Origin: Halonotius pteroides
GTDB lineage: Archaea; Halobacteriota; Halobacteria; Halobacteriales; Haloferacaceae
Reading direction: 5' to 3'
DNA: 64,000 nt
Assembly: GCF_003605635.1 (NCBI RefSeq)
Contig: NZ_QMDW01000008.1
Location: 1-64,000 of the forward strand
Below, one piece after another: positions 1 through 64,000 of this stretch (its first letter is position 1; each line of letters begins with the position of its first letter). Made by a program: the position numbers and the translations under genes. Under the pieces are notes generated by a model. It was given only the letters and a program-made list of their open reading frames with translations. It made no database searches and was not told the origin of the DNA.

Positions 1-2
1 GC

Positions 3-428
3 GGGACGATCGTCGGTATGACCCGAGGAACGCGCCGCGAACACATCGTTCGCGCCACGCTCGAATCGATCGCCTACCAGACCAAAGATGTCGCCGAGGC
101 GATGGTCTCGGACGCCGACATCGACCTCTCAACGCTGCGTGTCGACGGTGGTGCTGTCAAAAACAACTTCCTCTGTCAGCTCCAGTCGAACATCATCGGC
201 ACGGAGATCGTCCGGCCTGTGGTGGATGAGACGACCGCGCTTGGTGCGGCCTACGCGGCCGGCCTCGCCGTCGGCTACTGGGATACGGTTGACGAACTAC
301 GGGACAACTGGCAGGTCGACCGACGCTTCCCTGTCGACGAGGACGCCGACATCGAGGTCAACTACGACCGCTGGAAAGACGCCGTCGAGCGATCCGAAGA
401 CTGGGCACAGGACGCGGGTGGTGACTAA
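3..428 (+). CDS. glpK: Glycerol kinase, C-terminal part (5' end outside window)
   Basis: This is the last 141 residues of glycerol kinase, which makes sn-glycerol-3-phosphate from glycerol and ATP in the cytoplasm. The FGGY-family C-terminal domain is clear: GTIVGMTRGT at the very start, the DGGAVKNNFLCQ segment of the ATP-binding fold, and ETTALGAAYAAGLAVGYW near the end. The frame is open into the window edge, so the gene begins upstream. Its stop lies two bases before the next gene, which indicates an operon. In haloarchaea glycerol from Dunaliella is a major carbon source and GlpK is its entry enzyme (family knowledge). The acidic C-terminal tail is normal for halophiles. Confidence 0.95.
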   Translation, partial: GTIVGMTRGTRREHIVRATLESIAYQTKDVAEAMVSDADIDLSTLRVDGGAVKNNFLCQLQSNIIGTEIVRPVVDETTALGAAYAAGLAVGYWDTVDELRDNWQVDRRFPVDEDADIEVNYDRWKDAVERSEDWAQDAGGD

Positions 429-430
429 CG

Positions 431-1426
431 ATGGTACTCAATCCGCAGCTCGTTGATCCGACGTTCTACATCGCCGCCTTTGCTGGTGGGGCCTTCGGTG
501 CCGCGATCGGTGCACTCCCGGCGTTCATCTTCACCGGCTTCATGGTGATCGCTGGACAGGCAACAGCATCCCTCGGACTCGATGGTGCTGGTGAGGGAGC
601 CTCGCTAACGGCCAGCGGGTTCACCGGCTACCTCGGCTTCGGGCCGGTTTTCGGCCCACACATCAGCTTCGCTGCTGGTGCGGCCGCAGCCGCATACGCA
701 GCCAAACAAGGTTACATCGACGACGGGAAGAACATCCTGTGGGCTGCCGGAACCCAGAAGACCGACGTACTGCTCGTCGGTGGGATCTTCGGCATCCTCG
801 GGTTGGTCGGCACCGGCCTTGGTCGAACGGTCGGCATCCCGACTGACAACATCGCGCTGATGGTCTTCGTCTCCGCGCTGATTCACCGCGTTGCCTTCGG
901 TTACAGCATCATCGGTGAGGTTACCGGTGACGGCCTCTTTGACGTTGGCCCGTGGGAGCGAGACGAAGACGAAGCACCCGGTATCTGGCTGCCGTGGCAG
1001 TACCAGTGGAGCGGTGTCGTGTTTATCGGGATCATCGGCGGCATCCTTGGCGCGGCCGCGTTCCAGGCGACTGGTAGTGCACTGATCGGTTTCGGTATCA
1101 GTGCGGCCAGCCTCGTGTTCCTGCAGGCCGGTATCGACAACATCCCGGTCACCCACCACATCACCCTGCCCGGTGCTGTCGGTGCGCTGGGTGCTCAGGC
1201 AGCCGGCTACAGTCCGGCGGTCGTGTTGATCTTCGGCGGGCTCTTCGGTGCCTTCGGTGCACTGATGGGTGAGATCTGTAACCGTGTCTTCTACATGCAC
1301 GGAAAGACCCACGTTGACCCGCCGGCGTTCGGTATCTTCCTGTCAGGTTTCCTGTCAGCTATCCTGACAGCTGCGGGTGTGCTCGGAACAACTTTCTGGG
1401 CACCAGTCACCGCGCTCGGCCTCTAA
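431..1426 (+). CDS. Polytopic membrane protein in the glpK operon, candidate glycerol facilitator
   Basis: A 331-residue protein made of about eight glycine- and alanine-rich hydrophobic segments, with one charged loop (around residues 178-190) before a WLPWQYQW segment. It starts two bases after glpK stops, so the two are co-transcribed. As I recall, a related gene follows glpK in other haloarchaea (labelled glpX in Haloferax) and has been proposed as the glycerol uptake component. I could not check this. The NPA motifs of classical aquaglyceroporins are not evident, so transport is an inference from context. It is not the bacterial GlpX fructose-bisphosphatase. Confidence 0.8.
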   Translation: MVLNPQLVDPTFYIAAFAGGAFGAAIGALPAFIFTGFMVIAGQATASLGLDGAGEGASLTASGFTGYLGFGPVFGPHISFAAGAAAAAYAAKQGYIDDGKNILWAAGTQKTDVLLVGGIFGILGLVGTGLGRTVGIPTDNIALMVFVSALIHRVAFGYSIIGEVTGDGLFDVGPWERDEDEAPGIWLPWQYQWSGVVFIGIIGGILGAAAFQATGSALIGFGISAASLVFLQAGIDNIPVTHHITLPGAVGALGAQAAGYSPAVVLIFGGLFGAFGALMGEICNRVFYMHGKTHVDPPAFGIFLSGFLSAILTAAGVLGTTFWAPVTALGL

Positions 1427-1446
1427 ACCGGCTCAAATAGCCGGTT
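1426..1446 (+). terminator. Perfect 8-bp inverted repeat at the end of the glpK operon
   Basis: AACCGGCT and AGCCGGTT form a perfect 8-bp stem with a 5-base loop, starting on the last base of the stop codon of the membrane protein gene. There is no T-run after it, so it may be an RNA 3'-end stem rather than a classical archaeal T-rich terminator. Confidence 0.4.
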
Positions 1447-1615
1447 AACCACTCCTTGCTCACCCCGTTGGTGGGCCGGAGTCGCTGACACCGTCGCTCG
1501 GCGACGGTCGGCTGCTGATCGATCTTCGATTTTCACTCATTCCAACGCACGGATCGTCGACACCGCGGTACTGATCACGAACCACATCGAGCACTGACCA
1601 CGCCGGGAGCACACT

Positions 1616-2776
1616 ATGGAACTACACGACCGAATCGCCCGTCGGCAGCGTGCAGACGACGCCGACCCGGAGTACGACGCGATCAGCCCGCTGGGCCATC
1701 CCAGTGAGCCAGTTAGCCGGGGGGCCGTCATCGAGCAGCTACTGGACATCCTCAGCCCCATCTTCACGGCTGACCGTCCGGCCGACGGCTATCTCTGGGG
1801 GCCGAAAGGCGCGGGCAAATCCGCGATCGTCCGCGCGTTGTTTGCCGAGTGTAGCCGCCAGCACGGCAAACGGTCGACGCGGATGTACACCTCAACACGT
1901 GCGGCTCCAACAACCGAGCTCCGATTTCTGTACGTTGACAGCCGGCAGGCCCAATCAACGTTCGCGCTGTTACATACCGTCGTTGCGTCCCTTTCGGCGG
2001 AGACGGTGCCAAAACAGGGGATCGGCAGCGCGACGATGCGCGACCGGCTTACGACACAACTGACACAGCGGGATCGACAGGTCGTCGTTGCCGTCGATCA
2101 CGTCGGCGACCACGAGACACTCGACTGTGGGACGGTGTTCGAGCAGCTCGCGCCGTTTCGGTCGTCGGTTAGCTGTCTGGCGATCGGCCGCAAAGAGCCC
2201 GCCGACACCGCGATCAGCGACCGGTCGGCGATCACGCGGGTACATCTTGAGCCATACACCCAACACACCCTTGTCGAGGTGTTGACCAGCCGGATCACCG
2301 ACGCCCAGCTACGATCGGCGACGACGACCGATATGCTCGCCGAGGTGGCAACGTGGGCCAACGGCGACGCCCACGACGCGCTGGCGGCGCTGTTCGGCGC
2401 GGCGGTGACCGCCGGCGCGGATACTGATACCCCAATCGACGACGAGGCGTTGGCAGCTGGGATGGCGGCAGTGCCCCGGCCGTGTGTCGCACTCGGCCGG
2501 GTCATGTCGCTGCCGACGAGTCGGCAACGCATCGTCCGGCGGTTGATCGAGTTGCCGGAGGCCGCCCGCAGCTCGGTGCGGGCAGCCGCCGAAGCGATCA
2601 GCAGCGACGAACTTGATCTCTCGCGGGCGACAATCGAGCGCGTGCTGTATGAGCTTGCGGAGGCCGGGATCGTCCGCCGGGTGAAAGCCGAACAGCCATC
2701 CGAGACCGGCCGCCCACCGTCACGCGTAGAGCCACGGTTCCCGACCCTCGTTTTCGAGCAGTTGGCCGAGACCTGA
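1616..2776 (+). CDS. Orc1/Cdc6-like AAA+ ATPase with C-terminal winged helix
   Basis: 386 residues. A Walker A motif GPKGAGKS lies near residues 61-69, followed by a Walker B-like strand VVVAVDHV near 156-163, where His replaces the usual Glu after the Asp. The last ~90 residues look like a winged helix, as in Orc1/Cdc6 replication initiators. The N-terminus (ISPLGHPSEPVSRGAVIEQL) resembles the segment that precedes the ATPase in that family. I see no origin-recognition-box-like repeats in the 190 bases upstream, so a role as origin initiator is doubtful. A regulatory or divergent Orc paralogue is as likely. It stands alone between the glycerol operon and the transducer gene. Confidence 0.75.
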   Translation: MELHDRIARRQRADDADPEYDAISPLGHPSEPVSRGAVIEQLLDILSPIFTADRPADGYLWGPKGAGKSAIVRALFAECSRQHGKRSTRMYTSTRAAPTTELRFLYVDSRQAQSTFALLHTVVASLSAETVPKQGIGSATMRDRLTTQLTQRDRQVVVAVDHVGDHETLDCGTVFEQLAPFRSSVSCLAIGRKEPADTAISDRSAITRVHLEPYTQHTLVEVLTSRITDAQLRSATTTDMLAEVATWANGDAHDALAALFGAAVTAGADTDTPIDDEALAAGMAAVPRPCVALGRVMSLPTSRQRIVRRLIELPEAARSSVRAAAEAISSDELDLSRATIERVLYELAEAGIVRRVKAEQPSETGRPPSRVEPRFPTLVFEQLAET

Positions 2777-2877
2777 GGGTAGCTCGTAGGGCCTGCTGGT
2801 CGCCTCTGCTGCGGTCAACCGACCCGAGGTAGAACAACGTGAGTCAGGCGGTTGAACATGATAATCCGATACACACA

Positions 2878-2884
2878 TTTATAT
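2878..2884 (+). promoter_or_regulatory. TATA box of the transducer gene
   Basis: TTTATAT, centred about 29 bases before the ATG at 2910. This places transcription start close to that ATG and argues for leaderless translation there rather than at the upstream ATG at 2883, which lies inside the box. Confidence 0.6.
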
Positions 2885-2909
2885 GCGCTATACCGTAATT
2901 GTTGTAACT

Positions 2910-5636
2910 ATGAGTCTACGGTGGATCACGTCTCGTCGGGAGCAGCGGGCCGACAGCGGCATATTAGCCGGTAATGGATGGCGAATCGGTCTCTGTGTGG
3001 CCGCACTCGGGGTCGCGTGGCTTACGCGCGACCCGACAGCCAGCCTTACCACAGCTGGCCTGTTTAGCTTTATTCCGGCGTTTTGGCGGTCTGGACGCGA
3101 TGAGACAGCCGAGAATGCGACAACCAACGCTGAGTCAACAGACGCAGTCGCTGAGACAGAGCCAACAGCTACTGAGACTGAGACAGACCCAACGGCGGAG
3201 CCGATCGCTGATACCACCCTTACAATCGAGGAACAACCAGCGGGCGCGACCCCCGACGGCGGCGAGGTTGTGCCGAATCCGGACAACGACAGCGAGTCAG
3301 TCGACGAGTGGAAGGCGTTTTGTGAACAGCTGACCGACGCGATGGCCGAGGGTGCTGATGGGGATCTAACCGTTCGAGTCGATCCGGACGACGCACCGGC
3401 AGAGGCGGCCGAAACCGCCAAGATGTTCAACGAGTTGGTCGGTGAGTTCAGCGAGACGGTACAGACGGTTGATGACTTCAGCGATCAGGTAACCGGCGCA
3501 ACAAATCGTGTCACCGGGCGGGTCGAAGAGGTCAAATCCGCCAGCAAGGATATGAGCGGCGAGATCAACGCGATCGCTGACGATGCCAGCAAACAGAACA
3601 CCCAACTGGAGGAGCTCTCCGATGAGATCCGATCGTTGTCAGCAGCCACCCAGGAGGTCGCGTCCTCGGCCAGCGAGGTCGCCAAGGCGTCCGAACAGGC
3701 CGCCGAACGTGGTGAGAAAGGCCGAGAGTTGGGAACGGACGCCCTTGCCGAACTTGACGATATTGACACCCGGACGACCCGGATGCTTGAGGCCACCCAA
3801 GAACTCGACAACCGGATCGACGAGATCGAAGAGATCGCGGAGTTCATCGGCGATGTCGCCAGCCAGACGAACATCCTCGCGCTCAACGCTTCGATCGAGG
3901 CCGCCCGCGCGGGCGAGGCCGGCGAAGGGTTCGCCGTTGTTGCCGACGAGGTCAAAAGCCTCGCCGAGGACGCCGAGGAGGCCGCCGGCGACATCGAGAG
4001 CTCGGTGAGTACGATCCGCGAGCAGGCCGATACCACCGTCGAGGAGATGCACGAAACCCGCGACCGGATCGATTCGGGCGTCGATACGATCGAAAGCGCG
4101 GTCGAAAACTTCCAGCAGATCGCCGACGACATCGAGGAAACAAACGTCGGCGTCCAAGAGATCAGTAAGGCGACCGACCAGCAGGCCAACTCACTGCAGG
4201 AAGCGGCGGCGATGGTCGACGACGTGAGTGCGATCGCCGACGATACGGCTAACCGCACCGAAAACGCCGCGGCAGCCGCCCAACAGCAGACAACTGCCTT
4301 GGCTGAGGTGTCGACCGGTGCGACGACGCTGGATGAACGGAGTAGTTCGCTCAACCAGCTCACAACCAACTACGAGTTCGGCGGCGTGAGCTCACAGCTG
4401 GCCGCCGACAGCGACGTGACCGTCTTCGAGTTCTGGCACGCGATGGGCGGCGACAAGGGGCTGCTGTTGGAGAATCTGATCCGGGAGTTCGAGGAACAGG
4501 CCGACGGGATCCGGATCGAGGCGACCAACAAGGGCAGCTACCGTGGCAATCTGGAGTCGACGCTAAGTGCCGCCGAGCGTGGCGACACACCGACGCTGTC
4601 GCAGATCTACGAGATCGGCACCGCCAAAGCCATCGACAGCGGGGCTTTCGAGCCGGTCGAAAACGTGTTGCCGAGCCGAACGCAGCTGCGTAACTACCTC
4701 GATCCAGTCTTGAGCTACTACCGCACCAACGGCACACTGTACTCGATGCCGTTCAACTCCTCGGTGCCGATCTTGGCGATCAATGCGGACGCCTTCAGGG
4801 CAGCTGGGCTCGACCCGAATAATCCGCCTGAAACCTTCGCGGAGGTCACCGCCGCCGCCGAGGAGCTGGTCAACGCCGGCGTCACCGACACCGGGATCAC
4901 CTTCGCCAACTACGGCTGGTTCGTCGAGCAGTGGTTTGCCAGCGCGGGCCAAGAGATCGTCAACAAACAGAACGGTCGCGCGGGGACGGCCGACGAGGCC
5001 TTCTACGACAGCGAAGCCGGCGTCGAGCTCTACGACTGGTGGACCGACCTTGACAACCGCGGGCTGTACCACAATCCCGGGATCGAGGCCCGCGGAAAGG
5101 CCAAGGACGCCTTCCACGATGGCACCGCGGCGATGTTGGTTGGCTCCTCCTCGTCGTGTGGCTCGATCATCGAGGGCGCGGAGTTCGAGACGAATGTCAG
5201 CGGGATGCCCGCCGCGGGCGAGCGCGTCGGGCTCATCGTCGGCGGCGCGTCGCTGTGGGTCTCTGAGGATGCAACCCGCGACCAACAGGAAGCCGCCGGC
5301 GAGTTCCTTGCGTGGATGACCGCGCCGGAACAGCAGGCGCGCTGGCATCAAGAGACCGGCTACCTTCCGGTACACGAGCAGGGCGTCGAAAAGCTTCGCA
5401 ACGACGGCTGGTTCCGCGAAAACCCGGGCCACGAGGTTGGGATCCAGGAGTTGCTCGGCAGCCCAGACACGCCAGCAACCAACGGCGCGCGGATCGGGCC
5501 GTTCGATACGGTGCGGACGCTCGTCGCCGAGGCCTACGAGGATATCAAAACTGGCGACACCGAAGAAGAACTCCTCGCCCTCAGCGAAACGGTCGAACAA
5601 CAGCTTGCAAACTACGCCGCCGAACAAGGCCGATAA
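2910..5636 (+). CDS. Methyl-accepting transducer fused to a UgpB-like solute-binding domain
   Basis: 908 residues, start chosen from the TATA box (an ATG nine codons upstream lies within the box). Order: basic N-terminus; two hydrophobic segments (about residues 20-60); a long acidic linker; a HAMP-like helix; a full MCP coiled-coil domain whose hairpin tip carries [15 protein letters not shown] (about 321-335) and [14 protein letters not shown]; then, from about residue 505 to the end, a family-1 solute-binding domain closest to glycerol-3-phosphate-binding UgpB. UgpB hallmarks are [46 protein letters not shown] and [10 protein letters not shown]. The only membrane segments are at the N-terminus, so the binding domain should be cytoplasmic, on the same side as the signalling tip. 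No signal peptide or lipobox precedes it. The gene lies 1.5 kb from glpK, whose product is the likely ligand. Both domains are clear; the ligand and topology are inference. Confidence 0.85.
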
Positions 5637-5683
5637 CGGCGGCAACCACCCACTACTAAGCCACAGACAGTCACAGAAAACCC

Positions 5684-5980
5684 ATGGAACGAACAGTAAC
5701 GGTTGTCCCAGAGGATGGACTGCACGCGCGACCGGCAACCACGTTCGTCGAAGCCGCGAGTAACTTCGACGCCGAGATCACGGTCGAGGCAGCCGCCGAC
5801 ACCAGACCACCCGTCGCCGCCGACAGCATTCTCGGTGTCACCGGGCTTGGTGTCCGCCGCGGCGACAAGGTAACGCTGCACGCTGAGGGGCGGGAGGCCG
5901 AACCCGCACTCGACGCGCTGGAAAACGTCATCACGACACCGGCTGGCGAATCCGATCTTGCCGGCGATGCCACCGCGTGA
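5684..5980 (+). CDS. ptsH: Phosphocarrier protein HPr
   Basis: 98 residues. HPr passes phosphate from enzyme I to PTS transporters or dihydroxyacetone kinase. The active-site motif GLHARPA carries the phosphorylated His at residue 15, and the second-half motif ADSILGVTGLGVRRGD matches the regulatory-site region, with Ser present. It begins 47 bases after the transducer gene. No enzyme I or PTS permease lies in the window. An HPr gene near glpK is, as I recall, seen in other haloarchaea, so a link to glycerol or dihydroxyacetone metabolism is plausible. Confidence 0.9.
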   Translation: MERTVTVVPEDGLHARPATTFVEAASNFDAEITVEAAADTRPPVAADSILGVTGLGVRRGDKVTLHAEGREAEPALDALENVITTPAGESDLAGDATA

Positions 5981-6023
5981 GTAAATGTGAGATCACGTGG
6001 GTGAAACGGGGGCGGCGGAGCGG

Positions 6024-6031
6024 TTTTTTAT
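6024..6031 (+). promoter_or_regulatory. TATA box for phosphoglycolate phosphatase
   Basis: TTTTTTAT, about 24 bases ahead of the ATG at 6052. It supports a leaderless start there instead of at the in-frame GTG at 5977, which overlaps ptsH. Confidence 0.5.
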
Positions 6032-6051
6032 CCGGGTCGCCGAGTAGGGGT

Positions 6052-6726
6052 ATGGTACCGCCGCTGGCACTTGATATCGACGGCACATTGACGACTCGCA
6101 GCGACCAGATCGATCCACGGGTCTTTGAGGTGTTGCCGGCGTGGGAGGCACCGATCGTGGTGGCAACCGGCAAATCGTTTCCCTACCCGGTTGCGCTCTG
6201 TCACTTTTTGGGGATTCCCGAACAGGTTGTCGCCGAAAACGGCGGCGTTGTGTGTGCCGACGGGCAGGTCTCATTTCAGGGTGACCGCGACCGCGCCGAA
6301 CAGGCGATCGACGCGTTTCGAGACCGTGGCGGCGATCTCGGCTGGGATGCCGCCGATACAACAAACCGCTGGCGGGAGAGCGAACTTGCCGCCAACGTCG
6401 ACGCCGACGAGGAGTTGCTCCGGACGGTCGCCGAGGAGTTTGGGCTGGAGGTTGTCGACACCGGCTACGCCTATCATCTGAAGACGCCGGGTGTTGAGAA
6501 AGGCGATGGCTTGGCCGCTGTCGCGGATATACTCGGGCTGGACGCCGGGTCGTTCGTGGCGATCGGCGACAGCGAGAACGATGTCTCGCTGTTTGGGGCT
6601 GCCGGCGACTCCTATGCGGTTGGCAACGCCGACGAGCACGCAAAAGGGGCCGCCGAGACGGTGATCGACGGCGAATACTTCGAGGGAACGCTTGGCGTCC
6701 TTGAGTCGCTTCAGCCAGCAGAGTAG
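6052..6726 (+). CDS. Phosphoglycolate phosphatase, archaeal HAD type
   Basis: 224 residues of the HAD superfamily, subclass IIB, archaeal phosphoglycolate phosphatase branch. Motif I is ALDIDGTLT (nucleophile Asp8, Asp10), motif II is VVATGKS, and the motif IV metal site is GDSENDVSLF near 171-180. The cap domain lies between II and IV. It would dephosphorylate 2-phosphoglycolate in the cytoplasm. An in-frame extension to 5977 adds a basic, uncharacteristic N-terminus, and the TATA box just before 6052 supports the shorter form. The exact substrate is inferred from the family. Confidence 0.85.
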   Translation: MVPPLALDIDGTLTTRSDQIDPRVFEVLPAWEAPIVVATGKSFPYPVALCHFLGIPEQVVAENGGVVCADGQVSFQGDRDRAEQAIDAFRDRGGDLGWDAADTTNRWRESELAANVDADEELLRTVAEEFGLEVVDTGYAYHLKTPGVEKGDGLAAVADILGLDAGSFVAIGDSENDVSLFGAAGDSYAVGNADEHAKGAAETVIDGEYFEGTLGVLESLQPAE

Positions 6727-6756
6727 GCCGCGGGCCGACAGTAGGCTTCGCTGTGG

Positions 6757-6933
6757 TTACGCTGACGTCTTAAACGGGACAAACGAGCCGTTGATATCCC
6801 ACTCGTGGATGCAGTAGATGCTTCCGACGCTGTCGGTGGCGACCTGCCAGGATTCCGCGTCGGCATCCCAGTGTTCTGTCCGCCCACACCGCTCACAGAC
6901 GCGCTCCGTGGGGTGGCGGAGACGAATTGACAT
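6757..6933 (-). CDS. Small haloarchaeal protein with HEWDING motif
   Basis: 58 residues. It has a single CxxC (VCERCGRTEHW) near residue 12 and a conserved-looking HEWDING sequence before a short C-terminal tail. I recognise it as a small family widespread in haloarchaea with no known role; a metal-binding or structural function is possible. The start is the ATG at 6933, because a TATA-like TTAATCC lies about 27 bases upstream, whereas an upstream in-frame ATG leaves no room for a promoter. Confidence 0.75.
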   Translation of the reverse strand: MSIRLRHPTERVCERCGRTEHWDADAESWQVATDSVGSIYCIHEWDINGSFVPFKTSA

Positions 6934-6955
6934 ATCAATGTGGGAGTCGCCCACC

Positions 6956-6964
6956 GGATTAAGG
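6956..6964 (-). promoter_or_regulatory. TATA-like box for the HEWDING gene
   Basis: CCTTAATCC on the minus strand, centred about 27 bases from the ATG at 6933, with no leader. Confidence 0.45.
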
Positions 6965-7125
6965 CTTTCTTAGTTGGCGACAATCGCGTCGATCGAGCTG
7001 TAGACCGGGTATCGATCCATCCGGGCTCAAACCCAGAGAGTCAACCAATCTGGGTTACGATCAGACAATAATGGATTAATATACCCTAAGGTGTGCGTAG
7101 TCATTCCAATAAAACCGCCGTGACT

Positions 7126-7134
7126 GTTATATAC
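7126..7134 (+). promoter_or_regulatory. TATA box for the small zinc-ribbon gene
   Basis: GTTATATAC, about 25 bases ahead of the ATG at 7155, consistent with a leaderless transcript. Confidence 0.55.
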
Positions 7135-7154
7135 ATACCCCGTATCATTATCAT

Positions 7155-7310
7155 ATGGCACTTCACTTTCCCACGCTTCACTCGGCGGCAGATGCCGGGA
7201 GCCGATTTGAATGCACAGACTGTGGCGCGCGGCTCGAAGAAACGAACGGGAGCCGGCAGTGCCCGGCCTGTGGGGCCGCCATCAGAAATATCGCTGTCCC
7301 GCGGAACTGA
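7155..7310 (+). CDS. Small rubrerythrin-like zinc-ribbon protein
   Basis: 51 residues with two CxxC pairs (FECTDCGARL and CPACGAAIRN), the pattern of the rubrerythrin-like zinc-ribbon micro-proteins common in haloarchaea. It should bind one zinc or iron ion through four cysteines. The start is fixed by the TATA box about 25 bases upstream. It is a stand-alone gene whose stop lies 24 bases from the convergent gene. Function unknown; small zinc proteins of this type in haloarchaea have been linked to regulation and stress adaptation. Confidence 0.8.
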   Translation: MALHFPTLHSAADAGSRFECTDCGARLEETNGSRQCPACGAAIRNIAVPRN

Positions 7311-7334
7311 CCCGCTTGTGGCGACACCCAGCGG

Positions 7335-7559
7335 TTAGTCGTCGTCGATCGTATACCGGTATGGCTGCTGGGCGATCACCGTGACCCCACCGGTTTTCGC
7401 CCGGCGGCCGAGCACCGTCGCCAGCTGGTGTGGACTCTCAAAGCTGGTCTCGTCATCATCAGCTTCGAGGGCCGCAAGAATCTCACGCGCCGTCAGTGGC
7501 TCATCGGCGGCCGCAAGCACACCTTCAACACGGTCGAAATCGCTCGGTGTGGTCTGCAT
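7335..7559 (-). CDS. Small winged-helix-like protein
   Basis: 74 residues. The pattern DFDRVEGVLAAADEPLTAREILAAL, a loop, HQLATVLGRRAKTGGVTVI, then QPYRYTI reads as three helices and a beta wing, as in small archaeal winged-helix DNA-binding proteins. The start is the ATG at 7559; the open frame continues upstream, but the extra residues are cysteine-rich and unlike haloarchaeal protein. It was found by pattern only and the target is unknown. Confidence 0.65.
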   Translation of the reverse strand: MQTTPSDFDRVEGVLAAADEPLTAREILAALEADDDETSFESPHQLATVLGRRAKTGGVTVIAQQPYRYTIDDD

Positions 7560-7714
7560 ACACACAGTTACCGCGCGATCGGTTTCAATCTGTGTGTGAC
7601 AACTGTCAGACAGCCGGCTGTATGGTCGATACAGCCGCCAATTCGACAGGATAGATAGACATATTTTTGACAAGAAACAGCTCACTATGCGGCGTGTGAC
7701 AGTCGACGGAGCAG

Positions 7715-8248
7715 CTATGTGGTGAACGACTCCGCTTCGAGATTTCGCTCCTCGCGGTACTGCTCGACAAACTCGGCCACGTCAAACTCGTGCATCTTTG
7801 CCTCAAACTCGGTGAGCGCGCTGGTGTCATCGGCGTGGCTGACCGCATGCTCCATCAGTTCGATGACAAGTTCGACAATCCGCTCATGTAGTGCTCGGGA
7901 GTCGAAATCCGCAACCCACAGAAGCGCAAAGCCAACATCCGGCTCCTCGGTGGCGTCATAGGAGACGACCTGTTCGGGGAACTCCTCAAGCACAATCCCA
8001 AGCAGGTGTGGAGTTCCGAACTCGGGCATCTCCTCGCTGGTGGTTTCGATCGCCTCCTGCAGTACCGCGACCAGAAACTCCGGGAGGAACCGATCCGGCG
8101 GGTGGACATCCATCACCACAGCGTGGGGTGTGCCGCAGTCACAGTCGTACTCGCGCATCCCGAGGTCGAGATCGGTGACGACGACCGACTCGCCGCAGGG
8201 GAGGTCGATCTGCTCGCCGCGGTCGCCCGGGACACGTGGGGTAGCCAT
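7715..8248 (-). CDS. Conserved haloarchaeal protein, DUF5815-like
   Basis: 177 acidic residues. The N-terminus has PCGESVVVTDLDLGMREYDCDCGTPHAVVMDVHPPDRF with a CDCG motif that could hold a metal. The rest is helical and rich in Glu and Asp with no membrane segment. I recognise the opening as a haloarchaeal family of unknown function (DUF5815, from memory). The ATG at 8248 follows a short upstream spacer. Confidence 0.75.
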   Translation of the reverse strand: MATPRVPGDRGEQIDLPCGESVVVTDLDLGMREYDCDCGTPHAVVMDVHPPDRFLPEFLVAVLQEAIETTSEEMPEFGTPHLLGIVLEEFPEQVVSYDATEEPDVGFALLWVADFDSRALHERIVELVIELMEHAVSHADDTSALTEFEAKMHEFDVAEFVEQYREERNLEAESFTT

Positions 8249-8301
8249 GGATGGTATTCGGGTGAGGAGTGATTAAATCCCGTGTTATGAATCGATTGAG
8301 G

Positions 8302-8913
8302 TTAGCTGTCGGCGCGCTCGGCGTCGTCAACGGCGTCGCTCATCCCCGGAGCGTTGGCTGGATCGGCCTCGGCGGGTTCTGCGGTTCCGGAGCCGACGTG
8401 AAGTTCACCGTCGCCGTCCTCGACGTACACGTCGTCGGCAAAGCCGGCGATGGCGTTCTCGTAGGCCGGCTGATCGCGCTGCTCCGGCGTTTCAGGGGCA
8501 TCCGGGATCCCGTCGACCGGGCGGAACGCACCGAGTGGGTCGTCGACGCTGATCCCGTAGCGTTTGAAAAAGTCCTCGTATCGCCGAAAGTGCTGTTCGA
8601 ACTCCTCGGCGGGGATCTCCATCATCTCCGTCCAACCGTGGTTGAAGAAATCGAAGTTGGCCTGAATGTGGGTGATCTCACGAGCTTTGGCCTCCGAGAG
8701 ACCGGCTTCAAGCGCGGCGACGTAGGTGTCCATCGTCGCATCAAAGAAGCCATCGAGGTGATCGCGGCGGGCCTCACGGGCGTCCTCGTCGGCTTTTCCG
8801 AGGAAGATATCGGTGTGCATATCAACCAGCTTGTCGTTGGCGATATCGCCGATCACGGGCGCGGTCAGGGCGTTTTTTGCGGCCCAGTGGCGGAGATTTT
8901 GGCGTATCTTCAT
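8302..8913 (-). CDS. Conserved haloarchaeal protein, DUF6149-like
   Basis: 203 residues beginning MKIRQNLRHWAAKNAL, an opening I associate with a haloarchaeal family of unknown function (DUF6149, from memory). It is mainly alpha-helical with an acidic disordered tail of about 45 residues. No membrane segment or catalytic motif is visible. The start is set at the ATG at 8913; the frame remains open far upstream, but that part overlaps the divergent oxidoreductase gene and is not protein-like. Confidence 0.75.
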   Translation of the reverse strand: MKIRQNLRHWAAKNALTAPVIGDIANDKLVDMHTDIFLGKADEDAREARRDHLDGFFDATMDTYVAALEAGLSEAKAREITHIQANFDFFNHGWTEMMEIPAEEFEQHFRRYEDFFKRYGISVDDPLGAFRPVDGIPDAPETPEQRDQPAYENAIAGFADDVYVEDGDGELHVGSGTAEPAEADPANAPGMSDAVDDAERADS

Positions 8914-9147
8914 CGCACCGGCTGTTGGGGATGGATAGGCTTGAAGGCCACGGCACAGTGAGACACTCACCAGTGTCAGCGCTGGAAGTCGAGCGGCGAT
9001 GACGACGGGATGAAATCGAGCGGAAACCCGCCGACAGGAGCCACAAAAAGCGTGGGTTTGTCCGGTCGCAGCCACCCGGCATGGACGGTTGTCAACGGTT
9101 CCGTGTCGATAGCAACCTCCTTTACCCCGGATCACGAACGCAGGGAT

Positions 9148-10392
9148 ATGACAGCATCGTACGTCGTTATCGGTGACGGGATCGCGGGCAGCTCCGCCGC
9201 GGAGACACTCCGGGAGGAGGCCCCGGACGCCGAGATCACCGTCATCACCGAGGAGGGCGAGGCCCTCTACAACCGGATCCTCATCAAGGAGTACGCCAAG
9301 GGCAAACTCCCCGAGGCCCCCATTTCGATCCACGACGAGAGCTGGTATGCCGACCGCGATATCGACCTCCGGCTCAACACCGTCGTCACCAACATCAACC
9401 CCGACGGTCACACCGTCTCAACCCACGAGGGCGAGGCGATCGACTATGACAAGCTGCTGGTCGCCACGGGCGGCACCCCGACCCAGCTGCCGGTCGACAA
9501 CAGCGACGCCGACGGGATTCACCACTTCTGGACGTTCCAGGACGCCCGGAACATCCGCGAGCATATCGAAGCGGCCGACTCGGCAACCATCGTCGGGGCG
9601 GGTTTACTCGGCATCGACATCGCCGCGATCTGTGGGGCCCAAGAGGTCGAAGCGGACTACCTCATGCGCGGGGACTGTTGGTGGCGGTACGCCCTCACCG
9701 AGGCGGGCGCGGAGATCATGCACGACGCCATGCGGGAACGCGGCGTCACACCCGTCTTTCAGAGCGGCGTCGATCACTTCGAGACCGACGACGAAGGCCG
9801 CGTCGAGGCGACGATCGATCCCAACGGCGAACGGTTCGAGTCGGATTTCGTCGGCATCGCCATCGGCCTTAATTTCAATATCGAGCTACTACAGGATCTC
9901 GACGTTGAACAGGACGACGGCGTCGTCGTCGACGAGTATATGCGCACCAGCCTGGATGATGTGTTCGCCGCCGGCGACCTGACGCGGTACTACGACACGA
10001 TTCTCGGTGAGCACGCCCAAAACGGCTCGTGGGGGTCAGCCAAAGAGCAGGGCACCATCGCCGCGAAAAACATGATAACCCCCGAAAGCGACGCCTTCCG
10101 GTGGGTGTCGTCGTACTCGATCACCCACTTCGATTTCCCCTTCCTCTCGTTTGGCCATCCAACGATCGGCGACGAGTACGTCTCACAGGCCTACGGCGAC
10201 AACGAGTGGCGACGCGTCGCTATCAAGGACGACAAGATCGTCGGCGGCGTGCTGATCGGCGATCTCGCCCCCCAGAGCGGCTACAAGGAGCTCATGCGTG
10301 AGGAGATCCCGGTCGGCGACCAGACCGAGGCGCTGCTCAACGAGGAGTTCGAGGCCGACGACATCGCACCGGTACAGGAACAAAAGCAGTAG
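9148..10392 (+). CDS. FAD-dependent NAD(P)H oxidoreductase
   Basis: 414 residues of the pyridine-nucleotide-disulfide-oxidoreductase superfamily. The N-terminal FAD motif is GDGIAGSSAAE (residues ~8-18, the usual second Gly-X-Gly spacing kept). The NAD(P) motif VGAGLLGID lies near 148, and the second FAD-contact motif DVFAAGDLT near 270. There is no redox CxxC in the FAD domain, so it is of the nitrite-reductase-large-subunit / rubredoxin-reductase type rather than lipoamide dehydrogenase. The C-terminal domain contains a HFDFPFLSFG segment. It begins at the ATG at 9148; an upstream in-frame ATG at 9010 adds a basic, uncharacteristic stretch. The electron acceptor is unknown. Confidence 0.85.
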   Translation: MTASYVVIGDGIAGSSAAETLREEAPDAEITVITEEGEALYNRILIKEYAKGKLPEAPISIHDESWYADRDIDLRLNTVVTNINPDGHTVSTHEGEAIDYDKLLVATGGTPTQLPVDNSDADGIHHFWTFQDARNIREHIEAADSATIVGAGLLGIDIAAICGAQEVEADYLMRGDCWWRYALTEAGAEIMHDAMRERGVTPVFQSGVDHFETDDEGRVEATIDPNGERFESDFVGIAIGLNFNIELLQDLDVEQDDGVVVDEYMRTSLDDVFAAGDLTRYYDTILGEHAQNGSWGSAKEQGTIAAKNMITPESDAFRWVSSYSITHFDFPFLSFGHPTIGDEYVSQAYGDNEWRRVAIKDDKIVGGVLIGDLAPQSGYKELMREEIPVGDQTEALLNEEFEADDIAPVQEQKQ

Positions 10393-10462
10393 CGACCGCG
10401 CCGGCCAGCAGCGACAGTCGGTGAAGCGAAGCGGTTTTCGGCACCCGTAGGTTACCGCAGGT

Positions 10463-10876
10463 ATGGACGGAGGCAGCGGCGAGATGACCCTCGCATTCGA
10501 GCTTGCGGCCCTGCAATCGCTGGCGGATCCAGGGGTTGTGGTGACTGATGCCCGGCAGTGGACGGAGTATGTCGGCGTTGTCAGCGAGAAGCCGACCTAC
10601 GTCGTGACGAATTTTACCCGGAAACACCGGGTGCGACAGGATTTCTTTTCGGGGCCCCGCGGTGTCGGTGAAAGTCTTGAAAACGTCGCCGAGCAGTTCG
10701 ATACCCCTCGGCACGTCTTCGTTGGGACAGGCGAAGACGACGCGGCCATCGCCGACGACGCTGGCTGGGAGTACCTACCCCTAGAAGAGGCCGCCGAAGC
10801 CGCCGAGTGGGAACTCGCCGCGGGGTCAGCTGACAAGGATCACTTCGACAGCGAAACGCGAGACGACTGGCCGTAA
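10463..10876 (+). CDS. Conserved haloarchaeal protein, DUF7124-like
   Basis: 137 residues. The core YVGVVSEKPTYVVTNFTRKHRVRQDFFSGPRG and RHVFVGTGEDDAA is highly conserved in my memory of haloarchaeal genomes (DUF7124 family). The C-terminal tail is acidic. The basic TRKHRVRQDF patch might contact nucleic acid, but that is a guess. Stand-alone, 70 bases after the oxidoreductase gene. Confidence 0.75.
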   Translation: MDGGSGEMTLAFELAALQSLADPGVVVTDARQWTEYVGVVSEKPTYVVTNFTRKHRVRQDFFSGPRGVGESLENVAEQFDTPRHVFVGTGEDDAAIADDAGWEYLPLEEAAEAAEWELAAGSADKDHFDSETRDDWP

Positions 10877-10950
10877 TCGGCGACAGCAACGATCGGCCCA
10901 TCGGCACGACCAGAAAATATCCACATAGTAACGGCCGATGGCAGCGTGAT

Positions 10951-12021
10951 ATGCGTGCTCAGCCAACGCGGAGAGAGATCATTCGCACGGGCGGAGCCAC
11001 AGTACTCGCCGGGCTCGCTGGTTGTAGCTCATCGCTGTCGACATCATCACCGGAGACAGAAACGGACGACAACGACGAGACACAACCGGACGCACAGCCT
11101 GAGGACGACACCGAGATCTATGAGGCGACGATCGATTCGGTTGTTCTCGTTGAGACCGACGGCCAAGGAACCGGGTTCATGTACGACGACCAGCATGTCG
11201 TCACCAACGCTCATGTCGTCGGCACTGCACAGTCGGCGAGAGTCAGATTCACCGAGGGACGGTGGAGCACCGCCACGGTCGTCGGCAGCGACCCTCACAG
11301 TGATCTTGCGGTTCTCGCTGTCGATGATGTACCCGAGACAGCAAGCCCGCTGTTGTTTGCCGACGATGACCCAGCGGTGGGCCAGCAGGTGTTGGCGATC
11401 GGCAACCCATACAACCTCGACGGGACGATGACAAGCGGGATTATCAGCGGCATCGACCGCTCGATCCCCTCGCCGGCCGGCTTTGAGATCCCGGATGCGA
11501 TCCAGACCGACGCCCCGGTCAACCCCGGCAACAGCGGTGGGCCGCTGGTCGATCTCAACGGCGATGTCGTCGCCGTTATCAACGCCGGTGGCGGCGACAA
11601 CATCGGGGTCGGTATCTCGGCCGCGCTCACCCAGCGGGTCGTCCCCGAGTTGCTCGCCACCGGCGACTACGACCACGCCTACATGGGCGTCTCCTTCGAG
11701 GACGTAACGCCGACGGTCGCCCGGGTCAACGACCTGCCAGCCTCTCGTGGGCTACTCGTCGTTGGCGTTGCACCCGGTGGCCCAAGCGACGGTCGACTGC
11801 AACCAAGTAGCGAGATCACGATCGGTGACGGCGAACGCGTTCCCATCGGCGGCGACGTGATCCGCGCGGTCGACGACACCACAATCGAAACAAGCGAGGC
11901 GTTAGGGAGCTATCTTGCCTTAGAAACCAGCCCCGGTGAGACAGTTGAGGTGACGGTGCTGCGGGATGGGCGCGAACAAACGGTGCAAGTCGAGCTTGGA
12001 ACACGCCCGACTGGGCTGTAG
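10951..12021 (+). CDS. HtrA/DegP-type serine protease, lipoprotein
   Basis: 356 residues. The signal peptide has twin Arg (TRREIIRTGG) and a lipobox LAGC near residues 22-25, so it is a Tat-exported, lipid-anchored outer-face protein with a Thr/Asp-rich linker. A trypsin-like domain follows with the catalytic triad intact: His88 (TNAHVV), Asp118 (HSDLAV) and Ser195 (GNSGGPL). A single PDZ domain occupies about 240-350. This is the S1C (HtrA/Deg) protein-quality-control family acting at the cell surface. Confidence 0.9.
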   Translation: MRAQPTRREIIRTGGATVLAGLAGCSSSLSTSSPETETDDNDETQPDAQPEDDTEIYEATIDSVVLVETDGQGTGFMYDDQHVVTNAHVVGTAQSARVRFTEGRWSTATVVGSDPHSDLAVLAVDDVPETASPLLFADDDPAVGQQVLAIGNPYNLDGTMTSGIISGIDRSIPSPAGFEIPDAIQTDAPVNPGNSGGPLVDLNGDVVAVINAGGGDNIGVGISAALTQRVVPELLATGDYDHAYMGVSFEDVTPTVARVNDLPASRGLLVVGVAPGGPSDGRLQPSSEITIGDGERVPIGGDVIRAVDDTTIETSEALGSYLALETSPGETVEVTVLRDGREQTVQVELGTRPTGL

Positions 12022-12119
12022 GGAGCCAACCGCCACACAGGGTTGTGGGAAGCTACCACAACCACAGCGCAGTCACCGAGTAAACAGTGTTAACCCCCCC
12101 GACGCGGAAGCCGAGGGTA

Positions 12120-13151
12120 ATGCTCGGTGGCCTGCTGTCCGCGTCGCCGGCCGTCGCCGTCGGGATGATCGTCGTCACAACCGCGGTCATCTGGGTCGGC
12201 AGCGGCTGGCTGGAGTCATCCGCCGAACAGCTGTCGGCACACTACGGGCTGCCGCCGGTCATCCAGGGATCGATCGTCGTCGCCGTCGGCTCAAGCTTTC
12301 CGGAGCTTGCCAGCGTCGTTGTCACCGCTCGCGCCGGCGTCTTCGATATGGGCGTCGGCGGAATCGTCGGATCGGCCATCTTCAACATCCTCGTTATCCC
12401 CGCTGTGGCCGGGCTGGCGGCGACCGGGAACCTCGAAACGAACCGGGAGCTCGTTTACAAGGAAGCCCAATTCTACATGATCGCCGTCGCCGCGCTGTTG
12501 ATCACCTTCGCCCTCGGCGTGATCTATATTCCAGCCCCCGACACACCACCCCTCTCAGGACAGGTCACCCGCCCGCTGGCGATAATCCCGCTGTTGCTCT
12601 ATGGGTTGTATCTCTTCATTCAGTGGCAGGATGTCAGCGAGTACACCGGTGCGGTCGAGCTCAGCGACGCGATCGGCCGGCAGTGGGCGACGCTGGCCGG
12701 TGGGCTGCTGTTGATCCTTGTCGGCGTCGAGCAGCTTGTGGCTGCTGTTGAGTTTCTCACTCACGCCTTCGGGATCCCGGAGTTTCTGGCCGGGGTGACG
12801 GTCATCGCTGCGGTGACGAGCCTGCCGGATACGCTGGTCAGCGTGCGGGCCGCCCGCGAAGGGAGAGGGCTCACTAGTCTCGGCAACGTGTTGGGCTCAA
12901 ATACGTTTGATCTTCTCGTAGCGATCCCGATCGGGGTGTTGCTCATCGGCACCGTTTCGATCAACTTCGCCGTCGCTGTCCCGATGTTTGGCGTACTCAC
13001 GCTGGCGACCGTGCTGTTGTTTGGGTTTCTTCGAACCGATCTCTCGTTGACAACGCCGGAGGCGTACGCGCTGCTTGCCGCCTATGGGCTCTTTGTCGTG
13101 TGGGTGCTGGCGGAGACCATCGGCGTCATCAATCTCGTTGCGGCGACGTAG
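12120..13151 (+). CDS. Sodium/calcium exchanger (CaCA family)
   Basis: 343 residues with about ten membrane segments and two copies of the CaCA alpha-repeat: [11 protein letters not shown] near residue 60 and [11 protein letters not shown] near 235, plus GSAIFN and GSNTFD. These repeats carry the acidic residues that bind cation. It is of the prokaryotic YrbG type and would exchange Ca2+ for Na+ across the membrane. The start ATG at 12120 is preceded by a TTAA-containing TATA-like box 25-33 bases upstream; an in-frame start at 12087 would overlap that box. Confidence 0.88.
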
Positions 13152-13239
13152 ATGGCTGCACGGTGGTCACGCTGACGGTTATGTCCGACCTGCTCAGGGC
13201 ACCGAAAGTACTAATCACACGACAGACCTAAGCGGGTTG

Positions 13240-14172
13240 ATGAGTCACCAGCTGCCCGATGTGCAGGCCACCCAGCCGGATGTGGCCGTCGGGCTCAGTC
13301 AGGTTGGCGTAACGGGTGTCGAAAAACTGGTTAAGCTTGCACGCGAGAACAAGCGGCCGATCGTCCTGATGGCCGAGTTTGAGGTTTTTGTCGATCTCCC
13401 GGGGGGTCGCAAGGGGATCGATATGAGCCGCAACATGGAGGTCATCGATGAGATCTTAGAGGAGACAACCGAAGCAGAGGCCTACCGTGTCGAGGATGTC
13501 TGTGGGGAGGCCGCCGAACGCCTGCTGTCAAAACACGACTACACCTCAACGGCGACCGTTGAGATGACCGCTGACCTCGTGACAAAAGAGGAGACGCCGG
13601 CCAGCGGGAAGCCGACTCAAAACACCGCGACGATCATCGCCAGTGCGACCGCCACCGATGACGGCACCCACGAGGAGATCGGCGCGGAGGTCACAGGGAT
13701 GACGGTCTGTCCCTGCTCACAGGGGATGTCCGAATCACGCGCCCGCGAGAGACTCCAAGAGCTCGATGTCGAACGCGAGATCATCGACAAGTTTCTCGAT
13801 ACCGTCCCCCAGCCCGGTCACTCTCAGCGCGGCCACGCGACGCTGACGATCACCAGCGAGGGCAGCCCCGACGTGGATCTCGGCGATATCATCGACATCG
13901 CCCGCGATGCGATGAGCGCGCGGATCTACAACATGGCGAAACGCCCCGACGAGGATCATATGACCTTCGCCGCCCACTCCGATGCCAAGTTCGTCGAGGA
14001 CTGTGTCCGCTCCTTGGCGGAGGGCGCCGTCGAGCAGTTCGACCAGCTGTCTGACGACGCCGTTGTCTACATCCGCCAGTCGAACGATGAATCGATCCAC
14101 CAACACAATGCCCACGCCGAACGCGAGGTCACGATCGGGCAACTTCGCGCCGAGCTGAGCGGAGCCGCCTGA
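13240..14172 (+). CDS. mptA: GTP cyclohydrolase MptA (FolE2 family)
   Basis: 310 residues. MptA opens the GTP ring to a dihydroneopterin cyclic phosphate, the first step to pterin C1 carriers and, in haloarchaea, also to archaeosine. Family signs are the start [13 protein letters not shown], the metal-site motif [13 protein letters not shown] near 162-174, and SQRGHATLT. The ATG at 13240 follows a TACTAATC TATA-like element about 30 bases upstream; the frame is open further but that part overlaps the exchanger gene. It converges with the TrmB-type gene six bases after its stop. Confidence 0.92.
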
Positions 14173-14178
14173 GAGCGG

Positions 14179-14994
14179 TCAGTGCTGTTTTGGTAACTGG
14201 AGCGGATCAGCACGCTCCCACCGTGGTTGAAAGACCTCTCCGATGTCGGCCGCAAAGCTCCGATCCTTGAGGTCGATCATCGCAAACGCCTGCTGTGGAT
14301 CCAGCGGGTTCGGCACCTCCAAACAGACCTCAATACCGTCGATCAGCGTAAACGTCCCCTCGATTGTATCGTGTGTGCGAACAGCGTAGTTGTCGTGGTC
14401 ATTCAGCCGTGCGTCGTACGTTTCGATCGTCTCATCGGGGAGGGTAGCAATGACCGTCGGTGTGACCAGCAACTGGACGTCGACACCGCGCTCTAAGGCG
14501 GCTTCTAGCCTATCGACGACACGGCTACTTGCGTTTTGGAGGTCGAGACCGGCCGCCGGTGTGCCGCCAGCGACCTGCAGGGAGTCGTCAGCTGCGTCAA
14601 TCCGCTCGACCAGCAGTTCCAGTGTTTCTTCGGGCCCGACCGCCGCCGTCCAAAACTGGCCGTTGACCGGGGCCGTCGCCTCCAGATCGTTCATCAACGT
14701 GGCGACGGTTTCGGCATACTGCTCGGCCTGCTCGTCAAGTTCCTGTTGTTTGGCCTCCAGTAAGCGATCTAAGCCGACATCGGGCTCGACAGCAACATAC
14801 TTTTTTGGCCGGCTGGCGGCTTGACTCCGAACAAGTCGGTGTTGTTCAAGCCCGTTGAGCACATCGTAGATGCGACCCATCGGTACCTCGCTTGTTCGTG
14901 ACAGCTCCTTGGCGGTTGTCGGCCCACTCCGGAGCAGTGCACGATACGCTCGGGCTTCATACTCCGACAGCCCGAGGTCACGGAGACTTGCCAT
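14179..14994 (-). CDS. TrmB-family transcriptional regulator
   Basis: 271 residues. The N-terminal winged helix (LGLSEYEARAYRALLRSGPTTAKEL ... VPMGRIYDVLNGLEQHRLV, residues 5-60) is typical of TrmB. A coiled-coil (about 75-100) and a phospholipase-D-like ligand domain (GTPAAGLDL ... FTLIDG) follow. It is about 80 residues shorter than the sugar-sensing TrmB of haloarchaea and lacks its C-terminal sugar-binding region, so it may bind a different effector. The target genes are not evident. Confidence 0.82.
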   Translation of the reverse strand: MASLRDLGLSEYEARAYRALLRSGPTTAKELSRTSEVPMGRIYDVLNGLEQHRLVRSQAASRPKKYVAVEPDVGLDRLLEAKQQELDEQAEQYAETVATLMNDLEATAPVNGQFWTAAVGPEETLELLVERIDAADDSLQVAGGTPAAGLDLQNASSRVVDRLEAALERGVDVQLLVTPTVIATLPDETIETYDARLNDHDNYAVRTHDTIEGTFTLIDGIEVCLEVPNPLDPQQAFAMIDLKDRSFAADIGEVFQPRWERADPLQLPKQH

Positions 14995-15038
14995 AGTTCG
15001 GTGTCAGGGCGTGGTAACAAAAACGCACCGGCGGTTTA

Positions 15039-16706
15039 TTATATATCGGTATCAACGGACGCCGCGACCTGCGGCATAAGCGCTTCAGGTGTTGTTGCTA
15101 CCTCATCACTACCGCGGACACGTGCGGTTCCGGGCTCTACGTCCGCGGCATTAGGGACAACCACCGCTTCGTGGTCAGCGATCCGAAGCGCCGCACGGTG
15201 GAGATCCGAGCCGGCCGGATCGCCAACGTCGACAACGAGGTCGCCGCCGGTGAGTCGGGCGGCAACGCTGCCGTAGCCCGCGACCTGCACGCCGATGCGA
15301 TCCCACGCGCCGGCGAAGGCCTCGACGGCGTCGATGGCGGCCTCGCGGTACCGGTCTTCACCGGTAATCGCCGCGAGATCCAACAGCCCCTCGGCAAACT
15401 CCGTGCCTGTGTCGATGGGTCGCAGCGGGCGGTCACAGAGCCCGTCGCCACTGGCGGGGCCATCGCGGAACGCCGCGCCGTCGCCCAATGTTTCGAGCGC
15501 GTTGTCGGCGACAGCCGTTGCGACCGCGGTGTAGTCATCGTCACCAAGCACCTGTTGGGCGGTGCTCCATGCCGTGACAACGCGAGCAGCATCCGCAAGC
15601 AGGTCGGCCTCGCCGACCGCATCATCGGTGCGGTAATGGGTGACGACGCCGCTGTCGGTATCGATGAGGTCAGATTCAACGGCGGCAAGAATGCGCTCAG
15701 CGTACTCGCGGGCGTGGTCGTCGTCAGTGTAGGCGTAGTAGGTCAACAGGGCGTCGGCGGCGAGTGCGTTGCCGCCGGCGAAGACCGTGAGATCGGTTCG
15801 AGGGCCCGGCTGGTCGGCCCGGTCGTCGGCGTCGCCGCTGTAGTAGCTCGCGCCCTGTCCGGGGCCTTGGCTGCCGCCGATTGCGGCACCCGTCCACAGT
15901 GTGCCGGTGAGATAATCGATAGTGGCCCCGGCGGGCTCGCGGTAGGCGTCCTCGCCGGTGTACAGATAGCCGTTGGCGAAGGCGCGGACGAGTGCGGCGT
16001 TCGTCTCAAGGACTTTCTCGTGGCGAACGTCCGACCAGTCGCGCTCGGTGGCAAACCGAAAGAAGCCGCCATCGACGGTGTCATAGAGGTGTTGGGCGAT
16101 GGCATCAAGCGTCTGGCGGGCTTGCTGGGGTTCGCGTTTGAGTGCGAACTCGATGGTTCGGGGGAGCGGAAACTTGGCGTCGGTGCCCCAGCCGCCGTGG
16201 TGTGGATCGAACTGTTCGGTGAGTTGGCCGGCGATGTGTTCCTCGATCCGGCTGTCGAGGTCGTCGGCTGGCGTCGGCTCATCGGCGACGGCGCGCGGCA
16301 CTCGGCCCGCGGCCGAGCCTTTCTCATCCCACACTTGCCGGATCCGGTCGACGATGCTCCGCATCCCATCGGGCCCGAGGTAGGTCGCCCCCGTCAGAAG
16401 CTCACCGGTGGGGGTGAGGAACGCCGTCGTCGGAAACCCGCCCATGTTGTAGCGTTCCCGGACACGCGGATTGCGGTCGACATCAACCCGGATCGGCACA
16501 AAGCTATCGTTGATGTTGGCGGCGATCCGTGGCTCGCTGTAGGTACGGGCGTCCATCTCGTGGCAGGCCCCACACCACGTCGCCGACAACGACAGCAAGA
16601 TTGGGGTCTCAGTTGCGTCCGCCTCGGCAAACGCGTCGGCACCCCACGCTCGCCACTCAACCCGTGTGGACTCCGAAGCCGCCGCGGCCGCCGTCGAATC
16701 ATTCAT
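15039..16706 (-). CDS. DUF255 / thioredoxin-like protein with alpha/alpha-barrel domain
   Basis: 555 residues. The N-terminus is a thioredoxin fold of the DUF255 (YyaL/SSP411) family with WCGACHEM, giving a redox pair Cys45-Cys48, then GGFPTTAFLTP (cis-Pro loop). From ~155 it becomes an alpha/alpha-toroid with HHGGWGTDAKFPLP, a family hallmark. This family is proposed to act on sugars or as a redox enzyme, but no activity is established. It diverges from the fxsA gene with an 80-base spacer. Confidence 0.85.
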   Translation of the reverse strand: MNDSTAAAAASESTRVEWRAWGADAFAEADATETPILLSLSATWCGACHEMDARTYSEPRIAANINDSFVPIRVDVDRNPRVRERYNMGGFPTTAFLTPTGELLTGATYLGPDGMRSIVDRIRQVWDEKGSAAGRVPRAVADEPTPADDLDSRIEEHIAGQLTEQFDPHHGGWGTDAKFPLPRTIEFALKREPQQARQTLDAIAQHLYDTVDGGFFRFATERDWSDVRHEKVLETNAALVRAFANGYLYTGEDAYREPAGATIDYLTGTLWTGAAIGGSQGPGQGASYYSGDADDRADQPGPRTDLTVFAGGNALAADALLTYYAYTDDDHAREYAERILAAVESDLIDTDSGVVTHYRTDDAVGEADLLADAARVVTAWSTAQQVLGDDDYTAVATAVADNALETLGDGAAFRDGPASGDGLCDRPLRPIDTGTEFAEGLLDLAAITGEDRYREAAIDAVEAFAGAWDRIGVQVAGYGSVAARLTGGDLVVDVGDPAGSDLHRAALRIADHEAVVVPNAADVEPGTARVRGSDEVATTPEALMPQVAASVDTDI

Positions 16707-16786
16707 ACCGGTGTTCGGGTGGGCCGCTGCCTAAGCCCTTCGTCCGCGACGAAAGACGTTATCAGCGATGGCCCGCAACTGCGGGT

Positions 16787-17398
16787 ATGCGCACGCGCTC
16801 CCTGCTCGCGCTGTTGCTGTTGATCCCGCTGGTCGACGCCTTCGTGCTCGTCGCCATCGTCGGCTCAGGGTGGCTCACACCCCTCCAAACGGTCGCGTTA
16901 GTCGTCCTGACAGGGTTGATCGGCATGATCCTCGTTCGCGCGGAGGGCCGCAACACGCTGGTGCGGTTCCAACAGAAGGCCGCCGCCGGGTCGGCACCGA
17001 CCGACGAACTGCTTGACGGCGGGCTGTTGATCGCGGCGGGGGCATTTTTGCTCACGCCGGGGCTTGTCACCGACCTCATCGGGTTTCTGCTCGTGTTGCC
17101 ACCGACGCGGTACCCGATCCGGATCGCGCTCAAGCGCTGGGTGGTCGTCCCCTACATCGACAACAAGACCGACGGCTTCGCTACCGGCAACGTCTGGACG
17201 TTCGGCTTTCCTGATGGCAACGGCGACAACAGCCCATTTGGCTCCGGTGGGGTCGACGGCGGCCCTGGCGGTTCCGGCCCCGGGGCGGGCGACATCGGAG
17301 GCGATGATCCGCTTGGGGCTGAGGGGTCGACAGCGGACGACGAGGAGTACGTCGATGTCGACTTTGAGGTCAACGACGACAACAGCCGAGAGTCCTAA
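16787..17398 (+). CDS. fxsA: FxsA family membrane protein
   Basis: 203 residues. Three or four hydrophobic segments in the first 110 residues carry FxsA features: LLLLIPLVDAFVLV, the GLIGMILVRAEGRNTL loop, and GALLTPGLVTDLIGFLLVLP-like LTPGLVTDLIGF. The ~80-residue tail is Gly- and Asp-rich, acidic and unstructured, as in haloarchaeal homologues. The start is set by a TTATC element about 28 bases before the ATG at 16787; the upstream extension overlaps the divergent gene. FxsA in E. coli affects phage exclusion; the archaeal role is unknown. Confidence 0.85.
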   Translation: MRTRSLLALLLLIPLVDAFVLVAIVGSGWLTPLQTVALVVLTGLIGMILVRAEGRNTLVRFQQKAAAGSAPTDELLDGGLLIAAGAFLLTPGLVTDLIGFLLVLPPTRYPIRIALKRWVVVPYIDNKTDGFATGNVWTFGFPDGNGDNSPFGSGGVDGGPGGSGPGAGDIGGDDPLGAEGSTADDEEYVDVDFEVNDDNSRES

Positions 17399-17503
17399 CC
17401 GCCGTGTCAATGCCGGCGGCTTGTTCACCGAAACCGACTGACGGAGTCGCGGTGGCGAAAGGAAACTGTTAAACAGAGTCCCCCGTTACGAGCAGTTGCG
17501 TTG

Positions 17504-17577
17504 GGGCCGATAGCTCAGTCAGGTTGAGCGCTCGGCTGATAACCGGGAGGCCCACGGTTCAAATCCGTGTCGGCCCA
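17504..17577 (+). tRNA. tRNA-Ile (anticodon GAU)
   Basis: A full cloverleaf: acceptor GGGCCGA pairs with TCGGCCC, D arm GCTC/GAGC, anticodon stem CTCGG/CCGGG around loop CTGATAA (GAT at 17538-17540), five-base variable loop, and T arm CACGG/CCGTG with TTCAAAT. The discriminator is A. No intron and no encoded CCA. GAU reads isoleucine codons. Confidence 0.97.
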
Positions 17578-17779
17578 TTCGTTTTCCACTTGATTCTTAG
17601 CCGATTAGGAGGTCTTGTTTGAGGCTCTAAGACCACCGATATCGGCTGTTCCACACGACTCTAGTCTTCTTTGAGTGGATGAATTCAGGTACGTCCCGGA
17701 CGCAGGCTGCCGAAGTCGGTGATTCGTTGTAGCCGAGAGCCGACGAGGGCTGCTGCGACCATTCTGTCAGTAATGTATA

Positions 17780-17786
17780 TTTATAT
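17780..17786 (+). promoter_or_regulatory. TATA box of the AbrB/VapC pair
   Basis: TTTATAT, about 30 bases before the ATG at 17813, so the antitoxin message is leaderless or nearly so. The same TTTATATGCG string precedes the transducer gene at 2878. Confidence 0.55.
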
Positions 17787-17812
17787 GCGTAAGGAACGTA
17801 TTTAGCGTAAGA

Positions 17813-18082
17813 ATGGCTGTTTCAGACAACGCAACGCTCACGAGCAAGGGACAGGTGACGATTCCAAAGCGGATTCGGGAGCAGCTCGGACTCGAAGCGG
17901 GGACGGAAATCGAGTTCATCCTCGATGACGACGGGTCGCTCCGCGTCCGCCCGAAGGAACCGCCGATGGAGCGACTGCGGGCGATTCAAGACCAGCTGTC
18001 GGCCCACGAGATCGATATCGACCGGATGCGCCGTGAATCGAAGGCGGCATGGAGTTCCCATCTCACTGAGGAGAAGTCGTGA
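17813..18082 (+). CDS. AbrB/SpoVT-type antitoxin
   Basis: 89 residues. The swapped-hairpin DNA-binding domain is clear (TLTSKGQVTIPKRIREQLGL, residues 8-27). The C-terminal half is helical and would neutralise the toxin encoded next. The genes overlap by GTGA, so they are translationally coupled. Antitoxins of this kind also repress their own promoter. Confidence 0.88.
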   Translation: MAVSDNATLTSKGQVTIPKRIREQLGLEAGTEIEFILDDDGSLRVRPKEPPMERLRAIQDQLSAHEIDIDRMRRESKAAWSSHLTEEKS

Positions 18083-18495
18083 TTTTTCTGGATTCGTGGG
18101 TCTGGCTCGAATACGTCTTCGACGGCGAGAAAGCCGAGGCGGCGGAGAAAGTAATCCGGCGGGCGAACACCGACGATACTGGAGGGCTTATCGCCCCAAC
18201 GGTCATCGTAGAGGTCTCCTACCGCGTTCGGCGTGTCGAGAACGATACGACCGCCGAAGAGACTATCCATGCGATCCACGATTTCGAGCACATCGAGAGT
18301 CTACCGCTGGTCGACGAGATCGCCGAATACGCAGCCGAACTCCGGGCCAAGTGTTACAATCCCGACGAGCGAGAACTGTCGTACGCGGATGCAATCCACC
18401 TCGCCACTGCTGTCGTCCACGACGACTGTGACGTGCTCTACTCCGGCGATCCGGATTTCGCCGGTATCGACGCTATTGAGACAGTCGTCCTCTGA
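18079..18495 (+). CDS. vapC: VapC-type PIN-domain ribonuclease toxin
   Basis: 138 residues with a GTG start overlapping the antitoxin stop. The PIN-domain acids are present: Asp5 (FLDSWVW), Glu in VIVEVSYR near 49, Asp in LSYADAIHLATA near 101, and Asp in YSGDPDF near 127. PIN toxins cut RNA (often tRNA or rRNA) when released from the antitoxin. The location next to tRNA-Ile suggests possible acquisition at a tRNA gene, though no integrase or att repeat is seen. Confidence 0.87.
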   Translation: MIFLDSWVWLEYVFDGEKAEAAEKVIRRANTDDTGGLIAPTVIVEVSYRVRRVENDTTAEETIHAIHDFEHIESLPLVDEIAEYAAELRAKCYNPDERELSYADAIHLATAVVHDDCDVLYSGDPDFAGIDAIETVVL

Positions 18496-18524
18496 ACCGT
18501 TTTGAATCGACGCGAACAGTCGCT

Positions 18525-19109
18525 TCAGTTCCCCTGGATCGCATCGATCACCATCGCTGCGGCGATGATCGGCTCCTTCGGCACGCGGCTGGTGTCGTCG
18601 ATGGTCACCTCGTAGGTGTCTTTGAGGAGCGTGAAGTGGCCGTCGATCGAGCCGACGTGGCCACCCTGCGGGTCGGTGATCTCGTATTTGTGAGGGATCA
18701 GCTCGCCGAACGGGAGCAGATTCCGCGCCAGCGTCACCGCCGCACCACGGGAGTCGATCATCGCCAACGCCTCCCGTGTCTCCGGATCGCGGATCGTCCA
18801 TGTATCCTGTAGCAGCGAGAAATCGTTGTCGAGGATCACGACCGGCTCGTCGGTCGCAGCGCCCGACAGGACGTAGTCGCCGGCGATGTCGATGACGCTG
18901 CTGGCGGTGACGGTGAACACCGTCGTGCCGTCGTCGTCGACAAACGGAAACGTCTCTTTGAGCTTGAACAGTTCCTGTTTCCCGCGCAGAACCGTCTGTC
19001 CGGCGGCGTCGACGGCTTTGTACTTGTTCCGGAACACACCCTGAATAACGGTGTAGGTGTCGTCAGCCAGTTCGATCCCACTGATGTCGTAGCGGTCTTG
19101 GAGGGCCAT
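18525..19109 (-). CDS. LURP-one-related protein (tubby-like fold)
   Basis: 194 residues of the LURP-one/tubby-like beta-barrel family. DRYDISGIELADDTYTV, FRNKYKAVDAAG and KETFPFVDDDG are typical openings, with repeated beta pairs such as ILDNDFSLLQDTWTIRD. The start is uncertain: an in-frame ATG at 19151 adds 14 residues, but family members usually start close to the ALQDRYDISG segment. The fold suggests lipid or membrane association; function is unknown. Confidence 0.78.
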   Translation of the reverse strand: MALQDRYDISGIELADDTYTVIQGVFRNKYKAVDAAGQTVLRGKQELFKLKETFPFVDDDGTTVFTVTASSVIDIAGDYVLSGAATDEPVVILDNDFSLLQDTWTIRDPETREALAMIDSRGAAVTLARNLLPFGELIPHKYEITDPQGGHVGSIDGHFTLLKDTYEVTIDDTSRVPKEPIIAAAMVIDAIQGN

Positions 19110-19253
19110 CAATCCCTTCTCTGTTCGTGGCAGCGTGAAACCTCTCGCCATCGATCAACAGAAGGCTGATACGGTCGCTCGATACCACAGCGACAGAGAA
19201 TCACCGCTCGCCGTGTCCGCCGTGCTGCCGTCCGGAATGCGGGTGTGAACAGC

Positions 19254-19487
19254 TCAGCCGGTCGTCGCTGTTTCGGTGCCCTCCGACGGTTCCGCCTGCT
19301 CGTGGGTGTGATGATAAAAGTACACACATGGGTCGCCGTCCTGTGATGTCGGCTCAAAACACACGCGCTGGTACCGCTCGTTGTCGAAAAGGTTCACCAT
19401 CAGGCTGTCACGGTGGGCACTCACCGAGGCGTAGGCCCGACCACAGGCCGGACACCGCGGTGGCGCGTCCTGCGGGACGTTGCTCAC
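19254..19487 (-). CDS. Small CxxC protein, conserved in haloarchaea
   Basis: 77 residues, GTG start. It opens with CPACGRAYASVSAH and contains LMVNLFDNERYQRVCFEPTSQDGDPCVYFYHHTHEQ. The Cys and His residues could form a zinc site. A TTTAGCC TATA-like box lies about 28 bases upstream on the minus strand, supporting the GTG start. I recognise the general pattern from haloarchaea but no function is known. Confidence 0.72.
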   Translation of the reverse strand: MSNVPQDAPPRCPACGRAYASVSAHRDSLMVNLFDNERYQRVCFEPTSQDGDPCVYFYHHTHEQAEPSEGTETATTG

Positions 19488-19524
19488 GAGTTATCATACC
19501 TACCGGTAGGCTAAACGGTTTCGC

Positions 19525-20490
19525 TCACACCGTCGCTAACACCGATTGCAGCGCGTCTCGGTGGAACGCGATCGCCGCCTCACGGTCGACAGGTGGATAC
19601 CGTGGGTTCGTCACCCGGCCATCGGAGTCAACCGCACTGGCGGCGATTGCGGCGGCACGATAGGCAGGGGCGACCGCCGACAGTGATCTGACCGACCCAT
19701 ACCCCTCTCTGAACACCGTTCGGAGCGGTTCGGGATCGTCAACATACCAGTCCGCAACAAGGTATTCGGCTTTGGCAGCCGACAATGCGGGCGGAGCCGC
19801 CAACGGGGCCTCCCAGTCGAGGACAGCCGTCACCGCGTCGTCGGCGACCAACGCGTTACCGGGGCGGAAATCCCATGGGAAGAGCCGCGGCGTGTGGCCG
19901 GTCGCCGGCGGCGACGAGAGCAGCCCTCGAAGATCGGCGGTGAGATCGTCGAACGCCGACGGCAGCCGATTGACAGCACGCGTACTGTAGGCTTCGAACC
20001 ACGCTTCCCGGTCATCTCGTGTGGCCGCAAACCCCGACCCACTGCGTTCGAGTCGACCGTATGCGTCGAATCGAAAGGCCTCATGTAAGCGAGCGAGTGC
20101 GCGCCCAAACCAGCGGGCAAGGGTTCGCCGTGTCGCGTCACTGACCGTCGAAAACGACGTGTGGAGGTCGGTGCCGGCGACGTAGGCGGTGAGCATGTAG
20201 CCGACGCCATCCTGGATCCCTGTTGTCAACACGGGTGGCACCGGCACGAACGTGCGCTGTCGGATCGCTTCGAGCAGTGCCGCCTCAGTGCGGATCCACA
20301 TCGGCTCGGTCGACAGCTGAACGACAACCGGCCCGCGTGTCGAAAATCGCGCGACCGCCGTCTTCTTGCGGTTGCCGCGGGTGATCAGTGTGATATCTGC
20401 CGGCGGGGCCGTCAGTGTTCCAAGCGCAGCTGCGGCCGCGGCCCGAACGGAGCCATCGTCAAACGCCTGTGCCAACAGCGGGTCGCTCAC
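19525..20490 (-). CDS. Aminoglycoside-phosphotransferase-like kinase
   Basis: 321 residues of the APH/choline-kinase-like fold. The N-lobe lacks a clear P-loop. The catalytic loop reads LFPWDFRPGNAL (expected HxDxxxxN: the Asp and Asn are present, the His is replaced by Trp), followed by AVLDWEAPLAAP, the usual metal-binding D-W-E motif. The substrate is unknown. Its start overlaps the stop of the upstream HAD gene by four bases, so the kinase and phosphatase are made together. Confidence 0.78.
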   Translation of the reverse strand: MSDPLLAQAFDDGSVRAAAAAALGTLTAPPADITLITRGNRKKTAVARFSTRGPVVVQLSTEPMWIRTEAALLEAIRQRTFVPVPPVLTTGIQDGVGYMLTAYVAGTDLHTSFSTVSDATRRTLARWFGRALARLHEAFRFDAYGRLERSGSGFAATRDDREAWFEAYSTRAVNRLPSAFDDLTADLRGLLSSPPATGHTPRLFPWDFRPGNALVADDAVTAVLDWEAPLAAPPALSAAKAEYLVADWYVDDPEPLRTVFREGYGSVRSLSAVAPAYRAAAIAASAVDSDGRVTNPRYPPVDREAAIAFHRDALQSVLATV

Positions 20491-21206
20491 GACTCACCTC
20501 GCAGGATCGCCGGCAACTCCCCAAGCGAATCGATCACGTACTCCGGATCGTAGTCGCCGCGCTCGTCGTCGCCGCACAGCCACGCGACCGGGAGGCCGGC
20601 GTTCTGAGCACCGGCGACATCATAACCCAGTGAGTTACCGACGTACAGCGTTCGCTCCACAGCGACGTCGAGATCGGCAACAGCCTGCTCGAAGGGCTCG
20701 GTGTGGGGTTTCGAGCGGGTAAGCTCCGCCGCGTAGACGGCTGTCTCGAAGCGATCGATGATCCCCAACGCCTCAAGCTTTGTCCGCTGGCGGGCTTTCG
20801 GCCCGTTGGTGACAACCCCGATCGGTCCGGTGGCCGATGCTGCGCTGAGTGCGTCGGTTGCGCCCGGCAGGAGGCTGACAGCTCGGTCGTCGATCACCGA
20901 CCGCAACGCGCGGGCGACCGCAAGCGTGTCGATATCAGGACGGCCATTCTGAGCGGCCACACGAGCAACTCCTGCCGCGAAGTAGCCGACCGGGTCGTCG
21001 TGATCCGGCGGGTCAGACAGCGCGTTCCAGAGGGCCGCCGGCTCGCCGACGAGCGGTTCGCCAGCCTGCTCGAAGGCCTGCTCGTACATCGCATGGGTGT
21101 CCTGTGTGTGCTGACACAGCGTGCCGTCGAGATCGAAGCAAACCGCGTCAAAGGGTGCCACAGATAACCGTGGCGCGAGCGGGACAAAAACCTCGCGTCG
21201 GGACAT
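20487..21206 (-). CDS. HAD family hydrolase (phosphatase)
   Basis: 239 residues from the ATG at 21206 (a TTG eight codons upstream is less likely). Motif I is CFDLDGTLC, motif II is GVVTNGPKA, the lysine is in SKPHTEPFE, and motif IV is VGNSLGYDVAGA. The helical cap sits between motifs I and II, as in the phosphoglycolate/haloacid group. It would hydrolyse a small phosphate ester. It forms an operon with the kinase-like gene that follows. Confidence 0.82.
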   Translation of the reverse strand: MSRREVFVPLAPRLSVAPFDAVCFDLDGTLCQHTQDTHAMYEQAFEQAGEPLVGEPAALWNALSDPPDHDDPVGYFAAGVARVAAQNGRPDIDTLAVARALRSVIDDRAVSLLPGATDALSAASATGPIGVVTNGPKARQRTKLEALGIIDRFETAVYAAELTRSKPHTEPFEQAVADLDVAVERTLYVGNSLGYDVAGAQNAGLPVAWLCGDDERGDYDPEYVIDSLGELPAILRGES

Positions 21207-21249
21207 GGTCTGTGGCGGAGCCGTCGACAACGACCGGAGTTGTCACGTG

Positions 21250-22326
21250 TTAGCGTGGCTCAGCACCGAGCAGTCGCGGCAGTGCCGTATCAGCAAACGT
21301 GAGCGCGATCACCAACACCATCGGGGCGAAAAACAGGCCATAAAATCCCAACACGACCGGGCCGAAGATGTACGCCAGCATGAGCAGTCCGACGTGCGTT
21401 CGGTCGCCGCTCAGATACGGCCGGAGGACGATATCCGGGATCGTATCCACGACGACGATCGCGAGTACAAGAAAGCCGACAAGATACACCAACAGCGGAA
21501 GTTGGCCGTTGAGAACAACCGGGACAGCCGCGAAGATCGCCAGCGGGACGTAAACGATCTTCATCCCGATTACCGGAATCAGGCTCGCAATCCCCGTCAA
21601 CGCGCCGGATAGGACGGGATAGGGCACCTCGACCGCACCGGGTGCCACGGCGTTGTATCCCATGAAGACGATAGCCCCGATCAGCGAGATCACGATCACG
21701 TTCAGCAGGTTGCCAAACAGCACCGCCTCTAACTCCGCGTCGGCGGCCTCGAAAAACTCGCGGGCGAGATCGTCATCATCAAACCGGAGCAGCCACGCCC
21801 GAAAGGTCGACCCCTCGATAAGCAGATAGTAGGTAACGACAGCGATAATAAAGAGGTTCAACAGCAGGCCGCTGACAAGGCTCGTCGCAAACGCCGCATG
21901 GTCGACGCCAAACTGGATGAACGGTTCTAGTTTGCCGGCCTGATACGCACTGATGATCCCGTTGAACGTCAGGGAGGGGAGTTCAGTAACGCCCTCAAAC
22001 CACGCCACGCTGTCGGGCACCGATTCGACAACCGGGTAGGTTTGGACGAAATTCCGTACCTCCAAGACGAGCAGGACGATCGTATAGCTGATCAACAGCA
22101 CGAACGGCACCACGAGCAGTGAGATCGTCGTGAGCGCCCGAAGCTGTCGCGGCATCCCGAACCGATTTAGCAGCTGTACCCCGCTGAGCTTGGTGTAGAA
22201 CCCCCGCGAGGAGTAGTACAGAAACACGGCGATCGTGAAGGCAGCAATGAACCGGGAGATGAGATAGCCGACGGTCGCGGCCACCCCGATCCCGAAGGCG
22301 GCGACAACGATGCGTTTCTCGTTCAT
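21250..22326 (-). CDS. AI-2E / PerM family membrane protein
   Basis: 358 residues with about eight membrane segments. Family signs are FLYYSSRGFYTKL near 37, the long extracytoplasmic loop before GVDHAAFATSLVSGLLLNLFIIAVVTYYLL, GNLLNVIVISLIGAIVF, and IPVIGMKIVYVPLAI. Members include AI-2 exporters and Na+/H+-type transporters; the substrate cannot be told from the sequence. It ends before the divergent HAD promoter region. Confidence 0.83.
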   Translation of the reverse strand: MNEKRIVVAAFGIGVAATVGYLISRFIAAFTIAVFLYYSSRGFYTKLSGVQLLNRFGMPRQLRALTTISLLVVPFVLLISYTIVLLVLEVRNFVQTYPVVESVPDSVAWFEGVTELPSLTFNGIISAYQAGKLEPFIQFGVDHAAFATSLVSGLLLNLFIIAVVTYYLLIEGSTFRAWLLRFDDDDLAREFFEAADAELEAVLFGNLLNVIVISLIGAIVFMGYNAVAPGAVEVPYPVLSGALTGIASLIPVIGMKIVYVPLAIFAAVPVVLNGQLPLLVYLVGFLVLAIVVVDTIPDIVLRPYLSGDRTHVGLLMLAYIFGPVVLGFYGLFFAPMVLVIALTFADTALPRLLGAEPR

Positions 22327-22363
22327 ATCTGAGTGCTATCGGTGATCCTACATAAACGGCGTG

Positions 22364-22459
22364 TCATCGCGTCGATACCAGTGCCGTGGTGGCGTACAAC
22401 CGGTCACGGTCGGCGTGAAACGGCTCGAAACCCAGTGTTCGCAACCACCGTAGACAACC
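22364..22459 (-). pseudogene. 3' relic of a GNAT acetyltransferase
   Basis: 31 codons closed by a stop encode LRWLRTLGFEPFHADRDRLYA, the usual C-terminal end of haloarchaeal GNAT-type N-acetyltransferases. An upstream in-frame stop and lack of the acetyl-CoA-binding part mean only the tail survives. It lies in a 285-base spacer that has no other gene. Confidence 0.35.
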
Positions 22460-22611
22460 TCATCGGATAGGAAACCGAACAGTACCGGCCGTCGATGCAG
22501 CAAGAATTATCCGCCGACCTCCCGTTCGCTTGTGGTAGTGCCCAATGACGGACATCCCACAGCGACCAGCTGTCACCCGCATCGTGGTGGCCCCGAGAGG
22601 AGCAGCACGCG

Positions 22612-24219
22612 ATGACTGACAAACAGGCACACACCGCCGAACTGGTCAGGCGGTCGCTCAGCCCGGAGACGGCGGCAACATTCCGCGAGCGGCTGGCGGA
22701 ACAGGCCGAGTGGCTTCGCACAGCCATCAGCGACGGGCAGTTTGATAACGCCGACTTTGCGGTTGGGCTTGAACTGGAAGCGTATGCGGTAGCCGTCGGC
22801 GACGACGCTGTCAGTGACGATAGACAGCCCGCGGCTGTCGATGAGGTTGGGGCGGGCGATACCACTCACCCACAACTCGCTTCCCTTCCGGCAGCCGTCT
22901 TCGAGGAGCCGGCGGCCAACAAAGAGCTCGGCCTGCACAACATCGAGATCAACACCGAGCCAGCGCTACTCAGCGAGGCCGGCCTTGCTGCCCAAGCCGA
23001 CGAGATCCGCGAGCGAACCGCAGCGGCGCGGGCGGCCGCAGACGACCACGACAGAGAGATCGTCCTCGATGCGATGTGGACGATCCCGCCAGCAGAGGGG
23101 GCTGTCGCCTACCTGTCGGCGACCGAGAAGCGCGGTGGGGTCGTGTTTGCCGACAACATGCGGCAGTACCCTCGCTATGTCGCCATCGACAACGACGCCC
23201 TCGCCCACGCTGATGGCGACAAGATCCCGTTTTCGGCCCCCGGCGTCGAGACCGCCTTCCCCTCGATTCTCTTTGAGTCGCTGGCAACCTCGATCCAGCC
23301 ACACCTACAGATCCCCACAGCCGAGGAGGTTCCGGCTTACTACAACACCGCGATCCGAACGCTCGGCCCCGTGCTCGCGCTGTCAGCAAACTCACCGTTC
23401 CTGCCGGCCGAGTGCTACGAGACGGCCGATCCGGCTGCTGTCGTCGACGAGACACCACACGAACTCCGGATCGCGGTCTTCGAGCAGTCGGTCAATCAGA
23501 CCGCCCACCTGAAGGTCAGGGTGCCACGAGATATCGACGCCACGAGCGAGATCGTCGACCGCGTTGTCAACGACGACCCTTACGCACCATTCCTTCGGGA
23601 GTGGTTGGCCGACGGCGACCGCGAGACGCTCGCGGATCGACTCTGGGAGTTCACCCACAAACGCGGTACCTACTGGCGGTGGCTGCGCTGTGTGGTCGGC
23701 GGCGACCACATCGACGACGCCAACGACACCCACTCGCTGCGCATCGAGTACCGCCCGATCCCAACACAGCCGACGGTCACCGACATCATCGGCCTACAGG
23801 CGCTTGTCGTCGGTGGGGTTCGTGGCCTCGTCGCCGCCGATCACCCGCTGACGACACTACCTTGGGCGGCCGCCGAGGAGAGCTTCTATGCGGCGGTGGC
23901 TGACGGCATCGACGCCGAGTTAGCATGGGTGACCGCCAACGGCGAGCAGACCGCCGACAGCGATGCGGTCTTCGCGGAACTGTTCGAGTACGCCCGTCAT
24001 GGGCTGGAGCTCAGCGGGTTATCCAGCGACGCCATCGACGACTACCTCGCACCGATCGAAGCGCGGGTGGCGGCTGGGCTGACGCCAAGTGCGTGGAAGA
24101 AACAGCAGGTTCGAGAGCGACTCGCAGACGGTGATGACTTCCAGAACGCAATCGAAGGCATGCAACAGGAGTACATCCGACGGAGCCGTGAAAGCGACTC
24201 GTTTGCGGAATGGCTGTAA
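22612..24219 (+). CDS. Glutamate-cysteine ligase (GCS2)-like protein
   Basis: 535 residues. The active-site-like pieces of the GCS2 superfamily are present: FAVGLELEAYAV near residues 47-58 (E-x-E metal/ATP motif), GLHNIEINTEP near 104, FADNMRQYPRY and LRIEYRPIPTQPT near 379, the last matching the R-x-E-Y-R-P motif. It is longer than the ~360-residue YbdK-like enzymes used for gamma-glutamylcysteine in haloarchaea. It may make another gamma-glutamyl or amide bond. It stands alone, preceded by GAGGAG, a possible Shine-Dalgarno. Confidence 0.65.
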   Translation: MTDKQAHTAELVRRSLSPETAATFRERLAEQAEWLRTAISDGQFDNADFAVGLELEAYAVAVGDDAVSDDRQPAAVDEVGAGDTTHPQLASLPAAVFEEPAANKELGLHNIEINTEPALLSEAGLAAQADEIRERTAAARAAADDHDREIVLDAMWTIPPAEGAVAYLSATEKRGGVVFADNMRQYPRYVAIDNDALAHADGDKIPFSAPGVETAFPSILFESLATSIQPHLQIPTAEEVPAYYNTAIRTLGPVLALSANSPFLPAECYETADPAAVVDETPHELRIAVFEQSVNQTAHLKVRVPRDIDATSEIVDRVVNDDPYAPFLREWLADGDRETLADRLWEFTHKRGTYWRWLRCVVGGDHIDDANDTHSLRIEYRPIPTQPTVTDIIGLQALVVGGVRGLVAADHPLTTLPWAAAEESFYAAVADGIDAELAWVTANGEQTADSDAVFAELFEYARHGLELSGLSSDAIDDYLAPIEARVAAGLTPSAWKKQQVRERLADGDDFQNAIEGMQQEYIRRSRESDSFAEWL

Positions 24220-24285
24220 TCGACCGCAGCGAGTGTCGACTACAGCTCCCCAGAGCGGCAGCGAAAGGGTGGCATCTGTCTCAGA

Positions 24286-24789
24286 GTGCAAAGAGCAACT
24301 TGTATGAGAGGCTGTCGCCACCAAGATACGTTAACGCTTGCTCGGCAAGGCGACAGGATAAGCGATACTGAACCGATCAGTTTGGCAGCTCTCGTTGGAC
24401 AGTGCTGGTCGGCCGTTGAGACGGATGACGCGGCTATCGAGATCGTCGATGAGATGACCTTCGAAGGTGATCCCGGCCGGGTACGACATGTCTTCGAAAA
24501 CCTATTTCGGAACGCTGTTGAGCACGGTGGTGCTGGTGTGACGGTTCGTGTCGGCAGCCACGAAAAGAACGGACTCTACCTCGAGGACGATGGAGCAGGG
24601 ATCCCGGTCGGAAAACGTGAGCACGTACTGGAGCCAGGGCATTCGTCAGCACGTGGTGGCACCGGGTTTGGGCTGACAATCGTTAGGCGAATCGTGGAGG
24701 CCCACGGCTGGGAGCTGTCGATAACCGGTGGGATCGACGGCGGCGCACGGTTTGAGATCGGGATGGACGACCAAGACAATCTCATCTGA
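24286..24789 (+). pseudogene. 5'-truncated sensor histidine kinase (ATPase domain only)
   Basis: 167 codons from a GTG. The opening TLTLARQGDRISDTEPISL matches the end of the dimerisation helix in haloarchaeal kinases. The ATPase core is intact: NLFRNAVEHG (N box), DDGAGIP (G1) and GGTGFGLTIVRRIVEAHGW (G2). The phospho-accepting His helix and all sensor domains are missing, and nothing like them lies upstream. It is most likely a deletion relic, although an expressed ATPase fragment cannot be excluded. Confidence 0.6.
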
Positions 24790-25205
24790 GTGTGGGGTTT
24801 TACCCAGAAGTCGTCGTTCAGTGGAAAGAGTTCAGAGGAAATTGTCACTAGCCGGAACCGCCGCACTGAGAGTGGCGATAACGGTTCACCGCCGCGAACC
24901 CTCACGCCCGATATGACTCCTCGTAGCATCTGATATCATAATACTGGCCGACAGTGGTGGCTCACACTGGTGGCCGCAGGTCATGTCGTAATATCCGAGG
25001 CACTTATCGAAGCCGGTGAACAGGGCTTCTTTGAACGTTGTCCGGTGGCGGCGTGCAAGATGGACAGCGTGTATCTCGCACAGAGGCTTTGCGGTTACTA
25101 GCTGTTTTTCGTGGAGGTCAGTTGTCTAACAGCGAGCCACGGGCCAATGAATACCAAAATCGCTTCTCGAAGCGTACACTCAGTTCGTAATCGCGATCGC
25201 TTGGG
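24790..25205 (-). other. Gene-free 416-base spacer with a possible coding relic
   Basis: No gene with a start and promoter is seen. On the minus strand, 25125 down to 24886 is open with no start codon and includes GFDKCLGYYDMTCGHQCEPP. The Cys spacing is suggestive of a lost gene, but I cannot assign it. It lies between the kinase relic and the ABC operon, so this may be a small decay zone. Confidence 0.25.
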
Positions 25206-26282
25206 CTACAGCAAATGTACGTCTTCAGGGTCGAAATGTAGCTTGACCGTCCCCTCCGGTGGTGTCGTTGCAGCCGTCGTCACGAGAACAGATTTGTCTC
25301 TCCACCGGCAGTGAACCCGATAGGCATCGCCAAGGAATTCGACCGTTTCGACCGTCGCCGAAAGCACTGCGGGGTCTCCCTGCTGGCTGTCGGCCACCAC
25401 AAGCGATTCTGGGCGGATCGAAACGGTTAGCGACGTGCCGGGGGCTCGATCGTGGGTTTCGGGTAACGGCAACAGCTTCCCCTCTGTCTCGAGGTGTTGG
25501 CCGTCGTCAGCAACGCTTCCCTCGAAGACGTTGTTATTACCCATGAACTCAGCGACAGCACGGGAGGCGGGCTGTCGGTACACCGTCTCGGGGGTGTCGA
25601 CTTGCTGGATCTGTCCCTGCTGTATGACGGCGATCCGGTCGCTGATCGCCAATGCCTCGGCTTGGTCGTGGGTGACGTACACCGTCGTAATCCCGAGATC
25701 ACGCTGGATGGTTTTGATCTGGACGCGAAGCTTCGCCCGAAGCCGAGCGTCGAGTGCCGAGAGGGGTTCGTCCAACAGCAGTACATCGGGTTCGGGAGCC
25801 AATGCCCGCGCCAGCGCGACCCGTTGCTTCTGACCACCCGATAACTCTGTTGGCGTCCGATCGCCGAAGCCTGGGAGGTCAACCAGTTCTAAGAGCTCAG
25901 CGACGCGGGCCTCGGGATCTCGCTGCCCGGAGAGGTCGTGAAACTGCAGCCCGTAGCCGACGTTGTCGGCGACGCTCAGGTGTGGAAACAGCGAGTAGTT
26001 TTGGAAGACAATCCCGACGTTTCGTGCTTCGGGCGGCTCCGTCGTCACATCTCGTCCGCCGATGGACACCTTGCCATGTGAGGGAGTCTCTAGTCCGGCG
26101 ATCGACCGCAGCAGGGTCGTCTTGCCGCAGCCTGAGGGGCCGACGAGTGTGAAAAACGCTCCGTCGGCGATCGACAGTGAGATCGATTCGAGGGCGGTCA
26201 CATGCCCGAAGTCAACGCCGATATCTGTGATCTCGACCGCCGTGCTGTTGGTGCTCTCACTGTGGGGGTCGGTGGTCGTCAT
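25206..26282 (-). CDS. ABC transporter ATP-binding protein, thiamine/spermidine type
   Basis: 358 residues. Walker A is GPSGCGKT, Q-loop FQNYSLFPHL, signature LSGGQKQ, Walker B VLLLDEPLSALD, and the H-loop VTHDQ. The C-terminal ~110 residues form a TOBE-like domain (SIRPESLVV). It is the third gene of a three-gene ABC operon. It starts at the ATG at 26282, overlapping the permease stop by ATGA; a GTG three codons upstream is also in frame. It drives import by the two-domain permease. Confidence 0.9.
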   Translation of the reverse strand: MTTTDPHSESTNSTAVEITDIGVDFGHVTALESISLSIADGAFFTLVGPSGCGKTTLLRSIAGLETPSHGKVSIGGRDVTTEPPEARNVGIVFQNYSLFPHLSVADNVGYGLQFHDLSGQRDPEARVAELLELVDLPGFGDRTPTELSGGQKQRVALARALAPEPDVLLLDEPLSALDARLRAKLRVQIKTIQRDLGITTVYVTHDQAEALAISDRIAVIQQGQIQQVDTPETVYRQPASRAVAEFMGNNNVFEGSVADDGQHLETEGKLLPLPETHDRAPGTSLTVSIRPESLVVADSQQGDPAVLSATVETVEFLGDAYRVHCRWRDKSVLVTTAATTPPEGTVKLHFDPEDVHLL

Positions 26283-28063
26283 CGCTCCCACCGCCTCCCT
26301 GTGCGGTCGATCAAGATGAAGCTCCCTGTCGTCACGGCCAACAGCACCGTCCCCATCGCGGTCGCCGGCCCGAGGTTTGGCCCCAGCGATCGGTTGGCTG
26401 TATACCGTTCGAGGGCAACCGGCATCGTTGCACTGTCGACGCCCTCAGCCAACAACACCGTCGAGTCGAACTCGCCGATACTGATCGCAAAAGCGAACGC
26501 TGCCCCGGCGATCAACGCTGGCGCGATCAATGGGAGCTCGATGTCGACCAGCACGGTCGGCCGGTCGGCTCCCAGCGCGCGGGCGGCATCGACGAGCCGG
26601 TCATCGATGCCACTTAGCGCGGGTGTGACGTTCCGTGTCACGAACGGGTAGGCCGCGATCGCGTGGGCGGCGACGATGGCGATCGGCCCAGTGACTGTGA
26701 GCCGGTGGCCGAACACCGTCGTCCCGAAGACAAGTGTTCGGAGCATGCCCAACCCGAGAACGATCCCGCTGACCGCAAGCGGCGCGGTCAACAGCGCCTC
26801 GGCGAACCGCGAGCCAGACCCCTCGTGGGTAGCCACTACCGAGACGAGCACCCCCATCGGGAGTGCCAGCACCAACGCTCCAAGCCCAAACAGGAGGGAG
26901 TTGATGATCGCTGCCAGCGGGTTGATCGTTCCGACAGCCGCCGACGCCTGCTGGGCAAGCAAAAAGGCGTAGTAGTCGAGGGTGAACGCGCCGTTCGGCG
27001 TGGTGAGGCTTTCTACCACGAGGCTCACAAGCGGGCCGACAAAGAGGACTGCCGCCACAAGACAGTACAGGAATACTCCGAGCCGCCGGGGGTCTGACAC
27101 TGATTGCCACCCATCAAATAGCGGGAGCCGTGACCGCAACTGTCCCTGCCCGTGAGTACTGATCTGGGTGGCCTCAAACCGCAAGTAGATGTAGATCAAC
27201 CCCAGCGAAAGAGCCGTCTCGATGGCCCCCAGCGTCGCCGCCTCGACCAGTTCGAGGTTTTGAACGCGGGCAAACAGCCACACTTCCACGGTCGCCAGTT
27301 GGAGTCCGCCAAGCGCGAGGACGATGGGAAACGACAGGAAGGTGAAGATGAACGTGAGTACCGACGCGGTCAGGATGGCGGGGACGAGCTGTGGGAGCGT
27401 TACATCGCGAAACGCTCGCAGCGGCGGCGCGCCGAGGGTGCGGGCAGTCTCGACGCTTCGGGTGTCGACTGATTCCCAGGCGGCGGTAACGAGCCGCGTC
27501 ACCAGTGGCGCGTTGTAAAATGCGTGGGCAAGGATGACGATCTCCAGTGTAAATACCACGTTGACAGGGCCAAGCCCGACAGTTGCTAACAGGTCGTTGA
27601 CGACGCCAGTCCGGCCAAACATCGCCAGAAAGCCGACCGCAACCAGTATCGAGGGCATCACGAAGGGCAGAATTGTCACCGATCGGAGAAACTCCCGTCC
27701 CGGAAACTCAAACCGTGCCAGCAGGTAGGCCCCCGGGAGCCCGACGGCGACGCTCACGACCGTCGACAACAGCGCCTGATAGGCGGTAAACCCAAACAGG
27801 CCGAAATCCACGGCGGGCATCCCAGCGTTTACCCATGCAACAAATCGTTCTGGCAGGCTCGCGGGAGCAGTCACAAGCGAGTGTGCCGAACCTGTATAGA
27901 AGGGATCACCGAGGACGGCGACGAGCGGGTCAAGGGTGAGTCGCCCACCGACGGAGATCGCACTGCCGAGCACGCTACCGACGGGGTAGTAGAACACCAC
28001 AACAAGCGTTGTCAGCATAGCAGCGATCCCGACCGGCAGCAGTCGGGATGCCTTGGCTCGCAT
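26279..28063 (-). CDS. ABC transporter permease, two fused membrane domains (ThiP-like)
   Basis: 594 residues with about twelve membrane segments and two copies of the binding-protein-dependent permease loop: RTLGAPPLRAFRDVTLPQL near 212 and RALGADRPTVLVDIELPLI near 495, both EAA-like. The double-length form is usual for ThiP and FbpB/iron permeases. The neighbouring binding protein points to thiamine. It lies two bases after the binding-protein gene. Confidence 0.88.
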   Translation of the reverse strand: MRAKASRLLPVGIAAMLTTLVVVFYYPVGSVLGSAISVGGRLTLDPLVAVLGDPFYTGSAHSLVTAPASLPERFVAWVNAGMPAVDFGLFGFTAYQALLSTVVSVAVGLPGAYLLARFEFPGREFLRSVTILPFVMPSILVAVGFLAMFGRTGVVNDLLATVGLGPVNVVFTLEIVILAHAFYNAPLVTRLVTAAWESVDTRSVETARTLGAPPLRAFRDVTLPQLVPAILTASVLTFIFTFLSFPIVLALGGLQLATVEVWLFARVQNLELVEAATLGAIETALSLGLIYIYLRFEATQISTHGQGQLRSRLPLFDGWQSVSDPRRLGVFLYCLVAAVLFVGPLVSLVVESLTTPNGAFTLDYYAFLLAQQASAAVGTINPLAAIINSLLFGLGALVLALPMGVLVSVVATHEGSGSRFAEALLTAPLAVSGIVLGLGMLRTLVFGTTVFGHRLTVTGPIAIVAAHAIAAYPFVTRNVTPALSGIDDRLVDAARALGADRPTVLVDIELPLIAPALIAGAAFAFAISIGEFDSTVLLAEGVDSATMPVALERYTANRSLGPNLGPATAMGTVLLAVTTGSFILIDRTGRRWER

Positions 28064-28065
28064 GA

Positions 28066-29121
28066 TCAGTTGCTCACGATCTGGCGGGCCCAGTCGTCTA
28101 TCCAGCCGCCGACGTTGCCGACCAGCTCGTCGTAGCTGTAGGTGACGGCTTCGGGCGGTTCAAGCGCGAACTCTCCGAAGTCGCCGCCGGGATCGACCCC
28201 CTCGACAGCGGGAAACTGGACGTTTCGGGTGGCGATCTCGGCTTGGGCTCTCTCGCTCAGCATGAACGACATGAACTCGCGGGCTAGTTCAGGGTTGTCG
28301 GCATTAACAAACTGGGCCATTCCTTCGGGATTGGCATACCCCTGATCGTTGAGGAAACCGACTTGGTGGCGGGAGATGTCGACGTCATCGCCGTGGTAGT
28401 AGACCTGATCAGTGGAGTACGAGACGACCATTGAGGCCTCCTCGTCCTGATAGGCTTCGTATGCTGTCCCCCAATCGGAGAGGATCTGGATCCCATTGTC
28501 AGCCAGTTGGTTCCAGTAGTCGAGATAGCCGTCGGGGCCTTTTTGATTGATTGTCCACAGGAGGAACGCCCGGCCGGGATCGGATCCCTCTGCATTCTGG
28601 GTGAGCAGCTCGTTTTCGTATTGGGGTTTTAGAAGCGTATCAAACGTGGCCGGTTCATCGACCTCCTCGGCGTCGTAGACGAGACTGATGTAGCCCGTGT
28701 CGTAGGGGACAACCCGTCCAGCGGGGTCGAAATCGAGAGCTGATTTGACCGTCTCGCTGCCGTCGATCCGATCGCCGCTGGCCGCAAACAACGAGTCGTC
28801 GAGCTGTTGATCCGCCCGAACAAGCTCGCCTGTGTTGAGGCCAACAAATAGGTCGGCGTCGATCGGTGCACCCTGGGATCGTCGTTGGATGAACTCGTTG
28901 ACACCGTTTTCAGTCGTCTGGAACGTGACGGTCGCCTCGGGGGTTTCGGATTCAAACGCCGATTTGAGCCAGTTGCCTGCCGTCCCGTCGCCGGTAAACG
29001 AGGAGTAGGCGGCGACAGTCAGTGTCTGGCCCGAATCGCTGGGCGTACCGATACAACCCGATAGTGCAGCGAGCCCTGCTACACTCCCGACACCGTGTCT
29101 GAGAAACGTTCGTCGATTCAT
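28066..29121 (-). CDS. Thiamine-type ABC transporter substrate-binding lipoprotein
   Basis: 351 residues. The signal is MNRRTFLRHG followed by a lipobox LSGC near 20-23: Tat-exported and lipid-anchored outside the cell. The mature part has the ThiB/TbpA pattern: DADLFVGLNTGEL, VPYDTGYISLVYDAEEV, SDPGRAFLLWTI and, at the end, NVQFPAVEGVDP with SYDELVGNVGGWIDDWARQI. It should bind thiamine or a phosphate ester of it, judged by family. A TTAAAG TATA-like box lies about 30 bases upstream. I see no TPP riboswitch in the upstream 190 bases. Confidence 0.82.
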   Translation of the reverse strand: MNRRTFLRHGVGSVAGLAALSGCIGTPSDSGQTLTVAAYSSFTGDGTAGNWLKSAFESETPEATVTFQTTENGVNEFIQRRSQGAPIDADLFVGLNTGELVRADQQLDDSLFAASGDRIDGSETVKSALDFDPAGRVVPYDTGYISLVYDAEEVDEPATFDTLLKPQYENELLTQNAEGSDPGRAFLLWTINQKGPDGYLDYWNQLADNGIQILSDWGTAYEAYQDEEASMVVSYSTDQVYYHGDDVDISRHQVGFLNDQGYANPEGMAQFVNADNPELAREFMSFMLSERAQAEIATRNVQFPAVEGVDPGGDFGEFALEPPEAVTYSYDELVGNVGGWIDDWARQIVSN

Positions 29122-29311
29122 ATCTCGGTGATTTCACCCAAGAATACTTTAACCACTCGTTGTGTGTGGTATCAGATTTGTTCACGATGTGCGGTGCAAA
29201 GTGGACAGTGCGAATCGCCCATGGGGATAGTACCCACACTACTGGTATAATTCTCTCAGTACAGTAGCATAGCTCCATAAGAGTAATACAGACTGTAGCT
29301 TTGTTCCGCAC

Positions 29312-29497
29312 ATGAGTGATGAACAGGCAGTGCTCCTTGCACACCTCCGTGCAATCCGCACAGCAGTAGTCGCTGTGGCGGTATCAGTTCTTGCGACTGG
29401 ATTAATCATCAACGAAGAGCCACTGGCATTCCCCCTCTTTGCCATCGGCCTCTTGATCTGTGCGTACGCATTTGTGCCGCCACTCCTTCGCCGATAG
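29312..29497 (+). CDS. Small two-helix membrane protein
   Basis: 61 residues with a short charged N-terminus (MSDEQAVLLAHLRAIRT) and two hydrophobic helices (about 17-33 and 38-55) ending in LLRR. The composition and starting pattern are like small membrane proteins of haloarchaea. It diverges from the thiamine operon. Function unknown. Confidence 0.6.
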   Translation: MSDEQAVLLAHLRAIRTAVVAVAVSVLATGLIINEEPLAFPLFAIGLLICAYAFVPPLLRR

Positions 29498-29888
29498 GTG
29501 TACACCCATCAGCGAGCGGCTTTGCAACCGACGGCGTGACCAGAGTCACAGTGGTGTGCTGGATACACTCTCTATGTGCAGCAGTCAGTATTGGCCCGGA
29601 TCGTCTTTCGGAGAGTTGTTTCACCAGATGAGCCAAGAGCCATGTCGAAAGTATCGTTCGGTGTCTGTAAACGCCAATTTCGAACGCAGTGGCCACCTCA
29701 CCGAGGCGGAGTTCGGTACCACCGTGTTCAGAGAGCACCCATAGCCAACCCGTTGGCCTCGTCAAGAATGGTAGCTGGCACGTTTATGAGCCCACATACG
29801 TTTCAGTGAGCTGAATATTTCTGAGAGTGTGCTAGCCGATCCTACCGCTGCACTGAGTGGTATGTTGCGCAGAGAAGGAGTGTCTCGG
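29498..29888. other. 391-base spacer without a recognisable gene
   Basis: Several short frames are open on both strands but none has a start with a promoter and haloarchaeal composition. I see no repeat, tRNA or structured RNA. Confidence 0.4.
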
Positions 29889-30932
29889 CTACAACTCAGC
29901 GTCCTGTGGTGGCTCAACATCACCCTCGCGGTCAAGGGTTATCAGTGTCAGAAAGCCGAACAGTAGTCCTGGCCAGTATGTCGTCAGCCGGAACAACACC
30001 GCCGCCGTCAACGCCGTCGCCAAGTCAACCGAGTAAAACAGGGTCATGAGCCACGAGAAGGCGGCCTCGTAGGTGCCGCTCCCGCCGGGTGTCGGCGACA
30101 GCGTGGCGATCGTCGAGAGGTTGACGATAAAGTACAGCGGGACGAACGTTGGCGCAAGATCCATCGCAAGAAAGACCACATACAACGAGACGATCTGGGC
30201 GACGATCGCAAGGTGTGAGCCAAGGATCGTCGTTAACAGAAACGAGGAATCCCGGCCAGCCCGCTCAAAGAGGGCCTCCGTTCGGCGCACCCGATCCTGC
30301 AGTGACCCCAAAACGCCTTCGCCCCAACTCACCCGGCGTTCAATCGCCGAGAGGAGACCCAACGCCGCCCGACCAAGGGTTCCGTCGGGCGACCACAGGA
30401 GATAGGCCAGACCGCCGCCAACCAGCAGAATCAGGAGAGCGATCCAACCAACATCGAACAGAAAGCCATGCAGGGAACCAAACAGATAGAGGTAGCCGAC
30501 CCCACCGATCGTGAAGGTGAAAAACGGCACCGCGTTCACCATATCCGAGGAGACGACCGCCGCCAGCGCGCCCTCATACTCCGTATCGGTTGTATCGGCG
30601 ATGATGTATGCCATCACCGGCTCGCCGCCGAACTGTCCGAGCGGCGTAATCGAGTTGAGGAAGTGGCCGCTAAAAAACAGCCGAACCGTCTGCGAGGCGG
30701 TGGCAGTGATCCCCAGTTGCCCGAAAAATCGGTGCCAGACCCACGCCCAGACGAACAGCGACGAGAGGCCAACGGCGATTGCGATCGTAAAGAGTGAGCG
30801 GTCGACACGGCCGAGGGCGCGCAGAAACTCGCGGGTGTCAGCGAAATACAACAGCCCAGCAAACAACAGCAGCGTGACAGCATACCAACCGAGTTCCTGC
30901 CACGTCCAGTCTTGACGACCGGGAAGCGACAT
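29889..30932 (-). CDS. Flippase-like / LPG-synthase-type membrane protein (AglD-like)
   Basis: 347 residues with about eight membrane segments. Family marks of the lysylphosphatidylglycerol-synthase membrane region (UPF0104) are FFSGHFLNSITPLGQFGGEPVMAYI near 86-110 and the conserved TLSPTPGGSGTYEAAF near 275-290. Members include AglD, a dolichol-sugar protein of haloarchaeal N-glycosylation, and proposed lipid flippases. Neighbouring glycosyltransferases support a glycan role. The start ATG is at 30932. Confidence 0.82.
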   Translation of the reverse strand: MSLPGRQDWTWQELGWYAVTLLLFAGLLYFADTREFLRALGRVDRSLFTIAIAVGLSSLFVWAWVWHRFFGQLGITATASQTVRLFFSGHFLNSITPLGQFGGEPVMAYIIADTTDTEYEGALAAVVSSDMVNAVPFFTFTIGGVGYLYLFGSLHGFLFDVGWIALLILLVGGGLAYLLWSPDGTLGRAALGLLSAIERRVSWGEGVLGSLQDRVRRTEALFERAGRDSSFLLTTILGSHLAIVAQIVSLYVVFLAMDLAPTFVPLYFIVNLSTIATLSPTPGGSGTYEAAFSWLMTLFYSVDLATALTAAVLFRLTTYWPGLLFGFLTLITLDREGDVEPPQDAEL

Positions 30933-31044
30933 CGATCAGGCGACCTCCCCGACTGGGGTTGATGTGGCGACCACAGAATGGCGGACGATGGCAAGCATTC
31001 GGTGGTTTGGCAAACACAGGGGAGCCACTTAGATTAGACGGACA

Positions 31045-32430
31045 TCACCGATAGCCCAAGGCCTCGAGTCGCTGTTGGACTTCCTCGTCGGCTTCGGAGG
31101 CTGTCTCATCAGGCGAGCTCCCCTCAACTGTGCTGTCAGCTCCGGGTTCGGCTCCGGTGTCGATCTCGTCGATGGCTGCCCGCAGTGTATCGGGAACCGC
31201 CACGGCCGCACCTGTCTCGCGGTCGACGGCCTGATACCGCGCGTCGCCGTCCTCGCTGACCGATTTGCGGACGGTGATGCCATCGCGGATGAGATACCGG
31301 TGTTTTCGGTAGTAGTCGTCCCACGCGTTGCTCGGAATGAACCCCGTGAAATTCTCCGGGAACTGACAGCCGCCGCGAACCGTCTCGGCAAATATCTCGT
31401 CGGGTTCCGGCGCAAGGCCGGCGTAGTACGGTACAAGCTCGTTGAGCTGCCGGAGTTCAAACAACCGGTCGTGGCGGGTGCCCGCGAGGTTGGGATGATC
31501 GACAAACAACACCGTCTCGATAACGGGATCGATCGTCGTGAACTGGTGGCCGAACAAGCCGTCGTCCTCACCGAGGGCCTGGCCGTGATCAGACAGCACG
31601 ACAACGACGGTGTCGTCGGCAACGCCGTTGGCAGCAAGGCTGTCGGTAATCCGGCCAACCAGGTCGTCGGTGTAGTCGACAGAGGCGTCGTAGATCCGCC
31701 GGAGCGCCTCGAAGTCGGGGTCGTCCATCGTAAACAGATCCTTCTGTCGCTGGGGGATGTCAGCGGTGTCGCCCACGCCGTGTGTGTCGAGATACTCGCC
31801 CGGCGGGTGGTAGGGTTCGTGGGGCTCCATCAGATTGACATAGCAAAAAAACGGGTCATCGGCGGGGTGGGCGTCAAGATAGGATTCGACCGCGGCGACC
31901 GTCTCCTCGGATTTACAGGAGTCGTCGACACCGAACAGCCGGAAGGCCCGGTCGAGCTGGCGGCCGATCACACGTTTCGGGAGCGTCCCAAGCGAGTCGT
32001 ACAGTTTTGTTGAGAGCTTTGAAAGCCGCTGGCTGATGGTGTTGTCGGCGGTTCCGAGGAAGTTCTCGACGTAATCGAAGCCCTCGGTCATCCCCTTATG
32101 TGGGGTGATCCAGATGTTCGAGGTGACCGCGGCGGTGTCGTAGCCGGCGTCGGCAAACGCCGAGATGAACGTTTCGTGGCTCCCGTCGAAGTAGCTCCGG
32201 GCGTGGGTTGTGCCGTGTTCCCACGGGTATCGGCCGGTGAACATCGAGGCGTGGGAGGGCAGCGTCCACGGGGCCTGGGTGACGGCGTCATCGAAGACGA
32301 CGGCGTCGTCGGCGAGGGCCCCGAGACTGTCGGTGAACCCGATATCGTCGTTGTAGACGGAGAGCCGATCCTTTCGCAGGGAATCCAACACGAGGAAGAC
32401 GACGTTGTTCGGCCCCGTGATCTCGGTCAT
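31045..32430 (-). CDS. Sulfatase-superfamily protein with Thr in place of the sulfatase Cys
   Basis: 461 residues of the alkaline-phosphatase superfamily. Metal-site motif VFLVLDSLRKDRLSVY near 9-24, nucleophile region PWTLPSHASMFTG near 54-66, VVLSDHGQALGEDDGLFGHQ near 255-274, and an acidic Glu/Asp-rich tail. The classical C/S-x-P-x-R is here T-L-P-S-H, so formylglycine cannot form; a Thr nucleophile suggests phosphodiesterase- or phosphotransferase-like chemistry. It has no signal peptide and is followed by glycosyltransferases on the other strand. Confidence 0.8.
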   Translation of the reverse strand: MTEITGPNNVVFLVLDSLRKDRLSVYNDDIGFTDSLGALADDAVVFDDAVTQAPWTLPSHASMFTGRYPWEHGTTHARSYFDGSHETFISAFADAGYDTAAVTSNIWITPHKGMTEGFDYVENFLGTADNTISQRLSKLSTKLYDSLGTLPKRVIGRQLDRAFRLFGVDDSCKSEETVAAVESYLDAHPADDPFFCYVNLMEPHEPYHPPGEYLDTHGVGDTADIPQRQKDLFTMDDPDFEALRRIYDASVDYTDDLVGRITDSLAANGVADDTVVVVLSDHGQALGEDDGLFGHQFTTIDPVIETVLFVDHPNLAGTRHDRLFELRQLNELVPYYAGLAPEPDEIFAETVRGGCQFPENFTGFIPSNAWDDYYRKHRYLIRDGITVRKSVSEDGDARYQAVDRETGAAVAVPDTLRAAIDEIDTGAEPGADSTVEGSSPDETASEADEEVQQRLEALGYR

Positions 32431-32566
32431 ACCCCCGGCTATGGCCAGCGGGTAATTAGTAACTCGGATTGCTGTTTTGACGGCACCACGGTCGACTGTC
32501 GATGACGCCTGGCGATCACTCTCACGGGCGGCTTATATGGGCGGAGTGGATTGACACAGCCAGCGA

Positions 32567-33532
32567 ATGATCGAGAAGGTCGCAATCGTCTACTGGTGTG
32601 ACGGCGCGGGCCACGCGGCCCGGAGCATCCCGGTCGCCAAGGAGTTTCGGTCGCGGGGCATCGAGGTGGCGATCGGCGGCGGCGGCCCCGGCGAGCGGTT
32701 CGTTGAGCTCAACGGTTTCGACCAGCCGGCGTTCACGAGCGTCACTGTCGAAGGAAACACCCCGAAAGCGTTCCTCGAACACACGCTGTTCGATCTCGCC
32801 CCATCCTCGGTGCGTCGCCTCCGGGAGGTCACCGGGTGGCTTCGCGAGGCCGATCCCGACGTGGTGATCACCGACGACATCTTTGCCGGGCTGGCGGCAG
32901 CCCATCTCGATCTCGACTTCTATCGGATCGATCATCTGACGACCGACCTCTTTGGGCCGGTGTGGGGCACCCCGCTGGCGGTTTACAATCAGGTCTCCCT
33001 GCAGTTCGCCGAGGGGATCATCGTCACCTCGCTGTGGCCGGATGATCCCGCCCCTGAGGGGACGACCCGCGTTGGCCCACTGGCTCAGGAGGGCGACCCC
33101 GAGGAAGCTGTTGAGCCCTACGACGTGCTGTTGAACCCTGGCAGCCACGGCGAGAACTTTGCGACGATCCGCGACCGACTGAACGCGGACGGCTACGATG
33201 TTCGCACCGTCGGCGACGACGACTGGGAGACCAAGCCGACGATGACGCCGTACACCGCCGCCGCCGACGTTGTCGTCTGCACCGGCTTTTCCTCGATCGC
33301 CGACACCGTCGTCGCCGGCACGCCGTGTGTGATCTACCCCTTCCTACCGTTCCAACAGGCCCTCGCAGAGCGTGTTGAGGCCAAACACATAGCCGGGATC
33401 TCGATGGCAACAACTGTCGACCGCGTGATCGACCGCGTTGAGAGCTACGTCAACAGCGATATCGCACCCGACTACGAAAACGGCGCGCCGGCGTTTGTTG
33501 ACACCGTACTCGCCGATGGAACGCCGCCCTGA
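32567..33532 (+). CDS. MurG/UGT-like glycosyltransferase
   Basis: 321 residues. It opens with VAIVYWCDGAGHAARSIPVAKEFRSRG, the glycan-acceptor loop of GT1/GT28 enzymes (GxGH). The C-terminal half has CTGFSSIADTVVAGTPCVIYPFLPFQQALAERV, the nucleotide-sugar-binding site (near 244-276). It would transfer a sugar to a lipid or polymer at the inner face. Part of a small glycan cluster. Confidence 0.83.
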   Translation: MIEKVAIVYWCDGAGHAARSIPVAKEFRSRGIEVAIGGGGPGERFVELNGFDQPAFTSVTVEGNTPKAFLEHTLFDLAPSSVRRLREVTGWLREADPDVVITDDIFAGLAAAHLDLDFYRIDHLTTDLFGPVWGTPLAVYNQVSLQFAEGIIVTSLWPDDPAPEGTTRVGPLAQEGDPEEAVEPYDVLLNPGSHGENFATIRDRLNADGYDVRTVGDDDWETKPTMTPYTAAADVVVCTGFSSIADTVVAGTPCVIYPFLPFQQALAERVEAKHIAGISMATTVDRVIDRVESYVNSDIAPDYENGAPAFVDTVLADGTPP

Positions 33533-33606
33533 GCAGCGTGTCGGCCGGCAGCGGCGATCCCGGCAGATTGAAACGGGATGACACGCATACGCCGACATAG
33601 ACGCAT

Positions 33607-34680
33607 ATGAGAATCGGCTTCTTCACCGATAGCTACTTTCCGGGGATCGATGGCGTCACCTACACGATCAACACGTGGCGCGAACGGCTGGAATCCCGGG
33701 GCCACGATGTCTTCGTTATCTACCCTGACAGCGACCACGAGCCGGGGGCCAACGAGTTTCCGGTGCCGTCGCTGCCGAACCCGTTTTATGCGCCGTATCG
33801 GCTGCCCCTCTACCGGCGGCTCACAACATTACCCGAGCTTGATGTGGTTCACTGCCACGGGCCGGCAACGACAGGGCTGTTGGGGCGGCGGTATGCGGCC
33901 AAACATGAGCTTCGATCCGTCTATACACACCACACTCCGATCGAGGACTATCTTATTCGGGCACTCAAATTCGACGGGCTCGCACAGGTGGTCGGACAGG
34001 GCTACGTCGCCTACGAAACCCAGTTTCTCCGCTCGTTTGACTGTGTCACCGCCTCGACCTCGAAGATCAGGCGCGATGTCGACCACGAGAAGCTCCCGGT
34101 CGGCATCGAGCTGGACACGTTTACGCCGCAGTCCGAATCGCTGTTTACCGATTCCCGGCCCATCATCGGCTACAGCGGCCGGATGACAAAAAAGAAAAAC
34201 GTCGACGAGATCCTCCGGGTCGCCACCGAAACGCCAGACTACCGCTACGTGTTGGTCGGCGAGGGGCCAGCACGGCCACAGCTCGAACAGCAGGCACCGG
34301 CCAACGTCGAATTCCGTGATTTCCTCCCCCGAGAGCAGCTGCCGACCTTCTATAGCTCACTGGATGTCTTCGTAACCGCCTCGACCTGTGACACACTCGG
34401 GCTGTCGACGCTGGAGGCCAACGCCTGTGGAACGCCTGTCGCTGCCGCCAACGTCCAGCCGTTCCGGGAGACAATCGGCCCCGACAACGGCGCACGCTTC
34501 GAGTACGGCGACCTCGAGGAGATGGGGGCAGCGATCGAGAACTGTCTCACCACCGACCGCCAGACGCGGGCCACCGTCGAGCGGTTTGCGGTCGATCGGA
34601 CGATCGACGATCTGGAAGCAATCTACCGCGGCGAGCCTGTCGCCATCGACGACCGCCAGCGGGTTCCATCGTCGCCCTGA
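33607..34680 (+). CDS. GT4-family glycosyltransferase
   Basis: 357 residues of the GT-B GT4 family. N-terminus MRIGFFTDSYFPGIDGVTYTIN, then VYTHHTPIEDYL near 107, GYSGRMTKKKNVDEILRVA near 188-206 and TCDTLGLSTLEANACGTPVAA near 262-282 (donor-binding loop). It uses a nucleotide-activated sugar to extend a lipid-linked glycan or glycolipid. It follows the MurG-like gene by 74 bases. Confidence 0.86.
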   Translation: MRIGFFTDSYFPGIDGVTYTINTWRERLESRGHDVFVIYPDSDHEPGANEFPVPSLPNPFYAPYRLPLYRRLTTLPELDVVHCHGPATTGLLGRRYAAKHELRSVYTHHTPIEDYLIRALKFDGLAQVVGQGYVAYETQFLRSFDCVTASTSKIRRDVDHEKLPVGIELDTFTPQSESLFTDSRPIIGYSGRMTKKKNVDEILRVATETPDYRYVLVGEGPARPQLEQQAPANVEFRDFLPREQLPTFYSSLDVFVTASTCDTLGLSTLEANACGTPVAAANVQPFRETIGPDNGARFEYGDLEEMGAAIENCLTTDRQTRATVERFAVDRTIDDLEAIYRGEPVAIDDRQRVPSSP

Positions 34681-34710
34681 CCGCGCGATCCGGCGGGACA
34701 GTGAACAACA

Positions 34711-34719
34711 CTTAATTTG
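34711..34719 (+). promoter_or_regulatory. TATA box ahead of the coupled leader ORF
   Basis: CTTAATTTG, about 27 bases before the ATG at 34741. It predicts transcription starting at the small ORF, not at the larger gene. Confidence 0.5.
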
Positions 34720-34740
34720 ATTCCCGAATCCACATAGGGT

Positions 34741-34821
34741 ATGCACACGCTCGCCCACGCCGCGTCGCCCGCCGGCTGCGACCCGGCCCCATCGCGCCGC
34801 CGGCCGCTGATCGCCGGATGA
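34741..34821 (+). CDS. Short leader ORF overlapping the next gene by ATGA
   Basis: 26 codons starting at the position predicted by the TATA box and ending with a TGA that overlaps the ATG of the gene at 34818. The peptide starts MHTLAHAASPAG and ends RRRPLIAG, with no known family. The gene downstream has no Shine-Dalgarno, so its translation may depend on reading through this ORF. A sequencing frameshift that splits one protein is an alternative. Confidence 0.4.
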   Translation: MHTLAHAASPAGCDPAPSRRRPLIAG

Positions 34822-35498
34822 TCTTCGGTGCCTTGGTGACCGTCAGCCTCCGGGCGGTCGCCACAGCGGTCGCCTCAGCCCGTAATATCGTGGTGACGAC
34901 GACCGCACTCGACACCGTCACCGCCGAGAAGCCGGTGACGATCCTCGCGCCAGTCGTTGCTGTGCTCGGCGCGATCGGCGCTGTGTTCAAACCCGGCGAG
35001 GCCATCGCCGACAGCGACCTGTTTCGATGGGTTCGAAGCCTGCTACCGCACGCCGAGCAGGCCGCAAATAATCGGGGCTTCTACACCACCTATACGATCC
35101 GTCCCGAGGCAGAAGCCGTCGGTGTCTGGCAGGGCTCGCTGGACGAGCTTGAGGCGACGCTCCGGGAGAACGGCTATCATTTCGGGCTCCTGGCGTCGCA
35201 TAAACAGCTGCCTGATGGGCGGCGAGAGGTCAGCAGCTGGGTCGATGTCGGCGGGCCGGTCTGTTCGGGGGTGCTCGGCGTGCTTGAACTCCAGTTGCGA
35301 ACGTGGCAGACCCACATCACGGTGTTTGAGTGTGCCGACGGCGACGATTATCTCGTGACAGCCCACCACGAGCGGGCGGCGTACTCGGCACTGACCGCCT
35401 ACTGGCATCTCCGCGGCCGGGATCTCAACGTTGAGAAGGGTCGCCGGATCGTTGCCGAGCAGTTGGCCGACGAGACACGCTTTGAGCCGGTTGACTGA
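34818..35498 (+). CDS. Conserved hypothetical protein with N-terminal membrane segments
   Basis: 226 residues. Two hydrophobic stretches lie near residues 1-25 and 38-58 (VTILAPVVAVLGAIGAVF). The rest is a soluble domain with YTTYTIRPEAEAVGVW, a LASHKQLPDGRREVSSWVDVG loop and VTAHHERAAYSALTAYWHLRG. I do not recognise a family with a function. It begins inside the stop codon of the leader ORF. Confidence 0.65.
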   Translation: MIFGALVTVSLRAVATAVASARNIVVTTTALDTVTAEKPVTILAPVVAVLGAIGAVFKPGEAIADSDLFRWVRSLLPHAEQAANNRGFYTTYTIRPEAEAVGVWQGSLDELEATLRENGYHFGLLASHKQLPDGRREVSSWVDVGGPVCSGVLGVLELQLRTWQTHITVFECADGDDYLVTAHHERAAYSALTAYWHLRGRDLNVEKGRRIVAEQLADETRFEPVD

Positions 35499-35503
35499 TC
35501 ACA

Positions 35504-36001
35504 TTACGTGTCCGCGGAACCACGGTGATATCGGAGATACCACGCCGACGCCGCGACGCCAGCAGCAACGACAACCGGCCATCGATCCGTTGACAGAAAC
35601 AGCCCATCGAAAACGGGCCGGTAGGTCGTCAGCGGCCACAGCACGAATTTCATGCGGCCGGCTGGAAACGCCAGCAACGAGTCGAGGACGAGATGTGATC
35701 CTGCACCCACTCCAAGGAGGCCAGACACACGCCACCGGTCGGTGCGTCGAACGACGGTGACACCGAGCAACACCGACACCAGCGTGCCACCGACCGTGTG
35801 GAGCGCGCCCCAATCGAAGGGCAACCCAAGCCAAGCCTCCAGCCGCCATGACGGAACGAGGAGTCGGATCTTGGTGAGATCAGGGATGAACGCGCCCATC
35901 ATCGCAACAGTCACATACGGCGGCGTCAGCCACCGGTACCGGACAGACAACCCCACCGCAAGGGTGTAGGCAACCAACGCGTGGGTCAGGAGATCCGGCA
36001 T
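35504..36001 (-). CDS. Membrane-bound metal-dependent hydrolase-like (YdjM/DUF457)
   Basis: 165 residues, four hydrophobic segments. MPDLLTHALVAYTL and GAFIPDLTKI near 35-45 then DWGALHTVGGTL and GAGSHLVLDSLLAF are the histidine/aspartate motifs of the DUF457/YdjM family. These are predicted inner-membrane hydrolases whose substrate is unknown. The start is at the ATG at 36001; upstream residues are not family-like. Confidence 0.78.
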   Translation of the reverse strand: MPDLLTHALVAYTLAVGLSVRYRWLTPPYVTVAMMGAFIPDLTKIRLLVPSWRLEAWLGLPFDWGALHTVGGTLVSVLLGVTVVRRTDRWRVSGLLGVGAGSHLVLDSLLAFPAGRMKFVLWPLTTYRPVFDGLFLSTDRWPVVVAAGVAASAWYLRYHRGSADT

Positions 36002-36076
36002 TGAACGACAGTTTTCCTCGTCGTGTTTTGTCGTTGTGGTTTGCTGTGCCGACGGCTCGCACAATCGAGGCGGCTC

Positions 36077-36086
36077 GGTAAATACA
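36077..36086 (+). promoter_or_regulatory. TATA-like box for the zinc-motif protein
   Basis: GGTAAATACA centred about 32 bases before the GTG at 36113; it fits a leaderless GTG start. Confidence 0.4.
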
Positions 36087-36112
36087 AATGGATAGCCACC
36101 AACAGCAGGGAC

Positions 36113-36529
36113 GTGTCGAACCCCTCACGCGATCCTGATCGGCCCGAAGCCACCGTCGACGAGGCCGCCGGATCCGCCGACAATACGCCGACGGTCACGT
36201 GTGGTCAGTGCGACCGCACGTGGGAACTCGAATACGAACTCGACGCACTGTATGCCGGCAACCAAGCCTTCGAGCAGTTTGCCCTCGATCACAAGCGGCA
36301 TACGGGCCATTTCCCTGACGACGTAACCCCCTGGGTCGCCGACTGCGATCGTTGTCCCGCGGTCGAACAGTATCTCGACGAAGAGCCGGCCCGGCGGTGG
36401 GCCGAAACCCATGCCCGCCACACCACCCATCCGGTGTCGCTTACCCACAAACCGAGTGAGGTGGCGGTGACCGTTGCTACCGACGACAATCAGGACGCGG
36501 CTCCGACAGCCGAACACGAATCAGAGTAG
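36113..36529 (+). CDS. Small zinc-motif haloarchaeal protein
   Basis: 138 residues with a GTG start. After an acidic N-terminus, CGQCDRTWELEYELDALYAGNQAFEQFALDHKRHTGHF and CDRCPAVEQYL carry two CxxC pairs and several His (HARHTTHP), a plausible zinc site. I recognise the pattern from haloarchaea but no activity is known. It shares a divergent region with the DUF457-like gene. Confidence 0.65.
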   Translation: MSNPSRDPDRPEATVDEAAGSADNTPTVTCGQCDRTWELEYELDALYAGNQAFEQFALDHKRHTGHFPDDVTPWVADCDRCPAVEQYLDEEPARRWAETHARHTTHPVSLTHKPSEVAVTVATDDNQDAAPTAEHESE

Positions 36530-36574
36530 ATCGGCGTCGACACCACCAGAGCCTTGTTGAGGATGTCCGACCAG

Positions 36575-36928
36575 CTAGTCGCCGGTTGCGGTCTCAACTG
36601 CGTCCTCGGCCAGCCAGTCGTCGGCCCACGACTCAATCTCATCGAACACCGGGCACAGCGACTGCCCTTTCGCTGTCAGGCTGTAGTAGGTTGCTACGGG
36701 TGCGTCCTCCTCCAGCCGGCGGTCGACGAAGCCGGTTTCCTGGAGATCACCGAGAACCCGCGAGAGCGTCCGGGAGTTGGCGTCCGTCGAGCGTTTGAGC
36801 TCGTTGAACCGCTTTTCGCCGTCTTGGAGATCATGCAGAATCACAAGTCGCCACGGTGAGCCGATCTGTTCGATCGATTCAACGACCGGACACGGATCAG
36901 TCGCTTCGACTGTCGAATGCGTTGTCAT
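36575..36928 (-). CDS. HxlR-family winged-helix regulator
   Basis: 117 residues. CPVVESIEQIGSPWRLVILHDLQDGEKRFNELKRSTD near 13-48, then RTLSRVLGDLQETGFVDRR near 53-71 and YYSLTAKGQSL, is the HxlR winged helix. A Cys at residue 13 lies at the position where several HxlR members sense redox or electrophiles. It diverges from the doxX-like gene, its likely target, with a 160-base spacer carrying repeated GGTTGC motifs. Confidence 0.87.
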   Translation of the reverse strand: MTTHSTVEATDPCPVVESIEQIGSPWRLVILHDLQDGEKRFNELKRSTDANSRTLSRVLGDLQETGFVDRRLEEDAPVATYYSLTAKGQSLCPVFDEIESWADDWLAEDAVETATGD

Positions 36929-37030
36929 TAATTATGTGCTGGCACCGGATCAGCAAAATCGTTCCGCCGGTCGCGCCGCTGTGGCCGCGTGGGATCGACA
37001 CCCCATGTGCCAGTGGCACAGCCGTTACCC

Positions 37031-37086
37031 GGTTGCTGGTGTGTCCGGGAACCGATATATAGGTTGCAGCCGTACGACTGGTTGCA
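37031..37086 (+). repeat. Repeated GGTTGC motifs in the doxX-like promoter
   Basis: GGTTGCA occurs at 37062-37068 and 37080-37086, with an imperfect copy GGTTGCT at 37031-37037. Two copies bracket the predicted transcription start just after the TATA box, where a repressor such as the adjacent HxlR protein could sit. Confidence 0.35.
37054..37063 (+). promoter_or_regulatory. TATA box of the doxX-like gene
   Basis: GATATATAGG, about 30 bases before the ATG at 37089; leaderless transcript expected. Confidence 0.55.
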
Positions 37087-37088
37087 AA

Positions 37089-37547
37089 ATGTTAGTAACT
37101 GAAGCTGCGGAACTGGCGATCGGACTCACACCGCTACAACTCGGCAGCGAAGGGCCGCTAACCGGCGAGCTCTTTTTGCTCGGTCGACTGTTATTCGGCG
37201 GCGTGTTCGCGTACAATGGGTTGAATCACTTCCTCGATGCGGAGTCAATGGTCGGCTACGCTGGCGCAAAAGGTGTCCCCGCACCGGGGCTTATGATCCC
37301 GATCAGCGGCGGCGTGCTCCTGTTTGGCGGCCTTGGGGTTGCTGCCGGCGTTCTCCCGACGCTGGCGGCCGGCGCGCTCATCGGTTTCCTCCTTGTCACA
37401 ACCCCCGTGATGCACGATTTCTGGGCGGTTCCCGAGGAGCAACAGCAAGGCGAGCTAATCAACTTCCTGAAAAACGTCGCGATGACCGGTGCGGCCCTCG
37501 CACTGCTGGCGATCAGCACGACCGCCTGGCCGTACGCCCTCGCTTAG
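37089..37547 (+). CDS. DoxX family membrane protein
   Basis: 152 residues, four membrane helices. LFLLGRLLFGGVFAYNGLNHFLDAESMVGYAGAKGVPAPG near 27-66 and GGVLLFGGLGVAAGVLP are typical of DoxX. The family is linked to quinone or thiol redox systems. The gene is divergent from the HxlR regulator and its TATA box lies 30 bases upstream. It is probably induced by a signal sensed by that regulator. Confidence 0.85.
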   Translation: MLVTEAAELAIGLTPLQLGSEGPLTGELFLLGRLLFGGVFAYNGLNHFLDAESMVGYAGAKGVPAPGLMIPISGGVLLFGGLGVAAGVLPTLAAGALIGFLLVTTPVMHDFWAVPEEQQQGELINFLKNVAMTGAALALLAISTTAWPYALA

Positions 37548-37550
37548 CGA

Positions 37551-37985
37551 TCACGACGGATCGGCGTTCGGATTGAGTGCTTCGATCAGCGTGCCATCGG
37601 GGTCACGCAGGAAGCAGATTTTCGTCCCTGTCGTAGTCGTCTGCGGCGGGCTCAGCGTCTCAACGGTCGCCGGCAGCGACCCATAAAAATCGTCCACGTC
37701 ATCGACCTCGACGCCGAGATGTGTCGCACCGGCGTCGTTGAGAGCCGCCCGGGGGCGGTCGTCACCGGCCGGGTCGTAGGCGACGAGCTCGAGCCGCACC
37801 GATCCGAGATCAAGGTGGACAAATTCCGCGCTCGCGGCGTCGATGTCGACACCGGTGGCGAAGGCGTCGCCGTCGACGCTGAATTCGGCGAGGCGGTCAC
37901 AGTCGAAAACGGAGCGATAAAATTCGGTTGCGGCATCGAGATCACTGACGGTGATACCAACGTGGTGAGCGGTCAAATCAGCCAT
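37551..37985 (-). CDS. VOC family (glyoxalase-like) protein
   Basis: 144 residues forming two beta-alpha-beta-beta-beta units. HHVGITVSDLDAATEFYRSVFDC near 7-29, HLDLGSVRLELVAYD near 57-71, THLGVEVDDVDDFYGSL near 91-107 and FLRDPDGTLIEAL near 125-137 match the family, including the His and Glu metal ligands. The family covers lyases, dioxygenases and resistance proteins, so the substrate cannot be named. Start at ATG 37985. Convergent with the DoxX gene. Confidence 0.85.
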   Translation of the reverse strand: MADLTAHHVGITVSDLDAATEFYRSVFDCDRLAEFSVDGDAFATGVDIDAASAEFVHLDLGSVRLELVAYDPAGDDRPRAALNDAGATHLGVEVDDVDDFYGSLPATVETLSPPQTTTTGTKICFLRDPDGTLIEALNPNADPS

Positions 37986-38095
37986 ATCACTGCTGAGTAG
38001 CCGTCGTATCAAAACGCTTCGAAGATGATCAGTGACCGTGCCGTAGCTTACCGACAATCAATGAGAAACCCCCACCGGTCAGGGCGGAGAGGGTG

Positions 38096-39598
38096 TCAGG
38101 CGAGGAAGACGTGTCGCGGACGGTCTGCCAGCACGTCGCGGCCCCACTCGACGGTATTCTGGAAGTCATCCGAGCGGAAAAAGCCCATCGCGTCCTCCTG
38201 GGACTGCCACTGACTGGCGATGAACATGTCGTTTTCGTTCTCCTCGTTGATCATGAGATCCGTTTCGAGGTGGCCATCCATCTCGGCGAGGACGCCGCCG
38301 ACGGTGTCGAATTTGTCGACAAAGTCCTCACGGGAGTCGGGTTTGACCGTATAGAACATGCCCATCGTTCCAAATCCGGACTCCTCGTCGGCGCGTTCGA
38401 CGATCCCCGGCAGCTCCGAGAGAAAGCCGGCAGCGGTGTCGGCCGCACTGGCGGTGTCCCAGATCGAGACGACCGCGCTGCGGTCGCGGTCGGCGGCCTC
38501 GTAGACCGCGGTTTTGACGTGGGTACCGTAGTGTTCGAAGTTGCCGCGAAGCCCCTCGACCTCCTCGAAGAGTTCGTCAGTATCAGCTTCCGAGTACAGC
38601 ACGGTCGCGTACACGTCCTCGCCATGGGGTTGGCCGGCGTAGAGATCCATATCCGCGAGTTGACCGCGGATCTCCTCGTTGTCGGCGTCGCTGTCATCGC
38701 TATCGTGGTGATCGTCGCCCTCGTGGTGGCCGTCGTCGCCGTGGTGACCGCCAGCGTCCCCATGGTGCTCACCGTCGCTGTCACCGTGATGATGGCCACC
38801 GTGGTCGTCGTGCTCGGCGGTCGGCACCGCCTCACCGTTGAGATACGCCAACAGATCCTCGGGGGGGAACCGCCGGCCGATGTAGAAGCCGGGGAACTCG
38901 CCGTACTTCGAGGTTGCCTCGTCGAACCGCATCTCGTAGACGATATCCTTGATCTTGACTGGATCCTCGGCAAACAACGTGACGCCCCACTCGTGGTCGT
39001 CGAAGCCGATCGAGGAGGCGATGATCTGGTCGATATCACCGGCGTACTGTTTGCCGGTCGCGCCGTGGCCGCTCATCATCTCGGCGCGCTCCTCGAAGGG
39101 AAGGGTATACCAGTTGTGCTCCTCGCCGCGGCGTTTGCTCATCGGGTAGAAACAGGCGTACTCGTCGTCAGGGATCTCGGGTTTGAGCTTCCCTTCGATA
39201 TACTGCCGGAGGCCCTCGTTGATCTCGTCGCCCTCGAAGTAATCATCGGAGACGTAGCCCGAGACCTCCGTGACCGAAACGTAGGAGGTTGGTTGTGTCG
39301 TAAACTCAGCGAGAGCAGTGCGTTCGAACTGGCGTTCGGCCTGCGAGAGCAGATCAAGTGTCGGGCGAAGATGGACGATCATGAGGTCGGCCTTGTGGCC
39401 GATAATCGAGAACACCGCCGAGGTGCCCTCGCCGTCGGGGCTGTCGGCGGCCGACTCGTGGCTCGCCAGATACTCACGCCCGGCGCGGGCCGCCCGCTCG
39501 CGTTGCTGCTCGGGAGCGTTGCGCCAGGCGTCCCAATCGATCTGCCGGAAGTCATGCAGCATATACCAGCCTTCGTCGGTTTGCGGGACTTCGACCAT
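38096..39598 (-). CDS. pitA: PitA: chlorite-dismutase-like heme protein fused to monooxygenase domain
   Basis: 500 residues. The N-terminal ~240 residues are a chlorite-dismutase/HemQ fold (GWYMLHDFRQIDWDAW, CFYPMSKRRGEEHNWYTLPFEERAEMMSGHG, LFAEDPVKIKDIVYEMRFDEATSKYGEFPGFYIG). A His/Asp-rich linker of about 50 residues follows. The C-terminal ~200 residues are antibiotic-biosynthesis-monooxygenase-like ferredoxin-fold repeats (FYTVKPDSREDFV). This is the PitA layout described in Haloferax volcanii. HemQ relatives complete coproheme decarboxylation to heme. Start at ATG 39598. Confidence 0.9.
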   Translation of the reverse strand: MVEVPQTDEGWYMLHDFRQIDWDAWRNAPEQQRERAARAGREYLASHESAADSPDGEGTSAVFSIIGHKADLMIVHLRPTLDLLSQAERQFERTALAEFTTQPTSYVSVTEVSGYVSDDYFEGDEINEGLRQYIEGKLKPEIPDDEYACFYPMSKRRGEEHNWYTLPFEERAEMMSGHGATGKQYAGDIDQIIASSIGFDDHEWGVTLFAEDPVKIKDIVYEMRFDEATSKYGEFPGFYIGRRFPPEDLLAYLNGEAVPTAEHDDHGGHHHGDSDGEHHGDAGGHHGDDGHHEGDDHHDSDDSDADNEEIRGQLADMDLYAGQPHGEDVYATVLYSEADTDELFEEVEGLRGNFEHYGTHVKTAVYEAADRDRSAVVSIWDTASAADTAAGFLSELPGIVERADEESGFGTMGMFYTVKPDSREDFVDKFDTVGGVLAEMDGHLETDLMINEENENDMFIASQWQSQEDAMGFFRSDDFQNTVEWGRDVLADRPRHVFLA

Positions 39599-39672
39599 GC
39601 TCCCGATTCGCGCTACGCGGGTATGGAAGTTACGTGTTTTTTCAGTTGGTGGCAACCGATGGCCAGTGCAAA

Positions 39673-41043
39673 TCAGTCGACGACGGTCGCTTCACTGTCC
39701 GACGCGGCGAGCTGCTTGAGATGTGAACCGAGGTGTTTGGCCAACAGCGGCGGGACAGCGTTGCCGATCTGGGTGGCGATCTCATCGAACGAGCCTCTGA
39801 ATTCGAAGCAGTCCGGAAAGCTTTGGATACGAGCACCTTCGCGGAGCGACAGCCCGCGGTTTTTCGTTGGGTGGAGCTTATCGCGTGGCACAAAATCGGT
39901 CGTCAGGATCGTATTCGACTGCCCGTCGGGATCGAGCCGCATGTATCGCGGCCGAATCCCAGATTTCGTGTTGAGGTCGTAGCCGAGGATGTCGCCGTCC
40001 TCGTCGGTGCGGAGCCAGCCGTCGTCGTGGAGCCGGGTTAGTGCCGATTGTACCGCTGCGTCGTCGGCGTCGAGATGGTCGGCGATGAGATTGTCTGGCA
40101 CCGCCCCCACAGATTTCCCGCTCATGCGAAACGCCTTGCGGGAGCGATGGCGGGCGATAAATTCGAGGACAGCCTGCTCGGTATCGCTAAACCGATGGGC
40201 GAGTAGTTCCCAGACCTGTCGGTAGCGATCACCGAACCGACTAGAGCGGTACATCTCACCGGGATTTAGTTCGGCGACGATGTGTTGGGTATCCGCGTCG
40301 CTGGCGGGCGCTTTGGCAACGTGATTCCGCGTCGTGTCGGCCCCATCGCGGATCTGTTGGAGATAGGCGTTGTCGGGAAACTCGGACAGCGGCGGTAGGT
40401 CGACCTCGCCGGTCTCGGTTGGTTCCGGTAGATCCGCAAGCGCGTCGGCAACGGTTGTCCAGCGTTGTACCGGCTCGCCGGTGAGCGTCTGTTGGCCGTC
40501 GCTGTGTTCGGTGTAGGGGCCCTCAGGGAGAGAGGGATCAGCCGGGAGGTCGTTGCGAACGCCACAGTAGATCACTCGCTTGCGCGTCTGTGGAACGCCG
40601 AAATCGGCGGCATTTAGCGTCTCCCAGGCGACCGTGTAGCCGGTAGCGTCATATTCGGAGTTGATCGCGTCGAGAAAGGCGTCGCTGATCGTCGTCATCC
40701 CGGCGACGTTCTCCATCAACACATACCGCGGCTGGAGCTGTTCGACCGCCTGAATAAACGAAAACACGAGTTGGTTTCGCTCGTCGTCGAGGCTGCGTTC
40801 GCCGCGAGCGTCGCTAAAGCCCTTACACGGCGGACTCCCGAAGACGATGTCAACATCCTGCTCGCTGAGTTCGGCGGGCAAACCGTCGCTGAGGTCGTGG
40901 GTGATCGCTGTCGCCGCATGGTTGGCCTCGAAGGTCGCCAGCGCGTGGTCGGCGATATCGACGCCGTACTCAACCTCGATCCCGGCCGCTTCGAGCCCCG
41001 CGCTAAAGCCTCCGGCCCCACAGAACAGATCGACGGCGTTCAT
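39673..41043 (-). CDS. C5-cytosine DNA methyltransferase with an inserted helical domain
   Basis: 456 residues. C5-MTase motifs are in order: DLFCGAGGFSAGLE (I, SAM), GSPPCKGFSDARG (IV, catalytic Cys), MENVAG (VI), QTRKRVI (VIII), then late motifs LREGARIQSFPD (IX) and QIGNAVPPLLA (X). Where the target-recognition domain would be, residues ~275-350 read as helical and winged-helix-like (WELLAHRFSDTEQAVLEFIARH ... VQSALTRLHDDGWL). No restriction enzyme is nearby, so it is an orphan methylase. The recognition site is unknown. Confidence 0.9.
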   Translation of the reverse strand: MNAVDLFCGAGGFSAGLEAAGIEVEYGVDIADHALATFEANHAATAITHDLSDGLPAELSEQDVDIVFGSPPCKGFSDARGERSLDDERNQLVFSFIQAVEQLQPRYVLMENVAGMTTISDAFLDAINSEYDATGYTVAWETLNAADFGVPQTRKRVIYCGVRNDLPADPSLPEGPYTEHSDGQQTLTGEPVQRWTTVADALADLPEPTETGEVDLPPLSEFPDNAYLQQIRDGADTTRNHVAKAPASDADTQHIVAELNPGEMYRSSRFGDRYRQVWELLAHRFSDTEQAVLEFIARHRSRKAFRMSGKSVGAVPDNLIADHLDADDAAVQSALTRLHDDGWLRTDEDGDILGYDLNTKSGIRPRYMRLDPDGQSNTILTTDFVPRDKLHPTKNRGLSLREGARIQSFPDCFEFRGSFDEIATQIGNAVPPLLAKHLGSHLKQLAASDSEATVVD

Positions 41044-41129
41044 ACTGTGTGCGCCTGTTGTTCGTGTTGGTATTTACAATCCCGGTACCTCCCTGGGCAG
41101 ACGTGTCCCTCGGGTTGTATACAGTTCAA

Positions 41130-41339
41130 TTACTCAGTCGTATACTCCTCAATGAAGTCATCCAACGTACCGTCTGTATCCGTTCCATACTGTTGTTTCC
41201 ATTGTTTGATGAGTTCTTGCTTTTTATAGAAAGGCAAGGTGAATACACCCGCCTTACCGTGAGGAACGAGCGTTACGACCGGTACGGTCGGAACCGAGCG
41301 ACGAACAGGCGGGTGATGAAACCGACATGAGCGAGTCAC
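41130..41339 (-). CDS. Small hypothetical protein next to the insertion sequence
   Basis: 69 codons from a GTG. The C-terminal part (FTLPFYKKQELIKQWKQQYGTDTDG ... EEYTTE) is protein-like with helical and acidic character. The first ~20 residues are Arg/Pro-rich and less convincing. The frame stays open past the left end of the insertion sequence, so the native start may have been changed by the insertion. I do not recognise the family. Confidence 0.35.
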   Translation of the reverse strand: MTRSCRFHHPPVRRSVPTVPVVTLVPHGKAGVFTLPFYKKQELIKQWKQQYGTDTDGTLDDFIEEYTTE

Positions 41340-41430
41340 ATCTACACAAAAATAGCATGGCCGGAAATTCCACGGTCTGATCACAACTTTTACAAAAAAG
41401 TAATTATAAGCGATTATACAGGCGTTCAGA

Positions 41431-42744
41431 ATGCTGGAGATCCACCGCACCCATCAAGCGAACGTCCGTAACCACCCACAGGTTGAGGACTCGCTTGACC
41501 GTCACGGGTGGAGTGCCAGCAAACTCTGGAACGTCGCCAACTACTACTCCCGCGAAGTCTGGGAAGAGACGGGCGAGATTCCTGATCACGAGGAACTGAA
41601 AGACGAGTTGAAGAGCCATCCAACCTACAAGGGACTGCACTCACAGTCCAGTCAGCGGGTTCTGGAGGAACTCGCTGAAGCCTTCAACTCGTGGTACTCC
41701 TCGGACGACGACCGGGACAATCCGCCCAGCTACCGCAAAGAAAACTACTACGACGACCAAGGCCGCCGCGTCCACGAAGAACATCCACGCAGTACGGTGA
41801 CGTGGAAGCAAAACGGCATCAAACACGACACGAAGCACAACCGTGTCCGACTCTCAAAGGGCGCGAATCACAAGGAACACCCGAAAGCATGGGAGTACAT
41901 CCTTGTCGAATACGAGACACGCCCCGGCGTCGAGGCTGATAACCTGCAACAAGTCCGCGCTGTCTACGACCAGCAGAAGGAGAGATGGGAGGTACACCTC
42001 GTCTGCAAGGACAAGATCGAGACACCCGACGCTCCCGGCACCGAGACTGCGGGCATCGACCTCGGCATTAGCAACTTCGCCGCTGTCGCCTACAGCACCG
42101 AAGACGCCGACCTGTACCCCGGCAACCGCCTGAAGCAAGACAGCTACTACTTCCCAAAAGAGATTGCTACGTGTGACAACAGCAGTGGCGAAAGAGCCAC
42201 GCGACTTCACCACAAGTGGTCGGAACGCCGCACTCACTTTCTCCACAGTCTTGCGAAACACATCGTGAAGCGATGTGTTGAGAAGGGAGTTGGCCAAATC
42301 AACGTCGGAGACTTGGAAGGCGTCCGTGAGGATCAAAACGGCAAGTCGAAGAACTGGGGGAAACACGGTAATCTTGATTTGCACGGGTGGGCGTTCAACC
42401 GCTTCATCAAGATTCTCACATACAAGGCGAAGGTCGAGGGTATTGAAGTCGTGGAAGTGGATGAGCGCGACACGAGCAAAACGTGTTGTGTCTGCGGTAG
42501 GATAGACGAGGATCAACGTGTTGAACGTGGTTTGTACGTCTGCGAGAAGTGTGACGACGCATTCAATGCAGACGTGAATGGGGCGGAAAACATCCGTCTC
42601 GACCTGAACCAAAGTAACTCCGAGTCTGCACCCGATTTGGGTGGAGATAGGAGTACCGGTTGGTTGGCACAGCCAGCAGTCTATCTTCATGACTTGTCTC
42701 ACGGATTCTCACCGAGGGAACAAGTGGTAGACTGCAAACCCTAA
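41431..42744 (+). CDS. tnpB: TnpB RNA-guided nuclease of an IS1341-type element
   Basis: 437 residues. The three RuvC acids are intact: Asp210 (GIDLGISNFAAV), Glu296 (VGDLEGVRE) and Asp381 (FNADVNGAENI). The Zn ribbon lies between the last two (CCVCGRIDEDQ ... CEKCDD, about 351-372). This is the ancestor family of Cas12, shown in other bacteria to cut DNA guided by an RNA from the element's right end. The gene looks full length and uninterrupted, with a higher A+T flank than the host genes. It is likely functional as a nuclease. Confidence 0.92.
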   Translation: MLEIHRTHQANVRNHPQVEDSLDRHGWSASKLWNVANYYSREVWEETGEIPDHEELKDELKSHPTYKGLHSQSSQRVLEELAEAFNSWYSSDDDRDNPPSYRKENYYDDQGRRVHEEHPRSTVTWKQNGIKHDTKHNRVRLSKGANHKEHPKAWEYILVEYETRPGVEADNLQQVRAVYDQQKERWEVHLVCKDKIETPDAPGTETAGIDLGISNFAAVAYSTEDADLYPGNRLKQDSYYFPKEIATCDNSSGERATRLHHKWSERRTHFLHSLAKHIVKRCVEKGVGQINVGDLEGVREDQNGKSKNWGKHGNLDLHGWAFNRFIKILTYKAKVEGIEVVEVDERDTSKTCCVCGRIDEDQRVERGLYVCEKCDDAFNADVNGAENIRLDLNQSNSESAPDLGGDRSTGWLAQPAVYLHDLSHGFSPREQVVDCKP

Positions 42745-42808
42745 TATCCCAATCCAGCGGTGCGGTACCGTGGGATTCCTCCGCCTTCAGGCGGATGGAG
42801 GATGTCAA
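42640..42808 (+). ncRNA. Candidate omega RNA (TnpB guide RNA scaffold)
   Basis: By analogy with other TnpB elements, the scaffold spans the 3' part of tnpB to the right end. The hairpin CCGCC/GGCGG at 42781-42794 followed by GGAGG and TCAA matches the typical right-end structure. The guide would be the flanking bases from 42809 on. The 5' limit is not visible from the sequence. Confidence 0.4.
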
Positions 42809-42913
42809 TTCGCATAAGCAAATCGGACTAAACCCAGTATGATAAGCACTGTGACTGTGTTCCGAATCGATGCTTGCTTTCACGGTGTGAAGAGAGAAAA
42901 CATACGAGCAGAC

Positions 42914-44710
42914 TCAGTTCAACAGCCGCGGGCCAAACACCATCAACACCAGGCTGATCAGCATCATCAACCCGACCCCGGTCGTTACCGCCCGGGTGAG
43001 CGCTGGCTTTGCCGTCGTCGGCAACCGCGAGACGATCGCCTCCGTTGAGGTGCGGAGGATGTGGCCGCCATCAAGCGGAAACGCCGGGATGCAGTTGAAC
43101 AGTGCGAGGTTGATATTGATCCAGCCGGTCCAAAACAGCAGATTTGCCAGCAGGAACACGCCGCCGTCACCGAGGGCGGCCAGCGGGCCGACAGCCTCGT
43201 AGAAGGCCATGTTGCCGTCGACAAAGCCGGCAAAGTTGTAGTTCAGCGTTGGATCGACAACCGCCGCAAACGGCAGAACCAACAGGAATAGGAGAACGAC
43301 AGCGATCCCATCAGCGATCTCACCGCCGAGAATCGAGAGATACGTGCCGGCGGGATACGGCTGGATGCCAAAGCTGTCGGCACCGATCCCGCTCAGCCCG
43401 GTCGCATCGGTGATACCGATGTAGGTGCCTGTCGGCTCCTCGGGGTGGTCGGCTAACTCGATCGTGTCGGTGGTAGCCTCACCGTCGGCGTAGGCGACAA
43501 CCTCGATCGTCTCGCCGGCCGTCGTGTCATCGAGGGCGGCTTCTAGGTCGTCGAAGGTGACCGTTCGCTCGCCGGCAACGTGTGTGAGGATGAGCCGATC
43601 ACCCGGCTCGGCGGCGGTCGTCGACAGCGGCCCATCAGGGGCAACACTCCCGAAAACGCCGATCGGGCCGGTAACCTGTTTCGTCTCGCCGGTGTCGCCA
43701 TCCGCGGCAGCGATCTCGACAACTGCGGAGTCGGCGTCAGCGGCCGCCGCGTGGATCTCGGCGTTAGTCTGGACGGCTGTCCCGGCGACCGCGGTGATCG
43801 TATCGTCGGTGGTGAGCTGTGGGCTCTCACCGGTCGCAAACGGCGAGTCGGCGATCATCCGGGTGACAAGCGGCCGTTGCTCGACGGTTGTTTCGGTGCC
43901 GTCGGCAAGGGTCGCTGAAACGGTGGGCGACCCGGCAGCTGCCAGCGCGTCGTCGAGGGCGGCATTGGAGTCAACGGGTTGATCATCGATCATCACGATC
44001 TGGTCGCCGGCAGCGATATCGGCGTCGGCAGCCGCGCTGTTCGGGTACACGCCACCGACGCTCGCGCCGTCAGCGACGGCGATCGCGCCGACAACCGGGC
44101 CGAACAGCAGCGCGAAGGCGAGAACCGTGATGATGAGGTTGTTGAGGATGCCCGCCGCGTACATCCGGGTTCGAGGGCCACGACCGACAGCGTCAACGCT
44201 GTCCTCGTCGGGTTCAACGAACGCGCCGACCGGGAGGACGGCGAGCAGTGCGACCCCCATCGAGTCGATGTCGATATCCTCAACCCGACAGAGCAGGCCG
44301 TGGCCGCCCTCGTGGACAACCATCCCGACCAACAGCCCAAAGACGATCTCCGGGGCGACAGACAGCGGCAGAAAATCGTTGACGCCGGGGATCACAAGGA
44401 CATTTTGCGGGCTCTGGAGGGTGCTTTGGGTTGGCGGGGACTCGATGATCTGAGCACTCTGATAGACCAACAGCACGAACGTGCCAACCATGATAACGAG
44501 GGCAGCACCAACACCGACATTGCCGAGCGCGCGCCAGATGCGTTTCGGCCGCGCCAGTCGGGTCAGAAACCGGCGGCCGCGTTTGGTATGAATCGTCGTC
44601 AGTGGGCCGCTGACCGAGATGGCGTTGGGAAGCAGTCCCCGCCGGTCGGCTGCGAGCACCACCGCGGTATAGATGACGACGCCAGCAAGAACCCACGACA
44701 GCGTACTCAT
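42914..44710 (-). CDS. Site-2 protease family (M50) membrane metalloprotease with PDZ domain(s)
   Basis: 598 residues. Zinc site VVHEGGHGLLC near 132 (HExxH), second metal motif AFPLDGGHIL near 555, and about eight membrane helices. Between them lies a long extracytoplasmic region with one or two PDZ-like units (NSAAADADIAAGDQIVMIDDQPVDS near 225). M50 proteases cut substrates within the membrane and often release regulators. The substrate is unknown. The gene stands alone. Confidence 0.87.
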   Translation of the reverse strand: MSTLSWVLAGVVIYTAVVLAADRRGLLPNAISVSGPLTTIHTKRGRRFLTRLARPKRIWRALGNVGVGAALVIMVGTFVLLVYQSAQIIESPPTQSTLQSPQNVLVIPGVNDFLPLSVAPEIVFGLLVGMVVHEGGHGLLCRVEDIDIDSMGVALLAVLPVGAFVEPDEDSVDAVGRGPRTRMYAAGILNNLIITVLAFALLFGPVVGAIAVADGASVGGVYPNSAAADADIAAGDQIVMIDDQPVDSNAALDDALAAAGSPTVSATLADGTETTVEQRPLVTRMIADSPFATGESPQLTTDDTITAVAGTAVQTNAEIHAAAADADSAVVEIAAADGDTGETKQVTGPIGVFGSVAPDGPLSTTAAEPGDRLILTHVAGERTVTFDDLEAALDDTTAGETIEVVAYADGEATTDTIELADHPEEPTGTYIGITDATGLSGIGADSFGIQPYPAGTYLSILGGEIADGIAVVLLFLLVLPFAAVVDPTLNYNFAGFVDGNMAFYEAVGPLAALGDGGVFLLANLLFWTGWININLALFNCIPAFPLDGGHILRTSTEAIVSRLPTTAKPALTRAVTTGVGLMMLISLVLMVFGPRLLN

Positions 44711-44836
44711 TACCAGATATTGGAGACCGGTACGGAAAGGCAGTTCGGGTCACCATGATAGCTAGCGGTGAGGACAACCGCTGCCACCACAGCCGACACC
44801 TGAACACACATATACTGGGATCACAAAGGAAAACCC

Positions 44837-45064
44837 ATGAACGCATTCGGCGGTTTCGTTCTACGGCTGTTGGGCAACCTCATCGAGATGCCGGTCGTCT
44901 TTGTCGAGGAAGTGATCAACGGCGACCCGATCACGGCGATCCTGATCGCCTTCGGCAGTCTGTTCGTGCTTGGCGCGGTCGGCGGCTTCGGCTATGTCGT
45001 TGCTGGCGCGCTGGGAATCCCGCTGCCGAACCTCGGCCGTGGGCCGTCTGAGTCGGTTGATTAG
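44837..45064 (+). CDS. Small membrane protein
   Basis: 75 residues with one or two hydrophobic stretches (PITAILIAFGSLFVLGAVGGFGYVVAGALGI, about 31-61). MNAFGGFVLRLLGNLIEMPVVF may be an amphipathic N-terminus. It is of the type seen in haloarchaeal genomes but has no known role. Divergent from the protease gene; it converges with the DUF192 lipoprotein gene, stopping four bases from it. Confidence 0.65.
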   Translation: MNAFGGFVLRLLGNLIEMPVVFVEEVINGDPITAILIAFGSLFVLGAVGGFGYVVAGALGIPLPNLGRGPSESVD

Positions 45065-45068
45065 AACG

Positions 45069-45644
45069 TTATCGGTCGAACACAAGTCGGTCGCCGACTG
45101 TGACGTTGTTGTCGGCTGTCCAGTTGCGATTGACCTCAAAGACGTACTGTCCGCGGCCCGGGTACGTCTGTGCCGCGCCGTTTTCATCCGGCCCCGGTTC
45201 GGGGGCGGTGTGGATCTCGGTGATCTCGCCGTTGCCGTCGGCGTAGATGATGTCGAGGCCAAAGCTCATATCTCGCATAACGTACGTATGATCGCCGACC
45301 GATTCGTAGGTAAACAGTATTCCGCCGTCGGTCGGCAGCGATGCAGCCGCGCTTAATCCGAGGCGTCGCTTATCACGCGTATCGGCCACAGCAGCTACGA
45401 CCGCGCCACGAACGCCGCCGTCCGCGCCGCGGACGACGACCGGCGTCGTCTCGTAGCTCGCATACGGGCCGGTCGGCCATGTGGGGTCAACTGCGTTAGC
45501 AGCGGCTTGTTCCTCGGCGGTGAACTCGGGGATGCCGCTGGTGTCGTTTGCGGCGGATTCGTCGGTGGTGCGATCGGTCTGACAGCCAGCAAGTGCCAGC
45601 GGCAGGCTTCCAGCAAGCAGGGCTCCCAGTCGTCGCCGGTGCAT
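45069..45644 (-). CDS. DUF192 domain lipoprotein
   Basis: 191 residues. The lipobox LAGC is near residue 18-21, after a short arginine-rich signal (MHRRRLGALLAG). The mature domain is DUF192: DTRDKRRLGLSAAASLPTDGGILFTYESVGDHTYVMRDMSFGLDIIYAD near 88-136, with ENGAAQTYPGRGQYVFEV. The DUF192 beta-barrel has no established activity. Cell-surface location is inferred. Confidence 0.83.
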   Translation of the reverse strand: MHRRRLGALLAGSLPLALAGCQTDRTTDESAANDTSGIPEFTAEEQAAANAVDPTWPTGPYASYETTPVVVRGADGGVRGAVVAAVADTRDKRRLGLSAAASLPTDGGILFTYESVGDHTYVMRDMSFGLDIIYADGNGEITEIHTAPEPGPDENGAAQTYPGRGQYVFEVNRNWTADNNVTVGDRLVFDR

Positions 45645-45692
45645 GCCGGTGTCTTACTTGGCGGCCACTTAGAAGTTCGCGACGACGAGCGC

Positions 45693-46679
45693 TCAGTCCG
45701 TCGCCTGCTCATACGCCTCGGCTGCAAGGTCGACAGCGTCCTCCAGGTCGGGGCCGAGCGGCGACCCAACAACGATACTGTCGGCATGGTCGGTGACCGC
45801 GGCCATCTGTGCGGCCACGTCGTCAACCGTGCCGGCCATACAGAAGGCGTCGATCATCGCCGGCGTCACCAACTCGAAGGCCGCCGAGAACTCACCCGCG
45901 CTGATCTTTTCGCCGATCTCCTCGGCTCGCTCGCCGTCGATGTCGTGGCGGTCGAGAACGGGTGGGGCCGCACCCGCGGCGATGTAGGCGACCGGTGGGC
46001 GGGCGGCCTCGCGGGCGGCCTCGCGGGCGGCGGCGACGCTGACGGAGGCGTAGGCGGCAAGGTCGAACTCGCCACGATGGTCAGGGCGGTCGGCTTCACC
46101 TTTATCGACCTGGTCGCGCGCCCACGCAAGATCAGCCTCATGGGAGCCATTAAACAGCAGCCCATCGGCGTGTTTCGCAGCCATTCGACACATATGCGGC
46201 CCCTCGCCGCCGATATGAACCGGAATGTCGCTCCCGCTTGGTGGCTCGTAGTTGAGCCCAGCGTCGTCCGCCTGAAAGGTGCCGTCGTTGTCGACGCGCT
46301 CGCCGGCCCACAGCTGTTGGGCAGTCTTGAACGCCTCAAGCACGGGGCGGAGCCCGCGGTCGTCGTCGAAGCCGAGATTCCGGGCCGTCGAGGGATCGCC
46401 AGGCCCGAGGCCGAAGACGCCGCGGCCGCCGGTGGCCTCATCGACAGTGGCGACCTTCGAGGCCAGCCTGACAGGATGGATCTCGAAGGGGTTGGCGACA
46501 CCCGGGCCCAGCTGCACGGTGTCGGTTTCGACGCCGATGCGGTGGAGTGCGGCGAAGGGATCGCGGTTGTTGTAGTGTGAGGAGACAAACACCGTATCGT
46601 AGCCGGCGGCTTCGGCCTGCACGCCAAGGTCGGTGATCCGGTCGATCGGGTGCTCGGGCGTGAGCTCGATACTGAACAT
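45693..46679 (-). CDS. mer: LLM-class F420-dependent oxidoreductase, methylene-pterin reductase (Mer) type
   Basis: 328 residues of the luciferase-like monooxygenase fold. Motifs for Mer: VFVSSHYNNRDPFAALHRIGVETDTVQLGPGVANPFEIHPVRLASKVATVDEATGG near 30-86 and GEGPHMCRMAAKHADGLLFNGSHEADL near 160-186. Mer uses F420H2 to reduce methylene- to methyl-tetrahydropterin; haloarchaea use a folate-type carrier instead. It overlaps cofE by one base (TAATG), so the F420 ligase and an F420-using enzyme are made together. Exact substrate in this organism is inference. Confidence 0.83.
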   Translation of the reverse strand: MFSIELTPEHPIDRITDLGVQAEAAGYDTVFVSSHYNNRDPFAALHRIGVETDTVQLGPGVANPFEIHPVRLASKVATVDEATGGRGVFGLGPGDPSTARNLGFDDDRGLRPVLEAFKTAQQLWAGERVDNDGTFQADDAGLNYEPPSGSDIPVHIGGEGPHMCRMAAKHADGLLFNGSHEADLAWARDQVDKGEADRPDHRGEFDLAAYASVSVAAAREAAREAARPPVAYIAAGAAPPVLDRHDIDGERAEEIGEKISAGEFSAAFELVTPAMIDAFCMAGTVDDVAAQMAAVTDHADSIVVGSPLGPDLEDAVDLAAEAYEQATD

Positions 46680-47446
46680 TAGGCCTCACCTCCTGTCTTG
46701 TATGACCAACCGCGCAATGCCTGTCGGACGTAGTCGCCCTCGATTGCTCGAAAGTGGTTGTCGCTGCCGGGGAGGTCGCCGAACTTAAAGTCACGGGCGA
46801 CGACCACCGGTGTGCCGCCCGCACCCTCGCCGGCGACGAGGTTGGCCGCGGCGGCGAGCTCGTCGATCACGTTCTGGACGGTCACGCCCATCTCGCGGCC
46901 GTCGCGGTCACGTTGCCCGCGCCAGTCACGGCTTGCCGGCAGGCCGGCCCAGCCGATGGCGACGCCGCGTTGGCCGTAGCGGAACGGCCGCCCGCAGGTG
47001 TCGGTGACGACGACACGGTCGGTCGGGAGTCCGTCAGCGATACGAGCCGCGCTGTCTGAGGGTCGCTTAGGGAGCAACAGCAGATCGCCGCCGGGGACGT
47101 TCGAGCGGTCGATGCCGGCGTTGACGCCGATGTGGCCGAAGCGGGTTTCGGTTAGCAGAAACGGGGCTTCCATCAGGAGGTCGACGCTCTCTTCGAGAAC
47201 GGCTTGGGCAAATCGGGGATCCTTCTCCTCGCCGGTGATCTCCGCGAGGCGATCGGCGATCTCGCTGGCTCGCGGGCCGGCCGGGAAATCAGCGAGATCG
47301 GCGATACGACCCTCGGCCTTCGAGACGACCGTGCTGGCGACACAGACCACGTCGTCTGCGTGGAGATCCGCTCGCTCTGAGATGATCGCCGCGAGATCGT
47401 CGCCCGGTTCGATCTCGGGGATATCGGCGACGGTAGACAGTTCCAT
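46679..47446 (-). CDS. cofE: Coenzyme F420-0:L-glutamate ligase CofE
   Basis: 255 residues. CofE adds glutamates to F420-0 using GTP. Family marks: VVCVASTVVSKAEGR near 35, LMEAPFLLTETRFGHIGVNAGIDRSNVPGGDLLLLP near 93-127, and VVVTDTCGRPFRYGQRGVAIGWAG near 147-170. A single-domain (archaeal) type without the nitroreductase half of bacterial FbiB. First of two genes in a cofE-mer operon. Confidence 0.93.
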   Translation of the reverse strand: MELSTVADIPEIEPGDDLAAIISERADLHADDVVCVASTVVSKAEGRIADLADFPAGPRASEIADRLAEITGEEKDPRFAQAVLEESVDLLMEAPFLLTETRFGHIGVNAGIDRSNVPGGDLLLLPKRPSDSAARIADGLPTDRVVVTDTCGRPFRYGQRGVAIGWAGLPASRDWRGQRDRDGREMGVTVQNVIDELAAAANLVAGEGAGGTPVVVARDFKFGDLPGSDNHFRAIEGDYVRQALRGWSYKTGGEA

Positions 47447-47614
47447 ACAGTTAGGTGGGGATGTGGGCTAAAAAGGCCGGCCATAGGGGTCGAACGAACC
47501 GGTGTTGCGTCGGGTGGGGGTGCCGACAGCCGCGGCTACCCACGTTTTCAGCGTCGACCTATCGAAACTCCGAGAGATGGAAAGCATAGTATGGTGGGGC
47601 CCGAAGCATAGCTG

Positions 47615-48856
47615 ATGACACACGTCGTCACCACCTTCCTCAAACATCGTGGTGCGGTGCTGTTGACCCGACGGGCAGCCGATGCCGACACTGATCCCGG
47701 CCGGTGGGGTGGGTTATCAGCACCCTCCGCAGGCGGCTCGGCGGCCGCCGCAACGGAAGCCCGCAGCCTCGTCCGCGAGGCGACCGGCAACCCCGAGGTA
47801 CCGCTGGCGTCCGCGGGTGAACCGGTGACCGTCGGCCGCGACGACGAGGAGCGCACTCACCACCCGTTCTGTTTCGAAGCCCCGGGACGCGATCTTACAG
47901 ATCTCCCCGGCGTTGCCGACACCGAGTGGGTGGCACCAACCGGCATCGTTGACCGGGAAACCGTCCCTGGGCTTTGGGAGGCCTACCAGCAGGTTGCCCC
48001 CTCACCGGAAACGATCGCTGCCGACACCGCCCACGGCTCGGCCGCGCTGTCGATCCGCGCCCTAGAGGTGCTTCGTGATCGCGCCGCTGTCGTCGACGAC
48101 TGGGACGCGTTAGCCGAGGTCGCCGCTGATCTGCAAGCCGCCCAGCCGAGCATGGCGGTGCTTGCCAACCGCGTCAACCGCGTCATGAACGGTGCCGAGC
48201 AGTCGTCGGCGGCCGTTCACGACCGCGCCATCGAGGAGATCAACGCCGCCCTCGACGCCGACGCCGCCGCGGCCGCAACCGCCGCCGACCGGCTCTCCGG
48301 GCCGATCGCAACGCTGTCGTGGTCGGGAACGGTCAAAGACGCATTACTCGAGCTTGACGCGCCGGTCACCGTCGGCGAGGCGCGACCGAACCGCGAGGGG
48401 ATCAAGCTCGCGGAGGCTCTCGCCGACAATGGTGTCGACGTGACAGTCACGACCGATGCCGCGCTGGCGTCGGTGCTCAGTCGCGAGGCGTTCGGAGCCG
48501 TTCTCGTCGGAGCGGACACGATCCTCCCAACCGGCGACGTCGTCAACAAGACCGGTACCCGGGGGTTGGCACTTGCGGCCGAGGCGGCCGATGTGCCGGT
48601 GTATGTGGTCACCGCCCGCGATAAGGTTTCGAAGGATGACACGTTCCATCCAGAGGCGGGGCCAGCCACCGAAGTCTACGACGGGGAGGCTGAGTTGCGG
48701 GTGGCGAATCCACAGTTCGATCTCACACCCGGTGATCTCATCGAGGGGGTGCTCACCGAGGATGGGCTGTTGGATCAGCGTGGGATCGAACTTGTCGCCG
48801 CTCAACACCGCTCAAACGCCGAGTGGCACACAGCGGCATCAACGACGAGCCACTGA
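47615..48856 (+). CDS. NUDIX-like domain fused to an eIF-2B-type domain
   Basis: 413 residues. Residues ~1-135 resemble a NUDIX hydrolase fold (VVTTFLKHRGAVLLTRRAADAD near 4, WVAPTGI near 110), but the NUDIX box is degenerate: GGSAAAATEARSLVREATGN lacks the REXXEE acids. Residues ~150-413 are an eIF-2B alpha/beta/delta-like Rossmann domain (SWSGTVKDALL, RPNREGIKLAEAL, GADTILPTGDVVNKTGTRGLA, YVVTARDKVS). That family includes ribose-1,5-bisphosphate isomerase of archaeal AMP recycling. The fused form may be a sugar-phosphate isomerase or sensor with an inactive NUDIX ligand domain. Confidence 0.8.
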   Translation: MTHVVTTFLKHRGAVLLTRRAADADTDPGRWGGLSAPSAGGSAAAATEARSLVREATGNPEVPLASAGEPVTVGRDDEERTHHPFCFEAPGRDLTDLPGVADTEWVAPTGIVDRETVPGLWEAYQQVAPSPETIAADTAHGSAALSIRALEVLRDRAAVVDDWDALAEVAADLQAAQPSMAVLANRVNRVMNGAEQSSAAVHDRAIEEINAALDADAAAAATAADRLSGPIATLSWSGTVKDALLELDAPVTVGEARPNREGIKLAEALADNGVDVTVTTDAALASVLSREAFGAVLVGADTILPTGDVVNKTGTRGLALAAEAADVPVYVVTARDKVSKDDTFHPEAGPATEVYDGEAELRVANPQFDLTPGDLIEGVLTEDGLLDQRGIELVAAQHRSNAEWHTAASTTSH

Positions 48857-49017
48857 GACAGGGTACTGTAGCAGTGGGCACAGCAGACAGCATCGAATGG
48901 GGGTGACAAACTGTGCGGTGTGTATCTGCGCTGTTGACGCGGTTGTTGAAGAAGCCAGCCCGTATTATTGTCTCTCTAACACACAACCATTTTACCAGCA
49001 GGGAACGAAGCACATAT

Positions 49018-49233
49018 ATGGAACAAAATGTCGGTGGCGTCGATCGGACGGCCCGCCTCGTTGGCGGCCCTATTGTCGCGCTTGTTGGGATCTTGGGGCT
49101 ACTACAGCTCGTTTCCGTGGGTACCGCCGTCGGGGCCGCACTGCTTGCGGTTGGGCTCGTTGTCTTCGGAACCGGCGTCACGCAGTTCTGCCTGCTACAC
49201 CGGCTGTTGGGTATCAACACCTGCCAGCGGTAG
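49018..49233 (+). CDS. Small DUF2892 / YgaP-like membrane protein
   Basis: 71 residues. MEQNVGGVDRTARLVGGPIVALVG then a second helix and a Cys-containing tail (TQFCLLHRLLGINTCQR) match the DUF2892 family, seen alone or fused to rhodanese in YgaP. It begins at an ATG following ACATATATG; a TATA-like element lies upstream. Function unknown; a possible link to sulfur transfer is by family only. Confidence 0.78.
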   Translation: MEQNVGGVDRTARLVGGPIVALVGILGLLQLVSVGTAVGAALLAVGLVVFGTGVTQFCLLHRLLGINTCQR

Positions 49234-49238
49234 GCCGG

Positions 49239-49487
49239 TCAGACTGTTCGCGCCGTCGATCGATCGGTGACCAGTTTGGTGAGCCACGCGGCGACACCGA
49301 CGAGTCCCGAAAAGAGGATCGTCCCGAAGATAGCTGGATTGATGCTTTTGAGCCCTGACAGGCCGCCAAGGGAAACGTAGAGGATCGCCGCAAGGACGAC
49401 CGCCGAAAGGCCAACCAGCGCGATCCCGATGGCGTTGAACAGCAGCTCCGTGCGACTGTTTGGTGTTTGTGACTGGTGGTCGCTCAT
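49239..49487 (-). CDS. Small two-helix membrane protein
   Basis: 82 residues. A polar N-terminus (SDHQSQTPNSRTE) is followed by two hydrophobic helices, LLFNAIGIALVGLSAVVLAAILYVSL and IFGTILFSGLVGVAAWLTKL. The start is the ATG at 49487; upstream residues in the frame are not protein-like. Convergent with the DUF2892 gene, six bases between stops. Unknown role. Confidence 0.6.
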   Translation of the reverse strand: MSDHQSQTPNSRTELLFNAIGIALVGLSAVVLAAILYVSLGGLSGLKSINPAIFGTILFSGLVGVAAWLTKLVTDRSTARTV

Positions 49488-49747
49488 ATCCACGCGTAGC
49501 TGTGTCACATATAAAACCGGTGCTGTGATTCCCAAAATGTGAAACTCAATCAGATGGGGGCTACCCACAGAGAGCGATAGTAGCACACCGGTGATTGTTG
49601 CCGATGTGATCGTCAAGTAGGTCGTAACGGTGGCTCAGGAGAATCCCTCGTCACACAGGGCTCGGTGGGGGTAACTATCATCATCGCCACCATCGGGGGT
49701 TTGCTGTGGGGCAGTAAGAACCCACGCTTCTGTGATCGACACGAGAT

Positions 49748-49753
49748 AAAAAA
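49748..49753 (-). terminator. T-run terminator after ureF
   Basis: Six T on the minus strand about 22 bases after the ureF stop codon; archaeal transcription commonly ends at such T-tracts. Confidence 0.45.
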
Positions 49754-49774
49754 CAGCCGTGTGGCTGTTGCTCG

Positions 49775-50491
49775 TTAACTCATAAAGAGCCGACGGTCAG
49801 CGCGTTCATGGGCCATCCCTCGCACGTCGGCCAGCGGCGCGAACGAACACATCGCCGTGAGGTCGGCATCATAATACCCATCACAGACCTCTTCGATCAC
49901 CGGGAACAGCGTCGATAGCTGTGCTTGGATCGCGGTGTGGCCGAACCGGCCGAGTCGCTGGGCCGCACCGAGCAGTCCGGTGACCGAGCCGTAGGCACTC
50001 ACCAAGGCGGCCTCCCGACAGCCGAGACCGGCCTGCTGGCAGACGACGCCGAGAACGACTGGGTAGTGACCCTCGGTGCGACCGTCCTCACAGGCGGCCG
50101 TGTACTCGCCGAGGAATCCGGTCGTGTCGGTCGCCCCAAGGGGGCCGGTGTCGATTTCATCAAGCAGTTCTAGCAGCTTCCCGCCGGCTTTCGTCGAGCT
50201 ATCACGGAACTCCGCCGGCAACGTCGCCGCCCCGAGGCGTTCATCGGCCGCAAGCACGCCATCGAGATCGCCGACTGCTGCCGACCGGTGGGCATGACCG
50301 AGGGCGACGATCTCGGCGGGGCCGATAACCCCTCGAAGATAGCCTTCGATGAGCTCGCCGAGCTCGTCGGCCGTCTCGATATCGTCTTCGTTGAGATACT
50401 GTTCGACGCCGTAGGAAGCGGTGTAGGTGCCGACCGGCAGCATCGAATCCGACAGCCGCAACGCCGTCAACAGCGCCTCAGACGAGGTCAT
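49775..50491 (-). CDS. ureF: Urease accessory protein UreF
   Basis: 238 residues, all-helical. UreF signs: LRLSDSMLPVGTYTASYGVEQYL near 11-33, STKAGGKLLELL near 98, TEGHYPVVLGVVCQQAGLG near 138 and SAYGSVTGLLGAAQRLGRFGHTAIQ near 164-188. UreF bridges UreD with the UreG GTPase in the urease activation complex. Last gene of ureBCAGDEF; its start overlaps ureE by ATGA. The C-terminal LFMS end is normal. Confidence 0.93.
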   Translation of the reverse strand: MTSSEALLTALRLSDSMLPVGTYTASYGVEQYLNEDDIETADELGELIEGYLRGVIGPAEIVALGHAHRSAAVGDLDGVLAADERLGAATLPAEFRDSSTKAGGKLLELLDEIDTGPLGATDTTGFLGEYTAACEDGRTEGHYPVVLGVVCQQAGLGCREAALVSAYGSVTGLLGAAQRLGRFGHTAIQAQLSTLFPVIEEVCDGYYDADLTAMCSFAPLADVRGMAHERADRRLFMS

Positions 50492-51153
50492 TGCGTCTCA
50501 CCTGTCGCAGTCGTCGATCCGGCGTGATCATGGTCGTGAGCATCATCATGAGAGTGGCCATGCTCGTCGTCGCCATGAGCATGGCTCTCCTCACCGTGGT
50601 CGTGGGCATCATCACCGTGTGGGTAGTCGTGATCGACGCCGTGGTCGCCTGCGGCGGCATCGTCGTCACCGCCGTCGATGAACCGTTCAGCGTCAACGGT
50701 CTCGTAGCGCGTCGTCGCCTCTGCTGGAATGTACGGGCCCAACACGTCCTCGATGATCGTGCGGTCGGCTTCGACCGGGATGTAGATCGTCGCGCCGTCG
50801 ACAGCGAGATCCCAGTGTTGGTTGCCGATTCTGTGGCCGAGTTCAACCCCTGTCGAGACTGCCGCCTCGGCGGCCGGAAACTCGATGACGAACGCCGTTC
50901 GCTCCTCAAACGCGACGACGACGGCGCGGTCGTTATCGATCAGGAGTACGTCACCAGCGACAAGCTCCAGCTGGTCGACGAGCACGCCGAGGTCGGTGCC
51001 TGCATCCGTCGTCACGCGGAGCCGAGATCGCTTGCGCTCGGTATCGTCGAGCACGACCGTCTCCAGTGTGCCCGCCTGCTCGTGGGCGTCGATTTCGGCG
51101 GCAAGCTCGGGGTCACTGTCGACATTGCCGACGACGCCATCAACGCGTTTCAT
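50488..51153 (-). CDS. ureE: Urease accessory protein UreE, nickel chaperone
   Basis: 221 residues. The peptide-binding and metal-binding domains end near residue 150 (HRIGNQHWDLAV, IYIPVEADRTIIEDVLG). The last ~60 residues are an extended His/Asp repeat tail that stores nickel, longer than the His tail of many bacterial UreE. It passes nickel to UreG. It overlaps ureD and ureF by four bases each. Confidence 0.93.
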   Translation of the reverse strand: MKRVDGVVGNVDSDPELAAEIDAHEQAGTLETVVLDDTERKRSRLRVTTDAGTDLGVLVDQLELVAGDVLLIDNDRAVVVAFEERTAFVIEFPAAEAAVSTGVELGHRIGNQHWDLAVDGATIYIPVEADRTIIEDVLGPYIPAEATTRYETVDAERFIDGGDDDAAAGDHGVDHDYPHGDDAHDHGEESHAHGDDEHGHSHDDAHDHDHAGSTTATGETQ

Positions 51154-52139
51154 CGGCCGCGATCCTCCAGCGGCGCGCCGGTTCCGAGCAGTGTTTTACG
51201 GGCTTCGTCCCACGCAGTCTCAACGGCGGCGGTCACGTCCGCGCTCCGGTCGCCGAGGACGCGGACGGTCATGCCGGCGTCGTCTTTGAGGACTGACGTG
51301 CCGGCCGCAACGTCGTGATCGGCCAACCGGTCGTAGAGCCCCTCGGCGAGTGTGTCGACATCGGCAGCCGGTGTAAAAACGTACAGCGTGCCGACGACAT
51401 CGTACTCGCCGACGGTCGCCGGATCGCGTGGATCGCGCTCATCCGGTTGTAGATCGACCGCGTCGGCACAGACCAATGCGTCGTCGACACGGGCCTCCAG
51501 CCGACTATGGAAGTGGTCGAAGCTGAACGGCTCGTGGTCGGTCAACCCATCGGGAACGAAGACATCGCCGACGATGGCGGTTGCGTCCGGAGCTACCTCA
51601 ACGGTCGTCGTCTGCAGACAGCGGGCGTCCTCGTTGAGGATCGTCGGCCCGGGAATGTATTCGAGATGAGCCCCCGACTCGGCGATAAGTGTTGCGTCGA
51701 GATGGGCGTAGCTCGCCTTCATCGTCTGGATTTTCGTCGCGCTCTGTGTCGTGACGTGTGCGCGCGAGCCGGGCCGGGCCTCAACCGAGAGCGTCTGGCG
51801 GTCGCCTTGGGTGACCGCGCCCGTCGGATCCTGCAGACAGATCGTCGTCAACCCATCGACCGGATCGGTATCGAGCGTCCCGGTCAGGTGGTACGGCACC
51901 TTCACGAGATCCGACACCAGCCGTGTCGGATTGTCACCCTCGCGAGCGACGACGAGATCGGCGATGCCCTCCTTCCCATGACCGAACGCCGGCGACTGCG
52001 GTAGGTGCTGCGTCCCGTACTCGCGGAACGCCGGCGGGATGGCAGGGTCGTCACTCCTGGCATCACCATCGGCGTCGCTGTCGGGTGTCTCGTTGGGGGC
52101 GTTGACCTCGCCGTCGGTACCGTCGCTATCTGTGCTCAC
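51150..52139 (-). CDS. ureD: Urease accessory protein UreD (UreH)
   Basis: 329 residues, with a GTG start that overlaps the ureG stop. An acidic disordered N-terminus of ~40 residues is specific to haloarchaea. The core has [63 protein letters not shown] near 79-141 and [19 protein letters not shown] near 160. UreD is the scaffold that binds apo-urease and tunnels nickel. Confidence 0.92.
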
Positions 52140-52756
52140 GCGAACAGAACGCTCCGTTCGATGTTGTCGATGACCGCGTCGATCCCGTCCTCGGCTTTGC
52201 AGTTCGTGAAGATCGTCGGCTCCTCGCCGCGAACGGTTTCGGCGTCCGCCTCAAGCACGTCGAGATCGACACCGACGTGTGGGGCAAGGTCAGTCTTGTT
52301 GATCACGAGCAGGTCGGCCTGTGTAACACCTGGCCCGCGCTTCCGGGGGATGTCGTCGCCTTCGGCGACCGAGATGACGAACATGAAGTAGTCGGCGAGT
52401 TCGGGGTTGAACGTTGCCGCGAGGTTGTCGCCGCCGGACTCGATGAGCACCACGTCAAGCTCGGGGTGGGCTTCGGTGAACTCGTCGATCTTATCGAGGT
52501 TCATCGAGGGGTCTTCGCGGATCCCCGTGTGTGGACACGCGCCGGTTTCGACGCCGGCGACGAGATCCTCGTCGATCCGGCCGGCGAACGATGCCTGGAG
52601 TCGCTCGGCGTCCTCCTGTGTCATGATGTCGTTGGCGATGACGCCGACGTTGTAGCCGGCGTCGTCGAGCCGCGGGACGAGCTGTTGGACGAGAGCAGTC
52701 TTCCCCGAGCCGACGGGGCCGCCGAGGCCGACCTTCGCCACGTCTCGGTATCCCAT
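52136..52756 (-). CDS. ureG: Urease accessory GTPase UreG
   Basis: 206 residues. P-loop [16 protein letters not shown] near 9-24, the CPH metal motif [15 protein letters not shown] near 72-86, [34 protein letters not shown] and the [13 protein letters not shown] guanine-specificity motif. UreG uses GTP hydrolysis to insert nickel. It overlaps ureA by one base. Confidence 0.96.
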
Positions 52757-53082
52757 CAGTCGAGTTGCTCCTCGGTGTCGGCCCGGATCGGCTCATGGAC
52801 GGTCACGAGCTTGGTGCCATCGGGGAAGGTGGGTTCGACCTGCACCATATCGACCATCTCGGGGACGCCATCCATCACGTCCTCCCGACTCAGCAGGCTC
52901 GTTGCCGCTTCCCGGATCTCGGCGACGTTTTCACCCTCGCGGGCCCGTTCACAGACCCAATCGGAGATGTAGGCGACCGTCTCCGGGTGGTTGAGCTTGA
53001 TGCCGCGTTCTTTCCGTCGTCTGGCGAGCTCAGCAGCCATGAAGATCGTGAGTCGTTCGTTGTCCTTGGGTGAGAGTTTCAT
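52756..53082 (-). CDS. ureA: Urease gamma subunit UreA
   Basis: 108 residues. [50 protein letters not shown] and the C-terminal [27 protein letters not shown] match the urease gamma chain, separate from beta. Part of the UreABC trimer. Overlaps ureC by ATGA. Confidence 0.96.
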
Positions 53083-54791
53083 AGCGTGTACCTCTGTGCA
53101 AGTGGGAGTTCCTCGGCCGGTTCACAGGTGACGTGTTCGCCGTCGACCTCGACCTCGAACGTCTGGGGGTCGATGTCGATATCCTCGGGGGCGTAATCGT
53201 TGTGCAGCATATCCGATTTGCCGACCTCTCGGGTTCCCTCGACAGGGCGGACACGGGATTCGAGGCCGAGTTCGTCGCCGATGTCGTTCTCGTAGGCGGC
53301 CTTGCTGACGAACGTCGTACTCAGCGAGTGTTTTGCCTTGCCGACCGCGCCCATCCGGGAGCGCTGCATGACGGGCTCGCAGGTCATCAGCGAGCCGTTG
53401 GCCTCGCCCATCTCGCTGTGGACGGGGAACCCGCCCTTGATGACGTATTTCGGCTTGATGCCGAAGAACTCCGGCTCCCAGAGGACGATATCGGCCATCT
53501 TGCCTGGCTCCAGCGAGCCGATGTAGTCGTCGATGCCGGCGACCTTCGCGGGGTTGAGCGTGTATTTGGCGACGTAGCGTTCGATCCGGGCGTTGTCCGC
53601 ACCCGTTCCCTCGTCGGCCGGCAGCGGCCCGCGCTGGGCCTTCATCTTGTGGGCCGTCTGCCACGTCCGGCAGATCACCTCGGCCATCCGCCCCATCGCC
53701 TGTGAATCGGAGGTCATCATACTGATCGCGCCCATGTCGTGGAGCACGTCCTCGGCGGCGATGGTCTCCGAGCGGATTCTGGACTCGGCGAAGGCAACGT
53801 CCTCCGGCACGTCGGGATTCAGATGGTGACAGACCATCACCATATCGAGGTGTTCGTCGAACGTGTTTGTGGTGTACGGCATCGAGGGGTTCGTCGACGA
53901 CGGGAGCATGTGGTCGTGGCCGATGAGTTCGAGCACATCCGGCGCGTGGCCGCCGCCGGCACCCTCGATGTGGAAGGTGTGGATCGTCCGGCCGTCGATG
54001 GCGTCGTAGGTATCTTCGAGGAATCCGGATTCGTTCAGCGTGTCCGTGTGGATGCAGACCTGCACGTCCTCCTCGTCGGCGACGGTGAGGGCAGTGTCGA
54101 CGACATCGGGTGTCGACCCCCAGTCCTCGTGGAGTTTCAGCCCGCAGGCACCGGCCTCGATCTGTTCGACGATTGGGTCGGGGCCGCTGGAGTTGCCCTT
54201 CGCGTAGAAGCCGACGTTCATCGGGTACTCCTCGGCGGCTTCGAGGAACCGCTTGATGTTTTCGGGGCCGGTCGTACAGGTGGTCGCCCCGCCGCCGTAG
54301 CCGCCGCCCATCATCGTCGTCACGCCGCTGGCGAGGGCGTGTTCGAACAGTTCCTTGCTGTTGAAATGGACGTGAATATCGAACGCGCCCGGCGTGGCGA
54401 TGAGGCCGTCGGCCGGTGCGGTGTCCGTACTCGGCCCGATAACGAGGTCGTCGTCGACGCCGTCCATCGTATCCGGGTTGCCGGCTTTCCCGATCCCGGC
54501 AATCTTCCCGTCGCGGACGCCGATGTCGCCTTTCTGGACGCCCATCACGGGGTCGATGACGACAGCGTTGCTGAACACCCAGTCGAGTGCGCCCTCGGCC
54601 TGCGTCGTGCCCGACTGCATGCCCATGCCGTCGCGCATCGTCTTCCCGCCGCCGAAAACGGCCTCGTCGCCGTAGGTGCCGTGGTCGTCTTCGATCTCCG
54701 CAAGCAGGTTGGTGTCGCCGAGTCGCAGGCGGTCGCCTTCGGTCGCCCCGAACAGATCAGTGTAGGCCTCACGCGAGAGTTCGCGGCTCAT
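53079..54791 (-). CDS. ureC: Urease alpha subunit UreC
   Basis: 570 residues, full length. Nickel-site parts: FDIHVHFNS near 138-146, [12 protein letters not shown] with the Lys carbamylated to bridge two nickels (near 220), [15 protein letters not shown] near 270-284, and the mobile-flap Cys/His MVCHHLNPD near 320-328. The C-terminal Asp motif SDSQAMGR is present. It hydrolyses urea to ammonia and carbamate in the cytoplasm. Confidence 0.97.
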
Positions 54792-55171
54792 TCGCCAGCC
54801 CCCATATAGCCCGCTTCGCGGGCGCGTTCGAGTGCGGCTTCCTTGACATCGGCGTCGTCAAGCTCGCCGTTGACGAGGCCGCCCATCCCCTTGATGATTC
54901 GGTCGCCGCCGAAGGCGACAAGATCGACATCCTCCTCACAGCCCGGCTCGAACCGGATCGCCGTCCCGGCTGGAATATCGAGTCGCATGCCGTAGGCGGT
55001 TTCGCGGTCGAAATCGAGTGCCGGATTCACCTCGAAAAAGTGGAAATGTGAGCCGACCTGCGAGGGTCGGTCGCCGGTGTTTTCGACGGTGACCGATGCC
55101 GTCTCGCGGTCGGCGTTGATCTCGACCGGTTCGTCGGCTGTCAGCAACTCCCCGGGAACCATCTCACTCAT
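54788..55171 (-). CDS. ureB: Urease beta subunit UreB
   Basis: 127 residues. [73 protein letters not shown] is the urease beta chain. Start at the ATG at 55171, preceded at seven bases by GGAGGGAG, a Shine-Dalgarno. It is the first gene of the seven-gene operon. The C-terminal tail is a little longer than in many bacteria. Confidence 0.95.
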
Positions 55172-55252
55172 CGATGTGCTCCCTCCGTGTGGGCCAGTGC
55201 AGTGTGGCTGGTGAACAAACAGACATGACATCCGCAGATTCGAACAACACTG

Positions 55253-55262
55253 CTAAAAATAT
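55253..55262 (-). promoter_or_regulatory. TATA-like box of the urease operon
   Basis: TATTTTTAG on the minus strand, about 85 bases before the ureB ATG, giving a predicted leader of about 55 bases. Confidence 0.4.
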
Positions 55263-55528
55263 TGGCTTTAGTGTATTTATGAACACTGTTACCACGAGAA
55301 GGAAAACAAAAATTCGTAAGCGAGAAAAAAGTAAACAATATTTGGTTTTGCCCGTCGAAACCAGTAGTAAATTCGTTGTATGCAAACTTTCCCGCGCTCC
55401 AAAGCAGCTCATCGAGACGCCGAAACAGTCGACGACACGGCTGTCGGAACCGCTGGCTGGAGAAGGATACGACCACATCCAGCAGTAATACAGGTCGTCA
55501 ACAGAGGGAGGTTGGTCAGCAGCGAGGG

Positions 55529-55534
55529 AAAAAA
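55529..55534 (-). terminator. T-run terminator after the nickel permease gene
   Basis: Six T on the minus strand eight bases past the stop codon of the NicO-type gene, between it and the urease operon. Confidence 0.4.
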
Positions 55535-55541
55535 CAGGCGG

Positions 55542-56318
55542 TCAGCCCACCAGCCCAGGGGCGAGCCCGGCAAGAATGTTGACCGCAAAGCCAAGGACAA
55601 CCACACCCGCAATCACCTGTGAGATCGCATGGACTCGCTCACTTTGTGCCTTCGAGAGGCGGAACAACGAACCTGCCCCGCCGCCGATGAGTGCCATCGT
55701 CGCGATGATGGTCACGGTGTAGGCGGCAACGATCCCGATCAGGAGTGGCTGACCACCGGTGGGGATCGTCACTGAGATGAACGCGATCATCGAGACCGGC
55801 GGCGAGAGGGTAAACAACGCGCCAACAGTACCGATCTTGAGGTATTCAAGCGTCGTGTGATCATGTGCGTGCGAGCCGTGTCCGTCGGTGGAAGGCCGGA
55901 TCGATGCCGGTAGATGGAGGTGATAATGCGAATGGGGCTCGCTTCCGTGGTCGTGGCGATGGCGGTGAATGAGCTTCCGTGTGCCGGTCACCCCGAGATA
56001 CAGGCTCAACCCCGCGAGGACGACCCCGACGAACAGCGTTCCCACCTGTTCAAGCGCCGGTGGAAAGGCGGTCGTACCAAACAACACGTGAGCGGCAGCG
56101 ATCCACGCCACGACCAACAGGGCGTGGCCGGCGGCAAAACAGCCACCGACCAATGCCGAGAGCTTCGGATCGCCCGCCTCATGCGTGAGCGCGGTGATCC
56201 CCGCGATATGATCGGGTTCGATCCCGTGGGTGATCCCCAACAATCCGGCCGTGAGAAGGTAGCCGACACCCGCTGTCACCCCGAGCCCAAGCCCGAGGTC
56301 GGTCAGTGGCTCAACCAT
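55542..56318 (-). CDS. Nickel permease (NicO/UreH-type membrane protein)
   Basis: 258 residues, six membrane helices. GLLGITHGIEPDHIAGITALTHEAG near 26-50 and GGCFAAGHALLVVAWI near 58 are the HxxxxDH and GH metal motifs of the NicO family; a His-rich loop HRHRHDHGSEPHSHYHLH lies near 117-134 and HGSHAHDH near 146. SPPVSMIAFISVTI near 171 is the third conserved region. It should import Ni2+ for urease, judged by family and its location upstream of ureB. Confidence 0.88.
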   Translation of the reverse strand: MVEPLTDLGLGLGVTAGVGYLLTAGLLGITHGIEPDHIAGITALTHEAGDPKLSALVGGCFAAGHALLVVAWIAAAHVLFGTTAFPPALEQVGTLFVGVVLAGLSLYLGVTGTRKLIHRHRHDHGSEPHSHYHLHLPASIRPSTDGHGSHAHDHTTLEYLKIGTVGALFTLSPPVSMIAFISVTIPTGGQPLLIGIVAAYTVTIIATMALIGGGAGSLFRLSKAQSERVHAISQVIAGVVVLGFAVNILAGLAPGLVG

Positions 56319-56749
56319 CGTCCCTCACGTGCTGGCGGGGGTTAGGATGTCGCTGTTGATAGGATCGGCCGCCTGTTGCGGACAGTCGTGGAATTTGTGT
56401 CTCTCTGTTCATGTATCGTATTCGATCGTATCTTTTCGGACAAGAGGGATAATCATTGACGATATCGCAATATCTGCTCGAAGATCCCTCATGGTGTTAG
56501 TGTTGATAGATTCGCGAGACCAACCGGTGAGCACAGGAATGTGAGTCGGCTGTGACCACTATTGGGCGAATAACTACTCAGCGATCTATTTGTTCCCTGT
56601 TCCGCATTTTAGTCCGGCGTGGGTTAGAGTTATTCGAACATATGTGTAGTATATAAGGATGTAACTAGTGTAATCATCTCCTCTGATGGTATATTGTCTG
56701 GTATTGATTAAGATAGAAGCGTTTATATACACTCTTTATCTCAAGGGGA
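56319..56749 (+). other. 431-base spacer with the urtA promoter
   Basis: No gene is seen. It separates the divergent nickel permease and urea importer operons. It is A+T-rich in its second half, as expected for a regulated promoter zone. The TATA box at 56722-56729 belongs to the urtA transcript. Confidence 0.45.
56722..56729 (+). promoter_or_regulatory. TATA box of the urea importer operon
   Basis: TTTATATA, 25 bases before the ATG of the leader ORF at 56750. It predicts a leaderless start at that ORF. Confidence 0.6.
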
Positions 56750-56842
56750 ATGTCGACGATGAGCAGACAAACGCTTCGGAATGCGGCTGACCAAGTTGTA
56801 TATGCACAAGAAACTGTTGAATACGTGGGAGGAAACAAATGA
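56750..56842 (+). CDS. Short leader ORF overlapping urtA by ATGA
   Basis: 30 codons plus stop, beginning exactly where the TATA box predicts transcription start and ending in a TGA that overlaps the urtA ATG. The peptide contains RQTLRNAADQVVYAQETVEY, with no known family. A GGAGG Shine-Dalgarno for urtA lies inside its 3' end. It may couple urtA translation to its own. Confidence 0.5.
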   Translation: MSTMSRQTLRNAADQVVYAQETVEYVGGNK

Positions 56843-58119
56843 GCGAGAATCGTATTTCTCGGCGATCAGTACTCGCGACCGGTGCGGCCGGCGTTGGGGC
56901 GGCACTTGCCGGCTGTTCCGGCGGCGGTGGTGGCGGCTCCGAAGGTGATACCATCAAGATCGGTGTGCTTGAAGATCAGTCAGGCAACTTCTCGCTTGTT
57001 GGGACGCCAAAATGGCGTGCCAGCAAGCTCGCCATCGAGGAGATCAACGACAACGGTGGGATCATGGGCCAACAGATCGAGCTGTTCGACCCTGACCCAC
57101 AGTCGGATAACCAACGCTACCAGCAGCTCACCGAGCGGCTTATTCAACAGGAGGAGGTCGACGCGCTGTGGGCCGGCTACTCCTCGGCGACACGGGAGGC
57201 GATCCGGCCGATCATCGACCGCGAGGATCAGCTGTACTTCTATACGACTCAGTATGAGGGCGGCGTCGCCGATAAAAACGTCTACTGTATGGGGCCGACG
57301 GCCCGCCAGCAGCTCGGCAGTGTCGTCCCCTACATGATCGAGAACTTCGGCACCGACATCTACACCATCGCGGCCGACTACAACTTCGGGCAGCTGTCGG
57401 CCGACTGGGTGAAAGTTATCGCTCAGGAGAACGGTGCGTCAGTCAACAACGAGGAGTTCATCCCGCTGTCGAACCAGAGTTTCGGCTCAACGATCAGCAA
57501 CATTCAGGAGGCCGACCCCGACTTCGTGATGGCGATTCTCGTCGGCAACAACCACTCCTCGTTCTGGAACCAGCGCACCTCCGCAGGCCTCGAAATCCCG
57601 ATGGGCACCTCGACGGTGATGGCCCAGGGCTACCAACACAAACGGCTCGATGCGCCGGCGCTCAAGGATGTCTACGGCGGGTTCAACTACATGGAGGAGA
57701 TCCCGACCGATCGCAACGAGGATTACGTCAGCCGCTACTACGATCGGTGGCCGGATGCCGGCTACGCCAACGAGGAGTCGATCAACAACTACTTCTCGAT
57801 CTACATGTACAAAAAGGCCGTCGAGGAGGCCGGTACGACCGATCAGGAAGCCGTCAAAGAGGTACTGAACGGCGGCATGGAGATCACCGGCGACAGATCG
57901 CCAGAGGGCGACATCAGTCTGCAGGGGCCAGTCCACCACATGACACACAATATGCGTGTTATGAAGTGCGACGCCGAACATAATATCACTGTCGAGGATC
58001 AGCGGCGCATCCCCGAGCAGTTCCTCTCGGAGACCGTCGGGATCGACCTCTCAGGGCCGGATAGCGAGCTGGAAGAGCAGTTCACGCCAACCGAGTACTA
58101 CGACGCCGCAGGGGAGTAA
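56839..58119 (+). CDS. urtA: Urea ABC transporter substrate-binding protein UrtA
   Basis: 426 residues. Signal: twin Arg (RISRRSVLATG) and lipobox LAGC near residues 24-27, then a Gly-rich linker. The mature periplasmic-binding fold matches UrtA: IKIGVLEDQSGNFSLVGTPKWRASKLAIEEINDNGGIMGQQIELFDPDPQSDNQRYQQLTERLI, GYSSATREAIRPI, FYTTQYEGG, and VHHMTHNMRVMKC. It captures urea outside the cell. Translation starts at 56839 after GGAGGAAACAA. Confidence 0.93.
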   Translation: MSENRISRRSVLATGAAGVGAALAGCSGGGGGGSEGDTIKIGVLEDQSGNFSLVGTPKWRASKLAIEEINDNGGIMGQQIELFDPDPQSDNQRYQQLTERLIQQEEVDALWAGYSSATREAIRPIIDREDQLYFYTTQYEGGVADKNVYCMGPTARQQLGSVVPYMIENFGTDIYTIAADYNFGQLSADWVKVIAQENGASVNNEEFIPLSNQSFGSTISNIQEADPDFVMAILVGNNHSSFWNQRTSAGLEIPMGTSTVMAQGYQHKRLDAPALKDVYGGFNYMEEIPTDRNEDYVSRYYDRWPDAGYANEESINNYFSIYMYKKAVEEAGTTDQEAVKEVLNGGMEITGDRSPEGDISLQGPVHHMTHNMRVMKCDAEHNITVEDQRRIPEQFLSETVGIDLSGPDSELEEQFTPTEYYDAAGE

Positions 58120-58122
58120 CTG

Positions 58123-59076
58123 ATGACAACGGGTTTCGGCGCAGCCGGCATGCTCACCCCCCTCGTCATCGGCGACGTCTTAGGGGCACTCGATAGCGTT
58201 GGCGTTCCGATCCCACAGCTCCTACAGATGGCCGACAACATCGCCTTCATCGCGCTGGCGGCGATCGGCCTGACGATCATCTTCGGGATGATGGGCGTGA
58301 TCAATCTCGCCCACGGCGAGTTCATCATGATGGGTGCCTACATCACAACGCTGTCGGTCAACGTGGCGTCGATCCCACTGCCGGTCGCGATGCTCCTCGG
58401 CGCGCTCGGCACCGCCGTCTTCGGGGCGATTGTCGAGCGCACCATCGTGCGGCGGCTGTACGGCCGGCTGCTGGATTCGATGATCGTCACCTTCGGGCTC
58501 GGACTGATCCTCACGCAGGGAACCAGAATCATCTTTGGCAACTCCCTGCAGTCGATCGGCACACCGTTCGGTAACGTTCCGGGCTACACCTACTCCGGCT
58601 ACCGTGTCCTGCTGCTGTTTGCGGCAATCGCCGTGCTGGGGGCTGTCTATCTCGTGTTCACCCGCACCGAGTTCGGCGTGCAGGCACGGGCGACGATTCA
58701 AGATCCAGAGACAGCACGGGCAATGGGTGTCGACACGGATCGCATGTACACGATCACCTTCGCGATCGGCTCCGGGCTGGCCGGGTTGACCGGCGCGCTG
58801 TACGCGCCCTCAGCGACGATCGTGCCGGGGATGGGACAGTCGTTCCTCGTTGAATCCTTCGTCACCGTCGTCACCGGCGGATCGTCGGTGCTGCTCGGCA
58901 CCGCCTTGGCTGGTGGGATCCTTGGGACGATCAACGCGATCTTCTCGAATCTGTACGGGAATTTCATCGGCCAGATCGCGCTGCTCATCACGGCGATCAT
59001 CGTGATCCGGCTGCTGCCGGATGGGCTGACCGGACTCGCAGCCACGATCCGCGAAAAGATAGGTGAACGCCAATGA
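58123..59076 (+). CDS. urtB: Urea ABC transporter permease UrtB
   Basis: 317 residues with about eight membrane helices of the branched-chain-amino-acid/urea permease family. GLTIIFGMMGVINLAHGEFIMMGAYI near 46-71 is the family opening. RATIQDPETARAMGVDTDRMYTITFAIGSGLAGLTGALYAP near 188-228 holds the EAA-like loop. Starts three bases after urtA. Confidence 0.92.
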   Translation: MTTGFGAAGMLTPLVIGDVLGALDSVGVPIPQLLQMADNIAFIALAAIGLTIIFGMMGVINLAHGEFIMMGAYITTLSVNVASIPLPVAMLLGALGTAVFGAIVERTIVRRLYGRLLDSMIVTFGLGLILTQGTRIIFGNSLQSIGTPFGNVPGYTYSGYRVLLLFAAIAVLGAVYLVFTRTEFGVQARATIQDPETARAMGVDTDRMYTITFAIGSGLAGLTGALYAPSATIVPGMGQSFLVESFVTVVTGGSSVLLGTALAGGILGTINAIFSNLYGNFIGQIALLITAIIVIRLLPDGLTGLAATIREKIGERQ

Positions 59077-60257
59077 CCGATGGACGCCTGCCGTCACGAC
59101 TCGACGGGATCGCTCGCAAACTAAACGGGCCGAACACGCTCGGCAACTCGAAGGCGTTCTGGCTCGCCTTCGCTGTCGGGATGGTCGGGATGATCGCCTA
59201 CCCCCTTGTCCGTGGCTCCTACGCGGCGGGACAGACCTCGCTGTTTCTGGTCTACGGGCTGCTCGCGCTGTCGCTGTCGCTCATCTGGGGGTACACCGGC
59301 ATTCTGAGCTTCGGACAGGTCGCCTTCTTCGGGATCGCCGGCTACACCTACGCGATCGTGAGCCTCAATCTCGGCGGCGCGTTCGGGCAAACGGTGGCTT
59401 TGCCGGTCGCTGTCGGGGTTGCAACGCTGGCGGCGTTTGTGCTGGGCTACTTCATGTTCTACGGGGGTGTAAAGAACGTCTATGTTGCCATCCTCACGCT
59501 TGTCGTGACACTCGTTCTTGAGACGTTCATGGCCCAGACCGCCGGCTCCGAGTGGGCGATCGGAAGCGTCCAACTCGGCGGGTTCAACGGGATCCCCGGG
59601 ATTCGAAACTTCGCACTCGGCGTTGAGGGAGCCTCGTTCAGCCTGTCAGGCTCGGGGTTCTACTGGTTTGTGTTGACCCTGTTGCTCGTTGCGTACCTCG
59701 GTAGCCGGATACTCGTAAACAGCCGTTTCGGCTACACGCTGGTTGCGATCCGGGAAGACGCCGAGCGAACAACGATGCTCGGCTACAACGTGAAACGGGT
59801 GAAGCTGGCTGTCTTTACGCTGTCCGGCGCGCTCGCCGGGCTTAGCGGCGTGCTGTATGCAACATGGGGCAACTACATGGATCCAAGCGTGTTCACTATC
59901 GTCTTCGCTACCATCCCTATCGTCTGGGTCACCCTCGGCGGCCGCGAATCGCTGCTCGGGGGGATCGTCGGCACGATCATCATCGAGCGACTCCGGCTGT
60001 GGTTTTCGGTTAACGCCTCGGAGTTCGCGATCGTCTTTGTCGGCGTGATCCTCATGACAACGGTACTGTTGGTTCCGCGAGGGATTCTCCCAGGAATCAG
60101 AGACGGCTACGTGTTTTTCAGCGAACACGGGATCCGCAAGGGGATCGAACGCGGCCGAGGAACGATTCAAACACGGATTCAGGCGCGATTGGAGTCGGTC
60201 GGTGTCGGTGGATCTGAAACAGAGACGCCACCCAGTTCGGAGGCGGTTCGTGAATGA
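59073..60257 (+). CDS. urtC: Urea ABC transporter permease UrtC
   Basis: 394 residues, about ten membrane helices. LSLIWGYTGILSFGQVAFFGIAGYTYAI near 66-93 and VAIREDAERTTMLGYNVKRVKLAVFTLSGALAGLSGVLYATWGNYMDPSVF near 222-272 are family signatures. The C-terminal ~60 residues are a charged cytoplasmic tail. It overlaps urtB by four bases and forms the channel with it. Confidence 0.93.
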   Translation: MTDGRLPSRLDGIARKLNGPNTLGNSKAFWLAFAVGMVGMIAYPLVRGSYAAGQTSLFLVYGLLALSLSLIWGYTGILSFGQVAFFGIAGYTYAIVSLNLGGAFGQTVALPVAVGVATLAAFVLGYFMFYGGVKNVYVAILTLVVTLVLETFMAQTAGSEWAIGSVQLGGFNGIPGIRNFALGVEGASFSLSGSGFYWFVLTLLLVAYLGSRILVNSRFGYTLVAIREDAERTTMLGYNVKRVKLAVFTLSGALAGLSGVLYATWGNYMDPSVFTIVFATIPIVWVTLGGRESLLGGIVGTIIIERLRLWFSVNASEFAIVFVGVILMTTVLLVPRGILPGIRDGYVFFSEHGIRKGIERGRGTIQTRIQARLESVGVGGSETETPPSSEAVRE

Positions 60258-61027
60258 GCACCCCACAAGGTCTCAACGTCAGAGAGCAGCCGGCGGTCGC
60301 CGCCACCGGAAGCAGCCGCGATGCCATCCTCTCGACGAACGGGCTCACCAAGAAGTTCGGCGGCCTCACTGCCGTCGACAGCGTTGATTTCACCGTTGAT
60401 GAGGGTGAGATCCGCTGTCTGATCGGTCCTAACGGGGCCGGCAAGTCGACGCTGCTTGAACTGATTACGGGACAGCTCACGCCGACGGACGGCGACATCT
60501 ACTTCGACGGCAACGAGCTGACCGACATGGAGCCACACCGGCGGATGGACGCCGGCATCAGCATCAAGTTCCAGTCGCCACACATCTACGAGAGCCTCTC
60601 CGTTGAGCAGAACCTTCGGGTGCCGCTGCAGCGAACCGACCGCGATATCGAGGCTGTGTTGGCACGAACACTTGATCGGATCGCGCTGGCCGAGAAGGCC
60701 GACGAGCCGGCCAGTGATCTCTCCCACGGCGAGAAACAGCGGCTTGAGATCGGGATGGCGGTGACGCTTGATCCAGCGCTCATGCTGCTGGATGAGCCCG
60801 TTGCGGGGATGTCAGTCGACGAAACGGCCGATATCGCCGAGCTGATCCGGTCGCTGCACGACGACGGGATGACGTTCCTCGTCGTCGAACACGACATGGA
60901 GTTTGTTCGGAAGATCTCCGAGCAGGTCACCGTGTTGAATCAGGGGTCGGTTCTCACACAGGGCCCGATTGAAGCCATCGAGAACGACGAGGAGGTTCGG
61001 CGGATCTACCTGGGTGAGAACGCATGA
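60254..61027 (+). CDS. urtD: Urea ABC transporter ATP-binding protein UrtD
   Basis: 257 residues. Walker A GPNGAGKST, the LSHGEKQRLEIG signature, Walker B MLLDEPVAGMSVDET and H-loop VVEHDMEFV. The short N-terminal extension before LTKKFGGLTAVDS fits the UrtD/LivG type. Overlaps urtC and urtE by four bases. Confidence 0.94.
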   Translation: MSTPQGLNVREQPAVAATGSSRDAILSTNGLTKKFGGLTAVDSVDFTVDEGEIRCLIGPNGAGKSTLLELITGQLTPTDGDIYFDGNELTDMEPHRRMDAGISIKFQSPHIYESLSVEQNLRVPLQRTDRDIEAVLARTLDRIALAEKADEPASDLSHGEKQRLEIGMAVTLDPALMLLDEPVAGMSVDETADIAELIRSLHDDGMTFLVVEHDMEFVRKISEQVTVLNQGSVLTQGPIEAIENDEEVRRIYLGENA

Positions 61028-61722
61028 GCCTTGAGATCGCAAATCTTAACGCCGGCTACGACGGGACACCGATCCTTAGAGACGTGGCGTTCAGCGTCGA
61101 CGACGGCGAGATCGTCGGCATCGTCGGCCGCAACGGCGTCGGGAAGACGACGCTGTTGAAGTCGATTATGGGGCTGCTTGAGCCGGAAACTGGACGCATC
61201 CAGTACAACGGCGAGGAGCTAACCGGTCGTTCACCCGACGAACACGCAAAACGCAGTATCGGCTACGTTCCACAGGGCCGTGACGTGTTCCCGGATCTGA
61301 CGGTCAAAGAGAACCTGCTGGTTGGCGAGTCGGTCGGCGACGGTGACGAAACACGCTACGAGCAGGTCTACGACTACTTCCCGATCCTCGAAGAGCGCGC
61401 CGATCAGGACGCCGGCACGATGTCCGGCGGCCAACAGCAGATGTTGGCGATCGCGCGTGCGCTCGTCGGCGACCCTGAGCTGCTGTTAGTTGATGAGCCC
61501 TCAGAGGGTGTCCAGCCCTCGATCGTTCAGTCGATCACCGAGGATCTCAAACAGATCAACGACGAGTTCGGCACGACAATCCTCTTTGTTGAACAGAACC
61601 TCTCTGTCATTCAGGGGCTCGCCGAGCGGTGTTACGCCATCGACCACGGCACCATCGTCGACGAGATCACCGGTGATGCGGTCTCCGAGCGCGACCAACT
61701 CGAAGAGTACCTCGTCGTCTGA
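61024..61722 (+). CDS. urtE: Urea ABC transporter ATP-binding protein UrtE
   Basis: 232 residues. Walker A GRNGVGKTT, the MSGGQQQMLAIARAL signature, Walker B LLLVDEPSEGVQPS and H-loop FVEQNL. The P-loop with Val and the DEPSEG form are typical of LivF/UrtE. Last gene of the urtABCDE operon, followed by a T-run. Confidence 0.94.
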   Translation: MSLEIANLNAGYDGTPILRDVAFSVDDGEIVGIVGRNGVGKTTLLKSIMGLLEPETGRIQYNGEELTGRSPDEHAKRSIGYVPQGRDVFPDLTVKENLLVGESVGDGDETRYEQVYDYFPILEERADQDAGTMSGGQQQMLAIARALVGDPELLLVDEPSEGVQPSIVQSITEDLKQINDEFGTTILFVEQNLSVIQGLAERCYAIDHGTIVDEITGDAVSERDQLEEYLVV

Positions 61723-61737
61723 GCGACCGCTGCCACA

Positions 61738-61743
61738 TTTTTT
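61738..61743 (+). terminator. T-run terminator after urtE
   Basis: Six T starting 16 bases after the urtE stop; it overlaps the end of the convergent nosY gene. Confidence 0.4.
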
Positions 61744-62563
61744 ACTCGATCCGCCACCGCAGCAGTCCTACCGCCGCCCCGAGTGAGCCACCCGTCCACA
61801 ACAGCAGGCCGGCCACGCTGACCAGCGGCGACGCGTAGCCGGACGCACCGGGTGACAACACGCCGACAACGGTCTCGAAGACAAGCCCGCGATACGCGCT
61901 GTTCGGGATGAATCCAAGCACCAGCCGCAGCGTCGCCTCACTGAACACCCCATCAAGCACACCAAGCAGGATCGCCGCCTCGCCGCCGACTACAACGACA
62001 AGAACGGCCCCGATCGCAGCAACGATCGCCGTTCGCGTGCTGGCCACAGCGATCGAGGCCACGAGCACGACAGCCACAACGGCGTTGCCAAACAGCAGCG
62101 TCACCACCAGAAACCGGGCAAAGAGGATCGGCGAGTCGACGCCGGAATGTGTCGCAAACACGCCGGTGTCGGGGGCAGCGGCGACGGCGACGACGAGCCC
62201 AACCACAAAGAGGGCACCACCAACAATCGCTGACAGGACAGCCGCACGACCGAGATAGACCGCCCCAACGTAGGCAGACGGCGAGACGGCGTAGGTGTTC
62301 AACATCGCCACCTCGCCACGGCCGAGATCCGAGGGGATCGCCCGATAGCCGATGGCAACCGCGACAGCTGGGACAAGCACCTCCAGTGGCAACAGTAAGT
62401 CGACGACAGTTGGGATGTACCCCGTTGCGGCCCCGCCGCCGCTAACTGTCAGCCCGAGCAGGGTTCCGGCAACCACAATCCCAAGCAGGTAGTAGCCCCG
62501 CGTTCGGGCAGCCGTGCGGAGTTCCCGCCGGATCAACGTAGAGATGATCGCCAGAGAGCTCAT
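61742..62563 (-). CDS. nosY: NosY-like ABC permease
   Basis: 273 residues, six membrane helices. RRELRTAARTRGYYLLGI near 11-28 and AIGYRAIPSDLGRGEVAMLNTYAVSPSAYVGAVYLGRAAVL near 70-110 fit NosY/ABC-2 permeases of the copper-site maturation system. It starts four bases into nosF's end. Together with NosF and NosD it should help assemble the copper centre of nitrous oxide reductase. Confidence 0.82.
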   Translation of the reverse strand: MSSLAIISTLIRRELRTAARTRGYYLLGIVVAGTLLGLTVSGGGAATGYIPTVVDLLLPLEVLVPAVAVAIGYRAIPSDLGRGEVAMLNTYAVSPSAYVGAVYLGRAAVLSAIVGGALFVVGLVVAVAAAPDTGVFATHSGVDSPILFARFLVVTLLFGNAVVAVVLVASIAVASTRTAIVAAIGAVLVVVVGGEAAILLGVLDGVFSEATLRLVLGFIPNSAYRGLVFETVVGVLSPGASGYASPLVSVAGLLLWTGGSLGAAVGLLRWRIE

Positions 62564-63414
62564 CGGTCGCCTCCCGAGTCGGTGGGCCCACCGGACACCG
62601 CCGTGTCCTGATCGGTAGGCTTGTCGCCGCGACGAGGGGCTCCCACGGTCGTCGCCGAACCGTCGCCGGCTGCCGGATCGATGGCAGCGTCGTACACCGC
62701 CCAGAGGTCGGCGGCGTCGTACCGCCCGATCAGGTCTGTGGGTGCTCCGGCCGCGGCCACACCGCCTGATTCGAGGATGACGACGTGGTCGGCGTACATC
62801 TCGACCAGCGACAGCGTATGGGAGGCGACGACGACCGCCATCCCGTCGGCGGCCCGCCGGGTGAGACTCTCGAAGACTTGCTGAGCCATGCTTGGGTCGA
62901 GGCCGCTTGCGGGCTCATCACAACAGACGACCGGTGGGGTGCCAAGAACAGCCTGTCCGACCGCGAGCAGTCGGCGCATCCCGCCCGAGAGCGCGGACAC
63001 CCGCCGGTTGCGAGCCTCGTAGAGATTGACCTCACACAGGAGTTCCTCCGTGTCGACGGCGGCGTCAACCAGCGACGCGTAGAAATCGACGGTTTCGCTG
63101 ACGGTGAACTGCGGCCGAAACGCCGGCTCCTGTGGCAGATACCCCATCGGTCGATCCACGTCTGGGCCGGTGTACGTCACCGTGCCAGCCGTGGGGTCGA
63201 CATGGCCCAACAGCGTCTTCAACAACGTTGTCTTGCCGATCCCGTTGGGGCCGATCACGGCGGTCATCGCGCCAGCGGCGATATCGAGGTCAACGTCGTC
63301 GAAGATGGGTCGGTCACCGTATGCTTTCGTGAGCCCGGTCGTTGTGACGACTGCTGTGGCTCCGTCACCGGTGGCGTGATGCTGCTGTGAGTCGGTGCTG
63401 TCAAAGTTGGTCAT
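62560..63414 (-). CDS. nosF: NosF-like ABC ATP-binding protein
   Basis: 284 residues. Walker A GPNGIGKTT, signature LSGGMRR, Walker B VVCCDEPASGLDP. An N-terminal polar extension (residues 1-22) and an acidic C-terminal tail are haloarchaeal additions. Start at ATG 63414; the frame upstream is open but arginine-rich and not protein-like. Located between nosD and nosY. Confidence 0.86.
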   Translation of the reverse strand: MTNFDSTDSQQHHATGDGATAVVTTTGLTKAYGDRPIFDDVDLDIAAGAMTAVIGPNGIGKTTLLKTLLGHVDPTAGTVTYTGPDVDRPMGYLPQEPAFRPQFTVSETVDFYASLVDAAVDTEELLCEVNLYEARNRRVSALSGGMRRLLAVGQAVLGTPPVVCCDEPASGLDPSMAQQVFESLTRRAADGMAVVVASHTLSLVEMYADHVVILESGGVAAAGAPTDLIGRYDAADLWAVYDAAIDPAAGDGSATTVGAPRRGDKPTDQDTAVSGGPTDSGGDR

Positions 63415-63484
63415 AGGAGAGGAGAGTGCGCGTGCCGCGTGCGATCTTTGCGCGTGCCGTTGCCATCGCTGCTGTGGAGTGGGG

Positions 63485-64000
63485 TCATCGGTCAGGTGGT
63501 GACGGTGTTGCGGGGACGCCGGCAAGCCCGTCGGTGTGGAGCGTCTCCGTTGTCTCAACAAGATCTTGATTCTGTGAGGCCTCAACTGGATCAGGATCGA
63601 GGATGCTCCCGGATCGAAGTCCGGGCGAGGCACCGGTGAGTTCGCGGAGCCCCTGATACACCGGCGAGGCGGCGACCGTCCGGCGGGCCATCGAGCGGTG
63701 TCGCTGGCCGTCAACCGGGTCGGTTGGCATGTATGCTCGCTCGGCTGTTCGGCCACTCGGCGTCGCCAGCGCGTCCTCCCAGTGGTTGCCGCGCCAGACC
63801 CGCAACGGGCCGGCACTCGCACCGGCATGGCGGTCGTTGGCGATGAAATCGTTGCCGGTCACCTTGCTTGTCGCCACAACCGAGCCGGTTCGCATTCCCT
63901 GATTGTTGTGTCGGACGACGTTGTGCTCGTACAGCGAATTGATCGCCGTCGTCGTGATCCCGATCCGGCTGTCGGTGACGCCGTTGTGGGCGATGTAGGC
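63485..64000 (-). CDS. nosD: NosD copper-maturation protein, C-terminal part (5' end outside window)
   Basis: 172 residues in frame to the window edge. HNNQGMRTGSVVATSKVTGNDFIANDRHAGASAGPLRVWRGNHWED is the C-terminal end of the NosD parallel beta-helix, followed by YMPTDPVDGQRHRSMARRTVAASPVYQGLRELTGASPGLRSGSI. The short asparagine/threonine-ended repeats before it are beta-helix turns. It sits outside the membrane and works with NosFY. The first part of the gene lies past 64000. Confidence 0.88.
   Translation of the reverse strand, partial: AYIAHNGVTDSRIGITTTAINSLYEHNVVRHNNQGMRTGSVVATSKVTGNDFIANDRHAGASAGPLRVWRGNHWEDALATPSGRTAERAYMPTDPVDGQRHRSMARRTVAASPVYQGLRELTGASPGLRSGSILDPDPVEASQNQDLVETTETLHTDGLAGVPATPSPPDR

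Follow-up and report, generated by a model that had tools for sequence, protein, structure and literature searches.

A haloarchaeal chemotaxis transducer joined to a UgpB-type binding domain: a possible cytoplasmic reader of glycerol phosphate

What does a chemotaxis transducer sense when the domain at its C-terminal end is of the UgpB type, that of a binding protein serving ABC importers? The question is raised by a gene at positions 2910-5636 of the 64,000-nucleotide stretch of Halonotius pteroides DNA analysed here (contig NZ_QMDW01000008.1, positions 1 to 64,000; hereafter the window), in which all the features described below lie on the forward strand. The gene is a single uninterrupted frame of 908 amino acids plus stop, and both its domains and its orthologs support it as one unit. 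From the N-terminus, the protein presents one or more hydrophobic segments (residues 24-59, positions 2979-3086), a HAMP-like stretch with a GDLTVR motif (residues 140-178, positions 3327-3443) that gives a weak Pfam HAMP match (0.068) and whose GDL is almost invariant across the family, the MCP signalling domain with its conserved tip (residues 281-442, positions 3750-4235; Pfam MCPsignal, 1.6e-41), the tip residues being invariant in 25 orthologs, and the UgpB-like solute-binding domain (residues 499-908, positions 4404-5633), recognised by Pfam (SBP_bac_8 at residues 523-823, 3.4e-40), by structure search and in a predicted model. The initial annotation had claimed an MCP and a complete UgpB-type domain within one gene, and these two Pfam matches in one 908-codon frame bear it out. 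No recognised sensor domain other than SBP_bac_8 was found with Pfam, and the UgpB-type domain is the only plausible sensor of the protein.

The start at position 2910 is supported by a TATA-like element, TTTATAT (positions 2878-2884), approximately 28 nucleotides 5' of the ATG, the TTTAT of which is kept in three other Halonotius species (L013, L014 and L015); an alternative ATG at position 2883 sits inside the element. The Halonotius fusion gene thus probably has its own promoter and a leaderless transcript. A chance joining of genes or a local frameshift was ruled out by the orthologs, which comprise four other Halonotius-type records (H. aquaticus, H. roseus, H. terrestris and the uncultured archaeon A07HN63) and those of 63 further genomes of the order. 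In one related record (L016) a frame of 2,395 codons with low GC3 spans glpK through the fusion, and the N-terminus of that fusion was left out of use.

Examination of the C-terminal domain identified a type II binding-protein fold nearest to UgpB (best matches 6x84, 9lff and 4aq4). The closest solved structure by sequence was E. coli UgpB (4aq4, 7.9e-63), and the AlphaFold model of residues 499-908, built from 39 haloarchaeal sequences, reached a mean pLDDT of 95.2 and superposed on E. coli UgpB with TM values of 0.94 (6x84) and 0.89 (4aq4) and on Phaeobacter UgpB with glycerol-1-phosphate (9lff) with a TM of 0.88. The assignment of the domain to the UgpB type made from the sequence alone is hence upheld by fold prediction (TM 0.88-0.94 to UgpB structures). 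The full-length model was weaker (pLDDT 74.6), with a long helical MCP part and a separate binding domain visible in it, and at 237.4 bits the fusion did not reach the NCBIfam UgpB equivalog cut-off of 411 bits. Fold and eight of nine ligand residues are common to the fusion and UgpB (E. coli 4aq4, Phaeobacter 9lff); unlike UgpB, the fusion has no export signal and no adjoining ABC importer, has lost one tryptophan of the ligand clamp and is joined to an MCP.

On which side of the membrane the domain lies can be read from the topology of the family. By hydropathy, the stretch that joins the MCP part to the binding domain carries no hydrophobic segment in the window copy or in any fusion examined, and no signal peptide was seen in the fusions among the 40 loci compared. 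Most fusions have no strongly hydrophobic N-terminal segment and are wholly soluble; such a segment is limited, among the fusions examined, to Halonotius, L063/L064 and L071, so that the one in the window copy is a lineage-specific membrane anchor, either acquired later or kept as a minority state. The N-terminal membrane hairpin of the initial annotation stands in part: a single hydrophobic helix is clear (modelled at residues 23-40; peak Kyte-Doolittle value 1.41), the second, short stretch has no confident structure, and most relatives are without the hairpin. Stand-alone relatives are of a different kind, since twin-arginine pairs and lipoboxes, the signals of Tat lipoproteins, occur in 20 of 20 (19 pairs by a test of the first 25 residues, the twentieth lying just past residue 25), and an ABC ATPase gene lies within the 20 kb around 17 of 20 stand-alone loci versus 1 of 40 fusion loci. 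Because most fusions have no membrane segment and none has one between the domains, the UgpB-type domain is, as judged from the sequences, cytoplasmic, in agreement with the placement first proposed for it.

The fusion is found well beyond Halonotius. Searching with the binding domain in 392 genomes of the haloarchaeal order (Halobacteriales) identified it in 64, from three families, a count made by hand that includes two genomes with fusion copies in shorter frames; the other sampled genomes have stand-alone relatives only, mostly of 440-505 codons. The search of haloarchaeal genomes for the same fusion together with glpK, proposed when the gene was first noticed, thus gave 64 of 392, with glpK in every one of the 64. 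Of 78 binding domains placed in a maximum-likelihood tree, 45 were fused, and all 45 formed one clade (support 100/99), whose sister was the principal group of the secreted UgpB-like lipoproteins of haloarchaea (joint node 95/91), the deeper bacterial joins of this tree being unsure owing to long branches. According to this tree the fusion arose once. Plasmid records held only stand-alone binding proteins and no fusion over 80% of a Haloarcula-type query. A seeming bacterial fusion in Halolactibacillus (L029) was rejected, as its MCP gene and the nearby binding-protein gene are separate. In both Halolactibacillus loci (L028 and L029) the MCP gene immediately precedes the gene for an ABC binding protein and those for its permeases, possibly a pair for binding-protein chemotaxis.

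To what extent the ligand site survived in the fusions was examined by alignment with the UgpB proteins of Phaeobacter MED193 and E. coli. The ligand contacts of Phaeobacter UgpB are Tyr64, Glu88, Ser143, Trp188, Trp191, Ser266, Gly303, Tyr342 and Arg393 (PMC12718374), and the aligned codons of the window gene are Y544, E568, S618, N667, W670, S746, G779, Y818 and R869 (positions 4539-5516). Eight of these nine ligand residues are invariant in all 45 fusions examined, compared with 16% of invariant columns overall (hypergeometric probability 2.7e-6, 45 fusions). The residues of the phosphate site (Y544, S618, S746 and Y818) and those of the glycerol site (E568, G779 and R869) are all kept and invariant in the 45. 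The expectation that UgpB ligand residues would be present therefore holds for eight of the nine and fails at the two-tryptophan clamp, where W670 is retained and the first tryptophan (W188 of MED193) is replaced by N667, a position occupied by threonine in eight of the 45 fusions. Mutagenesis in a bacterial UgpB has shown that both clamp tryptophans matter, and the glycerophosphocholine binder of M. tuberculosis likewise misses the first one (PMC12718374); actinobacterial relatives of the fusion domain have leucine there, and they carry aspartate at the glycerol site where the fusions kept glutamate. It is chiefly because of the replaced tryptophan that we are cautious on the ligand: with asparagine at this position, it may be glycerol-1-phosphate or a glycerophosphodiester. 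That a marine UgpB binds glycerol-1-phosphate and glycerol-3-phosphate within three-fold of each other (PMC12718374) matters because archaea make both compounds. Five stand-alone haloarchaeal proteins (L118-L122) have serine for the glycerol-site glutamate and glutamine or serine for the arginine, which suggests an altered ligand; the UgpB site can therefore decay, and the fusions kept theirs.

The genes around the fusion tie it to glycerol. The window opens with the 3' end of glpK, for glycerol kinase (positions 3-428; Pfam FGGY_C), which is truncated by the contig start and 94% identical to the full glpK of another Halonotius species (L015), and the order that follows is a membrane protein, an Orc-like protein, the fusion, HPr and a HAD phosphatase. 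In L015 glpK is full and a divergent glpABC lies upstream; in Haloarcula-type loci the fusion is directly upstream of glpK, at approximately 130 nucleotides, with divergent glpABC on the other side. Counted by coordinates, the distance from the fusion to glpK is no more than 10 kb in some 28 of the 64 fusion genomes, where well under one genome of 64 would be expected by chance, an estimate that takes one to three glpK genes per 3-4 Mb genome and position alone and ignores relatedness. The glp-linked fusions occupy four parts of their tree and show at least three gene orders, so that the glycerol tie, initially drawn from a single glpK neighbour, proved stronger than that neighbour could make it. 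In 12 glp-linked genomes with 177 MCP matches, about 150 of them listed, the fusions were the only MCPs within 10 kb of a listed glpK among the matches listed. At the level of whole genomes, glpK was present in 64 of 64 fusion genomes versus 277 of 328 others (Fisher's exact test, P = 7e-5, relatedness ignored). The linkage is absent from the fusion locus in more than half of the fusion genomes, and the neighbourhoods of fusions lacking it showed no clear metabolic theme.

The machinery to which such a transducer would signal is also present. CheA was found in all 64 fusion genomes, that of the window included, versus 236 of 328 others (Fisher's exact test, P = 8e-9, relatedness ignored), and the genome of the window has 11 MCP genes, CheA and archaellin-family genes. 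This genome contains no other UgpB homolog at E <= 1e-15 and consequently no Ugp importer of that type. In the published comparison of Halonotius, motility and glycerol use go together in three of the four species tabulated, H. roseus having neither (PMC6719526); our data show that H. roseus (L014) retains an intact fusion gene.

In salt lakes a major carbon source is the glycerol released by the alga Dunaliella. Taking the results from domain structure, pocket conservation and gene linkage together, we think it reasonably probable that the fusion is a transducer reading the glycerol phosphate made by GlpK and biasing motility via CheA. Glycerol would enter the cell and be converted by GlpK to glycerol-3-phosphate; this compound, or glycerol phosphate generally, would close the binding domain, which has two lobes and follows the MCP hairpin at its C-terminal end, the closure would shift the activity of CheA through the MCP tip, and the altered CheA activity would bias the archaellum, the response being attraction. 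The cell would in this manner gauge glycerol by the amount of glycerol phosphate that it produces. The ligand, the coupling to CheA and the attractant response are parts of this scheme that we infer. The wider proposal, that the binding protein of an ABC importer was on one occasion taken into the cytoplasm to become the C-terminal sensor of an MCP, and that throughout the order it gauges the glycerol-3-phosphate of the cell itself, is put forward more tentatively.

Other explanations have to be weighed against this scheme. The same cytoplasmic transducer could have as its ligand glycerol-1-phosphate, a compound of archaeal lipid synthesis, or a glycerophosphodiester, and would then report lipid turnover or phosphate state. 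We consider this rather unlikely, even if the replaced clamp residue, the lack of the same tryptophan in the actinobacterial relatives as in the M. tuberculosis binder, the similar affinity of a marine UgpB for both phosphates (PMC12718374) and the absence of glp neighbours from most fusions agree with it, because linkage to glpK recurs in four parts of the tree and because the glycerol site of the fusions has glutamate in place of the actinobacterial aspartate. The same clamp loss, together with the rarity of solute-binding domains in the cytoplasm and an HPr gene only 47 nucleotides downstream, would agree with a domain that has given up small-molecule binding to act as a scaffold or as a docking site, with GlpK or HPr as conceivable partners; this is improbable, since a scaffold has no need of eight ligand residues kept invariant in 45 divergent proteins and the adjacency to HPr is confined to Halonotius-type loci.

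The remaining two explanations concern where the protein senses and what it controls. Signalling to gene expression rather than to motility, whether via CheA or by the fusion alone, would accommodate the clustering of the gene with metabolic genes and a putative regulator, and the intact copy kept by H. roseus, a species described as non-motile; the occurrence of CheA in every fusion genome and the conservation of the signalling tip speak against it, and we think it very improbable. An external binding domain that senses glycerophosphate outside the cell, as in classical binding-protein chemotaxis, would agree with the export of every characterised UgpB protein and with the N-terminal hydrophobic segment of the window copy, yet the stretch from the MCP to the binding domain has no hydrophobic segment, most orthologs have neither signal nor membrane segment, and the MCP tip has to face CheA in the cytoplasm. 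This possibility was rejected on topology, and we see hardly any chance of it.

The proposed reader of glycerol phosphate resembles several known receptors without matching any of them. Car (Htr11) of Halobacterium salinarum is a cytoplasmic transducer with no membrane segment for which arginine is an attractant (PMC3579733), and like the fusion it would represent haloarchaeal cytoplasmic sensing of a catabolic substrate by its internal level; it differs in its ligand and in its lack of a membrane segment, the window fusion having one at its N-terminus, and the passages of that source dealing with Car describe no solute-binding domain. A solute-binding protein also informs a haloarchaeal MCP in the BasB/BasT and CosB/CosT pairs of H. 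salinarum, where, in the account given there, a separate and putatively periplasmic binding protein copurified with a membrane transducer (PMC3579733), unlike the fusion, whose binding domain is covalently attached at the C-terminus, intracellular and part of a single polypeptide. Chemoreceptors of the PacP family of plant-associated bacteria also recognise glycerol-3-phosphate, but through a periplasmic sCache domain that senses the external compound (PMC12395807). SBP_bac is among the sensor domains that a 2022 census reports for archaeal chemoreceptors, and cytoplasmic receptors whose sensor domain is C-terminal are described there too (PMC9680633); its passages, as far as searched, name neither UgpB nor a ligand, a tie to glycerol or an origin, and some proteins of the fusion family may already be counted there by domain. 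In the literature searched, which covers few subscription journals, we came across neither a report of a UgpB-type receptor in the cytoplasm nor the UgpB identity, single origin, pocket conservation or glycerol linkage of the fusion, and no haloarchaeal glycerol sensor for taxis in that on haloarchaeal chemotaxis and glycerol. If our reading is true, glycerol taxis in haloarchaea acquires a defined receptor with a defined pocket, cells follow glycerol through the first product of its catabolism and not outside the cell, and the binding protein of an importer can become an internal metabolite gauge; the fusion would then also offer a natural starting point for an intracellular reporter of glycerol phosphate.

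Several neighbouring genes and sites deserve description. The membrane protein 2 nucleotides after glpK (positions 431-1426) gave no Pfam or NCBIfam match; all 16 genomes searched have a homolog approximately 45-120 nucleotides from glpK, which makes it a candidate glycerol facilitator. The gene at positions 1616-2776 encodes, by its domain matches, an Orc1/Cdc6-like AAA+ protein with a winged helix. Each of 16 genomes, drawn from six families and picked without the fusion, has exactly one homolog (E <= 1e-20), in every case at about 5 kb or less from glpK; the product looks like a dedicated protein of the glycerol cluster rather than a replication initiator, perhaps a regulator derived from Orc1/Cdc6. 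Downstream of the fusion are the HPr phosphocarrier (positions 5684-5980; Pfam PTS-HPr, 1.1e-26) and a HAD phosphatase resembling phosphoglycolate phosphatase by its domain matches (positions 6052-6726), which is also near the fusion in relatives.

The glpK leader contains an inverted repeat, TTTAC...GTAAA, around a GC-rich stem and before the GGAG ribosome-binding site (L077:9331-9463 and L081:10687-10818, and also in L083, L084, L090, L015, L063, L064 and L071). The two arms of the stem seem to change together between species, and the repeat is a candidate operator or RNA element. The fusion gene of Halonotius has its own promoter-like element and is without the TTTAC...GTAAA found before glpK, so that its co-regulation with glpK is not evident. 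Just 5' of the Haloarcula-type fusion gene, L077, L078 and L079 carry the inverted repeat GTTGGCCGTTCGGCCAAC or one closely similar to it.
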